Below, one piece after another: positions 1-64,000 of a stretch of DNA of 64,000 bases. The notes beneath the pieces were generated by a model, which worked only from the letters and a program-made list of their open reading frames with translations, was not told the DNA's origin and did not search any database. Both the position numbers and the translations under genes were made by a program. Position 1 is the stretch's first letter. Every line of letters begins with the position of its first letter. The DNA comes from Roseibium algicola (GTDB lineage: Bacteria > Pseudomonadota > Alphaproteobacteria > Rhizobiales > Stappiaceae), in assembly GCF_001999245.1 (NCBI RefSeq), contig NZ_CP019630.1:3811001-3875000 (forward strand), in the 5' to 3' direction.

Positions 1-760
1 CAGGCAGCTGCAGTACATCGTTTTCCATGTGTCCGGTCAATGGCATGGCGTTGCCGATGAAGCGGGCGACGAAGGCATTGGCCGGAGTGTGGTACAGCTC
101 TTCTGGCCTGCCGACCTGAAGCATGGTTCCGTTCGACATCACCGCGATCCGGTCCGCGATTGCCATCGCCTCGCTCTGGTCGTGGGTGACGAAAACAGCC
201 GTGATCCGGAACTGCCGCAGCATTGCGGCCAGTTCGTCACGCAGGTTGTCGCGCAAGGCGGCGTCCAGCGCGGACAGGGGTTCGTCCAGCAGCAGGATCC
301 TGGGGCGCGGTGCGACGGCACGGGCCAGGGCCACCCGTTGGCGTTGCCCGCCCGAAAGGGCATGTGTCGGCCGGTCGGCGTAGTCGGTAAGGCGGCACAG
401 GCTCAGCACCTCGTTCACACGTTGCCGGCGTTCTTCCGCCGGCACTTTTCTAACCTTCAGGCCGTAGCCGACATTCGCGCGCACGCTCATGTTGGGAAAG
501 AGCGCATAGGACTGAAACACCATGCCGACATTGCGATGTTCCACGGCAAGTCCGGTCACGTCGGTCTCGTCGAACCGGATCCGGCTGCCCGCATCGGGGC
601 GCTCCAGTCCGGCAATGATGCGCAGCAGGGTCGTCTTGCCACAGCCGGAAGGACCGAGCAGCGACAGGATTTCGCCGGGACCGACGGTCAGATTGGTCGG
701 GCAGAGAGCCCGCGTGCCATCGGCAAAGGTCTTGGCGGCGTTTTCGATTGTCAGGGTCAT
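1..760 (-). CDS. ABC transporter ATP-binding protein (partial)
   Basis: ATPase subunit of a binding-protein-dependent importer, acting on the cytoplasmic face of the membrane. The visible 253 residues include Walker A (GPSGCGKTT, residues 36-44), the Q-loop segment [13 protein letters not shown], the signature [14 protein letters not shown], Walker B LLLDEPLSALD and the H-loop THDQSEA. These are typical of the PotA/FbpC/UgpC branch. The ATG overlaps the stop of the upstream permease gene (ATGA), so it is the last visible gene of the operon that starts with the LacI regulator near 4516. The frame is open at the window edge, so the C-terminal TOBE-like region is missing here. The substrate cannot be read from this subunit. 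Confidence 0.93.
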   Translation of the reverse strand, partial: MTLTIENAAKTFADGTRALCPTNLTVGPGEILSLLGPSGCGKTTLLRIIAGLERPDAGSRIRFDETDVTGLAVEHRNVGMVFQSYALFPNMSVRANVGYGLKVRKVPAEERRQRVNEVLSLCRLTDYADRPTHALSGGQRQRVALARAVAPRPRILLLDEPLSALDAALRDNLRDELAAMLRQFRITAVFVTHDQSEAMAIADRIAVMSNGTMLQVGRPEELYHTPANAFVARFIGNAMPLTGHMENDVLQLP

Positions 761-1581
761 TGAGCGATCCTTTGCGCTCTGGCGGAGGCCCATTGCATGG
801 CCATCAACAGCGGCACGATCATCGCGAAGAAGATGAGCGTATAGGCGGAGGCGACTTCCAGCCGCATGGAGGCATAGCTGTCGGCAAGACCGACCGGCAG
901 GGTTTTCAGATAAGGCGTGTGCAACATCCAGGTGAGGTTGAATTCGCCGATGGAGAGCGTCACCACGGTCAGGGCACCAGCCAGGATGCCCGGCATGGCA
1001 TTGGGGATGATCACCGTTCGAAACCGCGTGAAGGCAGACGCGCCAAGTGTCGCCGCGCTTTCTTCAAGGCTGCGGAAATCCATGGCCATCAGAACGGCCA
1101 GGACGGATCGCACCATGAACGGCAGCGTGTAGAGAACATGGCCGACGAGGATGAAGGTCCAGGACGTGCGGAACCCGGACAAGGTTCCGTAGAGCTGCAA
1201 GAGCGCGAGTGCCAGTGCGAGGCCGGGAATGGCGAGCGGCAACGAGATGAACTCTTCCAGCAGGCGCGACAGGCGTCCGGGATTCCTGGCAAGGGCGTAG
1301 GCCGCCGGAACGCCGATCACCAGCGTGACGGCAAGGCAGGCTATCGCGAGCCAGAGCGACAGGAAGATGCTGGCGGAATATAACTCCCAGACCCGCCCGA
1401 TCCATTTCAGGGTCAGGCCAGAGGAAAGACCGCGAAAGTAGTTGGCTGTTACCCCGGCCAGGATCGACTGGATGGCCGGGACCAGCAGAAAGGCCGCAAT
1501 GACAAGCGTGACCGCGCATTGCAGCCACCAGGCGAGGGATCTTTTCACGTCAGCCTCCCGCCGCAACCGTCGTTCCTGCAA
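757..1581 (-). CDS. ABC transporter permease, second subunit
   Basis: Inner-membrane permease of 274 residues with about six hydrophobic segments. It carries the cytoplasmic EAA-loop signature near SLEESAATLGASAFTRF, which docks onto the ATPase. Its start overlaps the end of the first permease gene by about 30 bp, and its stop overlaps the ATPase start, so the three are translationally coupled. The family is the AfuB/PhnV/PotC-type binding-protein-dependent permeases. With its partner permease it would form the heterodimeric channel for the solute captured by the binding protein at 2417-3412. Membrane segments were judged by eye. Confidence 0.9.
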   Translation of the reverse strand: MQERRLRREADVKRSLAWWLQCAVTLVIAAFLLVPAIQSILAGVTANYFRGLSSGLTLKWIGRVWELYSASIFLSLWLAIACLAVTLVIGVPAAYALARNPGRLSRLLEEFISLPLAIPGLALALALLQLYGTLSGFRTSWTFILVGHVLYTLPFMVRSVLAVLMAMDFRSLEESAATLGASAFTRFRTVIIPNAMPGILAGALTVVTLSIGEFNLTWMLHTPYLKTLPVGLADSYASMRLEVASAYTLIFFAMIVPLLMAMQWASARAQRIAQ

Positions 1582-2353
1582 AACTGCGGGCGATGTAAAG
1601 CAGGGCCCAGGTCACAAGGCCAAGCATAACGGACAGGGCTGACGCCATGGCGATGTTCGCCGACAGGGTGAATTCGGTATAGATCACCATCGGCAGGACA
1701 TCGATATTGGTTGCCAGCGTGAAGGCGGTTCCGAAGGCTCCCATGGCGGTGGCAAAGGCGATTGCACCGGCGGCAACGAGGGACGGGGCAAGACCGGGCA
1801 GGATCACGTCGATGAGAATGCGCCACGGCGATGCGCCCAGGGTGCGGGCGGCTTCTTCCAGCGCGGGGTCGAGTTTTTCGACCGCGGCCATCACCGTCAG
1901 CAGGACGCGCGGGATGGAAAAATAGAGATAGCCGAGAAAGAGGCCTGTCAGCGAATAGGCGAACACGATGTGTCCGGGCAATAGCTGGTTGAACAGCCCC
2001 TGGCGTCCTCCCAGGAGGATGATCAGGAAGCCGATGACGACGCCCGGAAAGGCTAGCGGCAGGGTCAGGACGGAAAGCAGCAGGCCGCGTCCGATAAACC
2101 TGTTCCGCGCCAGGAACAGGCCGGCGGTGGTCGCCAGAGCAAGCGCGGCAAGGCTGACCGCCAGCGACACCAGCACCGTGTTGACCAGCGTTTCAAGATA
2201 TCGAGGCGTTTGCAGGATCTGCAGGTAGATGTGCCATCCGGCTTCTGATTCAAAGGAAGCCTGAACCAGGCGCACCAGCGGCAGAGCCAGAAAAGCGAGG
2301 GCGAATACCGCCAGCGGTACAAGGCAGGCGGTCACGAATGTTCTGTCGGACAT
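1550..2353 (-). CDS. ABC transporter permease, first subunit
   Basis: Inner-membrane permease of 267 residues. The N-terminal hydrophobic segment begins near residue 9, and the EAA-loop motif lies near ALEEAARTLGASPWRI. It follows the binding-protein gene after a 63-bp gap that contains a GC-rich hairpin (2374-2403), and it overlaps the next permease. Length and motif match the FbpB/AfuB/PhnU group of permeases for iron, phosphonate or sugar-phosphate importers. The sequence does not decide between those substrates. Confidence 0.9.
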   Translation of the reverse strand: MSDRTFVTACLVPLAVFALAFLALPLVRLVQASFESEAGWHIYLQILQTPRYLETLVNTVLVSLAVSLAALALATTAGLFLARNRFIGRGLLLSVLTLPLAFPGVVIGFLIILLGGRQGLFNQLLPGHIVFAYSLTGLFLGYLYFSIPRVLLTVMAAVEKLDPALEEAARTLGASPWRILIDVILPGLAPSLVAAGAIAFATAMGAFGTAFTLATNIDVLPMVIYTEFTLSANIAMASALSVMLGLVTWALLYIARSFAGTTVAAGG

Positions 2354-2373
2354 GAAGAATGCCTTCGGGAAAA

Positions 2374-2403
2374 CGGGCCGGAACGCCGATGCGCTCCGGC
2401 CCG
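2374..2403 (-). terminator. GC-rich hairpin between binding-protein and permease genes
   Basis: Perfect 9-bp inverted repeat (CGGGCCGGA / TCCGGCCCG) with a 12-nt loop, directly after the binding-protein stop. No T-run follows. It is more likely a partial attenuator or an mRNA-stabilising hairpin that keeps binding protein in excess over permease than a full terminator. Confidence 0.6.
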
Positions 2404-2416
2404 CAAGGTCAGGATT

Positions 2417-3412
2417 TTATTTGACTTCGTTCAGGTAACGCTCACCGAAACCGGCCTGGGCGCGTTCCATGTGGGCATAATCGACAGCAACCGCGCGCTC
2501 GTAGTCGCTTGCAGGCAGGAACTTCGCGGCGACTTCAGCCGGCAGTTCCACCGGGCGGGACGGCTGCAGGTAGGCATTGGTCCAGATCGCCTGGCCTTCG
2601 TCGGACAGGATGAAGTCCAGAACCTTCTTGCCGGCTTCTTCATGCGGGGCGCCTGCCACCAGGCTCATCACGTAGGGAACGCGCACGGAACCTTCGCACG
2701 GCAGCACGAACTCGAAGTTGCCGTCTTCTTCGTATTTGCCGCGATAGGCGTTGAAGTCATAGTCGAAGAGGATCGGGATTTCGCCGGAAACGACGCGCGC
2801 GAAAGAGGTCTGCTTGGGAACGATCGGATCGTTTTCGGCCAGTTCCTTGAAGTAGCTGATGGCCGGATCGAAGTTCTCCAGATCGCCGCCGAATGCCAGG
2901 TTGACGGCAACCGCTCCCGCATAGCCGACAAAGGCGGAAGACGGATCAAGATAGCCGACCATGCCGCGGTATTCCGGCTTTTTCAGATCGGCGAAGCACT
3001 GCGGCACCGGTGCGCCGCCGAGCGCGTCGACATTCACGAACATGCCGAGGGTACCGTAGTGAACGGCAAACCACTTGCCTTCCGGGTCCTTCAGACCTTC
3101 GGGGATGTCATCGAAACCGGCCGGCTTATAGGCGGTGACGACACCTTCGTTGCCGGCCTTGATTCCAGTGGTCACGCCGTAATAGGCAACGTCGGCGACC
3201 GGCGCGGCCTTCTCGGCCAGAAGCTGGCTGAGGGTCTGGCCGGAATTCTTGTTGTCATGCGGCATGGCAATGCCGAGCTTCTCATTGATGGCTTCCAGCA
3301 TCGATGCCCAGTCGGCCCATTGCGGCGGGCAGTTGTAGCAAACGGCATCTTCGGCCTTTGCCGGCACGACGGCCGCCATTGTCATGGCCAATGCGAAAAG
3401 TGTACGTTTCAT
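2417..3412 (-). CDS. ABC transporter periplasmic substrate-binding protein
   Basis: Periplasmic binding protein of 331 residues. The signal peptide (MKRTLFALAMTMAAVVPAKA) has a clear AKA cleavage site. The mature protein has the two-lobe layout of family 1 extracellular solute-binding proteins, with the late motif LDFILSDEGQAIWTNAYLQP typical of the AfuA/FbpA/PhnS group. Two cysteines sit just after the signal peptide (AVCYNCPPQ). The gene lies 39 bp after the LacI gene and before both permeases. A LacI-type regulator suggests a carbohydrate-like ligand. AfuA relatives are known to bind hexose phosphates, so a sugar phosphate is one option; iron or a phosphonate is another. Confidence 0.85.
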   Translation of the reverse strand: MKRTLFALAMTMAAVVPAKAEDAVCYNCPPQWADWASMLEAINEKLGIAMPHDNKNSGQTLSQLLAEKAAPVADVAYYGVTTGIKAGNEGVVTAYKPAGFDDIPEGLKDPEGKWFAVHYGTLGMFVNVDALGGAPVPQCFADLKKPEYRGMVGYLDPSSAFVGYAGAVAVNLAFGGDLENFDPAISYFKELAENDPIVPKQTSFARVVSGEIPILFDYDFNAYRGKYEEDGNFEFVLPCEGSVRVPYVMSLVAGAPHEEAGKKVLDFILSDEGQAIWTNAYLQPSRPVELPAEVAAKFLPASDYERAVAVDYAHMERAQAGFGERYLNEVK

Positions 3413-3451
3413 GTCAGTGACTCCTGAAGCGATCTCAAGCAGGTCTCGGGG

Positions 3452-4516
3452 TTACTCATTGGATGGCAGGGAAGTGGCAGCTTCTCTGCCATCGGCTTTT
3501 CCGGGAACGGGAGGGCCAAGGCTGCCTCCCGCGCGGAAACTGAATGTGGCGGCTGCGGACGGCAGGTCGGGGGTGGGCCGGTCCAGCAGCCTTGCCAGCA
3601 CGGAATGGACGGCGCCCTGACCCATGGTGCGCGGATCTGTTTCGACCGTCGCCAGATGAGGGTCGACCAGCAGTCCGGTGGAAATGCCGTCAAAGCCGAC
3701 CAGCGACAGATCGTCGGGAATACGCTTTCCAAGTGCGCGTGCGGCCTTCATGGCGGCAAGGGCGAGAAAGTCGTTCGACGCAAAAATTCCGGTCAGGGCC
3801 TGATGTTCGGCCAGAAGCGTGCCGAGCAATTCCAGAAGGGTGCCGTCCTGCTCCTCGATTTCCAGAAGAAGCGGGTCTGCCATGCCGAACTCGCGGCATG
3901 CGGCGGCAAATCCTTCGTAGCGCTCACGCGAGCGGTCGGAGCGATGGAACCGCAGGGCCAGAAAACCGGTTTGAACGTGCCCCTGGCTGTGAAAGGCCCT
4001 TGCGACTTCACGCGCGGCGGCGCGGTTGTCGACGGCCCACGCGGGCAAGCCGAAAGAAGAGCGGTTATAGACGAGGCAGCAGGGAAGGTTCCGATCCCGG
4101 ATCAGCTCCAGAGCCTCGCTGTCGGCCGCATTGTTGACCGTCAGGACCAGGCCGTCGACCTGTTTGGCAATCAGGGTGCGTGCGGCCTGAAGCTCCAGCA
4201 CTTCGTCGTATTCCGAACATGCCAGAATGAGCTGAAAGCCTTCGCGGTGGGCTTCCTGCTGGGCAGCCTGGACGACTTCGGCAAACACGGGATTGGCGAG
4301 AGAAGGGACAATGCAGCCGAGTGTCTTTGTCGAGCTGCTTTGCAGGGACCGGCCAAGCGCGCTGAATTCGAAGCCGAGTGCTTTTGCTGCCGAAAGAACC
4401 TTCCGGCGGGTGTCGGCGCTGGCGGAGCCGGTGCCGTTGAGGACGCGGCTCACCGTTGCAATGCCGCAACCGGCCTGCTCGGCAACATCCTTGATCGTCG
4501 GCGGACGCGATCTCAC
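3452..4516 (-). CDS. LacI-family transcriptional regulator
   Basis: Repressor of 354 residues. It has an N-terminal LacI helix-turn-helix (TIKDVAEQAGCGIATVSRVL) followed by a periplasmic-binding-protein-like effector domain (LGCIVPSLANPVFAEVVQAA; VGFDGISTGLLVDPHLATV). An in-frame GTG at 4552 would put the perfect operator palindrome at 4534-4549 inside the coding region. The GTG at 4516 has AAGGAG seven bases upstream and leaves the operator in the leader, so it is preferred. It is the first gene of the operon that continues into the binding protein, permeases and ATPase. That arrangement suggests autoregulation and control of the importer by its ligand. Confidence 0.88.
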   Translation of the reverse strand: MRSRPPTIKDVAEQAGCGIATVSRVLNGTGSASADTRRKVLSAAKALGFEFSALGRSLQSSSTKTLGCIVPSLANPVFAEVVQAAQQEAHREGFQLILACSEYDEVLELQAARTLIAKQVDGLVLTVNNAADSEALELIRDRNLPCCLVYNRSSFGLPAWAVDNRAAAREVARAFHSQGHVQTGFLALRFHRSDRSRERYEGFAAACREFGMADPLLLEIEEQDGTLLELLGTLLAEHQALTGIFASNDFLALAAMKAARALGKRIPDDLSLVGFDGISTGLLVDPHLATVETDPRTMGQGAVHSVLARLLDRPTPDLPSAAATFSFRAGGSLGPPVPGKADGREAATSLPSNE

Positions 4517-4533
4517 CCTTGGCTCCTTCAGTC

Positions 4534-4549
4534 TTGGAAACGTTTCCAA
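4534..4549. promoter_or_regulatory. LacI-type operator palindrome
   Basis: Perfect 16-bp palindrome TTGGAAACGTTTCCAA, 17 bp upstream of the preferred lacI start. The centre CG and the GAAACGTTTC core are typical of LacI/GalR-family operators. Confidence 0.8.
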
Positions 4550-4580
4550 CACTGAATACAGGGTGTCGATGTCACTTTGA

Positions 4581-4594
4581 TGAAAGCGTTTCCA
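4581..4594. promoter_or_regulatory. Second LacI-type operator match
   Basis: TGAAAGCGTTTCCA is an imperfect palindrome with the LacI/CcpA-like core AAGCGTTTC. It lies 31 bp beyond the end of the perfect operator, away from lacI. Tandem sites would allow cooperative repression of the lacI-importer promoter. Confidence 0.55.
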
Positions 4595-4649
4595 GAAGGG
4601 AAAGGGAGCGCTTTTCGATGCGCAGTCGTCAGCCGCAACCGGGCTTGAA

Positions 4650-4679
4650 ACCCGCCGCCCGCGGGGACAGGCGGCGGGT
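4650..4679 (-). terminator. Intrinsic terminator of the haem receptor gene
   Basis: Ten-bp perfect GC stem (ACCCGCCGCC / GGCGGCGGGT) with a 10-nt loop, starting a few bases after the receptor stop at 4686. On the minus strand it is followed by TTTC, a short T-run. Confidence 0.7.
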
Positions 4680-4685
4680 CTTGGA

Positions 4686-6827
4686 TCAGAACTTCTTGGC
4701 GAAGCTCAGCTTGAAGCTGCGGCCTGCACCTTCGTCTTCACTCAGGTGGTTCCGGTACGACTTGTCGAACACGTTGTCGACGTTGAACCGGACCTCACTG
4801 TCCGCCATGAAACCGTCGGTCGGTTTCCATGCCGCATAAAGGTTATGCAGCACGTAGCCTGCGGTTTCCTGTTCGTCTGCGCCTACACGGTCCTGGGCGG
4901 CGTAGAAGTCGCCCTTCCAGCCGAAGTCGAGGTTCCACGGACGGTAGACGTAGCCGATCTTGAGGAAGGCGCTGTCGGCGGGGACGGCATTCATGTAGCC
5001 GCCGGTGCTGACGTTGTTGCCCCGGATCAGCGAGGCGCCGAGAGATCCGTAGATGCTGTCTGTCCAGTAGGAGGCTTCCAGCTCAAGCCCTTCGTAACGG
5101 GCTTTCGGAATGATTTCCGTCACCACCGTCGAACCGTTCCAGTAGCTGGCGTAGTAGTTGGTGACGTTGTTCCGGAACGCCGTTCCCTTCAGGCGGAAAG
5201 CGTCACCGCCCATGATCAGGTCATCAAAAGAAAAGGTGACACCGGCCTCGAAGTTGTTCGACAGTTCCTTGTCGAGATCGTTGACGACGTAGTTCGAAAA
5301 CACCTCGTCGAGGGAGGGCAGACGCTCGGTGTGTGCGACGGAGCCGAAGACGCCGAGCCATTCGGACATCTTGATCATGGCTGCAAGCTTTGGCGAATAG
5401 CCGACGGCGCTCTTTTCCTCGTTCAGGTTGATGGTGTTGCCGCTGCCGTCCACGTAGCTGCCGACAGACACGTTGCTGTAGTCGATCCGCATGCCGGGAA
5501 TGAGGGTGATGCGGTCGTTCCACACCAGTTCGGCCTGCGCATAGCCGCCGACGTTGACCGTTTCGCCTTCCGGGTGAGACCCTGAACCACTGCGCACATA
5601 GGTGCCAAAATCACGCGGATTGCGACGCTCCTGGTACTGGCCGTCGATGCCGGTCGTGACATAGGCCATCCAGTCTTCGCCCAGCTGGAACGTTGCGACG
5701 TTGTCGGCCTTACCCTGCCAGGTCTCGTAGGAATATTCGGAATTGAAGCCGAACGGATAATAGCAGGTCGGCGGCGCGGGCGCAGGGGCGTACTGGGCGC
5801 AGATCTGATCCTGGTTTTTCTGCTCGACACGCGTGTCGGACCAGCTGAACTGGGCCTTCACATCAAGCAGATCGTTTCCTGAAAACCCGTTTGCATAACC
5901 GACAATCGCGGTCTGATCCGTCACTGTGCGGTCGACATCGCCAAAGTCCGGACCCCAGGCAATCTGGTCGTAGTTCTGGTCGTCCTCGTCACTCGACCAG
6001 TTCTGGTAACTTGCGAAAACGGACTGGTCTTCATTTTCCCCGAAGGTGTAACGGGCCTTGATGAGACCGTTGATGGAGCTGAAATCCGTGTCCGGGACCT
6101 CGTTGCCCTGGCCATCCGTAATGTCCTGAGACTGTCGATAGTTGAGGGCGCCGAGCAACTCGAGGTTCTTGACCGGCTCCGCCGCAACGATCGCGCTGCC
6201 CAGCCAGCCGTTGCCGTTCGAATCCCAGGAGGTTTTCAGCCGGCCGCCGATCAGGTCACCCGGATCGAGGAAATCGCTGGCATCCTTTGTGGTGAAGGTG
6301 ATCACACCGCCCATCGCCCCGGCGCCATAAAGGGTTGATGATGCCGGACCACGCAGGACTTCGATCTGTTTATAGAGTTCCGGATCGGAGAAGAACGACC
6401 CCATCCGGTACTGTTCGAAAAACTTGTTGACCCCGTCTACCTGCATGATGATCCGGGTCTCGTCGCCGGAAAGAGCTTCACCGATACCGCGGATATTGAT
6501 GCTTTCGCCGAGGATCGAGTTACTGCCGATCGGCGTGACGCCCGGGATCTCCTGGAAGACGTCTCCGATCGAGCGCGGTTGCAGGTCGTCGATGGCTTCC
6601 TGGTCCAGCACGGTGACGGCCTGAGGAGTGTCGATCGCGACTTTGGGCACGCCGGCGCTGACCACGATCTGTTGTAGCTGCGACACCGGTTGATCCTGTC
6701 CGGCAACGGGTGTCGCCGGTGCTGCATCCGCTACTGCATCCTGTGCAGCCGCCCCGCAATTAAAAGCCAAAACCCAAAGGGCAACACCACCCATCAAGCG
6801 GGTGTTGCCGGTCTTCTTGAGCCCCAT
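4686..6827 (-). CDS. hmuR: TonB-dependent outer-membrane haem/haemoglobin receptor
   Basis: Outer-membrane receptor of 713 residues. The open frame reaches back to 6878, but the ATG at 6827 has GGAG eight bases upstream and begins a proper signal peptide (MGLKKTGN to AAAQ), so it is taken as the start. A plug domain (residues about 45-165; TPQAVTVLDQEAIDDLQP, GPASSTLYGAGAMGGVI) is followed by a 22-strand-type barrel ending in the aromatic-terminal SFKLSFAKKF. The segment ERLPSLDEVF resembles the FRAP box of haem receptors. Divergence from hmuSTUV supports haem as substrate. RirA- and Irr-like sites in the shared promoter region suggest iron control. Confidence 0.88.
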   Translation of the reverse strand: MGLKKTGNTRLMGGVALWVLAFNCGAAAQDAVADAAPATPVAGQDQPVSQLQQIVVSAGVPKVAIDTPQAVTVLDQEAIDDLQPRSIGDVFQEIPGVTPIGSNSILGESINIRGIGEALSGDETRIIMQVDGVNKFFEQYRMGSFFSDPELYKQIEVLRGPASSTLYGAGAMGGVITFTTKDASDFLDPGDLIGGRLKTSWDSNGNGWLGSAIVAAEPVKNLELLGALNYRQSQDITDGQGNEVPDTDFSSINGLIKARYTFGENEDQSVFASYQNWSSDEDDQNYDQIAWGPDFGDVDRTVTDQTAIVGYANGFSGNDLLDVKAQFSWSDTRVEQKNQDQICAQYAPAPAPPTCYYPFGFNSEYSYETWQGKADNVATFQLGEDWMAYVTTGIDGQYQERRNPRDFGTYVRSGSGSHPEGETVNVGGYAQAELVWNDRITLIPGMRIDYSNVSVGSYVDGSGNTINLNEEKSAVGYSPKLAAMIKMSEWLGVFGSVAHTERLPSLDEVFSNYVVNDLDKELSNNFEAGVTFSFDDLIMGGDAFRLKGTAFRNNVTNYYASYWNGSTVVTEIIPKARYEGLELEASYWTDSIYGSLGASLIRGNNVSTGGYMNAVPADSAFLKIGYVYRPWNLDFGWKGDFYAAQDRVGADEQETAGYVLHNLYAAWKPTDGFMADSEVRFNVDNVFDKSYRNHLSEDEGAGRSFKLSFAKKF

Positions 6828-6893
6828 AAAAATTCTCCAAGAGTGCGCGTTGTTCGCGTCCTTTTCGCTGCCTCTCACACAGCGTTTTAAACA

Positions 6894-6908
6894 TGAGTCA
6901 GTGACTCA
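6894..6908. promoter_or_regulatory. RirA IRO-box-like operator (perfect palindrome)
   Basis: TGAGTCAGTGACTCA has 7-bp perfect arms around one base, and it also fits the TGA-N9-TCA IRO-box consensus recognised by the iron regulator RirA in Hyphomicrobiales. It lies 67 bp upstream of the haem receptor start, in the divergent promoter region with hmuS. Confidence 0.75.
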
Positions 6909-6931
6909 GGTATTGTGTTCCTAATGAAATA

Positions 6932-6946
6932 TGAATATAGGAGTCA
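6932..6946. promoter_or_regulatory. Second IRO-box-like site
   Basis: TGAATATAGGAGTCA fits TGA-N9-TCA. The inner bases are not palindromic, so it is weaker than the site at 6894-6908. It could serve the hmuS-side promoter. Confidence 0.45.
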
Positions 6947-6981
6947 AGTATTAGATTGCGGTCGCCGAGGAAAAGCGTCTC

Positions 6982-6998
6982 TTTGGAATGATTCAAAA
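6982..6998. promoter_or_regulatory. Irr ICE-box-like site
   Basis: TTTGGAATGATTCAAAA is a near-palindrome of 7+3+7 bases. It differs by one base in each arm from the ICE form TTTAGAA-N3-TTCTAAA bound by Irr. It lies 96 bp upstream of hmuS. Confidence 0.5.
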
Positions 6999-7093
6999 AT
7001 TCCTAATAATCTCAGTAATTTACGTTACGGGATGATGAGGCGGGAAACTGAGCGCGGGCTGCAGGAAGACCATAGCGATTGGGGACAGAACTC

Positions 7094-8182
7094 ATGAATG
7101 CCGATCAGATCTCCTCTGAAACCAGGCAGAGCGCAGCCGACATCCGGGCGGCACGCGCGGACAATCCGAAGATGCGGGAGCGGGATCTGGCGCAGATACT
7201 CGGCATTACGGAAGCGGAGCTGGTCGCCAGCTTCGTGGGTCATGGCGTGCGCCGTATCGCGCCGCGTTTCGAGGATCTGTTTCCGGGGTTGCAGACCGTC
7301 GGCACGGTCATGGCACTGACGCGCAACGAGAGCGCGGTGCACGAGAAGATCGGCCCGTTCGAGAAATTCGTGAACGGCAAGCGGGCGGCCCTGATGCTGG
7401 GCGAGCAGATCGACACGCGCATGTTTCCGGCCAATTGGGTGCATGGCTTTGCGGTCGAAAAGGCTGACGGCAACGATGTCCGCCGGTCACTGCAGTTCTT
7501 CGATGCCCATGGTGATGCGGTGATGAAGATCCACACCCGTGCGGAAACGGACCTGGATGCGTGGAACACTCTGGTTGAAAAGCTCGTGCTGGACGACCAG
7601 ACGTCGGATGTGTTGCCGCAAGTGAGCGAAGCAAAACCGTTCAGCCGAAAACAGGCATCCGAAGGAGCTGAAGCGATGCTGCGCGACCGCTGGCAGGCGA
7701 TGACCGATCCGCATCAGTTCCACGGACTTTTGAAGGATCTGGACCTCGACCGGGTCAGTGCCTTTGAACTGGCGGGCGATGCCTGGGCCTGGCCGCTCGA
7801 CCGTGGGGCGGTGCCGGCCTTGTTGCGCCTTGCAGCGTCGGAAAACATCCCGATCATGTGTTTTGTCGGCAATCGCGGTTGCATTCAGATCCACTCCGGG
7901 GCGGTGGCAACGGTGATGGATCGGGGCCCATGGATCAATGTGATGGACCCGACCTTCCATCTGCATCTGCGGACCGACCACATCCACGAGGTCTGGGCCG
8001 TGCGCAAACCGGCGGATGTCGGCCATGTCACGTCGGTGGAAGCTTATGACAGCGACGGACAGCAGATCATCCAGTTCTTCGGTGTACGTGTTGAAGGCAA
8101 CCAGGAACGGTCCGATTGGCGTGGCCTTGCCGAAAACCTGCCGAAACTGGATCGGGCGGTAAAGCTGGGAGCAGCGGAATGA
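7094..8182 (+). CDS. hmuS: Haemin-degrading/haem-trafficking factor HmuS
   Basis: Cytoplasmic protein of 362 residues of the HemS/HmuS/ChuS family, which accepts haem from the importer and in some members degrades it. The two-repeat architecture is visible: LAQILGITEAELVASFVGHGVRRI near the N-terminus, and a second half starting near residue 190 (MLRDRWQAMTDPHQFHGLL). A TTG at 7079 would also open the frame. The ATG at 7094, with a GGGGAC element upstream, fits better. Its stop overlaps the hmuT start, the first of the couplings in hmuSTUV. The promoter region carries the RirA- and Irr-like sites listed separately. Confidence 0.9.
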   Translation: MNADQISSETRQSAADIRAARADNPKMRERDLAQILGITEAELVASFVGHGVRRIAPRFEDLFPGLQTVGTVMALTRNESAVHEKIGPFEKFVNGKRAALMLGEQIDTRMFPANWVHGFAVEKADGNDVRRSLQFFDAHGDAVMKIHTRAETDLDAWNTLVEKLVLDDQTSDVLPQVSEAKPFSRKQASEGAEAMLRDRWQAMTDPHQFHGLLKDLDLDRVSAFELAGDAWAWPLDRGAVPALLRLAASENIPIMCFVGNRGCIQIHSGAVATVMDRGPWINVMDPTFHLHLRTDHIHEVWAVRKPADVGHVTSVEAYDSDGQQIIQFFGVRVEGNQERSDWRGLAENLPKLDRAVKLGAAE

Positions 8183-18356: not shown

Positions 18357-19313
18357 TCAGAGCTTGAGCAATTGCTCAGCCGTCGTCTCGTTGGTGATCA
18401 GGCAATTGACAAATTTGCCGTTCAACGCTCCCAGCATGGCCGGCACCTTGCCGTCGCCCGCCGCAATTCCGTAAACCGGTTTCTCTCCGGCCGGCAGCAG
18501 GGGGGCACTGGCTACCAGGTCATTGGTAAGTCCTTCGACCAGCGCGCCTTTTCGGTCGTAGACCCAGCTAGTGATCTCGCCGATGGCACCGGCTTTCTCC
18601 AGTGCGCGCATTTCGTCGTGACTGACGAATCCGTCGACCGTCAGTGGTGCAGTCGGTCCCATGTTGCCGATACCCACGAAAGTAACGTCCGCCTGCCGGA
18701 TGAGATCGAGGATATTGTGCACCGCTTCCTGGTTATGCAGCAGTTGCAACTCCTCGCGGGAGCGGGCGAAGACGGGCAGCGGCATCGGGTAGTGCCGGGC
18801 ATTGATGCGGTCGGCAAGCCGGATGATGACGTTGTAGGCCGAGGCCGAGCCGTCCGACATCATGTTGCCCAGAAGCGAGACGATGCGGTGCTGCGGACAG
18901 TCCATCATCGGCAACTGATCCACCGAGGCGCGTAGGGTGCGGCCCGTGCCGTAGGCGATGATCTTGGGTTTCTGGGAGCGGAAATGACGTTCCATCTCGG
19001 TGGCGGCCGCCTGGGCAATGCCGACCGTGGAGGACGGGGCATCCGGGTCGCTGGGAACCACTTCGCAGCTCTGCAGTCCGAAGCGTTCCGTCAGGCGGGT
19101 GCTCAGTTCCATGCAGTTGGCGATCGGGTGGTCGAGCCGCACCTTGATCAGTCGTTCACTGACTGCAAGCGAAACCAGCCGCTGTGCCGATTGGCGGGAC
19201 ACGCCGAGCTTGCGGGCGATCTCGTCCTGGGTGTTGCCGGCAACATAGTATAACCAGCCGGCGCGGGCGGCGTCATCGAGACGGGATGCCTCGGCAGGAA
19301 TTTTCTGTTTCAT
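18357..19313 (-). CDS. smoC: SorC-family sugar-responsive transcriptional regulator
   Basis: Regulator of 318 residues. An N-terminal helix-turn-helix (TQDEIARKLGVSRQSAQRLVSLA, near residues 28-50) is followed by a SorC/DeoR-type sugar-binding domain with the segments VGIAQAAATEMER, IIAYGTGRTLRASVDQL and VYGIAAGDGKVPAMLGAL. It is encoded just upstream of smoE on the same strand but is separated from it by an intrinsic terminator, so it is a separate unit. It is the likely inducer-sensing controller of the smo/mtlK operon. The HAD gene ends 1 bp before its start. Confidence 0.88.
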   Translation of the reverse strand: MKQKIPAEASRLDDAARAGWLYYVAGNTQDEIARKLGVSRQSAQRLVSLAVSERLIKVRLDHPIANCMELSTRLTERFGLQSCEVVPSDPDAPSSTVGIAQAAATEMERHFRSQKPKIIAYGTGRTLRASVDQLPMMDCPQHRIVSLLGNMMSDGSASAYNVIIRLADRINARHYPMPLPVFARSREELQLLHNQEAVHNILDLIRQADVTFVGIGNMGPTAPLTVDGFVSHDEMRALEKAGAIGEITSWVYDRKGALVEGLTNDLVASAPLLPAGEKPVYGIAAGDGKVPAMLGALNGKFVNCLITNETTAEQLLKL

Positions 19314-19314
19314 C

Positions 19315-19995
19315 TTAGTTGCCGTTGTTCTTCAGATCCGGCCTAAGCTGAAAGAATTCGCCGAAAGATGCAAACAGTTGCGCGGCACCCGCAGTGGCAG
19401 TGGCCGAATTCAGAAGGCCGGAAAGGTGCGAACCGCCAATGAAACGGTAGACTTCCATACCGGCGGCAAGCCCTGCCTTGATGCCGTTTTCGCTGTCCTC
19501 GATCACCAGGCAGCGCTCCGGTGCGACACCATGTTTTTCCGCCGCCAGCAGGAACAGGTCCGGCGCGGGTTTGCCGTGAGCGACTTCGGAAGCCGTGGTG
19601 GTCCGGCCGGCAAAGAGATCCGTCAGCCCGGTTATCTCCAGCGATCTGGCGAGCCGCGGCGGGCTGGAACTGGTCGCAAGGCAATAGTCCACGCCAAGGT
19701 TCTCGATCACCTCCCGCACGCCGTCGATCGGTCTGAGCTCCGCTTCAAAGGCGCTGAGAAGGCTTGCCCGGTAGGCGGTTTCGAATTCCGGCGGCAGGTC
19801 GACACCGAATTCCTTGCGGATCTGCTGCAGGACAACCGGATAGCTTCGACCCAGAAAATGGTGAGCGACGTAGTCCATGGTGATGTGGACGTTCCGCGTC
19901 GCCAGTTCTGCCACCAGCATGCGCGCGCTGATGACTTCGCTGTCGATGAGAACACCGTCGCAGTCGAAGATGACTAGGTCGATTGGCTGATTCAA
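19315..19995 (-). CDS. HAD-superfamily sugar-phosphatase-like hydrolase
   Basis: Haloacid-dehalogenase-fold phosphatase of about 226 residues. It has motif I IFDCDGVLIDSE, motif II LATSSSPPR, the lysine in VAHGKPAPDLFL and motif IV CLVIEDSENGIKAG, placing it with the beta-phosphoglucomutase/sugar-phosphatase subgroup. The frame also has an ATG at 20040, which lies inside the palindromic repeat and lacks a ribosome-binding site. The TTG at 19995 has CAGGAA nine bases upstream and is preferred. Co-transcription with smoC suggests clearance of a phosphorylated polyol or sugar. The substrate is not known. Confidence 0.8.
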   Translation of the reverse strand: MNQPIDLVIFDCDGVLIDSEVISARMLVAELATRNVHITMDYVAHHFLGRSYPVVLQQIRKEFGVDLPPEFETAYRASLLSAFEAELRPIDGVREVIENLGVDYCLATSSSPPRLARSLEITGLTDLFAGRTTTASEVAHGKPAPDLFLLAAEKHGVAPERCLVIEDSENGIKAGLAAGMEVYRFIGGSHLSGLLNSATATAGAAQLFASFGEFFQLRPDLKNNGN

Positions 19996-20034
19996 ACTCG
20001 GGGTTCCTGCCGATTGGAAAGTTAAAACGAACGA

Positions 20035-20142
20035 CCTCATCCTGAGGAGGCGCGCAAGCGCCGTCTCGAAGGATGGGCCGCTTGCTCAGGAGTATGAAGC
20101 CCAACCTTCGAGACGGACCTGGCGGTCCTCCTCAGGATGAGG
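20035..20142. repeat. Dispersed palindromic repeat, copy 1
   Basis: A 108-bp element with 16-bp perfect terminal arms (CCTCATCCTGAGGAGG / CCTCCTCAGGATGAGG) and a second inner pair (CGTCTCGAAGGATGGG with one mismatch). A related 106-bp element lies at 59802-59907. It sits between the HAD gene and the DUF1523-type gene. Elements with these ends are widespread between genes in Hyphomicrobiales. Confidence 0.88.
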
Positions 20143-20190
20143 GCGGTGCAGAGAGCACGGCCGACAGAGAGGCACGCCGTTCCGGTCCCG

Positions 20191-20859
20191 TCAACCGAAC
20201 CAGCGCTTCAGCCATCGGCGGAAGCCGCTCGTGGCTTCGCTCGCGCGGCGATGGGCGCTGGCGCGGGCCTGCTCGGCGCTATCGCCGACATCGTCCATGA
20301 AGTCGTCGATACCGTCGACCACCGGGTCGATCCGGCGTTTCTTGAAGGCGTTGACGGTCTTGATGATCAGATAGGCGAGAGCGACAAGCACCACGACGAA
20401 CAGGATATTGAACCATGGGATCAGGAAGACATCCGGCCCGGAGACAACCTCGATGCTGATGGCATTGGGAAAGATCGTGAACAGCTCCACACGCCAGCCA
20501 TAGTGGGTGACGGCGATCCAGACATCATCGCTTTTCTTGGCCAGATCCTGCGCCTGGGCGGTGATGTTGCTGCTGTCGAACTTGAAATAGGGCGGCCAGC
20601 CCCAGTCGGTGTCTTCGTTGCGATAGACCCTTGGCTTGCCGTTCGGCCAGACCGTATTGATGAAGCGGACGTCCCGTGTCCAGTTCTTGTTGGTACCTGC
20701 ATCGGGGGCGGCCCAGAAGAGCGACGAAGCGCCGATGTCCATGCGCTTGACGTCGGTGCCGACGATCCGAACCACATCACGTCCCGGCAACGTGTAATGG
20801 AGGAAGGCGACAAGGATCAGCAGGAGCGGAATGCCGATTATCCATTTGATCCACTTCAT
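20191..20859 (-). CDS. DUF1523-type membrane-anchored protein
   Basis: Protein of 222 residues with an N-terminal membrane segment (WIIGIPLLLILVAFLHYTL) and a second near residues 150-172 (WFNILFVVVLVALAYLIIKTV). The domain between them (RDVVRIVGTDVKRMD; DVRFINTVWPNGKPRVYRNE) matches what I recall of DUF1523. The longest frame runs to 21093, but that extension overlaps the previous gene. The ATG at 20859 overlaps its stop (ATGA). It is the last gene of the five-gene AAA operon and would be its membrane component. Function is unknown. Confidence 0.8.
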   Translation of the reverse strand: MKWIKWIIGIPLLLILVAFLHYTLPGRDVVRIVGTDVKRMDIGASSLFWAAPDAGTNKNWTRDVRFINTVWPNGKPRVYRNEDTDWGWPPYFKFDSSNITAQAQDLAKKSDDVWIAVTHYGWRVELFTIFPNAISIEVVSGPDVFLIPWFNILFVVVLVALAYLIIKTVNAFKKRRIDPVVDGIDDFMDDVGDSAEQARASAHRRASEATSGFRRWLKRWFG

Positions 20860-22223
20860 TGTACCCCGTCCTCGCCGTCTTGTTCTCCGGGGATTGCACC
20901 CCACGGCCCCATGTTCCTGCCGAAGCCGTAGTCGGCCTGGTCTTCTTCCGCCATGGCGGCCTCCGGTCCGAACAGTTCCAGCCGCGTGCCGACCTTGTCG
21001 ACCATATATTCCTCCGCAAGGAACTGGACCGCGTAGTTCTTCTTGGCTTCGCTCCAGCTTCGGTAATGACCGTAGAATGCGTCCTTGTGACAAATGAAAA
21101 GCTGGCGGAAGTCAAGCGGCGTCAATTCGGACAGCAGCATGTTGACCAGGTTCTTGTCGCGGTGATTGCGCGAGCGAAGCAGGTAGAAATAGGCCGCGTT
21201 TTCCGGTTCGACCCACAGCTTGTCGTCTTTCAGCTCCAGCCTGTGCACGATGTCGTTGAGGGCGTGATATTCCGCGGGGAGCTGCTGGTGATACTTGCGT
21301 CTCAAAGCGCGCAGGTCACGCCGCGAGACGTCCGACAGATCCTCGCCCTGGCTGGCGGCCGTGTCGATGACGATGAAGTCCAGTTTCTGTTTCAAAAGGC
21401 TCTTGGCGATGCTGCCGCCTGCATCGAGGATAGGCTCCACCAACTGGTTTCGATTGAGGAAATCGGCCACCTCGTAGCGGTCTTCCAGGCTGAAGAGGTG
21501 CTTCACGGGCAGGTCGACGACAATGTCCATGCGCCTGGAGGCGATGCATGCGGTTTCCTTCACATCGCGAAAGATGTAGAGGCCGCCGAAATGGGAGGTA
21601 TGGAAATTTCCCTGCTCATAGCTTTTCGAACTGATCGCCAAGGGGGTGCGGATGATGTCGCCGGTGTGCTTGGAAAGCTCGATCATGTCCGCGATCAGCA
21701 CATCGTCCCACCAGCCGTCGGGCTCGCTCATGAACGCTTCGATCTTGTCGGCCAGTTCGTCACCTGCTTCGGAATGCCCGCCGACGGTGTCCGCCTCCAC
21801 CTCGATCGCCCTGATATAAAACAGGTCCTGCGGCGAGGTGATGGAATAGATCGAGTTGACCAGTTCACCGACGACGCAATCGCGGATCGACAGCGCAAAG
21901 AGCTGTTCCTCATTGTCCTCGATGAAGCGTTTCAGGATCGAACGCGACGTGGAGAACCGCGCGTTCAACAACGGTGCGGTCTTCTGTTCGATCGACAGCA
22001 GAATGAACTGCCGATTGCAGCCGTGCGGATTGAGGTAGTGGATGTCGTCCAGCTCGTCGCCGATCTCCGGCGAAAATCCGGAGATATCGACGTGAAAGGC
22101 CTCGAGCGCCGTTCGCTTGCCGGTCAGGTGTTCCAGCGCGCGGTTGTAGCGGGCCACCATGGACGGTGCGGAGACCTCGTAGAGGTTGCCGAACATCAAG
22201 CCATGTTTGACGAGCCTCATCAT
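20856..22223 (-). CDS. Conserved protein of unknown function, AAA operon (455 aa)
   Basis: Soluble-looking protein of 455 residues without signal peptide or clear membrane segment. It is acidic at the C-terminus (EQDGEDGVQ) and rich in charged residues. I do not recognise a catalytic motif. It resembles proteins I recall as DUF6638, found next to AAA ATPases in alphaproteobacteria, but this is memory, not a search. It is coupled to the AAA ATPase gene upstream (overlapping ATGATG) and to the membrane protein downstream, so the three are probably made in fixed ratio. Confidence 0.75.
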   Translation of the reverse strand: MMRLVKHGLMFGNLYEVSAPSMVARYNRALEHLTGKRTALEAFHVDISGFSPEIGDELDDIHYLNPHGCNRQFILLSIEQKTAPLLNARFSTSRSILKRFIEDNEEQLFALSIRDCVVGELVNSIYSITSPQDLFYIRAIEVEADTVGGHSEAGDELADKIEAFMSEPDGWWDDVLIADMIELSKHTGDIIRTPLAISSKSYEQGNFHTSHFGGLYIFRDVKETACIASRRMDIVVDLPVKHLFSLEDRYEVADFLNRNQLVEPILDAGGSIAKSLLKQKLDFIVIDTAASQGEDLSDVSRRDLRALRRKYHQQLPAEYHALNDIVHRLELKDDKLWVEPENAAYFYLLRSRNHRDKNLVNMLLSELTPLDFRQLFICHKDAFYGHYRSWSEAKKNYAVQFLAEEYMVDKVGTRLELFGPEAAMAEEDQADYGFGRNMGPWGAIPGEQDGEDGVQ

Positions 22224-24169
22224 GTGCGCGTGATTTCCATGTAGCGGCGCTTGGCTTCTTCCATGCGCTGCATCTCGCGCACGGCATTCTCGATGGCAAC
22301 CTCGTCCGACTTGTCCGCATAGCGGAATTCGCTGTCCGCGTAGCGGTTGATTTCCTGGATGACCATGTCGACGGTGATCGGCTGCGCCAGGTCGGCGATC
22401 ATCGCCTTCTTGGTCTCGTAGTCCTTGAACAGGAACAGTTCCGGATCTTCCATCCAGGCATCCGGCAATTCGAAGTCCATCGCCCGCACTTTCACGGCAT
22501 CGGTGATGTTCTTGATCGCCCGGCCGGTGAAACGTTCGTCCGCTTGCTGGATGGCCTTCAGGTAGGTCCCGAGCTTGGCGATCGTGTCCAGGTCACCGAT
22601 TTCAGCTCGCACTTTGTCGAACACCTTCGTCAGCGCATCTTCCTGTGGCCGGGAGTGACGCTCGTAGGACGCCGCAACGGCCTTCTTCAGGGCCTGGGCC
22701 TCGAAAAGATCATGGTCGCCGACTGGGATCGAGTGGTTCTTGCCCATCAGCAGATGCAGGATGTCGATGTAGTCCTCGCGGCTTTGCGGGCCGTCGACCA
22801 GAAAGCGGGCGCCGGCGCGCTGGCGCAGGGCGTCATCGACGTTCTCCGGATAGTTGGAGAACATGCCGAACGTGCAGTTGCCGCGCACCACAGTGTTGGC
22901 ACCGGCAAAGCTCTCCATCAGGACCGCTGTAATTTCGAGCTGGCCGGCAGAGGACTGGCGATCGCCGCGCTTGCCGGCAAGCTGGTCTATGTCGTCGATG
23001 GTGCCGAAACCGATCACATTCGGGTCGGTGACATTGCGGATGAAGGCCTTGGCATTCTGGGCAGACTTGCCCTGGTAGCTGTCGATACTCTCCGTGGAGA
23101 GGTTCTGATAGCGGAACGGATAGCCGGCGACCTGGCAATAGTCGTTGACCATGCCGGCCATCATCTGGATCAGGGTTGTCTTGCCGGTGCCCGGCTTGCC
23201 GTCGCCCATGAAGGTGAAGATGAAGCCGCCGAGTTCCGCGAACGGGTTGAGCTTGCGGTCGAAATCGTAGGCCATCAGCATCTTGGCAAGCTTCATCGCC
23301 TGGTATTTGGCGATGTGGTTGCCGACGACTTCTTCCGGCTTCTTGAACGCCATGGCGAGCGTGGTCGAGTGCGCGCGTGCAGAAGGCGTGAAGCCGGTAA
23401 TCTCGAAATTGTCCGCTTCCACACGGTAGCGGCTTTCCGAGAACGCCTGCAGCACGCTGACGCCTTCCGCGCGAAGTGTCACCTTTTCCATCAGCTGTTC
23501 GCAGAAGGACGTCACCAGGCCGATCAACTGGGCATCGGTTTCAATCGCGGCAGCGGCAATTTCCTGGTCCAGCTCCCAGAGAACACCATGAAGGGCGAGC
23601 TGGTCGTTGTCGAAAAGGATTTCCTCGACGTCGCCGCACTGGACTTCGGTTTCACCGGTTTCGGCTGAGAGCCCCGACAGGAGGAAGTCCGTCATGTTGG
23701 CAAAGACGTGCAGCGCAATCATGGCCGTTGCCGACAGAAGTTCCTGGAACCGCATTTTCTGCGAGGCGTCCAGCGTTCCGGCAAGGTTGGCGCGCTTTAG
23801 CTCGGCAAGGCCGGTCCGGTCGGCAAACTGGTCGGACGTTACCTGGGCGACAGCCAGCGCTCGGCGCAGGGACCGCAGAACGCTCGCCTGAAGCGGGGTG
23901 GTCAGAGCATCGTCGTCGCATTCCAGAATGCGGTTTGAAAGCTGCACACCTTCGGGACGGGCCGTGGAACGGGTGACGAGGCCGGGCGTCGTGGAGCGGA
24001 ACCGCCGGCGGGCGCCAAGGCCGGGTGAACGGTCCTGTGCAACGGGCGCATCCGACTTCTTGGCGATCCGCGGGGTGTGGTCGAAGCCCTGGAGCATTGC
24101 TTCCGCAAAGGCGTATTTCTCGCGGATCTTGTCTTCTTTCAGTTCCATGAGGTCGTTGGAAAGGGTCAC
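22220..24169 (-). CDS. AAA-family ATPase of the five-gene operon
   Basis: ATPase of 649 residues. The N-terminal 300 residues are helical and unrecognised. The AAA core follows: Walker A GDGKPGTGKTT (322-332), Walker B-like VIGFGTIDDID (385-395), sensor 1 MFSNYPENVDDALRQ around N439, arginine-finger candidates R449-R455 (RQRAGAR) and a sensor 2-like RFTGRAIKNITDAVK. The Walker B has Asp-Asp where most AAA proteins have Asp-Glu. The start is a GTG with a weak AGGT upstream; the ATG at 24148 is an alternative. It is encoded between two proteins of unknown function and is the likely motor of the system. Confidence 0.85.
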   Translation of the reverse strand: MTLSNDLMELKEDKIREKYAFAEAMLQGFDHTPRIAKKSDAPVAQDRSPGLGARRRFRSTTPGLVTRSTARPEGVQLSNRILECDDDALTTPLQASVLRSLRRALAVAQVTSDQFADRTGLAELKRANLAGTLDASQKMRFQELLSATAMIALHVFANMTDFLLSGLSAETGETEVQCGDVEEILFDNDQLALHGVLWELDQEIAAAAIETDAQLIGLVTSFCEQLMEKVTLRAEGVSVLQAFSESRYRVEADNFEITGFTPSARAHSTTLAMAFKKPEEVVGNHIAKYQAMKLAKMLMAYDFDRKLNPFAELGGFIFTFMGDGKPGTGKTTLIQMMAGMVNDYCQVAGYPFRYQNLSTESIDSYQGKSAQNAKAFIRNVTDPNVIGFGTIDDIDQLAGKRGDRQSSAGQLEITAVLMESFAGANTVVRGNCTFGMFSNYPENVDDALRQRAGARFLVDGPQSREDYIDILHLLMGKNHSIPVGDHDLFEAQALKKAVAASYERHSRPQEDALTKVFDKVRAEIGDLDTIAKLGTYLKAIQQADERFTGRAIKNITDAVKVRAMDFELPDAWMEDPELFLFKDYETKKAMIADLAQPITVDMVIQEINRYADSEFRYADKSDEVAIENAVREMQRMEEAKRRYMEITRT

Positions 24170-24178
24170 GCGAAAAAC

Positions 24179-25312
24179 CTATTTGTAACTGAGGATCTTG
24201 CCCGAAGGGCTGACGACATACTTGCGGATATTGGCAAAGCCCGGCGGGTTTCGCTCTTCCAGAATTTGATAAGGCCGCTGCGGCAGGATCAGCGATCGCT
24301 GCTGGTGTGTATGGCCAGCGACTTCCTGTGATGCCGGATTGTGTGCCGACAGCGGATCGAGTTGGTAGATCTGCCGCTCGACCGACGAAAAGAAGCCTGC
24401 GGATTCGAACTCGGAGCCGGAGGCGACCAGGGTTTCGGTCGTCCAGGCCAGAGCCCAGTCTTCTCCAGGACGACCGGCGGCTTCGGCCAGGACGTCGCGC
24501 AGCGGACCGGACTGTTGGGTGAAGGTGTGGCTGTACATCGGCCCCAGAAAGAACCGGCGCAGGCGCTTGGGATGCAGGTCATCGAAGTCGCGGTCGAAGC
24601 CGCGGGCGATTGTCACCAGCTTCAGGGACGCCGAGGATTGTGCGGTCAGATGGCTCTGGACGCGCGGCCAACGGCGCTCGTCCTTGGCCAGGGGCCACTT
24701 GCCGCTGTCTTCCAGGTCGAGAATGTAGATCAGCGGAATGTTCTGCTGACTGTCATAGACGGCCCAATGCAGCCTGTAGAGGCGGCGGTTGTCGACGACG
24801 TTGCCCATCCAGGCCAGACGTGGGTCGTTCCGTGCCCAGAACAGGTCGCCCTTGGCGAGCTCTTCGTAATACTGGCGCTGCGAGGCGGCAAACTGCAGGT
24901 TGGTCGGCGAGGACTGTTCACGCAGGATATGGTTGACCATCTCCAGCTTGAGTTCGCGCATTGCCGGCAGCGACCGTAAATGCTTGTCCGCCTGCATGGC
25001 GTCGTTCGCCATCTGCAGCAGCTCCTGATAGATCGGGAAGCCGCTGTCCTGACGGTCGATGTTCAAAAGCGAGGGCAGCATGTCCGACACGCGGCCCGCC
25101 AGCAGATATTTGTAGGAAAGCGCCGTGAAGGTTCCCGACAGCGCTTCCAGGTATTCTTTCAGAACCGGTATTTCCGAGGCGAGCGCAGTGTTCTCGTTGA
25201 TGACGCTTTCCGCCACCCCTTGCAAATGCGAGATGATCCGCTCGAACTTGGCGAAGTAGCGCCGTGTTTCATGCGCTTCTTCCAGGGTTCTGTGGTCCAG
25301 GGTCAGATCCAC
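24179..25312 (-). CDS. Conserved protein of unknown function, AAA operon (377 aa)
   Basis: Protein of 377 residues without a signal peptide. The first 60 residues look helical (EEAHETRRYFAKFERIISHLQG). The centre is aromatic-rich (LFWARNDPRLAWMGNVVDNRRLYRLHWAVYD would be one block). It resembles proteins I recall as DUF6384 beside AAA ATPases, from memory only. The start is GTG with GAGGG upstream, 11 bp after the coiled-coil gene. The next gene, the AAA ATPase, starts 9 bp after its stop. No catalytic motif was recognised. Confidence 0.75.
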   Translation of the reverse strand: MDLTLDHRTLEEAHETRRYFAKFERIISHLQGVAESVINENTALASEIPVLKEYLEALSGTFTALSYKYLLAGRVSDMLPSLLNIDRQDSGFPIYQELLQMANDAMQADKHLRSLPAMRELKLEMVNHILREQSSPTNLQFAASQRQYYEELAKGDLFWARNDPRLAWMGNVVDNRRLYRLHWAVYDSQQNIPLIYILDLEDSGKWPLAKDERRWPRVQSHLTAQSSASLKLVTIARGFDRDFDDLHPKRLRRFFLGPMYSHTFTQQSGPLRDVLAEAAGRPGEDWALAWTTETLVASGSEFESAGFFSSVERQIYQLDPLSAHNPASQEVAGHTHQQRSLILPQRPYQILEERNPPGFANIRKYVVSPSGKILSYK

Positions 25313-25323
25313 GGTTCAGACCC

Positions 25324-26400
25324 TCAGGCCCCGTACGTGTTCTTGTCGTGCTTCTCGACGATCTGCTGGAACCGGCGCGCGAAACGCTCGTCCGACTTGG
25401 CCTTTTCCTCCAGCACCTTGCGGGCGAACACCATGTGGTCCTCATGGGCTTCCATCATGTCGGCCATGCGCTGGTTGGTTGCCGAGCCGATGGCGGCCAT
25501 CGCGGACTGGGCTTCCTTGTCGGTGGCCACGCCGATCTCGTTGATCTTGTGGGCGATATCCTGCTGCTGGGCCGTCTTGAGGGATTTCACAAGCGCATCG
25601 TAGAGCACGACGCGCTGCTTTGTATCCGTCTGCAGCTTGTTGATCAGCACCATCTGGGTGGCCGCCTGGTTCTGAAGGCTGTCGACCCAGGTCTTTCCCT
25701 TTTCGATGTAGCGTTCCAGCGTCTGGCTCTCGGCCAGTTTGACCTGCTCTTCCTGGGCCAGGCGGTTGTATTCGGCATTCATCTCCGCCAGCTGGCTCTC
25801 CAGCTTGGTGCGCTCGGAGGCATCGGTCTCCACGGAAATCTTGTTTTCCAGAGCAATCACGTCCGGATCCATGGCCACAAGCTTGGCCTTGATTTCCTCC
25901 AGTGTGCCGACTGTCTGTTCGCGCTGGCTCAGCGTGTCGCTGAGGTTGGTTTCCACGCGCTTGGAATGTTCGTTCAGCGTGTTGAGCTGCTCCTGCAGAA
26001 GTTGTCCGATGACATTGGACTTGGTGATCAGGTCCTGAAGCTTGTCGTCGATGCTGGCGGAGCGCATGCGTTCCTGGCGGATGCTGTCGGAGCGCTGCTT
26101 GGAAAAGATGCCGATGAAGCTTTCCCATCCGGTCTTCGTGCGCATGGCATCGAAGTCCTTGGAGAAGGTCGCGGTGACATCGTCAAGACCCATGATGAGC
26201 TCGGCGATGTTGGCGCCCATGAGCTCGGTGTGCTTGTGAACATCGTCCAGTGACGCGTTCTCGATGTCGATGGAAATGTCCTGCCCGGTGTCCAGCTTGG
26301 ACTTCGCGGTTTCGATCTTCGAGGTCAGCTCGTCGATCTTCTGCCTCGCGGCGGCAACTTCCTTTTTCGACTTTTCAATCTGAGCGCTGAAATCCGCCAT
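25324..26400 (-). CDS. Long coiled-coil protein, TelA-like
   Basis: Protein of 358 residues that is almost entirely predicted coiled coil: heptad-like Leu/Ile spacing, Glu/Lys/Gln-rich, with only one Pro in the middle. It opens with ADFSAQIEKSKKEVAAARQKIDEL. The C-terminal third (MVLINKLQTDTKQRVVLYDALVKSLKTA; NQRMADMMEAHEDHM) recalls TelA-family proteins, which are linked to stress and toxic-anion response. That likeness is an impression. It is the first gene of the operon, with GGAAGGGG upstream of the ATG, and may act as scaffold or sensor for the AAA ATPase. Confidence 0.78.
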   Translation of the reverse strand: MADFSAQIEKSKKEVAAARQKIDELTSKIETAKSKLDTGQDISIDIENASLDDVHKHTELMGANIAELIMGLDDVTATFSKDFDAMRTKTGWESFIGIFSKQRSDSIRQERMRSASIDDKLQDLITKSNVIGQLLQEQLNTLNEHSKRVETNLSDTLSQREQTVGTLEEIKAKLVAMDPDVIALENKISVETDASERTKLESQLAEMNAEYNRLAQEEQVKLAESQTLERYIEKGKTWVDSLQNQAATQMVLINKLQTDTKQRVVLYDALVKSLKTAQQQDIAHKINEIGVATDKEAQSAMAAIGSATNQRMADMMEAHEDHMVFARKVLEEKAKSDERFARRFQQIVEKHDKNTYGA

Positions 26401-26536
26401 GGGCCCCTTCCGGATAAAAATTTTTCAAAGTGATTCTTATTTAGCAAGTCTTCTTGGAAATACAATTACAACGCGCTTGCCGAAACGTCATGGTTCCACA
26501 TGCTTGCGGCGTGTTTCGTGGACGGCGTGAAGCTGC
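26401..26536. other. Intergenic region with the AAA-operon promoter
   Basis: A 136-bp gap before the AAA operon. The 60 bp next to the coiled-coil gene is much more AT-rich than the surroundings (runs such as AAAAATTTTT) and is the likely promoter. No clear dyad was seen. Confidence 0.4.
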
Positions 26537-27250
26537 TCAGTCTTGAAGACGGCCGGGGAAGCCGATGCTGGATGCCCGTTGTACCCGCAGCCAGAGTTGT
26601 CCGTCGAAGGCCTTCCTGTCTAGAAAATCCACACGAAGTCCGAGACTGGTGCACTCGGTGTCGATCCAGGACTTGCTGTGGCGAACGATCCCCGGTTCAT
26701 CGGAAACATGGCTGGTGCCGACCCATGCTGTGCCGTTGTAGTCCTCTTCCGGGGACCTCGCAGGGAGGTAGGAAACGAGGAAAACCGCATTCTCGTTCGA
26801 GTTCTGGAGAAAACCCTCCAGCATCGTGCGGATATGAGACTTGCTGCAATGGGTCCAGATGGACCCCGCCAGAACCATGTCGAACTTTTTACCGAACACG
26901 GACAGGTCGAATTCGGCATTGTGGTCGAAACGCGGCTGTCTTTGTCGAAGGACCTGATCATCAAACAACAGATCAAGTCCCCAACGCACCCTGTCGCGGT
27001 GCGGTTCGATACCGCAGTAGTTTTGCTCTCCAAGAAAGGGAATCAGCCAGTAGGCGGTCCGCAGACAACCGCAGCCGATTTCCAGCACGCTCCTTTCCGG
27101 CGACAAGCCTTCGCGCAGGAGCTCTGCGAATTGACGTCTGCCACCTTCATCGAAGGTCTGGGTCGGCACGCCAAGAAATCCGTGGTCGAGCGCCATCTTC
27201 TCGCCAAGGCGCTGGACGTTTGTTTTTTGCTGATCCGATGCTGTCTTCAT
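26537..27250 (-). CDS. SAM-dependent methyltransferase
   Basis: Class I methyltransferase of 237 residues with the SAM-binding motif I SVLEIGCGCLRTAYWLIPFL near residues 53-72, an acidic residue after beta-2 (GIEPHRDRV) and motif IV-like FDMVLAGSIWTH. The frame runs up to 27346, but the ATG at 27250 with AAGG upstream is preferred. Divergent from the acyltransferase gene at the start of the sugar cluster, it may methylate a sugar, a glycan or a small molecule. The substrate is not visible. Confidence 0.8.
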   Translation of the reverse strand: MKTASDQQKTNVQRLGEKMALDHGFLGVPTQTFDEGGRRQFAELLREGLSPERSVLEIGCGCLRTAYWLIPFLGEQNYCGIEPHRDRVRWGLDLLFDDQVLRQRQPRFDHNAEFDLSVFGKKFDMVLAGSIWTHCSKSHIRTMLEGFLQNSNENAVFLVSYLPARSPEEDYNGTAWVGTSHVSDEPGIVRHSKSWIDTECTSLGLRVDFLDRKAFDGQLWLRVQRASSIGFPGRLQD

Positions 27251-27479
27251 TGCCTTGTCTGTCTGCCCGCAACACGTTCTGTGTGAAGGTGTCAGGTCTC
27301 GCGGTTCGTGGTGTTTGTCCTGTCGTAGCAGGACGGGAACGGGCATGTGGACTACCGCGAAACAGCACCTGCGGCAAAGGCGTATTTGAAAGCTTTTGAC
27401 CTTTCACGCCGTCAACGGCTATGCCATTGTTCCGCAGACCTGATCTTCAAAAACAACAACAACAGCCCCGTCAAATCAC

Positions 27480-27992
27480 ATGAGCCAATCCGAAACGCCA
27501 GAAGAACGTTTTCCCGACGTGCTTTTTTACAATGCCTCACTCACGGAGGTGCAGGAAAACGTCACAATAGGACCCGGTACACGTGTCGGTTCCATGACGA
27601 TAATTCACAAGAATGCAAGCATTGGTTCTGGAACTACTATCGGGTCGCATTGCAATATTTGCGAATGTGTCATTGGCGATAATGTTTCCATTCAGACCGG
27701 CTGCCATATTACACGTGGGGTTACTGTTGAAGATGACGTCTTCATCGGCCCGCAAGTCGTAACGCTCAACGACAAGCTGAAAGGTGGGCCAATGGTCTAT
27801 CCCTATATCGAGCGCGGAGCGAAGATCGGTGGTGGCAGCCGCATTCTTCCAGGTGTTCGTGTCGGCGCAAATGCAGTTGTCGGTGCCGGCAGTGTTGTGA
27901 CCAGAGACGTTCCTCCGGGTGCCCTCGTGGTTGGTAACCCGGCTCGTGTCAGATCCGACGGACAGGACAGGCAAGCTCAGAAATCCCCATGA
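27480..27992 (+). CDS. Hexapeptide-repeat acyltransferase
   Basis: Left-handed beta-helix acyltransferase of 170 residues. Isoleucine-led hexapeptide turns (ENVTIGPGTRVGSMTIIHKN; SIGSGTTIGSHCNI; KIGGGSRILPGVRVGANAVVGAGSVV) end in the usual VPPGALVVGNPARV cap. The family includes WbpD, which acetylates the 3-amino group in UDP-diaminoglucuronate synthesis. Neighbouring Gfo/Idh and DegT genes supply the other two WbpB/WbpE-like steps. The stop overlaps the next gene's start (ATGA), so this enzyme is tightly coupled to the beta-keto acid cleavage enzyme, which might supply its acyl-CoA. Confidence 0.87.
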   Translation: MSQSETPEERFPDVLFYNASLTEVQENVTIGPGTRVGSMTIIHKNASIGSGTTIGSHCNICECVIGDNVSIQTGCHITRGVTVEDDVFIGPQVVTLNDKLKGGPMVYPYIERGAKIGGGSRILPGVRVGANAVVGAGSVVTRDVPPGALVVGNPARVRSDGQDRQAQKSP

Positions 27993-28831
27993 AGGACCTG
28001 ATCCTGAACCTTGCACCCACGGGTATGGTGCCGACCCGTGCCATGTCGTCGGCCGTGCCGCTGTCGCCGGACGAGATCATCGCCGACTGCCGCCTGTGTG
28101 CGGACCTTGGCGCGACGATCCTGCACATTCATGCAAGAGACGAGGATGGCCGGCCAACATTCCGGAAAGACATATACGCGCGGATCATTGCAGGTATCCG
28201 GGAAACGCACCCGGATGTGATCATCTGCGTGTCCCTCAGCGGTCGGAACTTCCCGGAGTTCGAACGACGTTCAGACCCCTTGCAGCTGACAGGGGACCTC
28301 AGGCCTGACATGGCCAGCCTCACGCTGTCCTCGCTGAATTTTGCCCGCACCGAAAGTATCAATGCACCGGATATGGTTGCCCGCCTTGCAAAGACCATGG
28401 AAGACCGCGGCATTCGTCCCGAGCTGGAGGTCTTTGATGCGGGCATGGTGAATTACGCCAGGTATCTTGCAGACCGCGGGATATTGAAGCCTCCCTTCTA
28501 TTTCAACGTGCTGCTCGGAAATCTCAGCAGTGCACAGGTAACGCCCCTGCATCTGGCGGCGATCACGCAGGATCTGCCTCCAGAATCCGTCTGGTGTGCA
28601 GGCGGGATCGGCGAAAGCCAGCTTGCCGCCAACACGCTGGGGCTCTTGTTCGGAAACGGTGTGCGAACCGGTCTGGAGGATTTTCTGTGGCTTGACGCGG
28701 ACAGAACGCAACCGGCTACGAACGAGAAACTGGTTAGCCGGGTAAGCGAGCTCTGTACGCTCCTTGGTAAGCGGTTTGCCTCTGCCTCGCAGGTTCGCGA
28801 AGCGCTTGGGATGACGCCTCATGCAGGCTGA
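27989..28831 (+). CDS. Beta-keto acid cleavage enzyme (DUF849/BKACE)
   Basis: BKACE-family protein of 280 residues, a TIM-barrel enzyme condensing a beta-keto acid with acetyl-CoA to give acetoacetate and a new acyl-CoA. The metal-binding HxH is present (LHIHARDEDGRPT), as is the late glutamate in GVRTGLEDFLW. The N-terminal LAPTGMVPTR lacks the Glu seen at that position in 3-keto-5-aminohexanoate cleavage enzyme, as many DUF849 members do. Finding it in a nucleotide-sugar cluster is unusual. A role making an acyl-CoA for sugar N-acylation is inference. Confidence 0.85.
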   Translation: MKDLILNLAPTGMVPTRAMSSAVPLSPDEIIADCRLCADLGATILHIHARDEDGRPTFRKDIYARIIAGIRETHPDVIICVSLSGRNFPEFERRSDPLQLTGDLRPDMASLTLSSLNFARTESINAPDMVARLAKTMEDRGIRPELEVFDAGMVNYARYLADRGILKPPFYFNVLLGNLSSAQVTPLHLAAITQDLPPESVWCAGGIGESQLAANTLGLLFGNGVRTGLEDFLWLDADRTQPATNEKLVSRVSELCTLLGKRFASASQVREALGMTPHAG

Positions 28832-30152
28832 CCGTCGTCCGCTCCGGATCCTGATGACCAACAACACGCTGGATCAACCAGCCGGGTCGGAGCTTTATCT
28901 CAGGGATCTGGCGCTGTCCCTCATGCGGCGCGGGCACTTCCCGGTGGCTTACAGCCAGAGCCTTGGCCCGGTTGCCGACCGTCTCCGAGCGGCGACCATT
29001 CCTGTCGTTGACGACCTGCGGGACCTGTCCGCGGTGCCCGATGTGATCCACGGGCAGCATCATCTGGAAACGATGACGGCCGCGCTTCGTTTTCCGCAAG
29101 TGCCGGTCACCTATACCTGTCACGGCTGGATTCCCTGGCAGGAATGGCCACCGGTCTTCCCGAACATCCTGCACTATGTCGCGGTTGATGACCTGTGCCG
29201 GGAACGTCTTCTGACCAGTGCGGGCGTACCGGCTGACCAGATCTCGGTTCTGCATAATTTTGTCGATCTCGACCGCTTCAGAAAGGTGCGGGACCTTCCG
29301 GACAAGCCGAAGTCCGCACTTGTCTTCAGCAATTCTGCGGCTCAGGTCCCGAAGGCGATACGTGACGCCTGCACCCGCATGGGCATCGAGCGCGTCGATA
29401 TCGTTGGACAGAACTCCGGCCGCTCCGCCGCACATCCGGAGACCATCCTGGCGGACTATGACGTTGTCTTTGCAAAGGCGCGCGCTGCAATCGAGGCAAT
29501 GGCATCCGGATGTGCCGTTGTCGTCATGGATTACGGTCAACTTGGCGGGCTTGTCAGTTCCTCCAATCTGCAAAGCATGCGCGGATTGAATTTCGGCATC
29601 CGAACCTTGCAGAACCAGCTTTTGCATCAGGACAAGATCGAGCGTGAACTGGAGCGTTACGACGCATCGGATGCGCGCGCGGTGACACAGTGGATCAGGG
29701 CGAACGCCGGCCTGGAAGCAGCCGTGGATCGATGGCTGGAAATCTACCACAGGACCATCGAACGCTGGAGTGATGTTGCCGGGACGCTGCACGATGGCGA
29801 GAGACTGACCTCCGCATCGCGCTATGTCAGTCAGCTTGCACCGCGGGTGAAGGCAAAGGAACAGGTGGAACATTGCAAAAACCTCGCCGATGCAGACCTC
29901 AGGGCGGCGAAAGCTCAGTTGGAGCGGGATACGGCAGTCGCTGCCAACAATGATGCGCGACACAAGGCGAGGATCGCTGAACTGGAAAGAGAAGTGCAGG
30001 GCCTGAGGAGGGAATTGCAGGGTCGGAAGAGGGAACTGGAAAGACACAGATTTCCAGGATTGGCTGTCCGGATGGCCTGGCAGGGGTTTGAGAAGCAGGT
30101 TCTCAAGCGGTGCCGCCAGCAGATAGCGTCCTTCAGGAAGCCGAAATCGTGA
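28821..30152 (+). CDS. Glycosyltransferase with C-terminal coiled coil
   Basis: Protein of 443 residues. The N-terminal half is GT4-like: ILMTNNTLDQPAGSELYLRDLALSLMRRGH, then YTCHGWIPWQ and the fold-linking VLHNFVDLDRFRKV. A later segment VFAKARAAIEAMASGCAVVVMDYG matches the donor-binding E-x7-E region of GT-B enzymes. Residues from about 355 to 415 are a charged coiled coil (Lys/Arg/Glu-rich), possibly for oligomerisation or membrane contact. It overlaps the BKACE gene by 11 bp and the oxidoreductase gene by 4 bp. Confidence 0.82.
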   Translation: MQADRRPLRILMTNNTLDQPAGSELYLRDLALSLMRRGHFPVAYSQSLGPVADRLRAATIPVVDDLRDLSAVPDVIHGQHHLETMTAALRFPQVPVTYTCHGWIPWQEWPPVFPNILHYVAVDDLCRERLLTSAGVPADQISVLHNFVDLDRFRKVRDLPDKPKSALVFSNSAAQVPKAIRDACTRMGIERVDIVGQNSGRSAAHPETILADYDVVFAKARAAIEAMASGCAVVVMDYGQLGGLVSSSNLQSMRGLNFGIRTLQNQLLHQDKIERELERYDASDARAVTQWIRANAGLEAAVDRWLEIYHRTIERWSDVAGTLHDGERLTSASRYVSQLAPRVKAKEQVEHCKNLADADLRAAKAQLERDTAVAANNDARHKARIAELEREVQGLRRELQGRKRELERHRFPGLAVRMAWQGFEKQVLKRCRQQIASFRKPKS

Positions 30153-31066
30153 CCCTGCATCTTGCCGAAATTGTCTCCGAGGAACCATTGCGCGTGCTGC
30201 TGGTTGGCCTTGGCAAGATGGGCCAGCTTCATATGGAATGCCTGTCCAAAATGCCCGGCGTTTCTATTGTCGGTATCGTCGATGAAGACGAGGGCAAAGA
30301 GATTGCTGCAAACGGGATCCCGTTCGCGCGATCGATCGATGGTCTCGCCAACGACTTTGCAGCTGCCGTTATTGCGGTTCCTGTCGAAAGGCATGCCGAG
30401 GCTGCCGTTCCGTTGCTCGCACGCGGCATCGATTGCCTTGTCGAAAAACCTTTGTCGCTGTGCCCGGGAGAGATAGAAACGATGATTGCCGCGGCCCGCA
30501 CCGGCGGCGCCAGGCTATCGGTCGCGCAGGTCGAACGTTTCAACCCGGCCATCGAAAGCACGATGGCCGCCTTGCGCAAGCGCTCAGGCAAGGTGCGTGT
30601 GCAACGGCTGTCCCGGATGCAAAGCGTTGCCGGCGGCCCGGACGTGATCGCCGACCTGATGGTGCATGATCTGGACTGGATCGTGAAACTCGAGGGAACA
30701 AGTGACTGCGAGATAACGGTGCTGGAGAGCCGCAGGACGGCAGGCTGCCTGGATTATGTCTGCTGCCGTCTCGGTTTTGGCGACAGATCCTATGAGCTGG
30801 CTGCGGTCCATGGAGCCAGCAAACGGAAGCGCAGCCTTGACGTCTGGCTGGACGGAGATGAAACGCGCTGTTTCGACCTTCTTGCGTTGTCGCCAGACGG
30901 GCGGCCGGATCCGCTGACGCGGCAGGCCGAAGTTTTTGTCATGAGCAGAGCAGGTGACGCGGCTGAACTGGCGACAGCTGAAGAGGCGCTCGCTGTACTT
31001 CGACTGTCGGACGCAATCAGACGATACACACTCGAGACCACAAGGCCACCGGGAGGTGCGGCGTGA
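30149..31066 (+). CDS. Gfo/Idh/MocA-family sugar oxidoreductase
   Basis: NAD(P)-dependent oxidoreductase of 305 residues with the Rossmann motif LVGLGKMGQLH and the family EKP motif (CLVEKPLSLCPGE). A position in a cluster with acyltransferase and aminotransferase genes suggests a WbpB-like role, oxidising C3 of a UDP-sugar before transamination. The frame extends to 30110, but the GTG at 30149 overlaps the glycosyltransferase stop (GTGA) and has AGGAAG eight bases upstream. Confidence 0.85.
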   Translation: MTLHLAEIVSEEPLRVLLVGLGKMGQLHMECLSKMPGVSIVGIVDEDEGKEIAANGIPFARSIDGLANDFAAAVIAVPVERHAEAAVPLLARGIDCLVEKPLSLCPGEIETMIAAARTGGARLSVAQVERFNPAIESTMAALRKRSGKVRVQRLSRMQSVAGGPDVIADLMVHDLDWIVKLEGTSDCEITVLESRRTAGCLDYVCCRLGFGDRSYELAAVHGASKRKRSLDVWLDGDETRCFDLLALSPDGRPDPLTRQAEVFVMSRAGDAAELATAEEALAVLRLSDAIRRYTLETTRPPGGAA

Positions 31067-32181
31067 AGGTGATTGTTCCCTTCGCCGATGTGGTTTCCGA
31101 ATGGCAACCTGTCCGGGCCAAGGCTCTGGAAGGTATCGACAGGGTGTTCTCACATGGGCGTTTTGTCGGCGGTCCGGAAGTCGCCGAGCTGGAACAGAAA
31201 CTTGTCGGGATAACTGGGGCAAGGTTTGCAGTCGCTTGTGCGTCGGGAACGACGGCCCTGCAAATGGCCATGATGGCTCTCGGCATTGGGCCGGGTGATG
31301 AAGTCATTGTTCCGGGCTTTACCTTTATCGCGCCGGCGGAAAGCGCTCTTGTGCTCGGTGCGGAGCCGGTATTGGTAGACGTCCTGCACCCGTCCGGCCT
31401 GCTTGATCCGGATGAACTGGAAACAGCGATTTCCAGTCGCACCAAGGCCATCGTCGCGGTCTCGCTTTTTGGACTGCCTGCCAACTTCGAAGCCATCAAT
31501 TCGATTGCCGCAAGGCACGGAGTTCCAGTGATCGAAGACGCTGCCCAGAGCCTGGGGGCGGGGCTGGAAGACAGGCGGAGCGGCAATCTGGCGGGGCTCG
31601 GATGCACCAGTTTTTTTCCGACGAAGGTGCTCGGTGGGGCTGGGGACGGCGGAGCGGTCTTCACCAATGATGAGGCGCTCGCCAGCGCGCTTCGCGAGAT
31701 CCGTGACCATGGACAAGGCGGCAAGTACCATCACCTGCGGCTGGGGATGAACGGCAGGATGAGTTCGATCGCCGCCGCTGCCCTGCTGGCGCGGCTCGAC
31801 CGGTTCAGCAAGGCGTTGGATCGCCGCCGCAATATCGGTGAGCTATACGACAGGCTCCTCGAACCACTCCGGGAGACTGGTCGTTTGGATTATGTCCGCA
31901 GTCCGGACATGGCAGGCAGTGCCCGTTCGCAATATGCCGTCGTTCTGGAGGATCGCGAAGCGCTTTCCAGAGGTTTACGCGAGGCAGGCATAGAAACGGC
32001 AGTTCATTATCCCGCTCCGCTGCACGACCAGCCGGTTCTGCAGCATTGCCGCCGGTCTGGTCGCCTCGAAACTGCGTCCATGCTGGCAAGCAGGATCCTG
32101 TGTCTGCCCATACATCCGGGCCTGACGGATGAACAGGTGAACTTCACCGTGGAACGCCTTGGCGTGCTCGTCCAAGCCTGA
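31063..32181 (+). CDS. DegT/DnrJ/EryC1-family sugar aminotransferase
   Basis: PLP-dependent aminotransferase of 372 residues. It has CASGTTALQMAMMALGIGPGDEV near residue 58, the PLP aspartate region VIEDAAQSLGA, and the Schiff-base lysine at residue 188 in FFPTKVLGGAGDGGA. The family transfers an amino group from glutamate to a keto-sugar nucleotide. The start is GTG after GGGAGG and overlaps the oxidoreductase stop. Together with the two preceding enzyme types it gives an oxidise-aminate-acylate set. It ends 31 bp from the convergent GT41 gene. Confidence 0.88.
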   Translation: MKVIVPFADVVSEWQPVRAKALEGIDRVFSHGRFVGGPEVAELEQKLVGITGARFAVACASGTTALQMAMMALGIGPGDEVIVPGFTFIAPAESALVLGAEPVLVDVLHPSGLLDPDELETAISSRTKAIVAVSLFGLPANFEAINSIAARHGVPVIEDAAQSLGAGLEDRRSGNLAGLGCTSFFPTKVLGGAGDGGAVFTNDEALASALREIRDHGQGGKYHHLRLGMNGRMSSIAAAALLARLDRFSKALDRRRNIGELYDRLLEPLRETGRLDYVRSPDMAGSARSQYAVVLEDREALSRGLREAGIETAVHYPAPLHDQPVLQHCRRSGRLETASMLASRILCLPIHPGLTDEQVNFTVERLGVLVQA

Positions 32182-32212
32182 ACACCCCACCCGTTCCCGA
32201 GGCTGATGTCGG

Positions 32213-34186
32213 TCAGGCCCCGGTAAAGTCCAGAAACCGGCGGCTGAACAATGGCCTTGCCTCGTGCCGTGCGATGAGAAGATCGCGCCAGGCAGCGGGA
32301 TAATCGTCCACGGCCAGCATGTCTGTCGTTTCGTGGTCGATGCCGGTGGCAACTTCGAGCAAGGCGTCCAGATCGCTGAGATCGGGTTTTGGTAGCGTAT
32401 TGCTGCGGCATGCCTGCCACATTTCAGCATAAAGATCTTCCAGTTTCGAAACCAGAAGCGGCGTGTCGAAGAGGAGGCAGTCGTCCCGGCTCTCGGTCAG
32501 GCGTTGACGAAGATCCCGCAGCGCTTGGCGGTCCTTGCCGAGGTCTGCTGCGCGCTTCACGTAATCTTCCGGCGTCGGACAGACGAGCTCCTGAAGACCG
32601 GCGGCGGTGACCAGGCTCGCACAGACCCGTGCGGCGAAACATTTTCCGGCAATCGTGAGGACCGGCACGCCCATCCAGAGGGCATCAGAGGCGGTGGTAT
32701 GGGCGCCATAGGGGGTGGTGTCGAGGAAGAGGTCGGCAAGCGGATAACGTGCCAGATGGTCGGGGTTGGCCATCTTCCCGGCAAAAACCAGCCTGTCCGG
32801 AGCAATGCCTGCCGCTTCGGCACAAGCCTTGAGACGCTGGTCGGTTTCCGTTCCGCCGGTCAGCAGCCAGAGAACGCTTCCCGGTACCTTCTTCAGGATG
32901 GCGAACCAGCGGTCCAGGCAGAACCGCGTGATCTTGTGGCTGCCGTTGAAGCAGCAGAACACCGTGCCGTCTTCCGGCAGCCCGAAATCGGAGCGTTGCC
33001 AGATGCGTTCGGACACGACGCGCTTGCGATTGTTCGGCTGGTAGCAGGGCAGGCGCAGAACCTCTTCGGAATAATAGATCTCGTGGTCCTGCGGAATGAT
33101 GATGTCGTCGGCGACGATATAGTGATGGAACGGACTGGCTGTCGTGCCCGGAAAGCCGAGCCAGTTGACGATGACCGGAGCCGGACGCAGTGCGACCAGC
33201 CGCGTGCGGCCTTCCCGGGTATAGCCGTTTACGTCGATCAGGATCTGGATGCCGTCTTCGGCGATCAACCGCGCGGCAGCTTCGTCGTCGATGCCGGAAA
33301 TGGTGCGCCAGTTGTCGGTGGTTTCCCGGAAATTCCGGGTGAGCGGATCATCCGCCGCCGGGCCGCAATCATAGGCGAAGACCTCGACCTTGGACCGCTC
33401 ATGCAGCCCGAACACTTCCGCCATCAGGTGGCCGACGGCATGTTCGCGAAGATCGGACGACAGGTAACCGATCCGCAGCGGGCCGTCGTGCTCCATGGCC
33501 TTTGGCCAGGCCTTCATGGGGGCGGAGGGTGTTCCGACGTCCTGGCGGCTGTAGTCGGCGCAAAGGCCAAGCTGAAACAGGGGGTCGTCGCTGAAGGCCG
33601 CCGCCGACAGGGGCGACATGGCCCGCACCTGCTGTGAAGGCGTTACCCGTTCCAGCGGCTGCACCACCGGCCACTCGCACTGGCGCTGCCGAAGCGCAAT
33701 GAAATGCTGCGCGACTTCCCGTTGGTGCGGGTCGAGTTCAAGGCTCTGGCGCAGCATGCTTTCGGCTAGAACGTCCTGGTTGGCGGCTTCCAGCGTGCGG
33801 GCGATCTGGTTGAGGGCCGTCAGTCGGACGGAGAGCGAAGCCGGCGTCACCGCAAGGGTCTGTTCCAGCACTGTGTTCCACTGGCCAACGGCCGCGCCGA
33901 TATCCCCCTGCTGTTCCAGAACACGGCCGAGGTTGATATGGGCCGCATGAAAGCTCGGATTGAGGTTCAACGCGCGCTCCAGGGTCTCGCGCGCAGCCGC
34001 CAGCTTGCCGGTTTCGGAAAACAGCACAGACTGGTTGAAAAGTACTGCATACAGCAGTGGGTCATCCGGGTTCTGTGCCACCCAGGTGCCATAGAGAACT
34101 TCCGCGGCACCAAAGGAGCCGTTGCCTTTCAGGGCCTCGGCCGCGCCGATGAGTTCAACGATCGACAGGCTGGTTTCATTTGCCAT
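32213..34186 (-). CDS. TPR / GT41 O-GlcNAc-transferase-like glycosyltransferase
   Basis: Protein of 657 residues. Residues about 20-165 are tetratricopeptide repeats (AARETLERALNLNPSFHAAHINLGRVLEQQGD). The C-terminal two thirds is a SPINDLY/GT41 catalytic domain: SSDLREHAVGHLMAEV (H249, H253), VNGYTREGRT, IVNWLGFPGTTASPF and LDTTPYGAHTTASDALWMGVPVLT. GT41 enzymes O-glycosylate Ser/Thr of proteins from a UDP or GDP sugar; the TPRs hold the protein substrate. It is encoded 49 bp downstream of the giant Ser/Thr-rich repeat protein on the same strand, so that protein is the obvious candidate substrate. Confidence 0.88.
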   Translation of the reverse strand: MANETSLSIVELIGAAEALKGNGSFGAAEVLYGTWVAQNPDDPLLYAVLFNQSVLFSETGKLAAARETLERALNLNPSFHAAHINLGRVLEQQGDIGAAVGQWNTVLEQTLAVTPASLSVRLTALNQIARTLEAANQDVLAESMLRQSLELDPHQREVAQHFIALRQRQCEWPVVQPLERVTPSQQVRAMSPLSAAAFSDDPLFQLGLCADYSRQDVGTPSAPMKAWPKAMEHDGPLRIGYLSSDLREHAVGHLMAEVFGLHERSKVEVFAYDCGPAADDPLTRNFRETTDNWRTISGIDDEAAARLIAEDGIQILIDVNGYTREGRTRLVALRPAPVIVNWLGFPGTTASPFHHYIVADDIIIPQDHEIYYSEEVLRLPCYQPNNRKRVVSERIWQRSDFGLPEDGTVFCCFNGSHKITRFCLDRWFAILKKVPGSVLWLLTGGTETDQRLKACAEAAGIAPDRLVFAGKMANPDHLARYPLADLFLDTTPYGAHTTASDALWMGVPVLTIAGKCFAARVCASLVTAAGLQELVCPTPEDYVKRAADLGKDRQALRDLRQRLTESRDDCLLFDTPLLVSKLEDLYAEMWQACRSNTLPKPDLSDLDALLEVATGIDHETTDMLAVDDYPAAWRDLLIARHEARPLFSRRFLDFTGA

Positions 34187-34235
34187 TCGTGGCGGTCCTG
34201 GGTGTGTCTGGTGAGTCGGAATGATGGCGCAAAGA

Positions 34236-37200
34236 TCAGGAGACCGCTACAGCCATGGCGGCGATTTGCTCAGGTGTCATGGTCGCGATCTGTGTCTCTG
34301 TGAAGTGTCCGATCTGGTCAGCGTCGAGCGCTTCGATCGACTGCGGGCCGAGGGCAGCGATCGCCTGCGCGCTGAGCGAACGGATCTGGGTTCCGGTGAG
34401 GCCGGACAGCTGGGCGTAAGACATGGCTCCGATGCGCTCCGGCGCCAGGGCACCCAGCTGCGTGACCGTCAGCGCCCCGACCTGGCGCGAGGTCAGTGCT
34501 CCGAACTGGGTGGACGACAGGATCGAGATTTCACTGCTGGTCAGGTTGGAAACCTGGTTTGCGCTGAGGGAGGCGATCTGGGATGGGGTCAAAGCTGTGA
34601 ATTGCGCATTTGACAGGGCGCGCAACTGCACACGCACGAGACCGGCAAGTTGTGACGCGCTCATTTCGGCGATTTCATCAGGTGACAGCCCCGCCAGCGC
34701 GCTGGTGGAAATGGATCCGACCTGCGCAGCGCTCAGGCCGCTGATCTGGGTCAGGGTAAGCGCTTCGATCTGATTTTCCGAAAGTCCCGCAATCGTCGAC
34801 GGCAAAAGGGCGCCGATCATGGTCGAGGTGAAGGCGGTGAACTGGTCTGCAGACAAGGCGCCAATCTGGGTTGCCGTCATGCCGGAGACCGCCTCTCTGG
34901 CAAGAGCGAGAAGTTGTGTTGTCGCCAGACCGCCGACCTGGTCCGCGCTCAGACCGGAGATCGCCGACGCCGACAGATATTCCATCTGCGAGGTAGAGAG
35001 CGAGCTCAGTTGCGACAGCGTCAGGCCGGCAATGGCGGTGGCGGTCAGGGCCTCCAGTCCGGTCGAACCGAGGGCGCCAAGCTGACCTGAGTTGAACTGG
35101 GAGAGCTGCGCTGCCGTCAGTCCCTTGATGCCGCTGGCCGAAAGAGCCGTAATCTGCGCGGGCTTGAGCGCGGCCAACTGGTCGGTGGTCAGGGAGGCGA
35201 TCTGCGCCCCGGTCAGGCCTCCGGCTGCGGCGGGCGTCAAAAGGCCGATGCGTGTGCTGGAAAGGGAGGCGATCTGGCCGGTGTTCAGTCCGCTGATCGC
35301 AGTGGCCGACAGTGCGCCGAATTGAGGATCTGTGAAGGTGGCAAGCGTCGTTGGCGAAAGCCCGGCAAGCGCTGCTCCGGACAATCCCTCGATCTGGCTG
35401 GTCGTCAGAGCTGTGAGTTGGTCTTCCGACAGTGTACTGATTTGTGCCGCACTCAGACCGGAAACAGCATTTTGGGACAGGGCCGAAACCTGTCCTGTTG
35501 TCAGCGCGGCCAGTTGAGGTGCGGACAGGGCGCCGGCTGCCGAGCTGGAAAGGCCACCCATCTCGATCAGCGATAATTGCGAGACCCGCAGTGGCGTCAG
35601 CGTGCCGATCTGCGTTGCCGTCAAGGCTGCGGCCTGTGTGGCGGTCATGCTCGCCCATTGTCCGCCGGAGAAAGCTGCAAGGCTCGTTGCATCGAGTGCG
35701 GCAATCGTTGTTGTCGAAAGCCCGGCAACATGCTTTCCGCTGAACATGGCGAGCTGGCTGGCTGACAGCCAGGAGAATTGATCGGCCCCCAGACCGGACA
35801 AACCGGAAGGTGTCAGCGCCGCAACCTGACGTGTGCCAAGCGCTCCGATCTGATCCTGGGTGAGAGCGCCGACTTGCGCTGCCGACAACCCCGCAATCTG
35901 TGTCGTTGCCAGTCCGGCTATCGTTGCGCTTTCAAGGGATGCGATCTGCGCTGGTTTGAGAGCTGCAAGTTGACCGGCGGTCAATGCGGAAAACTGCTCC
36001 CCGGACAATCTGGAAAGCACGGCAGTGCCGCTTCCTGCCAGGGCGCCGGGAGCAAGCGCGGCTACCTGATCCGGATCGAACCGGGAGATCTGTTCCTGCG
36101 AAAGGCTCGAGAGGACCGTGGACGAAAGTCCGCCGATACCGGCTGTCGACATTGCAGCGATCTGATTGCCGGTGACGGCGGCGGACTGCTCAGTTGTCAA
36201 GGCACCTGTCTGCCTTGTCGTGAGGGCCTTTACCTGATGTGTGCTGAGGCTGGCGATCGTGCCCGGCGCCAGGCTTGAAATGACACTCGTGGAGAGCCCT
36301 GATATCTGCTCGGAGGTCAGCGACAGCAGTTTGTCCGGGCCAAGCTGGTCTGCCTGGATCGGGGTCAGACCGGCAAGGGCTTTCGAAGACAGGCCGGAGA
36401 TCTGCTTGTCGGTAAGAGCACCCAGTTGCCCGGCACTCATGGCGCCGAGACCTTCGGCGGAAAGCCGCTGTATCTGCGTTTTAGACAGGCTCTCGATCTG
36501 CGTGGTCGATAGCGCTCCGACCTGATCGCCGTTCAGAAGGCCGATGGTGATTGCAGCGAGGCTGGATATCTGGCTGGTCGAGAGTGCGGAAACTGCTGCC
36601 GGAGCAAGGCCTTTCCAGGCTGCGGCTGAAAGCGCGTTCAGTTGTGTTGTCGACAGGGAGGCGGAGGTCGCCGGGCTCAGGCCTGCAGCAGCGTCTCCGG
36701 ATATGGCGCTGACCTGGGTGGTCGTCAGCCCGGCGATCTGGCTGGTCGTGAAAGATCCGATCTGATCAGCCGACAGCGATCCAATCTGTGTTCTCGTGAG
36801 CGCGCTGATCTGTGATGTGGAGAGGGAGGCGGTCTGTGTGGTGGTTAGTCCGGTCAGCGCCGCGGTGCTCAGACTGCTGATCTGTGACCGTGACAGCGCC
36901 GCCATCTGCTCACTCGAAAAGGCTTCAAGGGCTTCATCACCCAGGCCCGCAATTTGTGTGGTGTTCAGGGCCGCAAGCTGTTCGTTGGTAAGGGCGGCTG
37001 CCTGAGTGGCCTTGAGCGCACCAATCGTTCCGGCGCTGAGGCTTTTCACCTGTGTTACCGACAGGGCGGATATCTGGCCGGTGCTGAAAGACTGGATCTG
37101 CGTGGTGGCCAGGCCCGCCATCGCCGTACCGGTCAAGGCGGCCAGCTGGGCATCGCTCAAGGTTGCAATTGCGGTTCGGGTCAAGCCCTTGATCCCGGTG

Positions 37201-40200
37201 GCCGAAAGGGCTGCGGTTTGGGTGGTGGTCAGCGCTTCCACCTGTGCCGTTGTCAGGCGGGTCACCTGCGCCGCGTTGAAACTGGCGATCTGGGTTGCTG
37301 TCAGCGCCGCGATCTGACCTGGCACCAGGGCTTCGAACTGGGTTGCGTTCAAGGCCTTCAACTGAACCCCTGTCAGGCCGTGCAACTGGGCTGTTGTCAG
37401 GCCCGACACGTCGGAGGCGGAAAGACCTGCGAGACCCGTTGCAGACAAAGCGCCGATCTGCTTGTCGCTCAGCGCCAGGATCTGCTCGGGCGACAGCGCA
37501 TCAACCTGATCGTCGGTCAGGCCTTTCATCTGTGTTGTTGTCAGGGAGCCGAGTTGTGTCGTCGTCAGGGCGGCGATGGTCTCTTCACGCAAACCGCCGA
37601 TTGCGGCTGCCGTCAGTTCTCCAAACTGCGCGTTCGACAGAGAGCCGAGTTTGGTCGCCGTCACCGCCGCCATCTGCGTCTGGGTCAGGGCACGCAATTG
37701 CACGGAGCTGAACTGGGCCAGTTGGTCCGCGGACAATGCGGCGATCTGGGTTGCGCCGAGAGATGCGGTCTGTGTGGCTGTCAGTCCGGCAATCTGGGTT
37801 TTCTCAAGCCCCGCAATAACGTCGCTGTTCAGCCCGGCAAGCCCGGAGGCCAACAGCGAGCCGATCTGTTTGGCAGATAGCGCGGCCGCCTGGGTCGAAG
37901 AGAGCACTTCGGTCTGGGTGATGTCGAGGGCGCCTAGTGCGGCAGGTGCAAGGCTTGCCACCTGTGTTGTCGACAGGGAGGCAATCTGGTCCCGGGTCAG
38001 GCCCTTGGCCTGATTGGCGACAAGGGATGTGATCTGCGTTGTCGTGAAGGCATCGAATTGCGCCGTACTCAACTGGCCGACGGCGGTGCTGGAAAGAGCT
38101 GAAACCTGTGTGTTGCTCAGCGCCGCAATCTGGTCCGGTGTCAGAGCAGCGATCTGGCCGGAGCCGAGGGAAGAAATGCCGGCTGCCGAAAGGGCGTTCA
38201 GGCGCTCGCCCTGCAGGGCGGAAACCTGAGCATCCGTCAGGCCGGCAGTGTTGCCGGCAAGGGCTGCAATCTGGGTCGTGGACAACGCCTGGAACTGATC
38301 GGACGACAGCGATGAAACCGCCGATGCGGTCAGGCTTTTCACCTGTGCGCCGGTAAGAGCCGCCACTTGCGTTATTGACAGCGCTGCAAGCTGGTCCGTT
38401 CCAAGGGCGGCGATTGCCTGGCCCGAGAGACCGGCAATCTGGGTCGGGGCAAGCTGGCTGAGCTGGCTCGTCGAGAAAAACCCGATCTGGGAGCCGGTCA
38501 GGCCCGACAGGGCAGTGGCAGTCAGGCTTTCCAGCCTGTCTGGCGTCAGGGCCGCGATATGGCTTTCACTCAAACCGCGGATCTGCGCCGGGGCAAGATC
38601 GGCAAGTTGCGTGTTGCCGAGCGCCGCAAACTGCTCGGCACTCAGGCTTGCGAAGGCGGTTTCGGTCAGGCTCCGCAACTGGCTGGTCGACAGGTTCGAC
38701 AGGAAGCTGCTCGACAGCGCTTCCATCTGCTCCGGTCCGAGCGCGGCAATCGTGGTGGTGGAAAAGCCCTTGATGGCTGTGCTGTTGAAGGCGGCGATCT
38801 GGTCGCTGCTGAGCTGGCGGATTGTCGTGCCATTCAGGGCTAGCGCCTGTGCATAGCCCATCGAGCCGATCTGCTCGGTGCTGAAAGTTCGGAGCTGTCC
38901 GGCGGAAAAGGCCCGCATCTGGGGAGCGGTCAGCGAGCGGACCTGCAGCGAGCCGAGTGCGCCGATCTGGGTTTCATCCAGTGCGGCGATCATTGTGGTG
39001 CCGATGCCGCGCACCTGGTTGACGCTCAAGGCGCCGATCTGGTCGGTCGACAGGGCGTCGAACTGGGTCTCGTTGAACCCTGCGATCACGAAACTGGACA
39101 GGGCGCTCAGGCGTGTGCCGGTAAGAAGCGCGATCTGGGTTTCTTTCAGCGCCTTGCCCTGGGTCGCGGTGATCGAGGTCAGTTGGGTCTCTGTCAGCGC
39201 CTTGAACTGGTCTTCGGAAAACAGCGACAGGTCGCCGGCGGTCAGTCCCTGGAATTGTGTCGTGGTCAGACTGGCGATGCGTGTCTCGCTGAGGCCGGAA
39301 ATGACCTCGTTGTTGAGCGAGGTGATCTGCGTTGCCGAGAAAGACGCGAATTGGTCCGCAGTCAGGGAGGCGACCTGCTGAGCCCCGAGGGCAGCCACCG
39401 CCGTCCGGGTCAATTGACCGATCTGTGAGAAGTTCAGCGCGCCGAGCTGGGTCTCGTTCAGGTAACGCGTCTGGGTCTGGGTAAGGCCCTGGATTTGGGC
39501 CTTGCTGAAATTTGCGATCTGGGGAGCCGTCAGCGCACCGATCTGCGTGGTCGTCATGGCGCCGATGGAGGTTCCGGAAAAAAACCTGATCTGCCCGGGG
39601 CTGAAGGTCTGGATCTGGTCCTCGGAGAAGGACTGGACCTGCCTGGTCGACAGCACGGAGACCTGCTGGGCCGTGAGCCCGGCTAGCTGGGAGGACGTCA
39701 GTGCGGATATTTCCGGCAGCGTCAGCCCTTTCACCTGGGTGGTCGACAGAGTGCCGATATGGGTGGCGGTCAGGGCGCCAAACTGGGTCGTCGTCAGTGC
39801 GGCGATGCTCTGGCTGCTGAGGGCGCGGAACTGGGTGCTGGCGAGCGACAGCAGCGTGTCGACGCTGATCGCCTTCACCTGCGGCATCGTCAGGCTGCCC
39901 ATGTGGGTGGTCGTCAGCTGGCCGGATTGTTCCGCCGTCATTGCCGCAACCTGATCCACGGTCAGATTGCGGAATTGCGACACGCTCAGCATGCCAAGCT
40001 GGGTGCTGGCCATGCCGGAAAACTGTTCCAGGCTCAGGCCCGCCACTCTCGCGGGTGAAAGCGCCTTCACCTGCAGGCTGGTCAGTGCGGAAATATCGTC
40101 AGAGCCGAAATGCGAAAACTGGCTGTCGGAGAACCCGGCAAGGACGGATGTCGCAAAGCTCTTGACCTGACCGGGCGAAAACGCCTCGATCTGTGTTCCG

Positions 40201-40547
40201 GAAAGATCCTGGATCTGGGTGGCGGAAAGGGCGGCGATCTGGGGTGCCGTCAGTGCCTGCAACTCGCTCGCGGAAAAACCGGCAAGGTCCTCCGCCGTCA
40301 GTTGCCGGATCTGGGTGGTGGTCAGCGCGCGGATATGGTCCGCGTCGTCCGAACTGACTTCCTGGTAGGTGATCGCATCGTAACTGGCGAGCGTCTGGGA
40401 CGAGGTGAGGGTGCTGGTTCCAGATCCCGTCGTCGTTTGTCCGGAAGTTGTATCGGAAGATGGCTCCTCCGTGGCCGGAGACACCGACGTGCTTGCAGGT
40501 GAGACGTAGAAGGTTGCCGCGCTGGGCGTGGCGTTGATTGTCGTCAC
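34236..40547 (-). CDS. Giant octapeptide-repeat protein
   Basis: Protein of 2103 residues. Residues 1-70 are a Ser/Thr-rich low-complexity leader with no signal peptide. From about residue 72 to the end it is a nearly unbroken series of roughly 250 octads with consensus [A/G/S]-[L/F]-[S/T]-x-x-Q-[I/V/L]-x, for example ALTTTQIG or GLSADQIA. The register is almost perfect; one 7-residue unit (ALAGNTA) was found. The S/T-x-x-Q box is a helix N-cap pattern, so a solenoid of tiny helices is plausible. No enzyme motif or RTX repeat was seen, and there is almost no Cys or Trp. The start is GTG with no Shine-Dalgarno upstream. A role as glycosylated surface or structural protein is inferred from the adjacent GT41 gene. 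Confidence 0.9.
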   Translation of the reverse strand: MTTINATPSAATFYVSPASTSVSPATEEPSSDTTSGQTTTGSGTSTLTSSQTLASYDAITYQEVSSDDADHIRALTTTQIRQLTAEDLAGFSASELQALTAPQIAALSATQIQDLSGTQIEAFSPGQVKSFATSVLAGFSDSQFSHFGSDDISALTSLQVKALSPARVAGLSLEQFSGMASTQLGMLSVSQFRNLTVDQVAAMTAEQSGQLTTTHMGSLTMPQVKAISVDTLLSLASTQFRALSSQSIAALTTTQFGALTATHIGTLSTTQVKGLTLPEISALTSSQLAGLTAQQVSVLSTRQVQSFSEDQIQTFSPGQIRFFSGTSIGAMTTTQIGALTAPQIANFSKAQIQGLTQTQTRYLNETQLGALNFSQIGQLTRTAVAALGAQQVASLTADQFASFSATQITSLNNEVISGLSETRIASLTTTQFQGLTAGDLSLFSEDQFKALTETQLTSITATQGKALKETQIALLTGTRLSALSSFVIAGFNETQFDALSTDQIGALSVNQVRGIGTTMIAALDETQIGALGSLQVRSLTAPQMRAFSAGQLRTFSTEQIGSMGYAQALALNGTTIRQLSSDQIAAFNSTAIKGFSTTTIAALGPEQMEALSSSFLSNLSTSQLRSLTETAFASLSAEQFAALGNTQLADLAPAQIRGLSESHIAALTPDRLESLTATALSGLTGSQIGFFSTSQLSQLAPTQIAGLSGQAIAALGTDQLAALSITQVAALTGAQVKSLTASAVSSLSSDQFQALSTTQIAALAGNTAGLTDAQVSALQGERLNALSAAGISSLGSGQIAALTPDQIAALSNTQVSALSSTAVGQLSTAQFDAFTTTQITSLVANQAKGLTRDQIASLSTTQVASLAPAALGALDITQTEVLSSTQAAALSAKQIGSLLASGLAGLNSDVIAGLEKTQIAGLTATQTASLGATQIAALSADQLAQFSSVQLRALTQTQMAAVTATKLGSLSNAQFGELTAAAIGGLREETIAALTTTQLGSLTTTQMKGLTDDQVDALSPEQILALSDKQIGALSATGLAGLSASDVSGLTTAQLHGLTGVQLKALNATQFEALVPGQIAALTATQIASFNAAQVTRLTTAQVEALTTTQTAALSATGIKGLTRTAIATLSDAQLAALTGTAMAGLATTQIQSFSTGQISALSVTQVKSLSAGTIGALKATQAAALTNEQLAALNTTQIAGLGDEALEAFSSEQMAALSRSQISSLSTAALTGLTTTQTASLSTSQISALTRTQIGSLSADQIGSFTTSQIAGLTTTQVSAISGDAAAGLSPATSASLSTTQLNALSAAAWKGLAPAAVSALSTSQISSLAAITIGLLNGDQVGALSTTQIESLSKTQIQRLSAEGLGAMSAGQLGALTDKQISGLSSKALAGLTPIQADQLGPDKLLSLTSEQISGLSTSVISSLAPGTIASLSTHQVKALTTRQTGALTTEQSAAVTGNQIAAMSTAGIGGLSSTVLSSLSQEQISRFDPDQVAALAPGALAGSGTAVLSRLSGEQFSALTAGQLAALKPAQIASLESATIAGLATTQIAGLSAAQVGALTQDQIGALGTRQVAALTPSGLSGLGADQFSWLSASQLAMFSGKHVAGLSTTTIAALDATSLAAFSGGQWASMTATQAAALTATQIGTLTPLRVSQLSLIEMGGLSSSAAGALSAPQLAALTTGQVSALSQNAVSGLSAAQISTLSEDQLTALTTSQIEGLSGAALAGLSPTTLATFTDPQFGALSATAISGLNTGQIASLSSTRIGLLTPAAAGGLTGAQIASLTTDQLAALKPAQITALSASGIKGLTAAQLSQFNSGQLGALGSTGLEALTATAIAGLTLSQLSSLSTSQMEYLSASAISGLSADQVGGLATTQLLALAREAVSGMTATQIGALSADQFTAFTSTMIGALLPSTIAGLSENQIEALTLTQISGLSAAQVGSISTSALAGLSPDEIAEMSASQLAGLVRVQLRALSNAQFTALTPSQIASLSANQVSNLTSSEISILSSTQFGALTSRQVGALTVTQLGALAPERIGAMSYAQLSGLTGTQIRSLSAQAIAALGPQSIEALDADQIGHFTETQIATMTPEQIAAMAVAVS
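34300..40330 (-). repeat. 24-bp-period coding repeat array
   Basis: The DNA encoding the octads repeats every 24 bp, but with strong third-position and residue divergence, so no two neighbouring units are identical over long stretches. It is therefore an old or selected array rather than a recent expansion. Boundaries are approximate. Confidence 0.8.
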
Positions 40548-40958
40548 TTAAGGAGGTTCCAGAAAGCCCCATAGCGGGCCGAAGGCTGCTCAGCAACTTC
40601 CGTGCCAGTGCCTGTTTTTGCGAAAAACGCTGATTTCTCCTGTTGAATGGATGCCGGCTGTTGGTCGCGTCGGACAAAATCTTCCGCTGTCCCCAGGCAA
40701 AATTCGCCCGGTGCTGGTGGTGCGCTCGGCAGGAAATGCCCTGGCGCGGCCATGCCATGGGCCGGCATTGGCTGAGGGGGCTCCGAGCAAACGCTGCTTG
40801 ATTGAGAAGCTGTCTGGCGGAATTGGCCGAGAGATTTTGATCCGCAGCAGCTTTGTGATGCTGCCGGGCGTCTTTGGCACGGCGTGTGCTAGGCGCGATT
40901 TAACGGCCGAGCGGGTAGGCGGCCGGGCTTTCGCAGCTACCCCGGAACACACCACATC
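40548..40958. other. Intergenic region between the giant gene and the epimerase gene
   Basis: A 411-bp gap between divergent genes. Open frames here are short and lack family resemblance or ribosome-binding sites. AGGAGG at 40551-40556 is on the plus strand with no start codon at proper distance. Divergent promoters are expected; none was confidently placed. Confidence 0.4.
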
Positions 40959-41918
40959 ATGTCCCTTCCCATACTGATCACCGGAAGTGCCGGCCTTATC
41001 GGGTCCGCCCTTGTGGACACGCTGACGGCGCTGGGCCGTCCTGTCCGTACGTTTGATATTGCCGATGCTGGGCAGGACAGCCGCAACGGCGCTGCGGTTG
41101 AAGACGCGGTGCGGGGCTGCAGCGGCGTTATTCACCTGGCAGCAGTGTCCCGGGTGCTTTGGGGCGAGCATAATCCCGTGCTGTGCCGGGAGGTGAATGT
41201 CGGGGGAACCCGCAACGTTCTTGCAGCTGCTGCAAGTAGCGGGAGCCGCCCCTGGGTTCTCTTCGGCAGCAGCCGGGAAGCTTATGGGCCGGTCACCCGA
41301 TTTCCGGCAGATGAAGACACTGCACGCTGCCCGATGAATGTCTATGGACGGTCAAAACTGGCAGGCGAGAAGCTGGTGGAGGCAGCCCAGGAGGCCGGTG
41401 TCAAGGCCGCTATCCTGCGGTTCTCGAACGTCTATGGCCGGATTTCCGATCATGCGGACCGTGTTGTTCCCGCCTTCGCAAGAGCCGCCGCCGAAGGGCG
41501 CAGATTGCAGGTCGAGGGCCGCAATCATGTCTTCGACTTCAATTATCTGGATGATGTCGTTGACGGTATTCTGAAGATGGTCACTTTCATCGAGGCGGAA
41601 CGGAAGGCGTCGCCGCCTGTGCAATTCGTCTCCGGGGTCGGCACCAGCCTGACCGAACTTGCCGAAGCCAGCGTACGGCTTGCCGGAACGGCCGCCGAAA
41701 TCCACCATGTCGGGCCGCGCAGCTTCGACGTCAACGGCTTCGTCGGATCGGGGGAAAGAGCCCGGCAATTGCTTGGCTGGCAAACGAAGACAAGCATAGA
41801 GGAAGGGCTTGCGCATATGGTTCGGGCCTTTGCGGATGCAAATGGCGAGGCGCAGCTTGCAGAGACTACATGTGCCTTCAGTGCAGGTGCTACTGACCCC
41901 GGTCTGTCCGCTGTTTGA
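40959..41918 (+). CDS. NAD-dependent sugar epimerase/dehydratase
   Basis: Extended short-chain dehydrogenase of 319 residues with the N-terminal TGSAGLIGS glycine motif, HLAAVSR, and the catalytic YGRSK (Tyr and Lys four residues apart). Substrate-side features such as RFSNVYGR and FNYLDDVVDGI are typical of UDP-glucose/UDP-glucuronate 4-epimerase-like enzymes. It could supply a nucleotide sugar to the GT4 or GT41 enzymes nearby. It has no clear Shine-Dalgarno element. Confidence 0.85.
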   Translation: MSLPILITGSAGLIGSALVDTLTALGRPVRTFDIADAGQDSRNGAAVEDAVRGCSGVIHLAAVSRVLWGEHNPVLCREVNVGGTRNVLAAAASSGSRPWVLFGSSREAYGPVTRFPADEDTARCPMNVYGRSKLAGEKLVEAAQEAGVKAAILRFSNVYGRISDHADRVVPAFARAAAEGRRLQVEGRNHVFDFNYLDDVVDGILKMVTFIEAERKASPPVQFVSGVGTSLTELAEASVRLAGTAAEIHHVGPRSFDVNGFVGSGERARQLLGWQTKTSIEEGLAHMVRAFADANGEAQLAETTCAFSAGATDPGLSAV

Positions 41919-42261
41919 TTGCTGTTCCTTGAGCCGGTGCCGGTTGAAACGACCGCCCTGGCTTGCCCTGTTGCCATGAATCGGATTAGCTCCAGGAAAG
42001 CGTGGCCAATGGCGCCATATTGCTTCTGCAACGCTTGCCCGCGATTTGCAATTGCCTGATATCCTTGGGGAAATTTCTTCCGTCAATCGCCGTAAAGCGG
42101 ATTTTTGATTGACGTATGTCAGAATGCTGCGCGACATTGTCTCCCTGTCGGTCCGCGGGTATCCGGTCGATCCCGCGAGGGCGCCCGGACGCTGATCGGC
42201 GTTGAAGTGGTGGATCATCTTGTCTGCGTTCACGAGAACGCGGGATGGTCCGGGAGACGTA
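41919..42261. other. Intergenic region upstream of the second LacI regulator
   Basis: A 343-bp gap without a credible gene. It contains the operator-like TGACGTATGTCA at 42110-42121 and a CGTCAATC / GATTGACG inverted pair (42081-42088 and 42107-42114). The regulator's own promoter is expected here. Confidence 0.45.
42110..42121. promoter_or_regulatory. Operator-like site upstream of lacI-type gene
   Basis: TGACGTATGTCA shares GTATGTCAG with the sites before the ABC operon at 43396 and 43422, suggesting autoregulation by the LacI-type protein. Confidence 0.55.
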
Positions 42262-43290
42262 ATGGTCAAGCCAACCGTACACGATATCGCCCGGGAGGCC
42301 GGGGTCAGCCTGTCGACCGTCGACCGGGTCTTGAACGGGCGTGCGGATGTGCGCCCGAAGAACGCGGAGCGGGTGAAGGAAGCTGTTCGCAAGCTCGGCT
42401 ATGTGCGCGATACCAATGCGGCCAATCTCGCCAGGCAGCGCCAGTACAAATTCGTGTTCGTTCTTCCCGAAGGGCCCAATCATTTCGTCGAAACGCTGGT
42501 GGCCGCGGTCGAAGAAGCGTCCGGTGCGCAGGTGGCGGACCGGACCGACGTCAGCGTGTTGCTGGTCGACGCCGCTGATCCGCACGCGGTTGTCGACAAG
42601 CTGAAGACCCTGGACCTGTCCGAACTGGACGGCGTTGCCATGATGGTTCCGGAAACACCGCAGGTGCGCGATGCCATCGCGCATATCAAGAGTGCAGGTG
42701 TTTACGTCGTCGCGCTGGTGTCGGACCTGCCGAACTCGAAATGCCACTATTTTGCAGGTGTCGACAATTTCTCTGCCGGCAAGACCGCAGGGGCGCTGTT
42801 GGGTAAGTTTTTGCGCAACGAGACCGGCAGCATCCTGGTGGTGACCAATTCCATGGTGGCGCGTGACAGTATCGAGCGCCGCTTCGGTCTGGACGAAGTG
42901 CTGTCGCGGGACTTTCCGCAACTGAAAACCCTGCCGACGATCGAATTCTACGACGATCCGGACCGGATCCATGAAACCCTTGACCATGCGCTCAAGGCAC
43001 ATCCGGAGCTGAAGGCGGTTTATTCCATGGGGTCGGGAAATGCGGCCATGCTGGATGCATTGCGTGAGCATGGCGTTGCCGGACGGTTTGTGGTGATCGC
43101 TCACGATCTGACGCCCGTAACGCGGCAGGCTCTTGCCGATGGCGAACTTGATGCTGTCATCGCCCAGAATGTCGGGCATCTCGTGCGCAGTGCCCTGCGG
43201 GTCTTGCGGGCCAAATGCGACGGCACGGACATCTATGAGGCGCAGGAAAAGATCCGGATCGAGATCATCATGCGCGAAAACCTCTATTGA
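42262..43290 (+). CDS. LacI-family transcriptional regulator
   Basis: Regulator of 342 residues. It has a LacI-type helix-turn-helix (TVHDIAREAGVSLSTVDRVL) and a periplasmic-binding-protein-like domain (YKFVFVLPEGPNHFVETLVAAVEE; VAGRFVVIAHDLTPVTRQAL) of the RbsB-like type. An upstream in-frame start at 42202 exists, but the ATG at 42262 follows GGGAGA at good spacing. It precedes the two-ATPase ABC operon on the same strand after a 225-bp gap with matching operators, so it most likely controls that operon. Confidence 0.88.
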   Translation: MVKPTVHDIAREAGVSLSTVDRVLNGRADVRPKNAERVKEAVRKLGYVRDTNAANLARQRQYKFVFVLPEGPNHFVETLVAAVEEASGAQVADRTDVSVLLVDAADPHAVVDKLKTLDLSELDGVAMMVPETPQVRDAIAHIKSAGVYVVALVSDLPNSKCHYFAGVDNFSAGKTAGALLGKFLRNETGSILVVTNSMVARDSIERRFGLDEVLSRDFPQLKTLPTIEFYDDPDRIHETLDHALKAHPELKAVYSMGSGNAAMLDALREHGVAGRFVVIAHDLTPVTRQALADGELDAVIAQNVGHLVRSALRVLRAKCDGTDIYEAQEKIRIEIIMRENLY

Positions 43291-43395
43291 GGCTGGCCGC
43301 TCCAGCCAAGAGTTCTGTCCCCTAAAAATAAGCAATATCAATATCATGCCCTGTGTTGCCGGCATGAATCAGGTCTGATTGACCTCGAAAAGAAA

Positions 43396-43406
43396 GACGT
43401 ATGTCA
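43396..43406. promoter_or_regulatory. Operator half-site before the ABC operon
   Basis: GACGTATGTCA, identical over 11 bases to part of the site at 42110-42121 and 26 bp from the perfect palindrome at 43422. Confidence 0.5.
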
Positions 43407-43421
43407 GTTTTTTGATTGACG

Positions 43422-43437
43422 TGACATACGTATGTCA
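43422..43437. promoter_or_regulatory. LacI-type operator, perfect palindrome
   Basis: TGACATACGTATGTCA is a perfect 16-bp palindrome 79 bp upstream of the binding-protein start. Related sites lie at 43396 and 42110. It is the most likely main operator for the regulator at 42262-43290. Confidence 0.8.
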
Positions 43438-43515
43438 GATAGCGTGAGCCTGCACTTGGAGGAGTGCTGCGGTCCGGCATGCGCCGGCACGCGACCATTC
43501 GGGAGGACTTCACCC

Positions 43516-44835
43516 ATGAAAACTGCGAAACTTCTCGCGGCAACCGCCATTGTTGCGGTTAGCGGACTATCTGTTTCCAATGCGCAGGCCGATGAGCTGA
43601 CGCTGTGCTGGGCGGCCTGGGATCCGGCCAACGCGCTGGTCGAGCTGTCGAAGGAATTTGAAGCCGAATACGGCCACACCATGAATTTCGAATTCGTGCC
43701 CTGGCCGAACTTCGCCGACCGCATGCTGAACGAGCTGAACTCCGGCGGCAAGCTGTGCGATCTGCTGATCGGCGACAGCCAGTGGATCGGCGGCGGCGCC
43801 GAAAACGGCCATTACGTCAAGCTGAACGACTTCTTCGAGAAGGAAGGCATCAGCATGGACGATTTCGCTCCGGCGACCGTCTATGCCTATTCCACCTGGC
43901 CCAAGGGGGAGCCGAACTACTATGCGCTGCCGGCCATGGGCGATGCCAACGGCTGGTTCTATCGCAAGGACTGGTTCGAAATGCCGGAAATTCAGGCTGC
44001 GTTCAAGGAGAAGCACGGCCGTGACCTGGCTCCGCCCAAGACGCAAGCTGAGCTTCTGGAAGTCGCACAATTCTTCCAGGGGCGCGAGATCGACGGTCAA
44101 ACCCGGTACGGCGCGTCCATCTTCACCGAGCGCGGCTCGGAAGGCATCACCATGGGCGCGACCAGCGCGCTTTATCCGTTCGGCTTCAAATACGAGATGA
44201 CGCCGGGCAAATACGACATGGAAGGTGCGGTCAACTCGCCCGAAGCCGTGGCGGGACTGGAGTTCTACAAGGAACTCTACAAGACCGGCACGCCCCCGGG
44301 CTACACCGACAGCTACATGGAACAGTCCCTCGATGCCTTCAAGTCGGGGCAGGTGGCCATGGCCATGAACTGGTTCGCCTTCTTCCCAGGCCTCTATGCC
44401 GACCCGGATGTGGGCGGCGACAAGATCGGCTTCTTCGTCAATCCCGGCCAGAACCGGGAAGCCTCGACGCTCGGCGGGCAGGGCATCTCCGTGGTGGCCT
44501 ATTCCGACAAGCAGGATGCGGCGCTTGAGTACATCAAGTGGTTCGCGCAGCCGAGCGTTCAGAAGAAGTGGTGGGATCTCGGCGGCTATTCCTGCCATGT
44601 CAGCGTTCTCAGTGACCCGAGCTTCCCGGACAGTGCGCCGTTTGCGTCCGACTTCCTTCTGGCCATGGATAACGTGATGGATTTCTGGCAGGAGCCGGCT
44701 TACGCCGAACTGCTGCTGGCGATGCAAAAACGCCTTCATGACTATGTGGTTGCCGACCAGGGCACTGCACAGGAAGCGCTCGACAAGCTGATCGCCGACT
44801 GGACCGAAACCTTCGAGGACGAAGGCAAACTCTGA
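43516..44835 (+). CDS. ABC transporter substrate-binding protein
   Basis: Family 1 extracellular solute-binding protein of 439 residues. A signal peptide (MKTAKLLAATAIVAVSGLSV to AQADE) is followed by a polyol/sugar-type fold with LCDLLIGDSQWIGGGAENGHY and a late WFAQPSVQKKWWDLGGYSCH. A longer frame from 43432 would start inside the operator. The ATG at 43516 follows GGGAGG. It is followed by hairpins and then permeases. The dihydroxyacetone kinase at the end of the operon points to a short polyol or triose as ligand. Confidence 0.88.
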   Translation: MKTAKLLAATAIVAVSGLSVSNAQADELTLCWAAWDPANALVELSKEFEAEYGHTMNFEFVPWPNFADRMLNELNSGGKLCDLLIGDSQWIGGGAENGHYVKLNDFFEKEGISMDDFAPATVYAYSTWPKGEPNYYALPAMGDANGWFYRKDWFEMPEIQAAFKEKHGRDLAPPKTQAELLEVAQFFQGREIDGQTRYGASIFTERGSEGITMGATSALYPFGFKYEMTPGKYDMEGAVNSPEAVAGLEFYKELYKTGTPPGYTDSYMEQSLDAFKSGQVAMAMNWFAFFPGLYADPDVGGDKIGFFVNPGQNREASTLGGQGISVVAYSDKQDAALEYIKWFAQPSVQKKWWDLGGYSCHVSVLSDPSFPDSAPFASDFLLAMDNVMDFWQEPAYAELLLAMQKRLHDYVVADQGTAQEALDKLIADWTETFEDEGKL

Positions 44836-44900
44836 CGGCTCCAGGTGAACCCTGACGATACCAATGCGCTTGTCAGGGGTTGACCTGCCCTTGTCTCAGC

Positions 44901-44967
44901 GGATGGCCGGTCTTTTGGCGGCCATATCCTGATCCTGCCTCTGCGGACGGCCCGCCTTCTGGCGGGC
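44901..44967 (+). terminator. Two GC-rich hairpins after the binding-protein gene
   Basis: A first stem-loop of ATGGCCG / CGGCCAT (about 44903-44924) is followed by a perfect GCCCGCC-TTCT-GGCGGGC hairpin at 44950-44967. They fill the 201-bp gap before the permease gene and carry no clean T-run. They probably reduce downstream expression relative to the binding protein. Confidence 0.6.
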
Positions 44968-45036
44968 TGTCTCACCCTGAAAGACCGGCCGTACCGGCCC
45001 GTGCTTTCCGGAACCGTTTCTCAAGAAGAGCGTCTC

Positions 45037-45984
45037 ATGTCCGACACCCCGATAGACCGAGTAGCAAAGGCAACGCCGCCCACCGTTGCCGCGAAAATCC
45101 GAGGGCTTTCCGACCGTACGATTGCCTGGCTTTTTGTCGCTCCGACAATTTTCCTGCTGCTTGCGGTCAATATCTTCCCGCTGATCTGGACGATCAATCT
45201 CAGTTTCACGAATTTCCGCGCCAATCGGCCCAACCGCGATGTCGAATACATCGGCCTGCGCAATTACGAGCGCATCCTAACCGATGGCGACATCTGGCTG
45301 ACCATGCAGGCGACCGCGCATTTCCTGTTCTGGACCATCGTCCTGCAGGTGCTGATCGGTTTCACACTGGCCTGGCTGATCAACCGGAAATTCAAGGGCA
45401 ACGATCTGTGGACCACCCTGATTGTGCTGCCGATGATGTTGTCGCCGGCCGTTGTCGGCAATTTCTGGACCTTTCTCTACCAGCCGCAGATCGGTCTCTT
45501 CAATTACGGTGTGTCCTTCTTCACCGGGGTCGATCCGGCATCCTTCCAGATGATCGGCGACGTGGCGCTCGCGCCCTGGGCCATCGTGATTGTCGACACC
45601 TGGATGTGGACCCCCTTCGTGATGCTCATCTGTCTGGCAGGCCTGCGATCGATACCGGACTATATCTACGAGGCCGCGGAAATCGATCGGGCCAGCAAGT
45701 GGCGCCAGTTCTGGACGATCACTGTGCCCATGGTGCTGCCCTTCCTCATGCTGGCAGTCCTGTTCCGCGGCATCGAGAACTTCAAGATGTTCGATCTTGT
45801 GGTGCAGCTCACCGGCGGTGGCCCAGGCTCCGTGACCGAACTCACCTCCATCAACCTGAAGCGTGAAGCCTTCGAGAAGTGGCGCACCGGCTATGCCTCC
45901 GCCTACGCGATCGTCCTGTTCGTGACTGTCTTCGGCCTCGCCTCGATCTACGTCAAAGCCCTGAACAAGGTGAAGGAAAGATGA
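45037..45984 (+). CDS. ABC transporter permease (MalF type)
   Basis: Permease of 315 residues with six membrane segments (IAWLFVAPTIFLLLAVNIFPL first) and the EAA loop YIYEAAEIDRASKWRQF. It has the larger N-terminal extension of MalF-type subunits. The ATG at 45037 is preceded by AAGAAGAG. Its stop overlaps the next permease (ATGA). Confidence 0.9.
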   Translation: MSDTPIDRVAKATPPTVAAKIRGLSDRTIAWLFVAPTIFLLLAVNIFPLIWTINLSFTNFRANRPNRDVEYIGLRNYERILTDGDIWLTMQATAHFLFWTIVLQVLIGFTLAWLINRKFKGNDLWTTLIVLPMMLSPAVVGNFWTFLYQPQIGLFNYGVSFFTGVDPASFQMIGDVALAPWAIVIVDTWMWTPFVMLICLAGLRSIPDYIYEAAEIDRASKWRQFWTITVPMVLPFLMLAVLFRGIENFKMFDLVVQLTGGGPGSVTELTSINLKREAFEKWRTGYASAYAIVLFVTVFGLASIYVKALNKVKER

Positions 45985-46922
45985 GCAGCTATTCCATCAC
46001 AGAACCGTCTTCGCGGCAGAAGTGGGTGGCCGGGTTGCTGGTCATCGCCTACGCGGTCATCACCCTGCTGCCGCTGGTCTGGATCCTGACGACAGGGTTC
46101 AAGTCTCCGGTCGATGCCATCGCCTATCCTCCGAAGGTGCTCTTCGAGCCGTCTCTGGAAGGCTACGTCAACCTCTTCACCACCCGCACCCGCGTATCGC
46201 CGGAACAGCTTCAGGCCCTGCCGCCGCCCGCTACCTGGTACGAGGAAATCGTGCGTAACCGCGACATGGTGATCGCGGGCCCCTCCCGCTACGGCGAAAG
46301 GTTCCTGAATTCGGTCATTATCGGATTTGGCTCCACCTTCCTGTCGGTGTTCCTCGGAACGCTCGCCGCCTATGCCTTTTCAAGGTTCAAGGTGCCGCTG
46401 AAGGACGACCTGCTGTTCTTCATCCTGTCGACAAGAATGATGCCGCCGATCGCGGTCGCGATCCCGATCTTCCTGATGTTCCGCACCCTTGGGCTGTCGG
46501 ATACGCACCTGGGCATGATCCTGCTCTATACGGCGGTCAATATCTCGCTTGCGGTCTGGCTGCTGAAGGGCTTCATCGACGAGATCCCGCGAGAATACGA
46601 GGAAGCGGCGCTGATCGACGGCTACACCCGCTTCCAGGCATTCTACAAGGTGGTGTTGCCGCAGGCGGCAACGGGCATCGCCTCCACTGCCATCTTCTGC
46701 CTGATCTTCTCGTGGAACGAATATGCCTTCGCGGTGCTGCTGACTTCCGGCACGGCACAGACGGCTCCCCCCTTCATTCCGACCATCATCGGCGTCGGCG
46801 GCCAGGACTGGCCGGCGGTCGCGGCAGGGGCAACCCTGTTCCTGGTGCCGGTCATGGTCTTCACCATCCTGCTTCGCAAACATCTCCTGCGCGGCATCAC
46901 CTTCGGAGCGGTCCGCAAATGA
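45981..46922 (+). CDS. ABC transporter permease (MalG type)
   Basis: Permease of 313 residues. An unusually long periplasmic loop (about residues 60-95, PPKVLFEPSLEGYVNLF to ATWYEEIVRN) lies between the first and second membrane segments. The EAA loop reads YEEAALIDGYTRFQAF, and the end LLRGITFGAVRK is typical. The longest frame starts at 45879, but that part overlaps the first permease. The ATG at 45981 overlaps its stop. Confidence 0.9.
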   Translation: MSSYSITEPSSRQKWVAGLLVIAYAVITLLPLVWILTTGFKSPVDAIAYPPKVLFEPSLEGYVNLFTTRTRVSPEQLQALPPPATWYEEIVRNRDMVIAGPSRYGERFLNSVIIGFGSTFLSVFLGTLAAYAFSRFKVPLKDDLLFFILSTRMMPPIAVAIPIFLMFRTLGLSDTHLGMILLYTAVNISLAVWLLKGFIDEIPREYEEAALIDGYTRFQAFYKVVLPQAATGIASTAIFCLIFSWNEYAFAVLLTSGTAQTAPPFIPTIIGVGGQDWPAVAAGATLFLVPVMVFTILLRKHLLRGITFGAVRK

Positions 46923-47110
46923 TCAGCGATTTCATGAGCGGCCTCGTCCGCCTGCGCCGCGGGTCCTGGGAAATGCTCGCATCCCTTCTGATCGCCATTG
47001 GTGTGATCATGCTGATGCAGCCGGTCTTCCTGTGGGCCTACACCTATTCCTTCATCGTCACGCTGACCGGAACAGTCATGTTCATCATCGTCAGCCACTT
47101 TCCGGAGTGA
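46919..47110 (+). CDS. Small membrane protein of the ABC operon
   Basis: Protein of 63 residues with two hydrophobic segments (SLLIAIGVIMLMQPVFLWAY and SFIVTLTGTVMFIIVSHF). The start overlaps the permease stop (ATGA) and the stop lies 5 bp before the preferred start of the next ATPase gene. Small membrane proteins at this operon position occur in rhizobial glycerol-type importers (GlpU-like context). Homology to GlpU is not claimed. It may be an accessory of the permease. Confidence 0.75.
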   Translation: MISDFMSGLVRLRRGSWEMLASLLIAIGVIMLMQPVFLWAYTYSFIVTLTGTVMFIIVSHFPE

Positions 47111-47115
47111 CTGTC

Positions 47116-48213
47116 TTGGCAGAGATCGTAATCAGAAACCTTCGGAAGGAATTCGGCGACTTCACTGCCGTGCAGTCGTCTTCCTTCAAGATCGAGGACG
47201 GTGAGTTCTTCATGCTTCTGGGGCCGTCCGGCTGCGGCAAGACCACCACCTTGCGCATGATCGCCGGGCTGGAGCTGCCGACGTCAGGCGAGATCTATAT
47301 CGACGGCGAGGAGGTCGGCCAACGGCCGGCGAGCCAGCGCGATATTGCCTTTGTCTTCCAGATGTTCGCCCTCTACCCGCACATGAATGTGCGCAAGAAC
47401 ATCTCCTATCCGCTGGTCAGCCAGGGCATGCCGAAACATCAGGTTGCCGAGAAGGTGGCGGAAGTTGCCCGCATTCTCGGGATCGAGAAGATCCTCGACC
47501 GGCCGGTGGGCGGGCTTTCCGGCGGCGACCGCCAGCGTGTCGCGCTCGGCCGGGCCATCGTCCGGGATCCGAAAGCCTTCATGATGGACGAGCCGCTCGG
47601 TGCGCTCGATGCGGAGTTCCGCGAGCATATGGCCGAGGAGCTGCGGGCGCTGCATGACCGCATGGGCGCCACCACTGTCTATGTCACCCACGACCAGCTG
47701 GAGGCCATGCAGATGGGCGACAAGATCGTGGTCATGAACCATGGCGTCATCGAGCAGTTCGGCACGCCGCAGGATATCTACGACAAGCCGGCAACCATGT
47801 TCGTTGCCGACTTCATCGGCTCGCCGCCGATGAACTTCCTGCGCTTTCACGGCGAGGTCCATGCGGGCGCATCCAAGGTGATGATGCATCACGAGGAACT
47901 GGACGTGCCGCGGCTGATGGAACCCTTTGAAGGCGACATGGTCTTCGGCATCCGTCCGGAGCACATCACGCTCAACGACAGCGGATCCTACCGGGGCGAG
48001 GTTCTGGCCGCCGAATATCTCGGCACCACGCAGATCGTCACGTTGAAGACCACCTCCGGTGAGCTGAAGGCCCGCATTCCCTCAGACCAGCCTGTTCGCG
48101 CCGGCGAATTTGTCGGACTCGAATTCAACGGGTCAACGGTGACGCTGTTCGACAATCAGTCGGGGCGGGCGCTGCGGTCGGAACTGAACGAGGGAGTGCT
48201 TGCTCATGGCTGA
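47116..48213 (+). CDS. ABC transporter ATP-binding protein, first of two
   Basis: UgpC/MalK-type ATPase of 365 residues with Walker A GPSGCGKTT, signature LSGGDRQRVALGRA, Walker B FMMDEPLGALDA, H-loop THDQLEAMQ and a C-terminal TOBE region (VFGIRPEHITLND). A GTG at 47107 overlaps the small gene's stop but has no ribosome-binding site. The TTG at 47116 has GGAG at eight bases and is preferred. With the following gene it forms a two-ATPase importer, as in glycerol GlpST. Confidence 0.85.
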   Translation: MAEIVIRNLRKEFGDFTAVQSSSFKIEDGEFFMLLGPSGCGKTTTLRMIAGLELPTSGEIYIDGEEVGQRPASQRDIAFVFQMFALYPHMNVRKNISYPLVSQGMPKHQVAEKVAEVARILGIEKILDRPVGGLSGGDRQRVALGRAIVRDPKAFMMDEPLGALDAEFREHMAEELRALHDRMGATTVYVTHDQLEAMQMGDKIVVMNHGVIEQFGTPQDIYDKPATMFVADFIGSPPMNFLRFHGEVHAGASKVMMHHEELDVPRLMEPFEGDMVFGIRPEHITLNDSGSYRGEVLAAEYLGTTQIVTLKTTSGELKARIPSDQPVRAGEFVGLEFNGSTVTLFDNQSGRALRSELNEGVLAHG

Positions 48214-49201
48214 AGTCAGGCTGTCAGGCCTCACCAAGCGGTTCAGCGATACGCTCGCTGTCGATGAGGTGAGCATGAACATCCCCAACGGCGCCTTCGT
48301 GACGCTGCTGGGGCCGACGGGGGCCGGAAAGACCACCATTCTGCGTCTGATCGCGGGACTGGAACAGCCGGACGCGGGCGACGTCGTCATCGCGGGGCGG
48401 TCGGTGGTTGGCGACACACCGGCGCAGCGCAACGTTGCCATGGTGTTCCAGCAATATTCGCTCTATCCGCACATGAGCGTGCGGGAGAACCTGGCATTTC
48501 CGCTTCGCTCGCCCTTGCTCAAGACGCCTGCGGACGAGATCGACCGCAAGGTTGCCGAAGTGGCCGAAGTCTTGCGCATTTCGCACAAGCTTGCCAACAA
48601 GGCGACCAACCTTTCCGGCGGCGAAATGCAGCGGGTGTCCATCGGCCGGGCGCTGGTACGCGATCCGTCCATCTATCTCATGGATGAACCGCTTTCCTCG
48701 CTCGATGCGAAGCTGCGTTCGGACCTGCGCATCGAGTTGAAGCGCATCCAGGAAAGCCTGGGGGCGACGTTGCTTTACGTGACCCATGACCAGATCGAGG
48801 CCATGACCATGGCAACGCACGTCGGAGTTCTCGATCATGGCCGCCTGGTGCAATTCGGGTCGCCGCGCGAGATCTACGAGAACCCGGTCAATCTCTATGT
48901 CGCCGGGCGTCTCGGCCAGCCACGCATCAACGTGCTGCCGGCCGATCTTTTTGCCGGTGCGCCGAGCGGTGCCAAGACCATCGGCCTGCGCCCGGAGCAT
49001 ATCGCGCAAGGCGAGGGCAAGGTCTCGGAAGTTCGCCGGGTCGAACATCTGGGTGATCAGACCCGGCTGCATCTATCTCTGGATGGACATTCCGTCGTAA
49101 CGCTGTCAGACAGCCACACCGCCCTGGAACCGGGCGACACTCTCGCCATTCAACCAAGAAATCCGCTTTTCTTCGACGCCAGCGGCGCTCGCATTTCCTG
49201 A
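48206..49201 (+). CDS. ABC transporter ATP-binding protein, second of two
   Basis: ATPase of 331 residues with Walker A GPTGAGKTT, signature LSGGEMQRVSIGRA, Walker B YLMDEPLSSLDA and H-loop THDQIEAMT. It differs clearly from the first ATPase: the P-loop uses TGAG instead of SGCG, and the TOBE region (TIGLRPEHIAQGEG) is shorter. It overlaps the first ATPase gene by 8 bp. A heterodimeric ATPase is expected, as the operon encodes two different permeases and two ATPases. Confidence 0.9.
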   Translation: MAEVRLSGLTKRFSDTLAVDEVSMNIPNGAFVTLLGPTGAGKTTILRLIAGLEQPDAGDVVIAGRSVVGDTPAQRNVAMVFQQYSLYPHMSVRENLAFPLRSPLLKTPADEIDRKVAEVAEVLRISHKLANKATNLSGGEMQRVSIGRALVRDPSIYLMDEPLSSLDAKLRSDLRIELKRIQESLGATLLYVTHDQIEAMTMATHVGVLDHGRLVQFGSPREIYENPVNLYVAGRLGQPRINVLPADLFAGAPSGAKTIGLRPEHIAQGEGKVSEVRRVEHLGDQTRLHLSLDGHSVVTLSDSHTALEPGDTLAIQPRNPLFFDASGARIS

Positions 49202-49212
49202 GGAGACGGGAC

Positions 49213-50859
49213 ATGAAGCAATTCATCAATACCAAGGAAACGCTCGTCACCGAAGCGATTGACGGCATGCTGCGCACGGCCGGCGGGCGGCTCGCCCGTC
49301 TCGACGGCTATCCGCATATCAAGGTGGTGGTGCGCACCGACTGGGACAAATCCAAGGTGGCGCTGGTCTCCGGCGGCGGCTCTGGGCATGAGCCGAGCCA
49401 TGCAGGTTTCGTCGGCCAGGGCATGCTGACGGCGGCCGTCTGCGGCGAGGTGTTTGCCTCGCCCTCCGTGGATGCCGTGCTGGCGGGCATTCTGGCCGTC
49501 ACCGGCAAGGCCGGCTGCCTGCTGATCGTCAAGAACTACACCGGCGACCGGCTGAACTTCGGTCTTGCGGCCGAGCGGGCTCGCTCCTTCGGACTGAAGG
49601 TCAACATGGTGATCGTCGATGACGACGTTGCCCTGCCAGACCTGCCGCAGGCACGCGGTGTCGCCGGTACGCTGTTCGTGCACAAGATCGCCGGAGCGCT
49701 TGCCGATCAGGGCGCGGATCTGGAAACCATTACCGAGGCGGCGAAGAAAACCATCGGCGGTGCGATCTCGATCGGCATGTCGCTGGACACCTGCACGGTG
49801 CCTGGCTCGCCCAAGGAAGACCGGATTGCCCATGGCAAGGCGGAACTCGGGCTTGGCATTCATGGCGAGGCGGGGATCGAGCAGGTTGACTATTCGAATG
49901 CCCGTGCCGCCATGGCGATGGTGGTGGACCGGCTTGCACCGAACCTCGCACCCGGACCTCATGTGGCGATCGTGAACAATCTGGGCAGCACGACACCTCT
50001 TGAAATGTCGGTGCTTCTGGAAGAGCTCACGGCCTCGCGCATCGGCAGCCAGATCCGCTGGGTCATCGGCCCGGCCGCCATGATGACCTCGCTCGACATG
50101 CACGGGTTCTCCGTGTCGCTGCTGCCGGTCGGCAAGACGGAAGAAGCCCTGCTGCAGGCGCCGGTCGCACCCTGGGCGTGGCCCGGTTGTCTGGCGCTTG
50201 GCGCTGTGTCGGTGCTGCCGCTGCCGGACGGTCTGACGCCGATCCAGCCGCTGCCGTCCAAGAACCCGGAGACGCGGAAGTTCATCGAACGCTGCTGCGA
50301 CATCCTGATCGCGGCCGAGGACGATCTCAATGCGCTTGATGCCAAGTCGGGCGACGGCGATACCGGCAGCACGCTTGCCACCGCCGCCCGGGCGCTGGTG
50401 AAGGCGCTCGACCGGTTGCCGCTGGCGGATCTCACCCAGCTTTATCGCGCTATCGGTCTGGAACTCAGCCAGACGATGGGCGGGTCTTCCGGTGTCCTGC
50501 TGGCGATCTTCTTTGCCGCTGCCGGCGATGCGTCCTCCAGCGGCCGTGGGGCCATTGGAGCGCTGAAAGCGGGTCTTGACCGGATCATGCAGGTGGGCGG
50601 CGCCCAGCCGGGTGACCGCACCATGATCGATGCTCTGCTGCCGGCGCTCAACGCTCTGGAAAACGGTGTCGAGGCGGCTGCTGCCGAAGCCCGTCAGGGC
50701 GCGGACGCCACGTCGCGGATCACGCGGGCGCGCGCGGGCAGGGCATCCTATGTCTCGGAGGCGAACCTCTCCGGTCACAACGATCCGGGCGCGGAGGCCG
50801 TCGCCCGGCTGTTCGAGCAACTGACCCTCTCACCGGCCCTTAACTCCAAGTCCGCGTAG
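49213..50859 (+). CDS. Dihydroxyacetone kinase, DhaK-DhaL fusion
   Basis: ATP-dependent kinase of 548 residues. The N-terminal DhaK part (VSGGGSGHEPSHAGFVGQGM; substrate-binding histidine at residue 217 in GLGIHGEAG) covers about 1-335. The C-terminal DhaL part has the Mg-ATP motif DAKSGDGDTGSTL and GGSSGVL. It phosphorylates dihydroxyacetone, or a tetrulose such as erythrulose in some relatives. It follows the ATPases after 11 bp and ends the operon before a strong hairpin, so the imported solute is probably dihydroxyacetone or a compound converted to it. Confidence 0.9.
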   Translation: MKQFINTKETLVTEAIDGMLRTAGGRLARLDGYPHIKVVVRTDWDKSKVALVSGGGSGHEPSHAGFVGQGMLTAAVCGEVFASPSVDAVLAGILAVTGKAGCLLIVKNYTGDRLNFGLAAERARSFGLKVNMVIVDDDVALPDLPQARGVAGTLFVHKIAGALADQGADLETITEAAKKTIGGAISIGMSLDTCTVPGSPKEDRIAHGKAELGLGIHGEAGIEQVDYSNARAAMAMVVDRLAPNLAPGPHVAIVNNLGSTTPLEMSVLLEELTASRIGSQIRWVIGPAAMMTSLDMHGFSVSLLPVGKTEEALLQAPVAPWAWPGCLALGAVSVLPLPDGLTPIQPLPSKNPETRKFIERCCDILIAAEDDLNALDAKSGDGDTGSTLATAARALVKALDRLPLADLTQLYRAIGLELSQTMGGSSGVLLAIFFAAAGDASSSGRGAIGALKAGLDRIMQVGGAQPGDRTMIDALLPALNALENGVEAAAAEARQGADATSRITRARAGRASYVSEANLSGHNDPGAEAVARLFEQLTLSPALNSKSA

Positions 50860-50870
50860 GCCGGCACCTG

Positions 50871-50907
50871 ACCGGCAGGCCGGGCTTCGAGCCCACGGCC
50901 TGCCGGT
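50871..50907 (+). terminator. Hairpin terminator of the ABC-kinase operon
   Basis: Eleven-bp perfect stem ACCGGCAGGCC / GGCCTGCCGGT with an inner GGGC-TTCG-AGCCC loop, 11 bp after the kinase stop, followed by CTTTCCC. A strong structure with a weak T-run. Confidence 0.7.
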
Positions 50908-51333
50908 GCTTTCCCTGATTTTCCATTCCATTGAGCCAGCCCCTGGTCGCGTGTCCACGCCAATGGTGTTCCGGCGTTCGGATAACCCGCAAGTCCCGGG
51001 ACATTGCGATCTCCGGCAGGCTTTCCACAAATTCCCGTTGGCTTGATGCTACCGCCTTGATGCCCTTGCGTTAGGTAAGGTGCCTGTCGTCATGCCGGCT
51101 GGCGGGTCTTCCTTTGCAGGAAGTGGCAGGGTTGATGATAAAGACGTTTTCTGTCCATTCTTCTCACGGAAACCCTTGCCTTCGGGATTGATCCATCACA
51201 AACTCCGGCAAATTTTACGGGATCTTGTGATGCTTTTGCGGCTGACCAGAATGTATAACTTTCCGATTGGTCGCCTGCATGCAAAGCTCAGGGCGAAGGG
51301 AGTGAACCAGGTCGCCAAATAGAGCTTGAAAAA

Positions 51334-51350
51334 AGTTATGTAATATAACT
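51334..51350. promoter_or_regulatory. MarR-type operator candidate upstream of TRAP operon
   Basis: AGTTAT-N5-ATAACT, a perfect dyad in AT-rich DNA 73 bp upstream of the TRAP binding-protein start. It matches GGTATGAGATATAAC at 54471-54485 in 12 of 15 positions, supporting a shared regulator. Confidence 0.6.
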
Positions 51351-51422
51351 ATTATAGATCATCATCTGATCGGAGGGAGGAATCCGGTCAGGTTTTGAAG
51401 TTGATCGAACAGGGAGGAAACC

Positions 51423-52463
51423 ATGATCAACTTGCATAAGCAGTTTGCCAAACTGGCTGTGGCTGCGACTGTCTCCGCAATCGCACTTGGCGGGAGCATG
51501 TCGTCCACACTTGCGCAGGAAGTCACGCTGCGCCTGCACCAGTTCCTGCCGGCTCAGGCCAATGTACCCAAGAACGTTCTCGACCCCTGGGCCGACAAGA
51601 TCGAAGCGGAATCCGGTGGACGCATCAAGATCGAGCGTTATCCGGCCATGCAGCTGGGCGGCAAGCCGCCGGAGCTGATCGATCAGGTCGTCGATGGTGT
51701 CGTTGATATCGTCTGGACCGTTGCCGGTTATACCCCGGGCCGCTTCCCGCGCGCAGAAGTGTTCGAGCTTCCGTTCACGATGACGGATGCGGAGACCATG
51801 TCCCGCGCCTACTGGAAGCTTGCCGAAGAAACGATGATGGATGAGGACTTCGCGCGCTTCAAGCCGCTGGCCCTCTGGGTTCATGGTCCTGGTGTCATCC
51901 ACTCCAGCAAGCCGATCGTCGCGCTGTCCGACCTGAACGGCGTCAAGCTGCGTGCACCGACCCGTGTCACCAACAAGCTGTTCTCCAATCTGGGTGCAAC
52001 GCCGATCGGCATGCCGGTTCCGGCCATTCCGGAAGCTCTCAGCAAGGGTGTTGTCGATGCGACGGTTATTCCGTGGGAAGTCGTCGGCGCGCTGAAGGTG
52101 AACGAGCTGGTCAAGAACCATACCGAGTTTCCGGGCAAGGCGCTCTACACCACGTCCTTCATCTTCGGGATGAACAAGGACAAGTACGACAGCCTGCCGG
52201 ACGACCTGAAGGCCATCATCGACGCAAACTCCGGTGAGGAATTCTCTGCCTTCGCCGGCAAGCAGATGCAGGCCGATGATGCCGGCCCGCGGGCCGCAGC
52301 CGTGGAGATGGGCAACAACATCATCACGCTGACGGACGAGCAGGCTGCCGAGTGGGAAGCCGCCGCTCAGGGCACCATCGACGAGTGGTACGCCGAAATG
52401 GATGCCAAGGGCATCGACGGCAAGGCGCTGCAGGCCCGTGCCGAAGCGCTGATGGCCAACTGA
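51423..52463 (+). CDS. TRAP transporter substrate-binding protein (DctP)
   Basis: DctP-family periplasmic protein of 346 residues. A signal peptide ends near MSSTLAQE. The TRAP signatures LSDLNGVKLRAPTRVTNKLF (anion-binding arginine) and GMPVPAIPEALSKGVVDATV are present. Strong GGGAGG before the ATG. Adjacent hydroxycinnamate genes make an aromatic acid such as coumarate or ferulate the likely ligand, as for TarP of Rhodopseudomonas. It would hand the ligand to the two membrane subunits that follow. Confidence 0.9.
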   Translation: MINLHKQFAKLAVAATVSAIALGGSMSSTLAQEVTLRLHQFLPAQANVPKNVLDPWADKIEAESGGRIKIERYPAMQLGGKPPELIDQVVDGVVDIVWTVAGYTPGRFPRAEVFELPFTMTDAETMSRAYWKLAEETMMDEDFARFKPLALWVHGPGVIHSSKPIVALSDLNGVKLRAPTRVTNKLFSNLGATPIGMPVPAIPEALSKGVVDATVIPWEVVGALKVNELVKNHTEFPGKALYTTSFIFGMNKDKYDSLPDDLKAIIDANSGEEFSAFAGKQMQADDAGPRAAAVEMGNNIITLTDEQAAEWEAAAQGTIDEWYAEMDAKGIDGKALQARAEALMAN

Positions 52464-52476
52464 CCGTCATGAAGCA

Positions 52477-52505
52477 GCCCTCCGGAACCAGGTGTTCCGG
52501 AGGGC
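52477..52505 (+). terminator. Hairpin between TRAP dctP and dctQ
   Basis: Perfect 12-bp stem GCCCTCCGGAAC / GTTCCGGAGGGC with a 5-nt loop, 14 bp after the dctP stop. No T-run. Same placement as the hairpins after other binding-protein genes in this window. Confidence 0.7.
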
Positions 52506-52529
52506 ATCCTTCGACAGGATACACGTAAA

Positions 52530-53117
52530 ATGCTGCTCACTCTGGTGGAGCGTCTCGCGCGCTTCATGGCGATCCTTGGCGGTCTGGTTCTGACAGCGCT
52601 GATCGGGCTGACCTGTGTCAGCGTGCTTGGCCGCGGGCTGAACACATTCGGTCATTCTGAATTCATGACCTCGCTGTCCGAAAGCGCCGCCAACGCGCTG
52701 ATCGCGACCGGTGTCGGTCCGGTTTCCGGCGATTTCGAGCTGGTCGAGGCGGGGATCAGCTTCACCATTTTCGCCTTTCTGCCCATCTGTCAGCTTAAGC
52801 GGGGGCACGCCACCGTGGACGTTTTCGCCGGCAGTTTTCCGCGCTGGATGAACCGGTGGCTGGAAGTCGTGTGGGAGGTTCTCCTCAGCTTGCTGATCTT
52901 CCTGATCACCTGGCGGCTGTTTGTCGGCATGGAAGACAAGATCCGCTACAACGAAACCACCTTCCTGCTGCAGTTTCCGATCTGGTGGGCCTTCGCGCTC
53001 AGCTTTGCCGCCGCCGCTGTTGCCTCCGTCGTCGCGCTCTACTGCGCCGTCGCCAAGGTGCTTGAACTGATCACCGGCCGGCGTTTCACGCCCGATGCCG
53101 AGGGAGGGGTCCATTGA
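52530..53117 (+). CDS. TRAP transporter small membrane subunit (DctQ)
   Basis: Protein of 195 residues with four membrane segments and the family motif FTIFAFLPICQLKRGHATVDVF. An insertion of about 25 residues (SEFMTSLSESAANALIATGV) lies between the first and second segments. It overlaps dctM by 4 bp. Confidence 0.88.
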   Translation: MLLTLVERLARFMAILGGLVLTALIGLTCVSVLGRGLNTFGHSEFMTSLSESAANALIATGVGPVSGDFELVEAGISFTIFAFLPICQLKRGHATVDVFAGSFPRWMNRWLEVVWEVLLSLLIFLITWRLFVGMEDKIRYNETTFLLQFPIWWAFALSFAAAAVASVVALYCAVAKVLELITGRRFTPDAEGGVH

Positions 53118-54430
53118 GCCTGCTTGAACTCGGCTATCTGTCGTTTCCCGTTCTTCTGCTGCTTATCTTCCTGCGGGCGCCGATCGGCCTTGCCATGATG
53201 ATTTGCGGTCTGGGTGGTCTCTATCTTGCGACCGGCAGTTCCAACATCATTCTCGCCAAGCTGAAGTCGGAGACCTATTCCACCTTCTCCAGCTACTCGC
53301 TGACGATCATTCCGATGTTCCTGCTGATGGGGCAGTTCGCGACCCACTCCGGCATGTCGTCGTCTCTCTTCAAGGCCGCCGAAAGCTGGCTCGGCCACCG
53401 CAAGGGCGGTGTTGCCATGGCTGCGGTCGGGGCCTGCGCGGGCTTTGGCGCCATCTGCGGATCGTCACTGGCAACCGCCGCAACCATGAGCCGTGTCGCC
53501 CTGCCGGAACTGCGCCGCTACGGCTATTCCGGCGGCTTTTCGACGGCAACGCTGGCCGCCGGCGGCACGCTCGGCATTCTCATTCCGCCGTCGGTCATCC
53601 TGGTGATCTATGCCATCCTGACCGAACAGAACATCGCCAAGCTGTTCCTGGCTGCCTTCATTCCGGGCATCCTGGCGGCCATCGGCTACATGATCACCAT
53701 CTCGATCTATGTCCGCCTCAACCCCGGCTCCGCCGGAACGCGTGAGCCGGTGCCTTATGCGGAGCGCATGCGTGCGCTGATGGATGTCTGGCCTGTGCTG
53801 CTGGTCTTCGGTCTCGTGGTCGGCGGCATCTATCTGGGCTGGTTCACCCCGACCGAGGGCGCTGCCGTCGGTGCGGCCGGAACGGGCATCATCGCGCTCA
53901 TTTCCGGTAACCTGACCTGGAAGGTCTTTGTCGACAGCATGATCCAGACGGCCATGAGCACGGCGATGATTTTCTTCATCGTGCTCGGTGCCGGCTTCTA
54001 CAACAGCTTCCTGGCACTCAGTCAGTTGCCGCAGGAACTCTCCGGCTGGGTCGTTGGCCAGGGCTTCAGTCCGCTTGTCGTACTGACACTGATCCTGCTG
54101 TTCTACCTGGTCTTCGGCTGTCTGATGGACAGCCTGTCGATGATCCTTCTGACCATCCCGATCTTCTTTCCGGTGATCAGCGTGCTCGACTTCGGCATGA
54201 GCCCGGAACACGTTGCCATCTGGTTCGGTATCCTGGTGCTGATCGTTGTCGAGGTGGGGCTGATAACACCGCCCGTCGGCATGAACCTTTTCATCATCAA
54301 CGCGATGGATCGGTCGACGCCGATGAAGGAGACCTACAAGGCGGTTCTCTGGTTCGTGACGTCCGACATAGTCCGCGTGATCCTGTTGGTCCTCTTTCCG
54401 TCAATCACCCTGTTCCTTCTGGCTGGCTAA
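53114..54430 (+). CDS. TRAP transporter large membrane subunit (DctM)
   Basis: Channel subunit of 438 residues with about 12 membrane segments. Family signatures include GFGAICGSSLATAATMSRVALPELRRYGY and TLAAGGTLGILIPPSVILVIYAIL. The start is TTG, overlapping the dctQ stop (TTGA) with GGGAGGGG upstream. It completes the sodium-coupled importer. Confidence 0.92.
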   Translation: MSLLELGYLSFPVLLLLIFLRAPIGLAMMICGLGGLYLATGSSNIILAKLKSETYSTFSSYSLTIIPMFLLMGQFATHSGMSSSLFKAAESWLGHRKGGVAMAAVGACAGFGAICGSSLATAATMSRVALPELRRYGYSGGFSTATLAAGGTLGILIPPSVILVIYAILTEQNIAKLFLAAFIPGILAAIGYMITISIYVRLNPGSAGTREPVPYAERMRALMDVWPVLLVFGLVVGGIYLGWFTPTEGAAVGAAGTGIIALISGNLTWKVFVDSMIQTAMSTAMIFFIVLGAGFYNSFLALSQLPQELSGWVVGQGFSPLVVLTLILLFYLVFGCLMDSLSMILLTIPIFFPVISVLDFGMSPEHVAIWFGILVLIVVEVGLITPPVGMNLFIINAMDRSTPMKETYKAVLWFVTSDIVRVILLVLFPSITLFLLAG

Positions 54431-54470
54431 CCCAGCCGGAAGGAGTGCGCCCTTTCGGCGTATCAAAATA

Positions 54471-54485
54471 GGTATGAGATATAAC
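54471..54485. promoter_or_regulatory. MarR-type operator candidate upstream of the catabolic operon
   Basis: GGTATGAGATATAAC, 33 bp before the dehydrogenase start and similar to the site at 51335-51349. It probably binds the MarR regulator encoded within this operon. Confidence 0.55.
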
Positions 54486-54518
54486 AATGATGACTAAAAC
54501 CAATTCAGAGGCTGTGCC

Positions 54519-55283
54519 ATGCTGATATCCGCACAAGCGGCTTTCGTGACAGGTGGCGGCAGTGGCCTCGGGGCCGCGACGGCCCGTCATTTTGCGAGCC
54601 AGGGCGCGAAAGTTGCGATCCTTGATTTTGATATCGACCGGGCCCGCACTGTGGCGGAAGAAATCGGCGGCTTCGCCGTTCAGGCCGACGTCAGCGACGA
54701 GGCAGCCGTAGGGACTGCACTGGACGAAGCGATCGGGTTGCTCGGTGAAACGCCGCGCGTTGTCGTCAATTGCGCCGGCGTCGGCTTTGCCGCGCGCATC
54801 GTCGGTAGGGAAGGCAAGCTCTCCTTCGATACGTTTGAAAAGACGCTGAAGGTCAATCTCTTCGGCACGTTCAATGTCATGAGCCATGCCGCAAGACGCC
54901 TCATGGACGTGGAGCCGCTGGAAAACGGCGAGCGTGGCGTGATCGTCAATACGGCATCGGTCGCCTTCGAGGACGGCCAGCTGGGCCAGGCTGCCTATTC
55001 GGCATCCAAGGGCGGCATTGCCGCCATGTGCCTGCCGGCAGCGCGGGAGTTTGCCCAGCACGGCATCCGCGTGATGGCCATTGCGCCTGGCCTGTTCAGA
55101 ACGCCGATGATGGAAGGCCTGCCGGAAGAGGTCTCAGCCAAGATCACGGCCAACATTCCGTTCCCGCCACGTCTTGGCGAGCCGGAGGAATTCGCCCTGC
55201 TTGCCGGGCACATCGTGACCAACCCGTTCCTGAACGGCACGACCATCCGCCTGGATGGCGCCGTGCGTCTGCCGCCGCGCTGA
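54519..55283 (+). CDS. SDR-family 3-hydroxyacyl-CoA dehydrogenase
   Basis: Short-chain dehydrogenase of 254 residues, HSD17B10-like. It has TGGGSGLGAATARHF, NCAGVGFAARIVG, the active-site YSASKGG (Tyr160, Lys164) and APGLFRTPMMEGLP. In hydroxycinnamate beta-oxidation it would oxidise the beta-hydroxyacyl-CoA formed by the hydratase. A hydroxyphenyl-hydroxypropionyl-CoA dehydrogenase in the comparable Agrobacterium pathway supports this. It starts the catabolic operon. Confidence 0.85.
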   Translation: MLISAQAAFVTGGGSGLGAATARHFASQGAKVAILDFDIDRARTVAEEIGGFAVQADVSDEAAVGTALDEAIGLLGETPRVVVNCAGVGFAARIVGREGKLSFDTFEKTLKVNLFGTFNVMSHAARRLMDVEPLENGERGVIVNTASVAFEDGQLGQAAYSASKGGIAAMCLPAAREFAQHGIRVMAIAPGLFRTPMMEGLPEEVSAKITANIPFPPRLGEPEEFALLAGHIVTNPFLNGTTIRLDGAVRLPPR

Positions 55284-55293
55284 GGAGACACCG

Positions 55294-56061
55294 ATGACAG
55301 AACCGATCCTGAAAATTGAGATTTCCGACAGCGTCGCGACCCTGACCATGAACCGTCCGGACAAGCGCAATGCCATGTGCGACGAGCTGCTTGGGGCCAT
55401 TGACGGCTTTTTCCTGTCTCCGCCCGCCGAGGTGAAGGCGGTGGTCATCACCGGCACGGCCGGGCATTTCTGCTCCGGCCTTGATCTGTCCGAGCATGTG
55501 GCGCGCGACGCGGAAGGAACCATGCGCCATTCGCGCGGCTGGCACCAGGTGATGGACCGGATCCAGTTCGGCGGATTGCCGGTGGTATCCGCCATGTTCG
55601 GCGCCGTCATCGGCGGCGGTCTGGAACTGGCCAGTGCCACCCACGTGCGTGTTGCCGAAACCTCTGCGTTCTTCCAGCTGCCGGAAGGCCGCAGGGGCAT
55701 CTTCGTCGGTGGTGGCGCTTCCGTGCGCGTGGGCCGCATTCTGGGCGCGGACCGGATGACCGAGATGATGCTGACCGGCCGCAAGTACAACGCGGATGAA
55801 GGCCTGGCTCTGGGCCTTGCTCATTACACCGTCGGCGAGGGAGAGGCACTGGCCAAGGCACAGGACCTGGCAGGCCGGATCGCTTCCAACGCGCCGCTGT
55901 CCAACTACATCATGATCCAGGCGCTGGCGCGCATTGCGGACATGTCAAAGACGGACGGTCTCTTTACCGAGAGCCTGTGCGCCGCGATTACACAGACCAG
56001 TCCGGACGCGCTGGAAGGCCTTGCCGCCTTCCTGGAAAAGCGCAATCCGACCTTCAGGTGA
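55294..56061 (+). CDS. Crotonase-family hydratase (hydroxycinnamoyl-CoA hydratase)
   Basis: Enoyl-CoA hydratase/isomerase family protein of 255 residues. Oxyanion-hole regions HFCSGLDLSEHV and GAVIGGGLELASATHVRV are visible, as is PEGRRGIFVGGGASVRV with the position of the second catalytic glutamate. It would hydrate feruloyl- or coumaroyl-CoA. Whether it also cleaves to the aldehyde is not decided by sequence; the adjacent dehydrogenase argues for hydration only. The ATG at 55294 follows GAGGAG. Confidence 0.86.
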   Translation: MTEPILKIEISDSVATLTMNRPDKRNAMCDELLGAIDGFFLSPPAEVKAVVITGTAGHFCSGLDLSEHVARDAEGTMRHSRGWHQVMDRIQFGGLPVVSAMFGAVIGGGLELASATHVRVAETSAFFQLPEGRRGIFVGGGASVRVGRILGADRMTEMMLTGRKYNADEGLALGLAHYTVGEGEALAKAQDLAGRIASNAPLSNYIMIQALARIADMSKTDGLFTESLCAAITQTSPDALEGLAAFLEKRNPTFR

Positions 56062-56065
56062 TCTC

Positions 56066-56551
56066 ATGAGGAAAACCGCGATGGAACCGGAGACCGAGAC
56101 CGGAATTGTAAACGTCAGCGACAGGACTCTGCGCGCGCTCTACGGCTATCAGATGAAGCGGACGTTCAACGTCATTCAGTCGGACCTGAGCCGCACCCTG
56201 AAGCCGTTCGACCTGCGCATGCTGACCTATACCGCCCTTGTGCTGATCGTCGACAACCCGGGCCTGCGACAGTCCCAACTGGCCGAGGCCATGGATATCG
56301 AACGGCCCAACCTGGTCGTGATTGTCGACGAACTGGAGCGGCGTGACCTGATCGTCCGGGACCGGTTGCCGAGTGACCGCAGGGCCTATGCGTTGAAGGC
56401 GACACTGGCAGGTCGCCGGCTGTGTGAAAAGGCAATCGCCGCGGTCATGGAGCACGAGAAGATGCTGCTCAACGGTATCAGCAAGGACGCGTTGAATGTC
56501 GCCACCAAGGTGATGCAACTGATTGAAAGCAACCGCCAACGGGAAGACTGA
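56066..56551 (+). CDS. MarR-family regulator of hydroxycinnamate catabolism
   Basis: Winged-helix MarR protein of 161 residues: QSQLAEAMDIERPNLVVIVDELERRDLIVRDRLPSDRRAYALKAT is the helix-turn-helix and wing region (described in parts). AGGTGATC, a strong Shine-Dalgarno match, lies five bases before the ATG at 56066; an ATG at 56081 is the alternative. It sits within the operon it probably represses. CouR and HcaR of other alphaproteobacteria are MarR proteins that release DNA on binding hydroxycinnamoyl-CoA. Confidence 0.85.
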   Translation: MRKTAMEPETETGIVNVSDRTLRALYGYQMKRTFNVIQSDLSRTLKPFDLRMLTYTALVLIVDNPGLRQSQLAEAMDIERPNLVVIVDELERRDLIVRDRLPSDRRAYALKATLAGRRLCEKAIAAVMEHEKMLLNGISKDALNVATKVMQLIESNRQRED

Positions 56552-56576
56552 CATGAGGTTTCGGGAGGAGACGATC

Positions 56577-58391
56577 ATGAAGCGCACCACGGAATTTCTG
56601 CGCCACTCGGTCGAGCGGGAAGACCGTCCGGATGGCAGCATTCTGCTGCGGTCCACCTATCCGCTGAGCCCGGTGGTCGAGCGGACGGGAGACTGGCTGC
56701 ACCAATGGGCGGGGGAAGCTCCGGACAGGGTGTTTCTGGCTGAACGCAGCGGTGCCGGCTGGCGCGAGGAAAGCTATGCGGACATCCTGGAAAAGGTTCG
56801 GGCGATCGGTGCTGCGCTCCTGGCAAGAGGCATGGGTGGAAATACGCCGATCCTGATCATGTCCGGCAACGGCGTCGATCACGGCATTCTTGCGCTTGCT
56901 GCCCAGTATGTCGGAGTGCCGGTGGTGCCGGTGGCCGAGCAGTATTCGCTCATTCACGGTGCCCATGGCCGCCTGCGCGAGGCGATCAACCTCATCAAGC
57001 CGAAAATGGCCTATGTGGTCGATGCCGACCAATACGGCGAAGCGTTGAACCTTGAAGATCTTGCGTCGGTCGAGATTGTCGCCAGCCGCCCGGGGTGTCG
57101 GAACGTTACCGCCTTCGCCGACCTTCTGAAGGGAGACGGCAGCGTCGACGTCGACAGTGCTTTCGCGGCGGTCACGCCGGATACGGTCGGCAAGATCCTG
57201 ATGACCTCCGGCTCGACCTCCAGCCCGAAGGGCGTTCTGACCACCCACCGGATGATGTGCGTGAATCAGGCCCAACTTGCCGACTCCATGCCGTTCCTGC
57301 GTAAGCGTCCGCCGGTGATCGTCGACTGGTTGCCCTGGAACCACGTCTTCGGCGGCTCGCATAATTTCAACATGATGCTGGCCAACGGTGGAAGTCTCTA
57401 CATTGACGACGGCAAGCCGGTGAAGGGCCTGTTCGAGCGGACGGTGGAGAACCTGTCGTTGAAGACCGGTACGCTGGTGTTCAACGTACCGCTTGGCTTC
57501 GGCATGCTGCTGAAGGCACTGGAAGCGGACGCGGATCTGCGTCAGCGCTTCTTCGAGGATCTGGACCTGATCTTCTATGCAGGGGCCTCCCTGCCGCAGG
57601 AGGTCTGGTCCGGATTTGAGCGCATGGCGATGGAGGTCAAGGGCGAGGTGCCCTTGATGACGTCTTCCTGGGGACTGACCGAAACAGCGCCCTCGGCCCT
57701 GATGCAGCAGGAACCTGCACCCCACTCCGGCATTGTCGGTGTTCCGGTGAGCGGCGTCACCGTCAAGCTTTTACCCGATGCGGACATGCGCTGCGAAGTC
57801 CGCGTGAAGGGCCCCAACGTGATGCCCGGCTATCTCAACGATCCTGAAAAGACCGCTGCGGCCTTCGATGAAGAAGGGTTCTTCATCACCGGGGATGCGA
57901 TGCTGTTTCTTGATCCGGCGGACGCAAACAAGGGCATGCGCTTTGACGGCCGGATATCGGAAGACTTCAAGCTGCAGTCCGGCACCTGGGTGCGGGCGGC
58001 GCAGCTGAAGCTGGACATGCTGTCCCGTCTCGCACCGCTTGCCGCAGACCTGATCATCACCGGCGCCGATCGGAACCAGATCGGGGTGATGATCTTCCCG
58101 AATGTCGCGGAGCTGACCCGGGAAGGCTTTGACCTCAACGATGATGACGGTGCTTTCCGCTGCAAGCTGCTGCAGGGCGAAATCCACCGCCGGCTTTCGG
58201 CGCGCGCCCGCGAGATCAGCGGCAGCTCGACACTGGTGTCCCGCGCCATCGTGCTGTCTCAGCCGGCTTCCATGCCCGAAGGCGAGATGACCGCCAAGGG
58301 CAATCTGAACATCCGAAAGGTTCTGGCGCGCCGCGAGGCCCTGCTGGAACGGCTTTACACCGACGATGACCCTGCTGTGGTCACACTCTGA
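56577..58391 (+). CDS. fcs: Feruloyl-CoA/4-coumaroyl-CoA synthetase
   Basis: Adenylate-forming acyl-CoA ligase of 604 residues that activates hydroxycinnamic acids with ATP and CoA. It has the AMP motif MTSGSTSSPKGVLTTHRMM near residue 205, SWGLTETAPSALMQQ and the FITGDAMLF/KLQSG segment. The long form and the early PLSPVVERTGDWLHQWA are typical of feruloyl-CoA synthases. An ATG at 56553 is in frame, but 56577 follows GGGAGGAG at ideal spacing. It is the first enzyme of the pathway and follows the MarR gene after 25 bp. Confidence 0.9.
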   Translation: MKRTTEFLRHSVEREDRPDGSILLRSTYPLSPVVERTGDWLHQWAGEAPDRVFLAERSGAGWREESYADILEKVRAIGAALLARGMGGNTPILIMSGNGVDHGILALAAQYVGVPVVPVAEQYSLIHGAHGRLREAINLIKPKMAYVVDADQYGEALNLEDLASVEIVASRPGCRNVTAFADLLKGDGSVDVDSAFAAVTPDTVGKILMTSGSTSSPKGVLTTHRMMCVNQAQLADSMPFLRKRPPVIVDWLPWNHVFGGSHNFNMMLANGGSLYIDDGKPVKGLFERTVENLSLKTGTLVFNVPLGFGMLLKALEADADLRQRFFEDLDLIFYAGASLPQEVWSGFERMAMEVKGEVPLMTSSWGLTETAPSALMQQEPAPHSGIVGVPVSGVTVKLLPDADMRCEVRVKGPNVMPGYLNDPEKTAAAFDEEGFFITGDAMLFLDPADANKGMRFDGRISEDFKLQSGTWVRAAQLKLDMLSRLAPLAADLIITGADRNQIGVMIFPNVAELTREGFDLNDDDGAFRCKLLQGEIHRRLSARAREISGSSTLVSRAIVLSQPASMPEGEMTAKGNLNIRKVLARREALLERLYTDDDPAVVTL

Positions 58392-58407
58392 TTGAGGAGC
58401 GCTTGAA

Positions 58408-59280
58408 ATGGTCGATATCACCAAGGTTCGCGCCATCGACATCCACACTCACGCCGAAGAGCCCTGCGGTTGTCATTCCGACGATGGCTATGACGACTTG
58501 CAGGCGACGATGGCGAAATACTTCCGCGCGCCCTGGAGCCATCCGCCGACCGTACCGGAAACGGCAGCCCATTACCGGGAACAGAACATTGCGGCGGTAA
58601 TCTTTCCGGTCGATGCCGAGCGCGAGACCGGCTACCGCCGTTACAAGAACGAAGAAGTGGCAGAACTTGCCGCCGAAAACGACGATGTGCTGATCCCCTT
58701 CGCCTCCATCGATCCGCACAAGGGCAAGATGGGTGCGCGCGAGGCGCGGCGCCTGATGAGGGATTTCGGCATCAAGGGTTTCAAGTTCCACCCGACGATG
58801 CAGGGTTTTTACCCCAACGACCGCATGGCCTACGAACTCTATGAAGCCATTGCGGAAGAAGGCTCCATTGCGCTGTTCCACACCGGCCAGACGGGCGTCG
58901 GCAGCGGCATGCGCGGCGGCAACGGCATGCGGCTGAAGTACTCCAACCCGATGTATATGGACGATGTCGCGGTCGATTTTCCCGACATGAAGATCATCCT
59001 CGCGCATCCTTCCTTCCCCTGGCAGGAGGAAGCCCTGGCGGTCGCCCAGCACAAGCCGAATGTCTATATCGACCTCTCAGGTTGGTCGCCGAAGTATTTC
59101 CCGGAAATCCTGGTGAAATACTGCAATTCGATCCTGAAGAAGAAGGTGCTGTTCGGCTCCGACTGGCCGATGATCACGCCGGAGCGCTGGCTGGCGGATT
59201 TCGAGAAGATCGCCATCAAGGACGAGTTGCGGCCGGACATCATCAAGGGCAATGCGGCAAGGCTGCTGGGGCTGGCATGA
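58408..59280 (+). CDS. Amidohydrolase-family protein (beta-ketoacyl-CoA hydrolase candidate)
   Basis: Metal-dependent TIM-barrel hydrolase of 290 residues of the amidohydrolase-2 type. The metal ligands HTH (13 and 15) and later FKFHP, LFHTG, AHPSFPW and FGSDWP are all present. In the comparable Agrobacterium fabrum cluster a protein of this class is assigned to cleavage of the 4-hydroxyphenyl-beta-ketoacyl-CoA, giving the aromatic acid. That assignment is recalled, and its transfer here is inference. It follows the ligase after 16 bp. Confidence 0.82.
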   Translation: MVDITKVRAIDIHTHAEEPCGCHSDDGYDDLQATMAKYFRAPWSHPPTVPETAAHYREQNIAAVIFPVDAERETGYRRYKNEEVAELAAENDDVLIPFASIDPHKGKMGAREARRLMRDFGIKGFKFHPTMQGFYPNDRMAYELYEAIAEEGSIALFHTGQTGVGSGMRGGNGMRLKYSNPMYMDDVAVDFPDMKIILAHPSFPWQEEALAVAQHKPNVYIDLSGWSPKYFPEILVKYCNSILKKKVLFGSDWPMITPERWLADFEKIAIKDELRPDIIKGNAARLLGLA

Positions 59281-59732
59281 TCACTCCGCAGCTCTCCCAT
59301 TTCTGCGACCTTGAGGTCGAACTTGGCCCTGTCCGGGAACTAGGCCAGGGCAGGGCGGGTGCGCGGCGGATCATCCCGATTGTCGGTGGCCGGGTGACAG
59401 GTCAGGTGTCCGGAACGGTGCTGGACATGGGCGCTGACTGGCAGACGATCCTGGCAGACGGTTCGGCCGACATCGACACCCGCTACGCCTTCGAGACAGA
59501 CGACGGCGCGGTGATCGAGATCATCAACAAGGGTGTTCGCCATGGTCCGCCGGACGTGCTGCAAGCGCTTGCCCGCGGCGAGGATATCGACCCGACGCTC
59601 TATTACTTCCGCACGGCGGCGAGGCTGGAGACCGGAGACCCGCGTTATGACTGGGTCAACAATACTCTCTTCGTCGGCACCGGCCGGCGACTTGCCTCCG
59701 CCGTGCTGGTGTCCTTGTTTCGGGTGGGGTGA
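59277..59732 (+). CDS. DUF3237-like protein
   Basis: Protein of 151 residues without signal peptide or membrane segment. It has a lipocalin-like beta pattern with the conserved RRIIPIVGGRVTGQVSGTVL and ADIDTRYAFETDDGAVIEI, which I recognise as DUF3237. The start overlaps the amidohydrolase stop (ATGA); the longer frame from 59082 is only overlap. It ends the operon and may act on the same CoA intermediate. Function unknown. Confidence 0.8.
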   Translation: MITPQLSHFCDLEVELGPVRELGQGRAGARRIIPIVGGRVTGQVSGTVLDMGADWQTILADGSADIDTRYAFETDDGAVIEIINKGVRHGPPDVLQALARGEDIDPTLYYFRTAARLETGDPRYDWVNNTLFVGTGRRLASAVLVSLFRVG

Positions 59733-59801
59733 GGACAGGAGCGAAGTTGTGATGTCCGGGCTCTCGAAACATTCCGAAACAAAGTCCTCGATAACCGATC
59801 T

Positions 59802-59907
59802 CCTCATCCTGAGGAGGACCTTCGGGTCCGTCTCGAAGGATGGGCCGCTTGCGCTGGAGTTTGCCGCCCATCCTTCGAGACGGGCTGGCGCCCTCCTCAG
59901 GATGAGG
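59802..59907. repeat. Dispersed palindromic repeat, copy 2
   Basis: A 106-bp element with the same 16-bp terminal arms as 20035-20142 and an inner CGTCTCGAAGGATGGGCCGCTTG core shared with copy 1. Here the inner arms (CGTCTCGAAGGATGGG / CCCATCCTTCGAGACG) match perfectly. It lies between the DUF3237-like gene and the acyl-CoA dehydrogenase gene. Confidence 0.88.
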
Positions 59908-59958
59908 GGGAATTTGCAGCAACTGCTGTATCGCCGTTCCTTTGAAAGCCCGTAACCG

Positions 59959-61533
59959 ATGAAACCCTTCACCGCACCGCTTGACGATATCCTGTTCTGC
60001 CTGACCCATGTTGCCGGGGCAGCCGATCTGCCGGACTTCGATGCGGATCTTGCCGCCGAGATCGGCGGTCATTTTGCTGCCTTTGCAGAAGAGCAGTTGG
60101 CCCCGTTGAACGAACCGGGCGACAGCCAGGGTTGCCGGCTGGTGGAGGGGCGGGTGCGCATGCCGGACGGGTTCCGCGAAGCCTATGCCGCTTATGCGGA
60201 GCAGGGCTGGCCGGGATTGACGATCCCGGAACAGCTTGGCGGACAGGGGCTTGATGCCGGCGTACTTGCGATCACCTCGGAAATCTTCACCGGCGCCAAC
60301 CACAGTCTGCAGATGGTGACGAGCCTTGCCGCGGGTGCCGCCCGCACCCTGCTGGCCTTTGGCACGGAAGATCAGCAGGCGCGCGTGATCCCGCAATTTG
60401 CCTCCGGCGAGGCCCTTGCCACCATGTGCCTGACCGAACCGGACGCGGGGTCCGATCTTTCCCGCATCCGTTGCCGGGCGGTGCAGGCTGGTGATGGCTG
60501 GTCAATCAGCGGCGAGAAGATCTTCATCTCCGGCGGCGATCAGGACATGAGCGAGAAGATCCATCATCTGGTGCTGGCCCGCACGTCAGACGATGGCGTG
60601 AAGGGCCTGTCGCTGTTTCTGTGCCCGTGCACCCGCGCGGACGGCAGCCGCAACGCGGTGACCGTGACACGCATCGAGGAAAAGATGGGTCTGCATGCTT
60701 CGCCCACCTGCCAGCTTGCTTTCGACGGCGCCGTCGCCGAACTGGTTGGCCGGGAAGGCGAAGGCCTGAAGGCGATGTTCACGATGATGAACCATGCCCG
60801 CGTGGATGTGGCCTTGCAGGGTGTTGCCCATGCCGCCCGCGCTGCGGATATCGCCAGCACCTATGCGGCGGAACGCAAGCAGGGCCGGGATGCCGCGGGC
60901 AAGCCGGTGACGCTGGATGGTCATGCCGACGTACGTCGCATGCTGGACGAGATCGATGCCCTTGCCCTTGGCGGACGAGCAATCGCGCACCTTGCGCTCG
61001 TCACGGTCGAAACAGGCGAGAACGGGGCGCTAGCGGAATTCCTGACACCGATCGCCAAGGCTTACTGCACGCAAGCCGGCATGCAGGCAACGGAGCTTGG
61101 CATGCAGGTGCTCGGCGGGTACGGCTATCTGAAGGAATACGTCCTGGAACAGTGCTACCGGGATGTGCGGATTACCGCGATTTATGAAGGTGCCAACGCC
61201 ATTCATGAAAGAGCACTGGTCACGCGTCTGTTGCCGGGCAAGGAAAGCGAGGCATTCGAGAAATTCCTGCGGGCCGAATGTCTGCGGAACGACAAGATTT
61301 ACCCGCAACTGGGCGAGGTTGTCGCCAACTGGTGCCGGGTTAGGGATCGGGTGTTGCAGAGCGAGGACCCGACAGCCCTTGCCCATGACTTCATGAACCT
61401 GACGAGCAAGACCCTGTTGAAGGTCCTGTGGGCACGCATGGCGGAAAAGGCTGACCTCCATCCGGACCCTGAGCGGATCAGGCGGCTTGCAGGGAAAGTG
61501 CTTGAAAGGCCGGAACTGGCGCTGAGCGCCTGA
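59959..61533 (+). CDS. Acyl-CoA dehydrogenase
   Basis: FAD enzyme of 524 residues, longer than the usual 380. It has MCLTEPDAGSDLSRIRCRA (FAD/substrate loop), MGLHASPTCQLAFDGA, GGYGYLKEYVLEQCYRDVRI and the catalytic glutamate in IYEGANAIHERAL. The extra C-terminal region resembles the AidB/3-methylmercaptopropionyl-CoA dehydrogenase group. Downstream of the hydroxycinnamate operon across a palindromic repeat, it could desaturate dihydro-hydroxycinnamoyl-CoA. This link is by position only. Confidence 0.87.
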   Translation: MKPFTAPLDDILFCLTHVAGAADLPDFDADLAAEIGGHFAAFAEEQLAPLNEPGDSQGCRLVEGRVRMPDGFREAYAAYAEQGWPGLTIPEQLGGQGLDAGVLAITSEIFTGANHSLQMVTSLAAGAARTLLAFGTEDQQARVIPQFASGEALATMCLTEPDAGSDLSRIRCRAVQAGDGWSISGEKIFISGGDQDMSEKIHHLVLARTSDDGVKGLSLFLCPCTRADGSRNAVTVTRIEEKMGLHASPTCQLAFDGAVAELVGREGEGLKAMFTMMNHARVDVALQGVAHAARAADIASTYAAERKQGRDAAGKPVTLDGHADVRRMLDEIDALALGGRAIAHLALVTVETGENGALAEFLTPIAKAYCTQAGMQATELGMQVLGGYGYLKEYVLEQCYRDVRITAIYEGANAIHERALVTRLLPGKESEAFEKFLRAECLRNDKIYPQLGEVVANWCRVRDRVLQSEDPTALAHDFMNLTSKTLLKVLWARMAEKADLHPDPERIRRLAGKVLERPELALSA

Positions 61534-61725
61534 GCCTAAACTGTAGCGAAATTCTTTTCCCCAAGGGACAACGGACACGAACCCCTTGGGCAGCAATATC
61601 TCGCGAAAAGGCCGGGGATGAGGTTCTCTCTCGTTCTGCTTTTGCACGCCGGTCTGTTCCCGAAACCTTTTCAATGTCCGCAGCTTCGCGCAAAGTAGCC
61701 CAAACCGATCACGCCGGGACGTTTC
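61534..61725. other. Intergenic region upstream of the LysR gene
   Basis: 192 bp without a gene. No confident operator or terminator was seen. Confidence 0.35.
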
Positions 61726-62634
61726 ATGCATCCGCTCAATCTCGATCAGCTGAGAGCCTTTCTGGCCGTTGTCCGCCATGGCGGCGTCAACAAGGCCGCG
61801 GGAAGTTTGAACCTGACGCAGCCGGCGGTGACGACGCGGATCAAGAGGCTTGAGGAAGCCCTGGGGACCGAGCTGTTTGAACGCTCGCCCGGCAGGCTGA
61901 AGCTGACCAAGCGCGGCGAGCTGCTGCAGACATTTGCCGAGCAGTTCGAGCGTCTGTCGGACAAGGTCGAGGAGACGGTGGTCTCCCGTGAGGGGATTGA
62001 CCGGCATCTGCGTATTGGAGCCTCGGAAACCATTGCACAGTGTTGGCTGCCGGATCTGGTTGCCGCTCTGCGGGCCGACTTTCCCAATCTGATCGTGGAA
62101 ATCAACGTCGATATCTCGGTGAACCTGCGCGCCGGTTTGCTCGACCGGGAAATCGATCTGGCCCTGTTGCTGGGGCCGATTTCGGAATATTCGGTCGACA
62201 ATATCGAGCTGCCCGGTTTCGACCTCGGCTGGTATGTGGCGGCGGACAGTCCGGCCAAGGGCGCGCAAGCCGAGGCGCTTTTGCGGGAAAAACCCGTAAT
62301 CACCTACGCCCGGCACACGCGGCCTTACCGCGAGCTGAAAACGCTGTTGTTCGAACGGGTTGCACCGGACGTGCAGATGTTCCCGTCATCGTCTCTGTCT
62401 GCCTGTTTCAGGCTGGTGGAAGCAGGGCTTGGGGTCGCCGCACTGCCGAGGGCGCTGGCACGGCCCTATGTCGAGGGAGGAAGCATCGTCGAGTTCGATC
62501 CGGGATGGGTACCGGATGCCCTGAGGTTTTCGGCGAGCTATCTCGGTGACCCGCGCAGCCACATCGTCGCGGCTGCTGCGAAGAAGGCGCTGGAGGTTGC
62601 GGTCGCTTACTCTGGCTATAAAAATCATTTATAA
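61726..62634 (+). CDS. LysR-family transcriptional regulator
   Basis: Regulator of 302 residues. The N-terminal helix-turn-helix (GGVNKAAGSLNLTQPAVTTRIKRLEEALG) is followed by a two-lobe effector domain (LRIGASETIAQCWLPDLVAAL; VEAGLGVAALPRALARPYV). It precedes the DUF1445 and TRAP genes on the same strand rather than divergently, unlike most LysR genes. It probably controls that transporter. Confidence 0.88.
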   Translation: MHPLNLDQLRAFLAVVRHGGVNKAAGSLNLTQPAVTTRIKRLEEALGTELFERSPGRLKLTKRGELLQTFAEQFERLSDKVEETVVSREGIDRHLRIGASETIAQCWLPDLVAALRADFPNLIVEINVDISVNLRAGLLDREIDLALLLGPISEYSVDNIELPGFDLGWYVAADSPAKGAQAEALLREKPVITYARHTRPYRELKTLLFERVAPDVQMFPSSSLSACFRLVEAGLGVAALPRALARPYVEGGSIVEFDPGWVPDALRFSASYLGDPRSHIVAAAAKKALEVAVAYSGYKNHL

Positions 62635-62707
62635 GATCTGCTAAAATCATTCAATTTGAGTTTATAACAGCAATGCGGGAGCCTTTCTCCAATGAAGGAG
62701 AGCCCCG

Positions 62708-63529
62708 GTGCTGCAATCTTATGAAACCCTTCGACAGGAAAACATCGAGACGCTTCGGGCGCAGATAAGGTCCGGCAGCTATCGCTCGCACACGGCGGGG
62801 CTCGGCAAGAACCTGCTTCAGGCAAATCTGGCGATCATTCCGGAAGCCTTTGCGCTGGATTTCATGCGCTTCTGCCAGCGCAATCCCAAACCCTGTCCGT
62901 TGATCGGTGCTTCGGACACGGGAAACCCCCTCCTGTTCACCCTGGGACACTGCCTGGATATTCGTACCGACGTCCCCGCCTACAACATCTATCGCGATGG
63001 CCGGCTGGAAGGCTCGGTAACGGACATAAGCGCCTTGTGGTCAGACGATCTCGTTGCCTTTGCGCTCGGCTGTTCCTTCACTTTCGAACATGCGCTGATC
63101 GAGGCGGGGATCGACCTCTGGCACATTTCAAACAATGTCACCGTGCCGATGTACCACTCTAACATGGAAACGACACCGGCCGGGCCATTCCGGGGAGCGA
63201 TGGTTGTTTCCATGCGGATGATCCCGGATGAGCGGGTGCGGGACGCGGTTGCCATTTCGGCCCGCTTTCCTCTGGCGCACGGGTCACCGGTCCATATCGG
63301 CGATCCGGCGGCCATCGGCATTTCCGATCTCGGCAATCCGGACTGGGGCGATGCGGTGCCGGTGGAGGCCGGTTTCACGCCCGTCTTCTGGGCTTGCGGA
63401 GTGACACCGCAAGCCATCATCCAGAACGCTGCCCTGCCGCTGCTGATTACCCATAAACCGGGACACATGCTGATCACGGACATCCCGGATGACGCTGAAA
63501 TTCCAATCATAACAAAAAAGACGCTGTAA
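62708..63529 (+). CDS. DUF1445 putative hydro-lyase (D-glutamate cyclase-like)
   Basis: Protein of 273 residues of the DUF1445/YcsI family. The family start YRSHTAGLGKNLLQANLAIIP is present, as are GCSFTFEHALIEAG and the GVTPQAIIQNAALPL end region. Some relatives convert D-glutamate to 5-oxoproline; others are simply named hydro-lyases. The start is GTG with GGAGAG upstream. It comes 73 bp after lysR and 25 bp before a TRAP binding protein, a common pairing for uptake of small hydroxy or amino acids. Confidence 0.85.
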   Translation: MLQSYETLRQENIETLRAQIRSGSYRSHTAGLGKNLLQANLAIIPEAFALDFMRFCQRNPKPCPLIGASDTGNPLLFTLGHCLDIRTDVPAYNIYRDGRLEGSVTDISALWSDDLVAFALGCSFTFEHALIEAGIDLWHISNNVTVPMYHSNMETTPAGPFRGAMVVSMRMIPDERVRDAVAISARFPLAHGSPVHIGDPAAIGISDLGNPDWGDAVPVEAGFTPVFWACGVTPQAIIQNAALPLLITHKPGHMLITDIPDDAEIPIITKKTL

Positions 63530-63554
63530 GCTCGAACCTTCACGGAGTGGACAC

Positions 63555-64000
63555 ATGAAAAAGATTCTGACTTTCCTCATGGCCGGTGCCGCCATGTCCT
63601 CGGCCGCCGCCGCGGAAGATCTGTCTGTCGTCGGCAGTTGGTCCAGCCTGCCTCTGCACCAGGATTATGAGGCGCCGTTCTGGCAGACCGCCTTGCCTGA
63701 GGCATCCGGTGGCACCATCAACACAACCGTCACCACTCACAACCAGATGAACCTCGGCGTTGGCGAAGTGTTCCGCCTGCTTGGCCAGGGTGTTTTCGAC
63801 GTCGGCATGACGGTGGGCGATTATGCAGTTGCCGATGCACCGGAACTGGAAGGCCTCGATGTGCCGCTGGTGGCCATGTCTGCCGACAAGGCCCATGCCG
63901 CGGTCGATGCCGCCCGGCCGATGGTCGAGGAGATCTTCGAAAAGCGCTTCAATTCCAAGGTGCTTGCGATTGCGCCCTATCCGCCGCAGGTGGTGTTCTG
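63555..64000 (+). CDS. TRAP transporter substrate-binding protein (partial)
   Basis: First 148 residues of a DctP-type periplasmic protein. The signal peptide is MKKILTFLMAGAAMSSAAAA and the mature part begins EDLSVVGSWSSLPLHQDYE. GDYAVADAPELEGLDVPLVAM is typical of the DctP fold. The gene runs past the window end. Linked to the DUF1445 gene, it is probably specific for that enzyme's substrate. Confidence 0.85.
   Translation, partial: MKKILTFLMAGAAMSSAAAAEDLSVVGSWSSLPLHQDYEAPFWQTALPEASGGTINTTVTTHNQMNLGVGEVFRLLGQGVFDVGMTVGDYAVADAPELEGLDVPLVAMSADKAHAAVDAARPMVEEIFEKRFNSKVLAIAPYPPQVVF

Follow-up and report, generated by a model that had tools for sequence, protein, structure and literature searches.

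A giant octapeptide-repeat protein paired with an OGT-type glycosyltransferase in several bacterial phyla

The window, a 64,000-nucleotide stretch of the Roseibium algicola genome, encodes a giant protein of tandem octapeptides (octads) and, directly downstream, a GT41 glycosyltransferase with tetratricopeptide repeats (TPR). We interpret the pair, with a probability of roughly 0.7, as a two-gene module in which a giant octad solenoid is coated with glycans by a dedicated cytoplasmic OGT-type enzyme and exported as a fibre. The recurrence of the pair in several phyla points to an undescribed system, one that would probably coat a giant protein rod with sugars. In the mechanism that we propose, the TPR part of the enzyme would hold the solenoid, by analogy with the TPR part of FlmG, which holds flagellin. 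In the cytoplasm, the GT-B part would add a nucleotide-activated sugar to Ser/Thr at octad positions 4 and 5, where each short helix makes its first turn, and would do so on many repeats. The coated rod would then leave the cell, by type I secretion in some lineages, to form a surface or matrix fibre.

The gene pair and its predicted products

The pair and the nearby sugar-nucleotide gene have the following layout:

32213..34186, minus strand: gene for the TPR and GT41 glycosyltransferase, 657 aa, ATG start (Pfam, alignment, AlphaFold2 model)
34187..34235, minus strand: 49-bp spacer; ahead of the GT41 ATG it holds a CAGGA stretch that by eye resembles a Shine-Dalgarno sequence
34236..40547, minus strand: octad-repeat protein gene, 2103 aa, PF20080 ALTTAQ repeat (ORF, Pfam, register search)
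34260..38243, minus strand: octad array 2, 166 unbroken octads, residues 769-2096 (register search)
38244..38264, minus strand: sole register break, 7 residues (762-768; register search)
38265..40328, minus strand: octad array 1, 86 unbroken octads, residues 74-761 (register search)
40329..40547, minus strand: residues 1-73, N-terminal part rich in Ser/Thr/Pro and lacking regular octads, with an uncertain start codon
40959..41918, plus strand: gene for an NAD-dependent NDP-sugar epimerase/dehydratase (SDR), in divergent orientation to the octad gene

The initial annotation had described about 250 tandem octads in near-perfect register, and we count 252 in residues 74-2096, with the single break listed above; four further octads placed by the register search in residues 1-73 (256 placed in all) were taken as chance. 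Self-identity of the protein is 0.30 at lag 8, against a mean of 0.08 at lags other than multiples of 8. The repeats are looser than the near-identical Ser/Thr sites claimed at first: among the 256 placed octads, position 2 is Leu or Phe in 92%, position 3 is Ser or Thr in 75% (192 octads) and position 6 is Gln in 65%, and the other 160-residue segments share 31-39% identity with the first. Pfam recognizes the same repeat as PF20080 (ALTTAQ repeat) in 43 stretches, at 697.8 bits against a cut-off of 26.4, and we found no use of this repeat name in the papers covered by our literature search. The GTG start of the ORF sits immediately after a stop codon and no clear Shine-Dalgarno sequence is seen before it, so the N-terminus of the protein is unsure.

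For residues 1889-2048, AlphaFold2 returns a confident short-helix solenoid (pLDDT 93.5), the outcome of a prediction that the initial annotation had suggested. In this model the octad unit would be a three-residue turn followed by a five-residue helix, and the array an elongated alpha-solenoid. The Ser/Thr of position 3 directly precedes each helix, which is the N-cap location. HeliScrew4 (PDB 9zem), a 120-residue chain that judging by its name was designed, likewise carries Ser/Thr at position 3 of its octads; the likeness of the octad solenoid to mesothelin, an animal protein, is one of fold only.

The downstream ORF is a TPR/GT41 enzyme on the same strand, as first annotated: it passes the PF13844 cut-off (274.6 bits against 25) and matches TPR families in Pfam, and the 49-bp spacer contains no listed terminator-like site. 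Its model (pLDDT 90.3) contains both a TPR superhelix (helical part at approximately residues 9-168) and a GT-B fold (approximately 235-594). XcOGT and human OGT are its best matches in sequence and structure (Foldseek E ~1e-32). Three other identities were considered and rejected. The enzyme scores 23.2 bits with the HMW1C model of NCBIfam (NF049992), which requires 1000, and this score together with the TPR domain rules out an HMW1C N-glycosyltransferase. Neither protein matches autotransporter, heptosyltransferase or RTX nonapeptide families at E <= 0.01 (Pfam, NCBIfam), which discards an autotransporter heptosyltransferase system and an RTX-type substrate; the latter agrees with the absence of RTX motifs reported at first.

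Conservation of the pairing

The co-occurrence search put forward in the initial annotation gave a strongly positive result. In an order sample of 249 genomes, all ten genomes with a long octad gene (22 or more repeat matches) have a GT41 ORF 7-139 bp downstream on the same strand. A wider scan was seeded with octad-linked GT41 enzymes, and the best 80 of at least 578 loci were kept. Among these 80, an octad ORF lies upstream on the same strand in 68, at a median gap of 73.5 bp. The other 12 include one octad fragment at a contig start, three divergent octad genes, one downstream octad gene, three loci with little or no upstream DNA and four with no octad on the available DNA. Octad ORFs were called by a pattern threshold, which missed a fragment in one locus (L136), and two of the loci (L060 and L047) represent one and the same contig. 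By contrast, none of 33 loci of other GT41s has an octad ORF. Pairs are found in Pseudomonadota, Verrucomicrobiota and Thermodesulfobacteriota, and in Myxococcota from metagenome assemblies only.

The pairing is also structured by enzyme phylogeny. A tree was built of 93 of 155 GT41 matches, those under 350 profile positions being dropped; thinning by locus number took out 49 of the 80 loci, with divergent and missing-octad loci kept by hand. An enzyme was labelled octad-linked if an octad ORF lay within 7 kb on the available DNA. Octad-linked enzymes make up 45 of 48 members of a clade with 100% support and seven of nine in a second supported clade, and none of the remaining 36. The label changes 7 times on the tree, against 30.6 in shuffles. 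The pairing is thus conserved and clade-specific, a conclusion that these data support. Octad genes without GT41, a pattern that the initial annotation had named as counting against the link, do occur, but in one family (f24), where 6 of 25 strong octad genomes (29 or more repeat matches) lack the enzyme; the solenoid can therefore exist without GT41.

This distribution bears on whether the enzyme is instead a general or flagellin glycosyltransferase, with the octad protein as merely one client or neighbour. The Caulobacter TPR enzyme FlmG modifies flagellins in the cytoplasm, according to an excerpt of PMC7591256, and flagellin and hook genes lie next to the pair in Pseudorhizobium flavum, the one pair with a flagellin beside it. 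Since the octad pairing is clade-specific across phyla, and no flagellar family appears among the few annotated neighbours in the window, we regard this explanation as quite improbable.

Candidate acceptors, sugars and export

That the octad protein is the GT41 substrate, as proposed in the initial annotation, gains from the conserved, clade-specific pairing, but the argument from position-3 Ser/Thr falls away. These residues are equally frequent in octad proteins from genomes that lack GT41 altogether, and they act as helix N-caps in the model, so they are no evidence of glycosylation. Positions 4 and 5 are better acceptor candidates, as judged from residue frequencies. With a single octad ORF of at least 200 aa taken from each locus, 86 GT41-linked proteins have 1.30 Ser/Thr per octad at these two positions. 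Within f24 the value is 1.01 in 10 linked proteins, chosen because lists showed GT41 nearby, and 0.61 in the 6 from GT41-free genomes (one-sided p=0.00025, a figure that ignores relatedness), whereas position 3 does not differ (p=0.55). The window protein is the lowest of the 86 linked at positions 4 and 5 (0.77), and GT41-free proteins reach 0.82. The enriched position varies: it is 5 in most linked proteins, and 4 in f24 and five other linked proteins.

The N-cap geometry at position 3, as common without GT41, and the six genomes with long octad proteins and no GT41 would suit a purely structural protein whose Ser/Thr cap helices, with the TPR-GT41 serving mainly as a chaperone or tether and glycosylating little. 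Such a role is hard to reconcile with the catalytic domain, where the OGT-aligned lysine and HTTxxD residues are invariant in 10/10 aligned enzymes, with Ser/Thr at positions 4/5 tracking GT41 or with the sugar-nucleotide enzymes that adjoin some pairs, and it appears highly doubtful.

Among 110 pairs scanned, a UDP-glucuronate decarboxylase adjoins 19 and HlyD 15, and neither is present at any of 34 octad-free GT41 loci. In the window genome a search for UDP-glucuronate decarboxylase gives 3 matches at 27-30% identity, none of them close. The window SDR is a possible donor-sugar enzyme, and a relative occupies the same position in Roseibium suaedae (locus L058, 310-1293).

The proposal of a surface fibre finds some support in type I secretion genes at a minority of pairs, including, on a plasmid of Pseudomonas asturiensis, a set next to the pair that is annotated as TolC/HlyD/ABC; none are seen beside the window's pair. 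A type I route may be compatible with the absence of RTX nonapeptides. A C-terminal octad signature, defined after inspecting the tails, occurs in 47/84 tails against 176/4352 internal windows. The secretion genes and the signature weigh against a glycosylated octad protein that stays intracellular, as a filament or scaffold in the cytoplasm. GT41 enzymes are cytoplasmic, inspection of the octad protein by eye shows no evident signal peptide, no export gene is seen near the window's pair and 95 of the 110 pairs have no HlyD match nearby, all in keeping with an intracellular protein. The O-glycosyltransferase FlmG is also described as soluble and cytoplasmic (PMC7591256, in excerpt). Retention in the cell is, on balance, somewhat unlikely. 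A more specific form of the exported-fibre reading would have the enzyme decorate one solenoid edge at most repeats, with a pentose, xylose, produced locally from UDP-glucuronate where the decarboxylase is present and another sugar elsewhere, followed by type I export of the rod studded with glycans, in several phyla; we consider this combination unlikely in its full detail.

Relation to known glycosylation systems

XcOGT and human OGT are the best matches of the window enzyme. OGT has many client proteins; the window enzyme differs in having one conserved genomic partner, the octad gene. For most bacterial OGT homologues no substrate is known. Here one OGT-type clade is encoded beside its probable substrate in dozens of species, cultured ones among them, which makes enzyme, acceptor and donor directly testable. 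Sites that may recur every eight residues would make the solenoid a natural ruler for the action of TPR-guided glycosyltransferases on a repetitive rod. The coated solenoid, possibly adhesive, would offer research on materials and adhesion a glycoprotein fibre of a new type.

Dedicated glycosylation of large secreted proteins has precedents. The heptosyltransferase TibC acts in the cytoplasm. It is a dedicated enzyme that hyperglycosylates a large secreted protein (TibA/AIDA-I), and differs in belonging to a family of ring-shaped dodecameric heptosyltransferases with autotransporter substrates, as given in an excerpt of PMC4358343. HMW1C of Haemophilus, placed in GT41, acts on the large secreted adhesin HMW1, but in the excerpted account of PMC3012730 it is without TPR and modifies Asn, whereas the window enzyme has TPR. 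FlmG shares with the window enzyme the arrangement of a TPR N-terminus and a glycosyltransferase, and the excerpt of PMC7591256 has this N-terminus bind flagellin before export. Its substrate is flagellin and its sugar pseudaminic acid, whereas the conserved partner here is the octad solenoid.

The octad/GT41 gene pair of Roseibium algicola

The giant repeat protein of the window and its TPR/GT41 neighbour share the reverse strand, and two overlapping genes on the other strand face them:

30110-32181, + strand: Gfo/Idh oxidoreductase (UDP-GlcNAc 3-dehydrogenase-like) overlapping a DegT/PseC-like aminotransferase
32213-34186, - strand: TPR/GT41 gene (ORF; PF13844 and TPR families)
34236-40547, - strand: octad-repeat protein gene (ORF; PF20080)

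The octad (eight-residue) repeat, its register and the gene order with a 49-bp spacing, as described in the initial annotation, are confirmed by the ORFs, by a lag-8 self-identity of 0.30 vs 0.08, and by a register search that finds 252 unbroken octads (86 + 166) over residues 74-2096 with a single 7-residue break. The protein matches the Pfam family 'ALTTAQ repeat' (PF20080) with 697.8 bits, and the enzyme matches PF13844 with 274.6 bits as well as TPR families. The octads follow the pattern [AGS] L [ST] x x Q [ILV] x: position 2 is Leu in 80% of them and Phe in 12%, position 3 is Ser or Thr in 75%, and position 6 is Gln in 65%. Segments of 160 residues are only 31-39% identical to the first such segment, so the array does not resemble a recent expansion. 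The predicted structure of an octad stretch (model m41b8b8eb144c), a short-helix solenoid, is similar to a phage receptor-binding protein and to mesothelin, an animal cell-surface protein for which the cited text gives a predicted superhelix (PMC2628672).

The Gfo/Idh and aminotransferase genes are convergent with the GT41 gene, ending 31 bp from its stop, and may represent an amino-sugar pathway. An NDP-sugar SDR gene diverges from the octad gene, and a relative occupies the same place in Roseibium; no close UDP-glucuronate decarboxylase was found in the window's genome.

Co-occurrence of octad proteins and a GT41 clade

Octad protein and GT41 form a conserved, clade-specific module, on which no paper was found in the open-access literature searched. 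A genome-collection scan with an alignment of 10 linked GT41s (those with an octad ORF nearby) yields at least 578 relatives, the best 80 of which were examined; seeded with linked enzymes, it informs on this GT41 clade and not on GT41s in general. The co-occurrence test proposed in the initial annotation comes out positive from this side: in 68 of the 80 loci an octad ORF lies directly upstream on the same strand, with a median gap of 73.5 bp (at most 276 bp in 67 loci). The other 12 comprise an octad fragment at a contig start (L136), divergent octad genes (L088, L110, L114), an octad gene downstream behind type I secretion genes (L137), loci with little or no upstream DNA (L062, L083, L100) and loci with no octad on the stretch of DNA examined (L118, L128, L130, L135). 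The 68 loci are assigned to Pseudomonadota (56), Verrucomicrobiota (5), Thermodesulfobacteriota (4) and Myxococcota (2), with one unassigned. By record titles, the only non-metagenome records outside Pseudomonadota are Opitutaceae EW11 (L061) and Solidesulfovibrio alcoholivorans (L067); the Myxococcota pairing therefore comes entirely from metagenome assemblies. Among the best 80, the top match belongs to Roseibium suaedae (Stappiaceae, 69%).

We placed 93 GT41 domains, of which 41 have no octad ORF within 7 kb, in a tree (quick search, LG+G4, SH-aLRT support only). One clade of 48 enzymes (100% support) includes 45 octad-linked members, the other three being L128, L130 and L135. Seven of nine are octad-linked in a second clade (100% support), a tandem paralogue at loci of Azospirillaceae and of the Roseomonas type that also takes in G935 and the plasmid enzymes of Pseudomonas asturiensis and Cereibacter sphaeroides. 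No octads accompany the other 36. The octad label changes 7 times on the tree vs 30.6 in shuffles, and none of 33 fetched loci of other GT41s has an octad ORF in its flanks of about 5 kb either way (shorter at contig ends). Tandem GT41 pairs, one from each octad-linked clade, are present in six loci (L130, L135, L137, L141, L178, L179), all with HlyD nearby and five with UDP-glucuronate decarboxylase.

Seen from the octad side, co-occurrence holds throughout the octad-rich genomes of the order sample but not throughout those of family f24. Among 249 evenly drawn genomes of the order, 14 carry PF20080 and 42 PF13844. All 10 genomes with at least 22 PF20080 repeat hits have a GT41 ORF 7-139 bp downstream on the same strand; in the other four (G121, G150, G198, G248), with 1-4 hits, GT41 is absent. 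The sample includes eight more genomes from the genus and family of the window, and these carry neither domain. The class (385 genomes, 6 with PF20080) and phylum (398, 28 with PF20080) samples add 31 octad genomes, of which 22 have a GT41. G918, G935 and G449 have the two genes side by side, G422 and G517 have them separated by about 6 kb, and in G288 they are far from each other; the other 16 genomes belong to family f240, where, in partly fragmented assemblies, at least 7 of 16 have octad and GT41 on the same contig, no more than about 13 kb from one another. Genomes of f240 (G659, G704, G716 and others) carry several octad ORFs each, with open frames up to 6436 aa, and up to 44 GT41 hits, one enzyme often giving two. 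The nine octad genomes without GT41 have at most 6 repeat hits, except G955 with 20. In the f24 sample (199 genomes, 29 with PF20080), 25 genomes have at least 29 repeat hits; 19 of them carry a GT41, and six (G955, G990, G1019, G1059, G1083, G1129) lack any. Ten of the 19, fetched because match lists placed octad and GT41 close together, have both ORFs less than 2 kb apart in varied orientation. For the remaining nine, match lists give about 10 kb or less in four, and the genes are on separate contigs in G1057.

Neighbouring genes and C-terminal tails

A UDP-glucuronate-decarboxylase-like SDR is encoded in 13 of the 80 loci, 12 times with a CYDEGKR-type motif typical of UDP-glucuronate decarboxylase; one motif-type gene is so annotated in Pseudoroseomonas. 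HlyD occurs in 11 and an HlyB-type ABC transporter in 5 of the 80, and 30 further pairs add the motif-bearing decarboxylase in 7 loci (19 in all), HlyD in 4 (15 in all), the transporter in 4 (9 in all) and UDP-glucose dehydrogenase in 3. The 34 octad-free GT41 loci contain no decarboxylase, HlyD or transporter and one dehydrogenase, with neighbour rates not strictly comparable between their flanks of about 5 kb and the 8 kb of octad/GT41 loci. None of the four genes is present in 11 octad loci without GT41 on them. TolC, HlyD and ABC genes are annotated beside the pair on the P. asturiensis plasmid, as are ABC and HlyD genes on C. sphaeroides pA and in Pseudoroseomonas cervicalis (plasmid records).

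On the P. asturiensis plasmid (L140, 1569-8860) the octad protein, beside GT41 and TolC/HlyD/ABC, is split over three annotated frames, one of them a 'heme utilization protein'; on pA (L142, 952-5637) an 'ICE nucleation protein' with octad repeats adjoins GT41 and type I secretion genes. On a Pseudorhizobium plasmid (L138) the pair has genes for flagellin and the flagellar hook next to it.

In 47 of 84 complete tails the last octads have first Phe and then Met or Leu as their position-2 residues, vs 176 of 4352 internal windows; this signature, defined after inspecting the tails, is perhaps a recognition or capping element. The octad proteins of L181 and L140 end in an additional segment whose Y-x-V-[YF]...L-V pattern is known from type I secreted adhesins.

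Candidate acceptor residues and related systems

In 86 octad proteins at GT41 loci, with the register set without use of positions 4 and 5, Ser/Thr averages 80% at position 3, 60% at position 4 and 70% at position 5. The corresponding ranges in seven proteins from GT41-free genomes are 67-84%, 17-66% and 9-25%. Within f24, Ser/Thr at positions 4 and 5 sums to 0.76-1.31 in 10 linked proteins vs 0.51-0.82 in 6 GT41-free ones (one-sided Mann-Whitney p=0.00025, kinship ignored), and position 3 is alike in both (p=0.55). The conserved position-3 Ser/Thr, initially put forward as the glycosylation sites, are thus as frequent without GT41 and are structural; it is positions 4 and 5 that differ. Lying where each helix begins, these positions make the better acceptor candidates. 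Besides the kinship ignored in the test, two observations count against them: the enriched position varies (5 in most linked proteins; 4 in f24, L138-L140, L142 and L181), and the smallest sum among the 86, 0.77, is that of the window's protein. Second octad genes not beside a GT41, in genomes with GT41 elsewhere, span 0.61 to 1.08.

By analogy, we infer that the GT41 most likely transfers a sugar to sites on the octad solenoid in the cytoplasm, and that the octad protein would then be exported. Such action would resemble that of FlmG, which is described in the cited text as using its TPR domain to modify flagellins in the cytoplasm (PMC7591256). Among known systems, the dedicated glycosyltransferases of adhesins come nearest: TibC, which serves TibA/AIDA-I (PMC4358343), and HMW1C, which acts with HMW1 and is itself assigned to GT41 (PMC3012730). 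As far as these sources describe them, the octad/GT41 module would work alike, yet by the features tested it belongs to neither.
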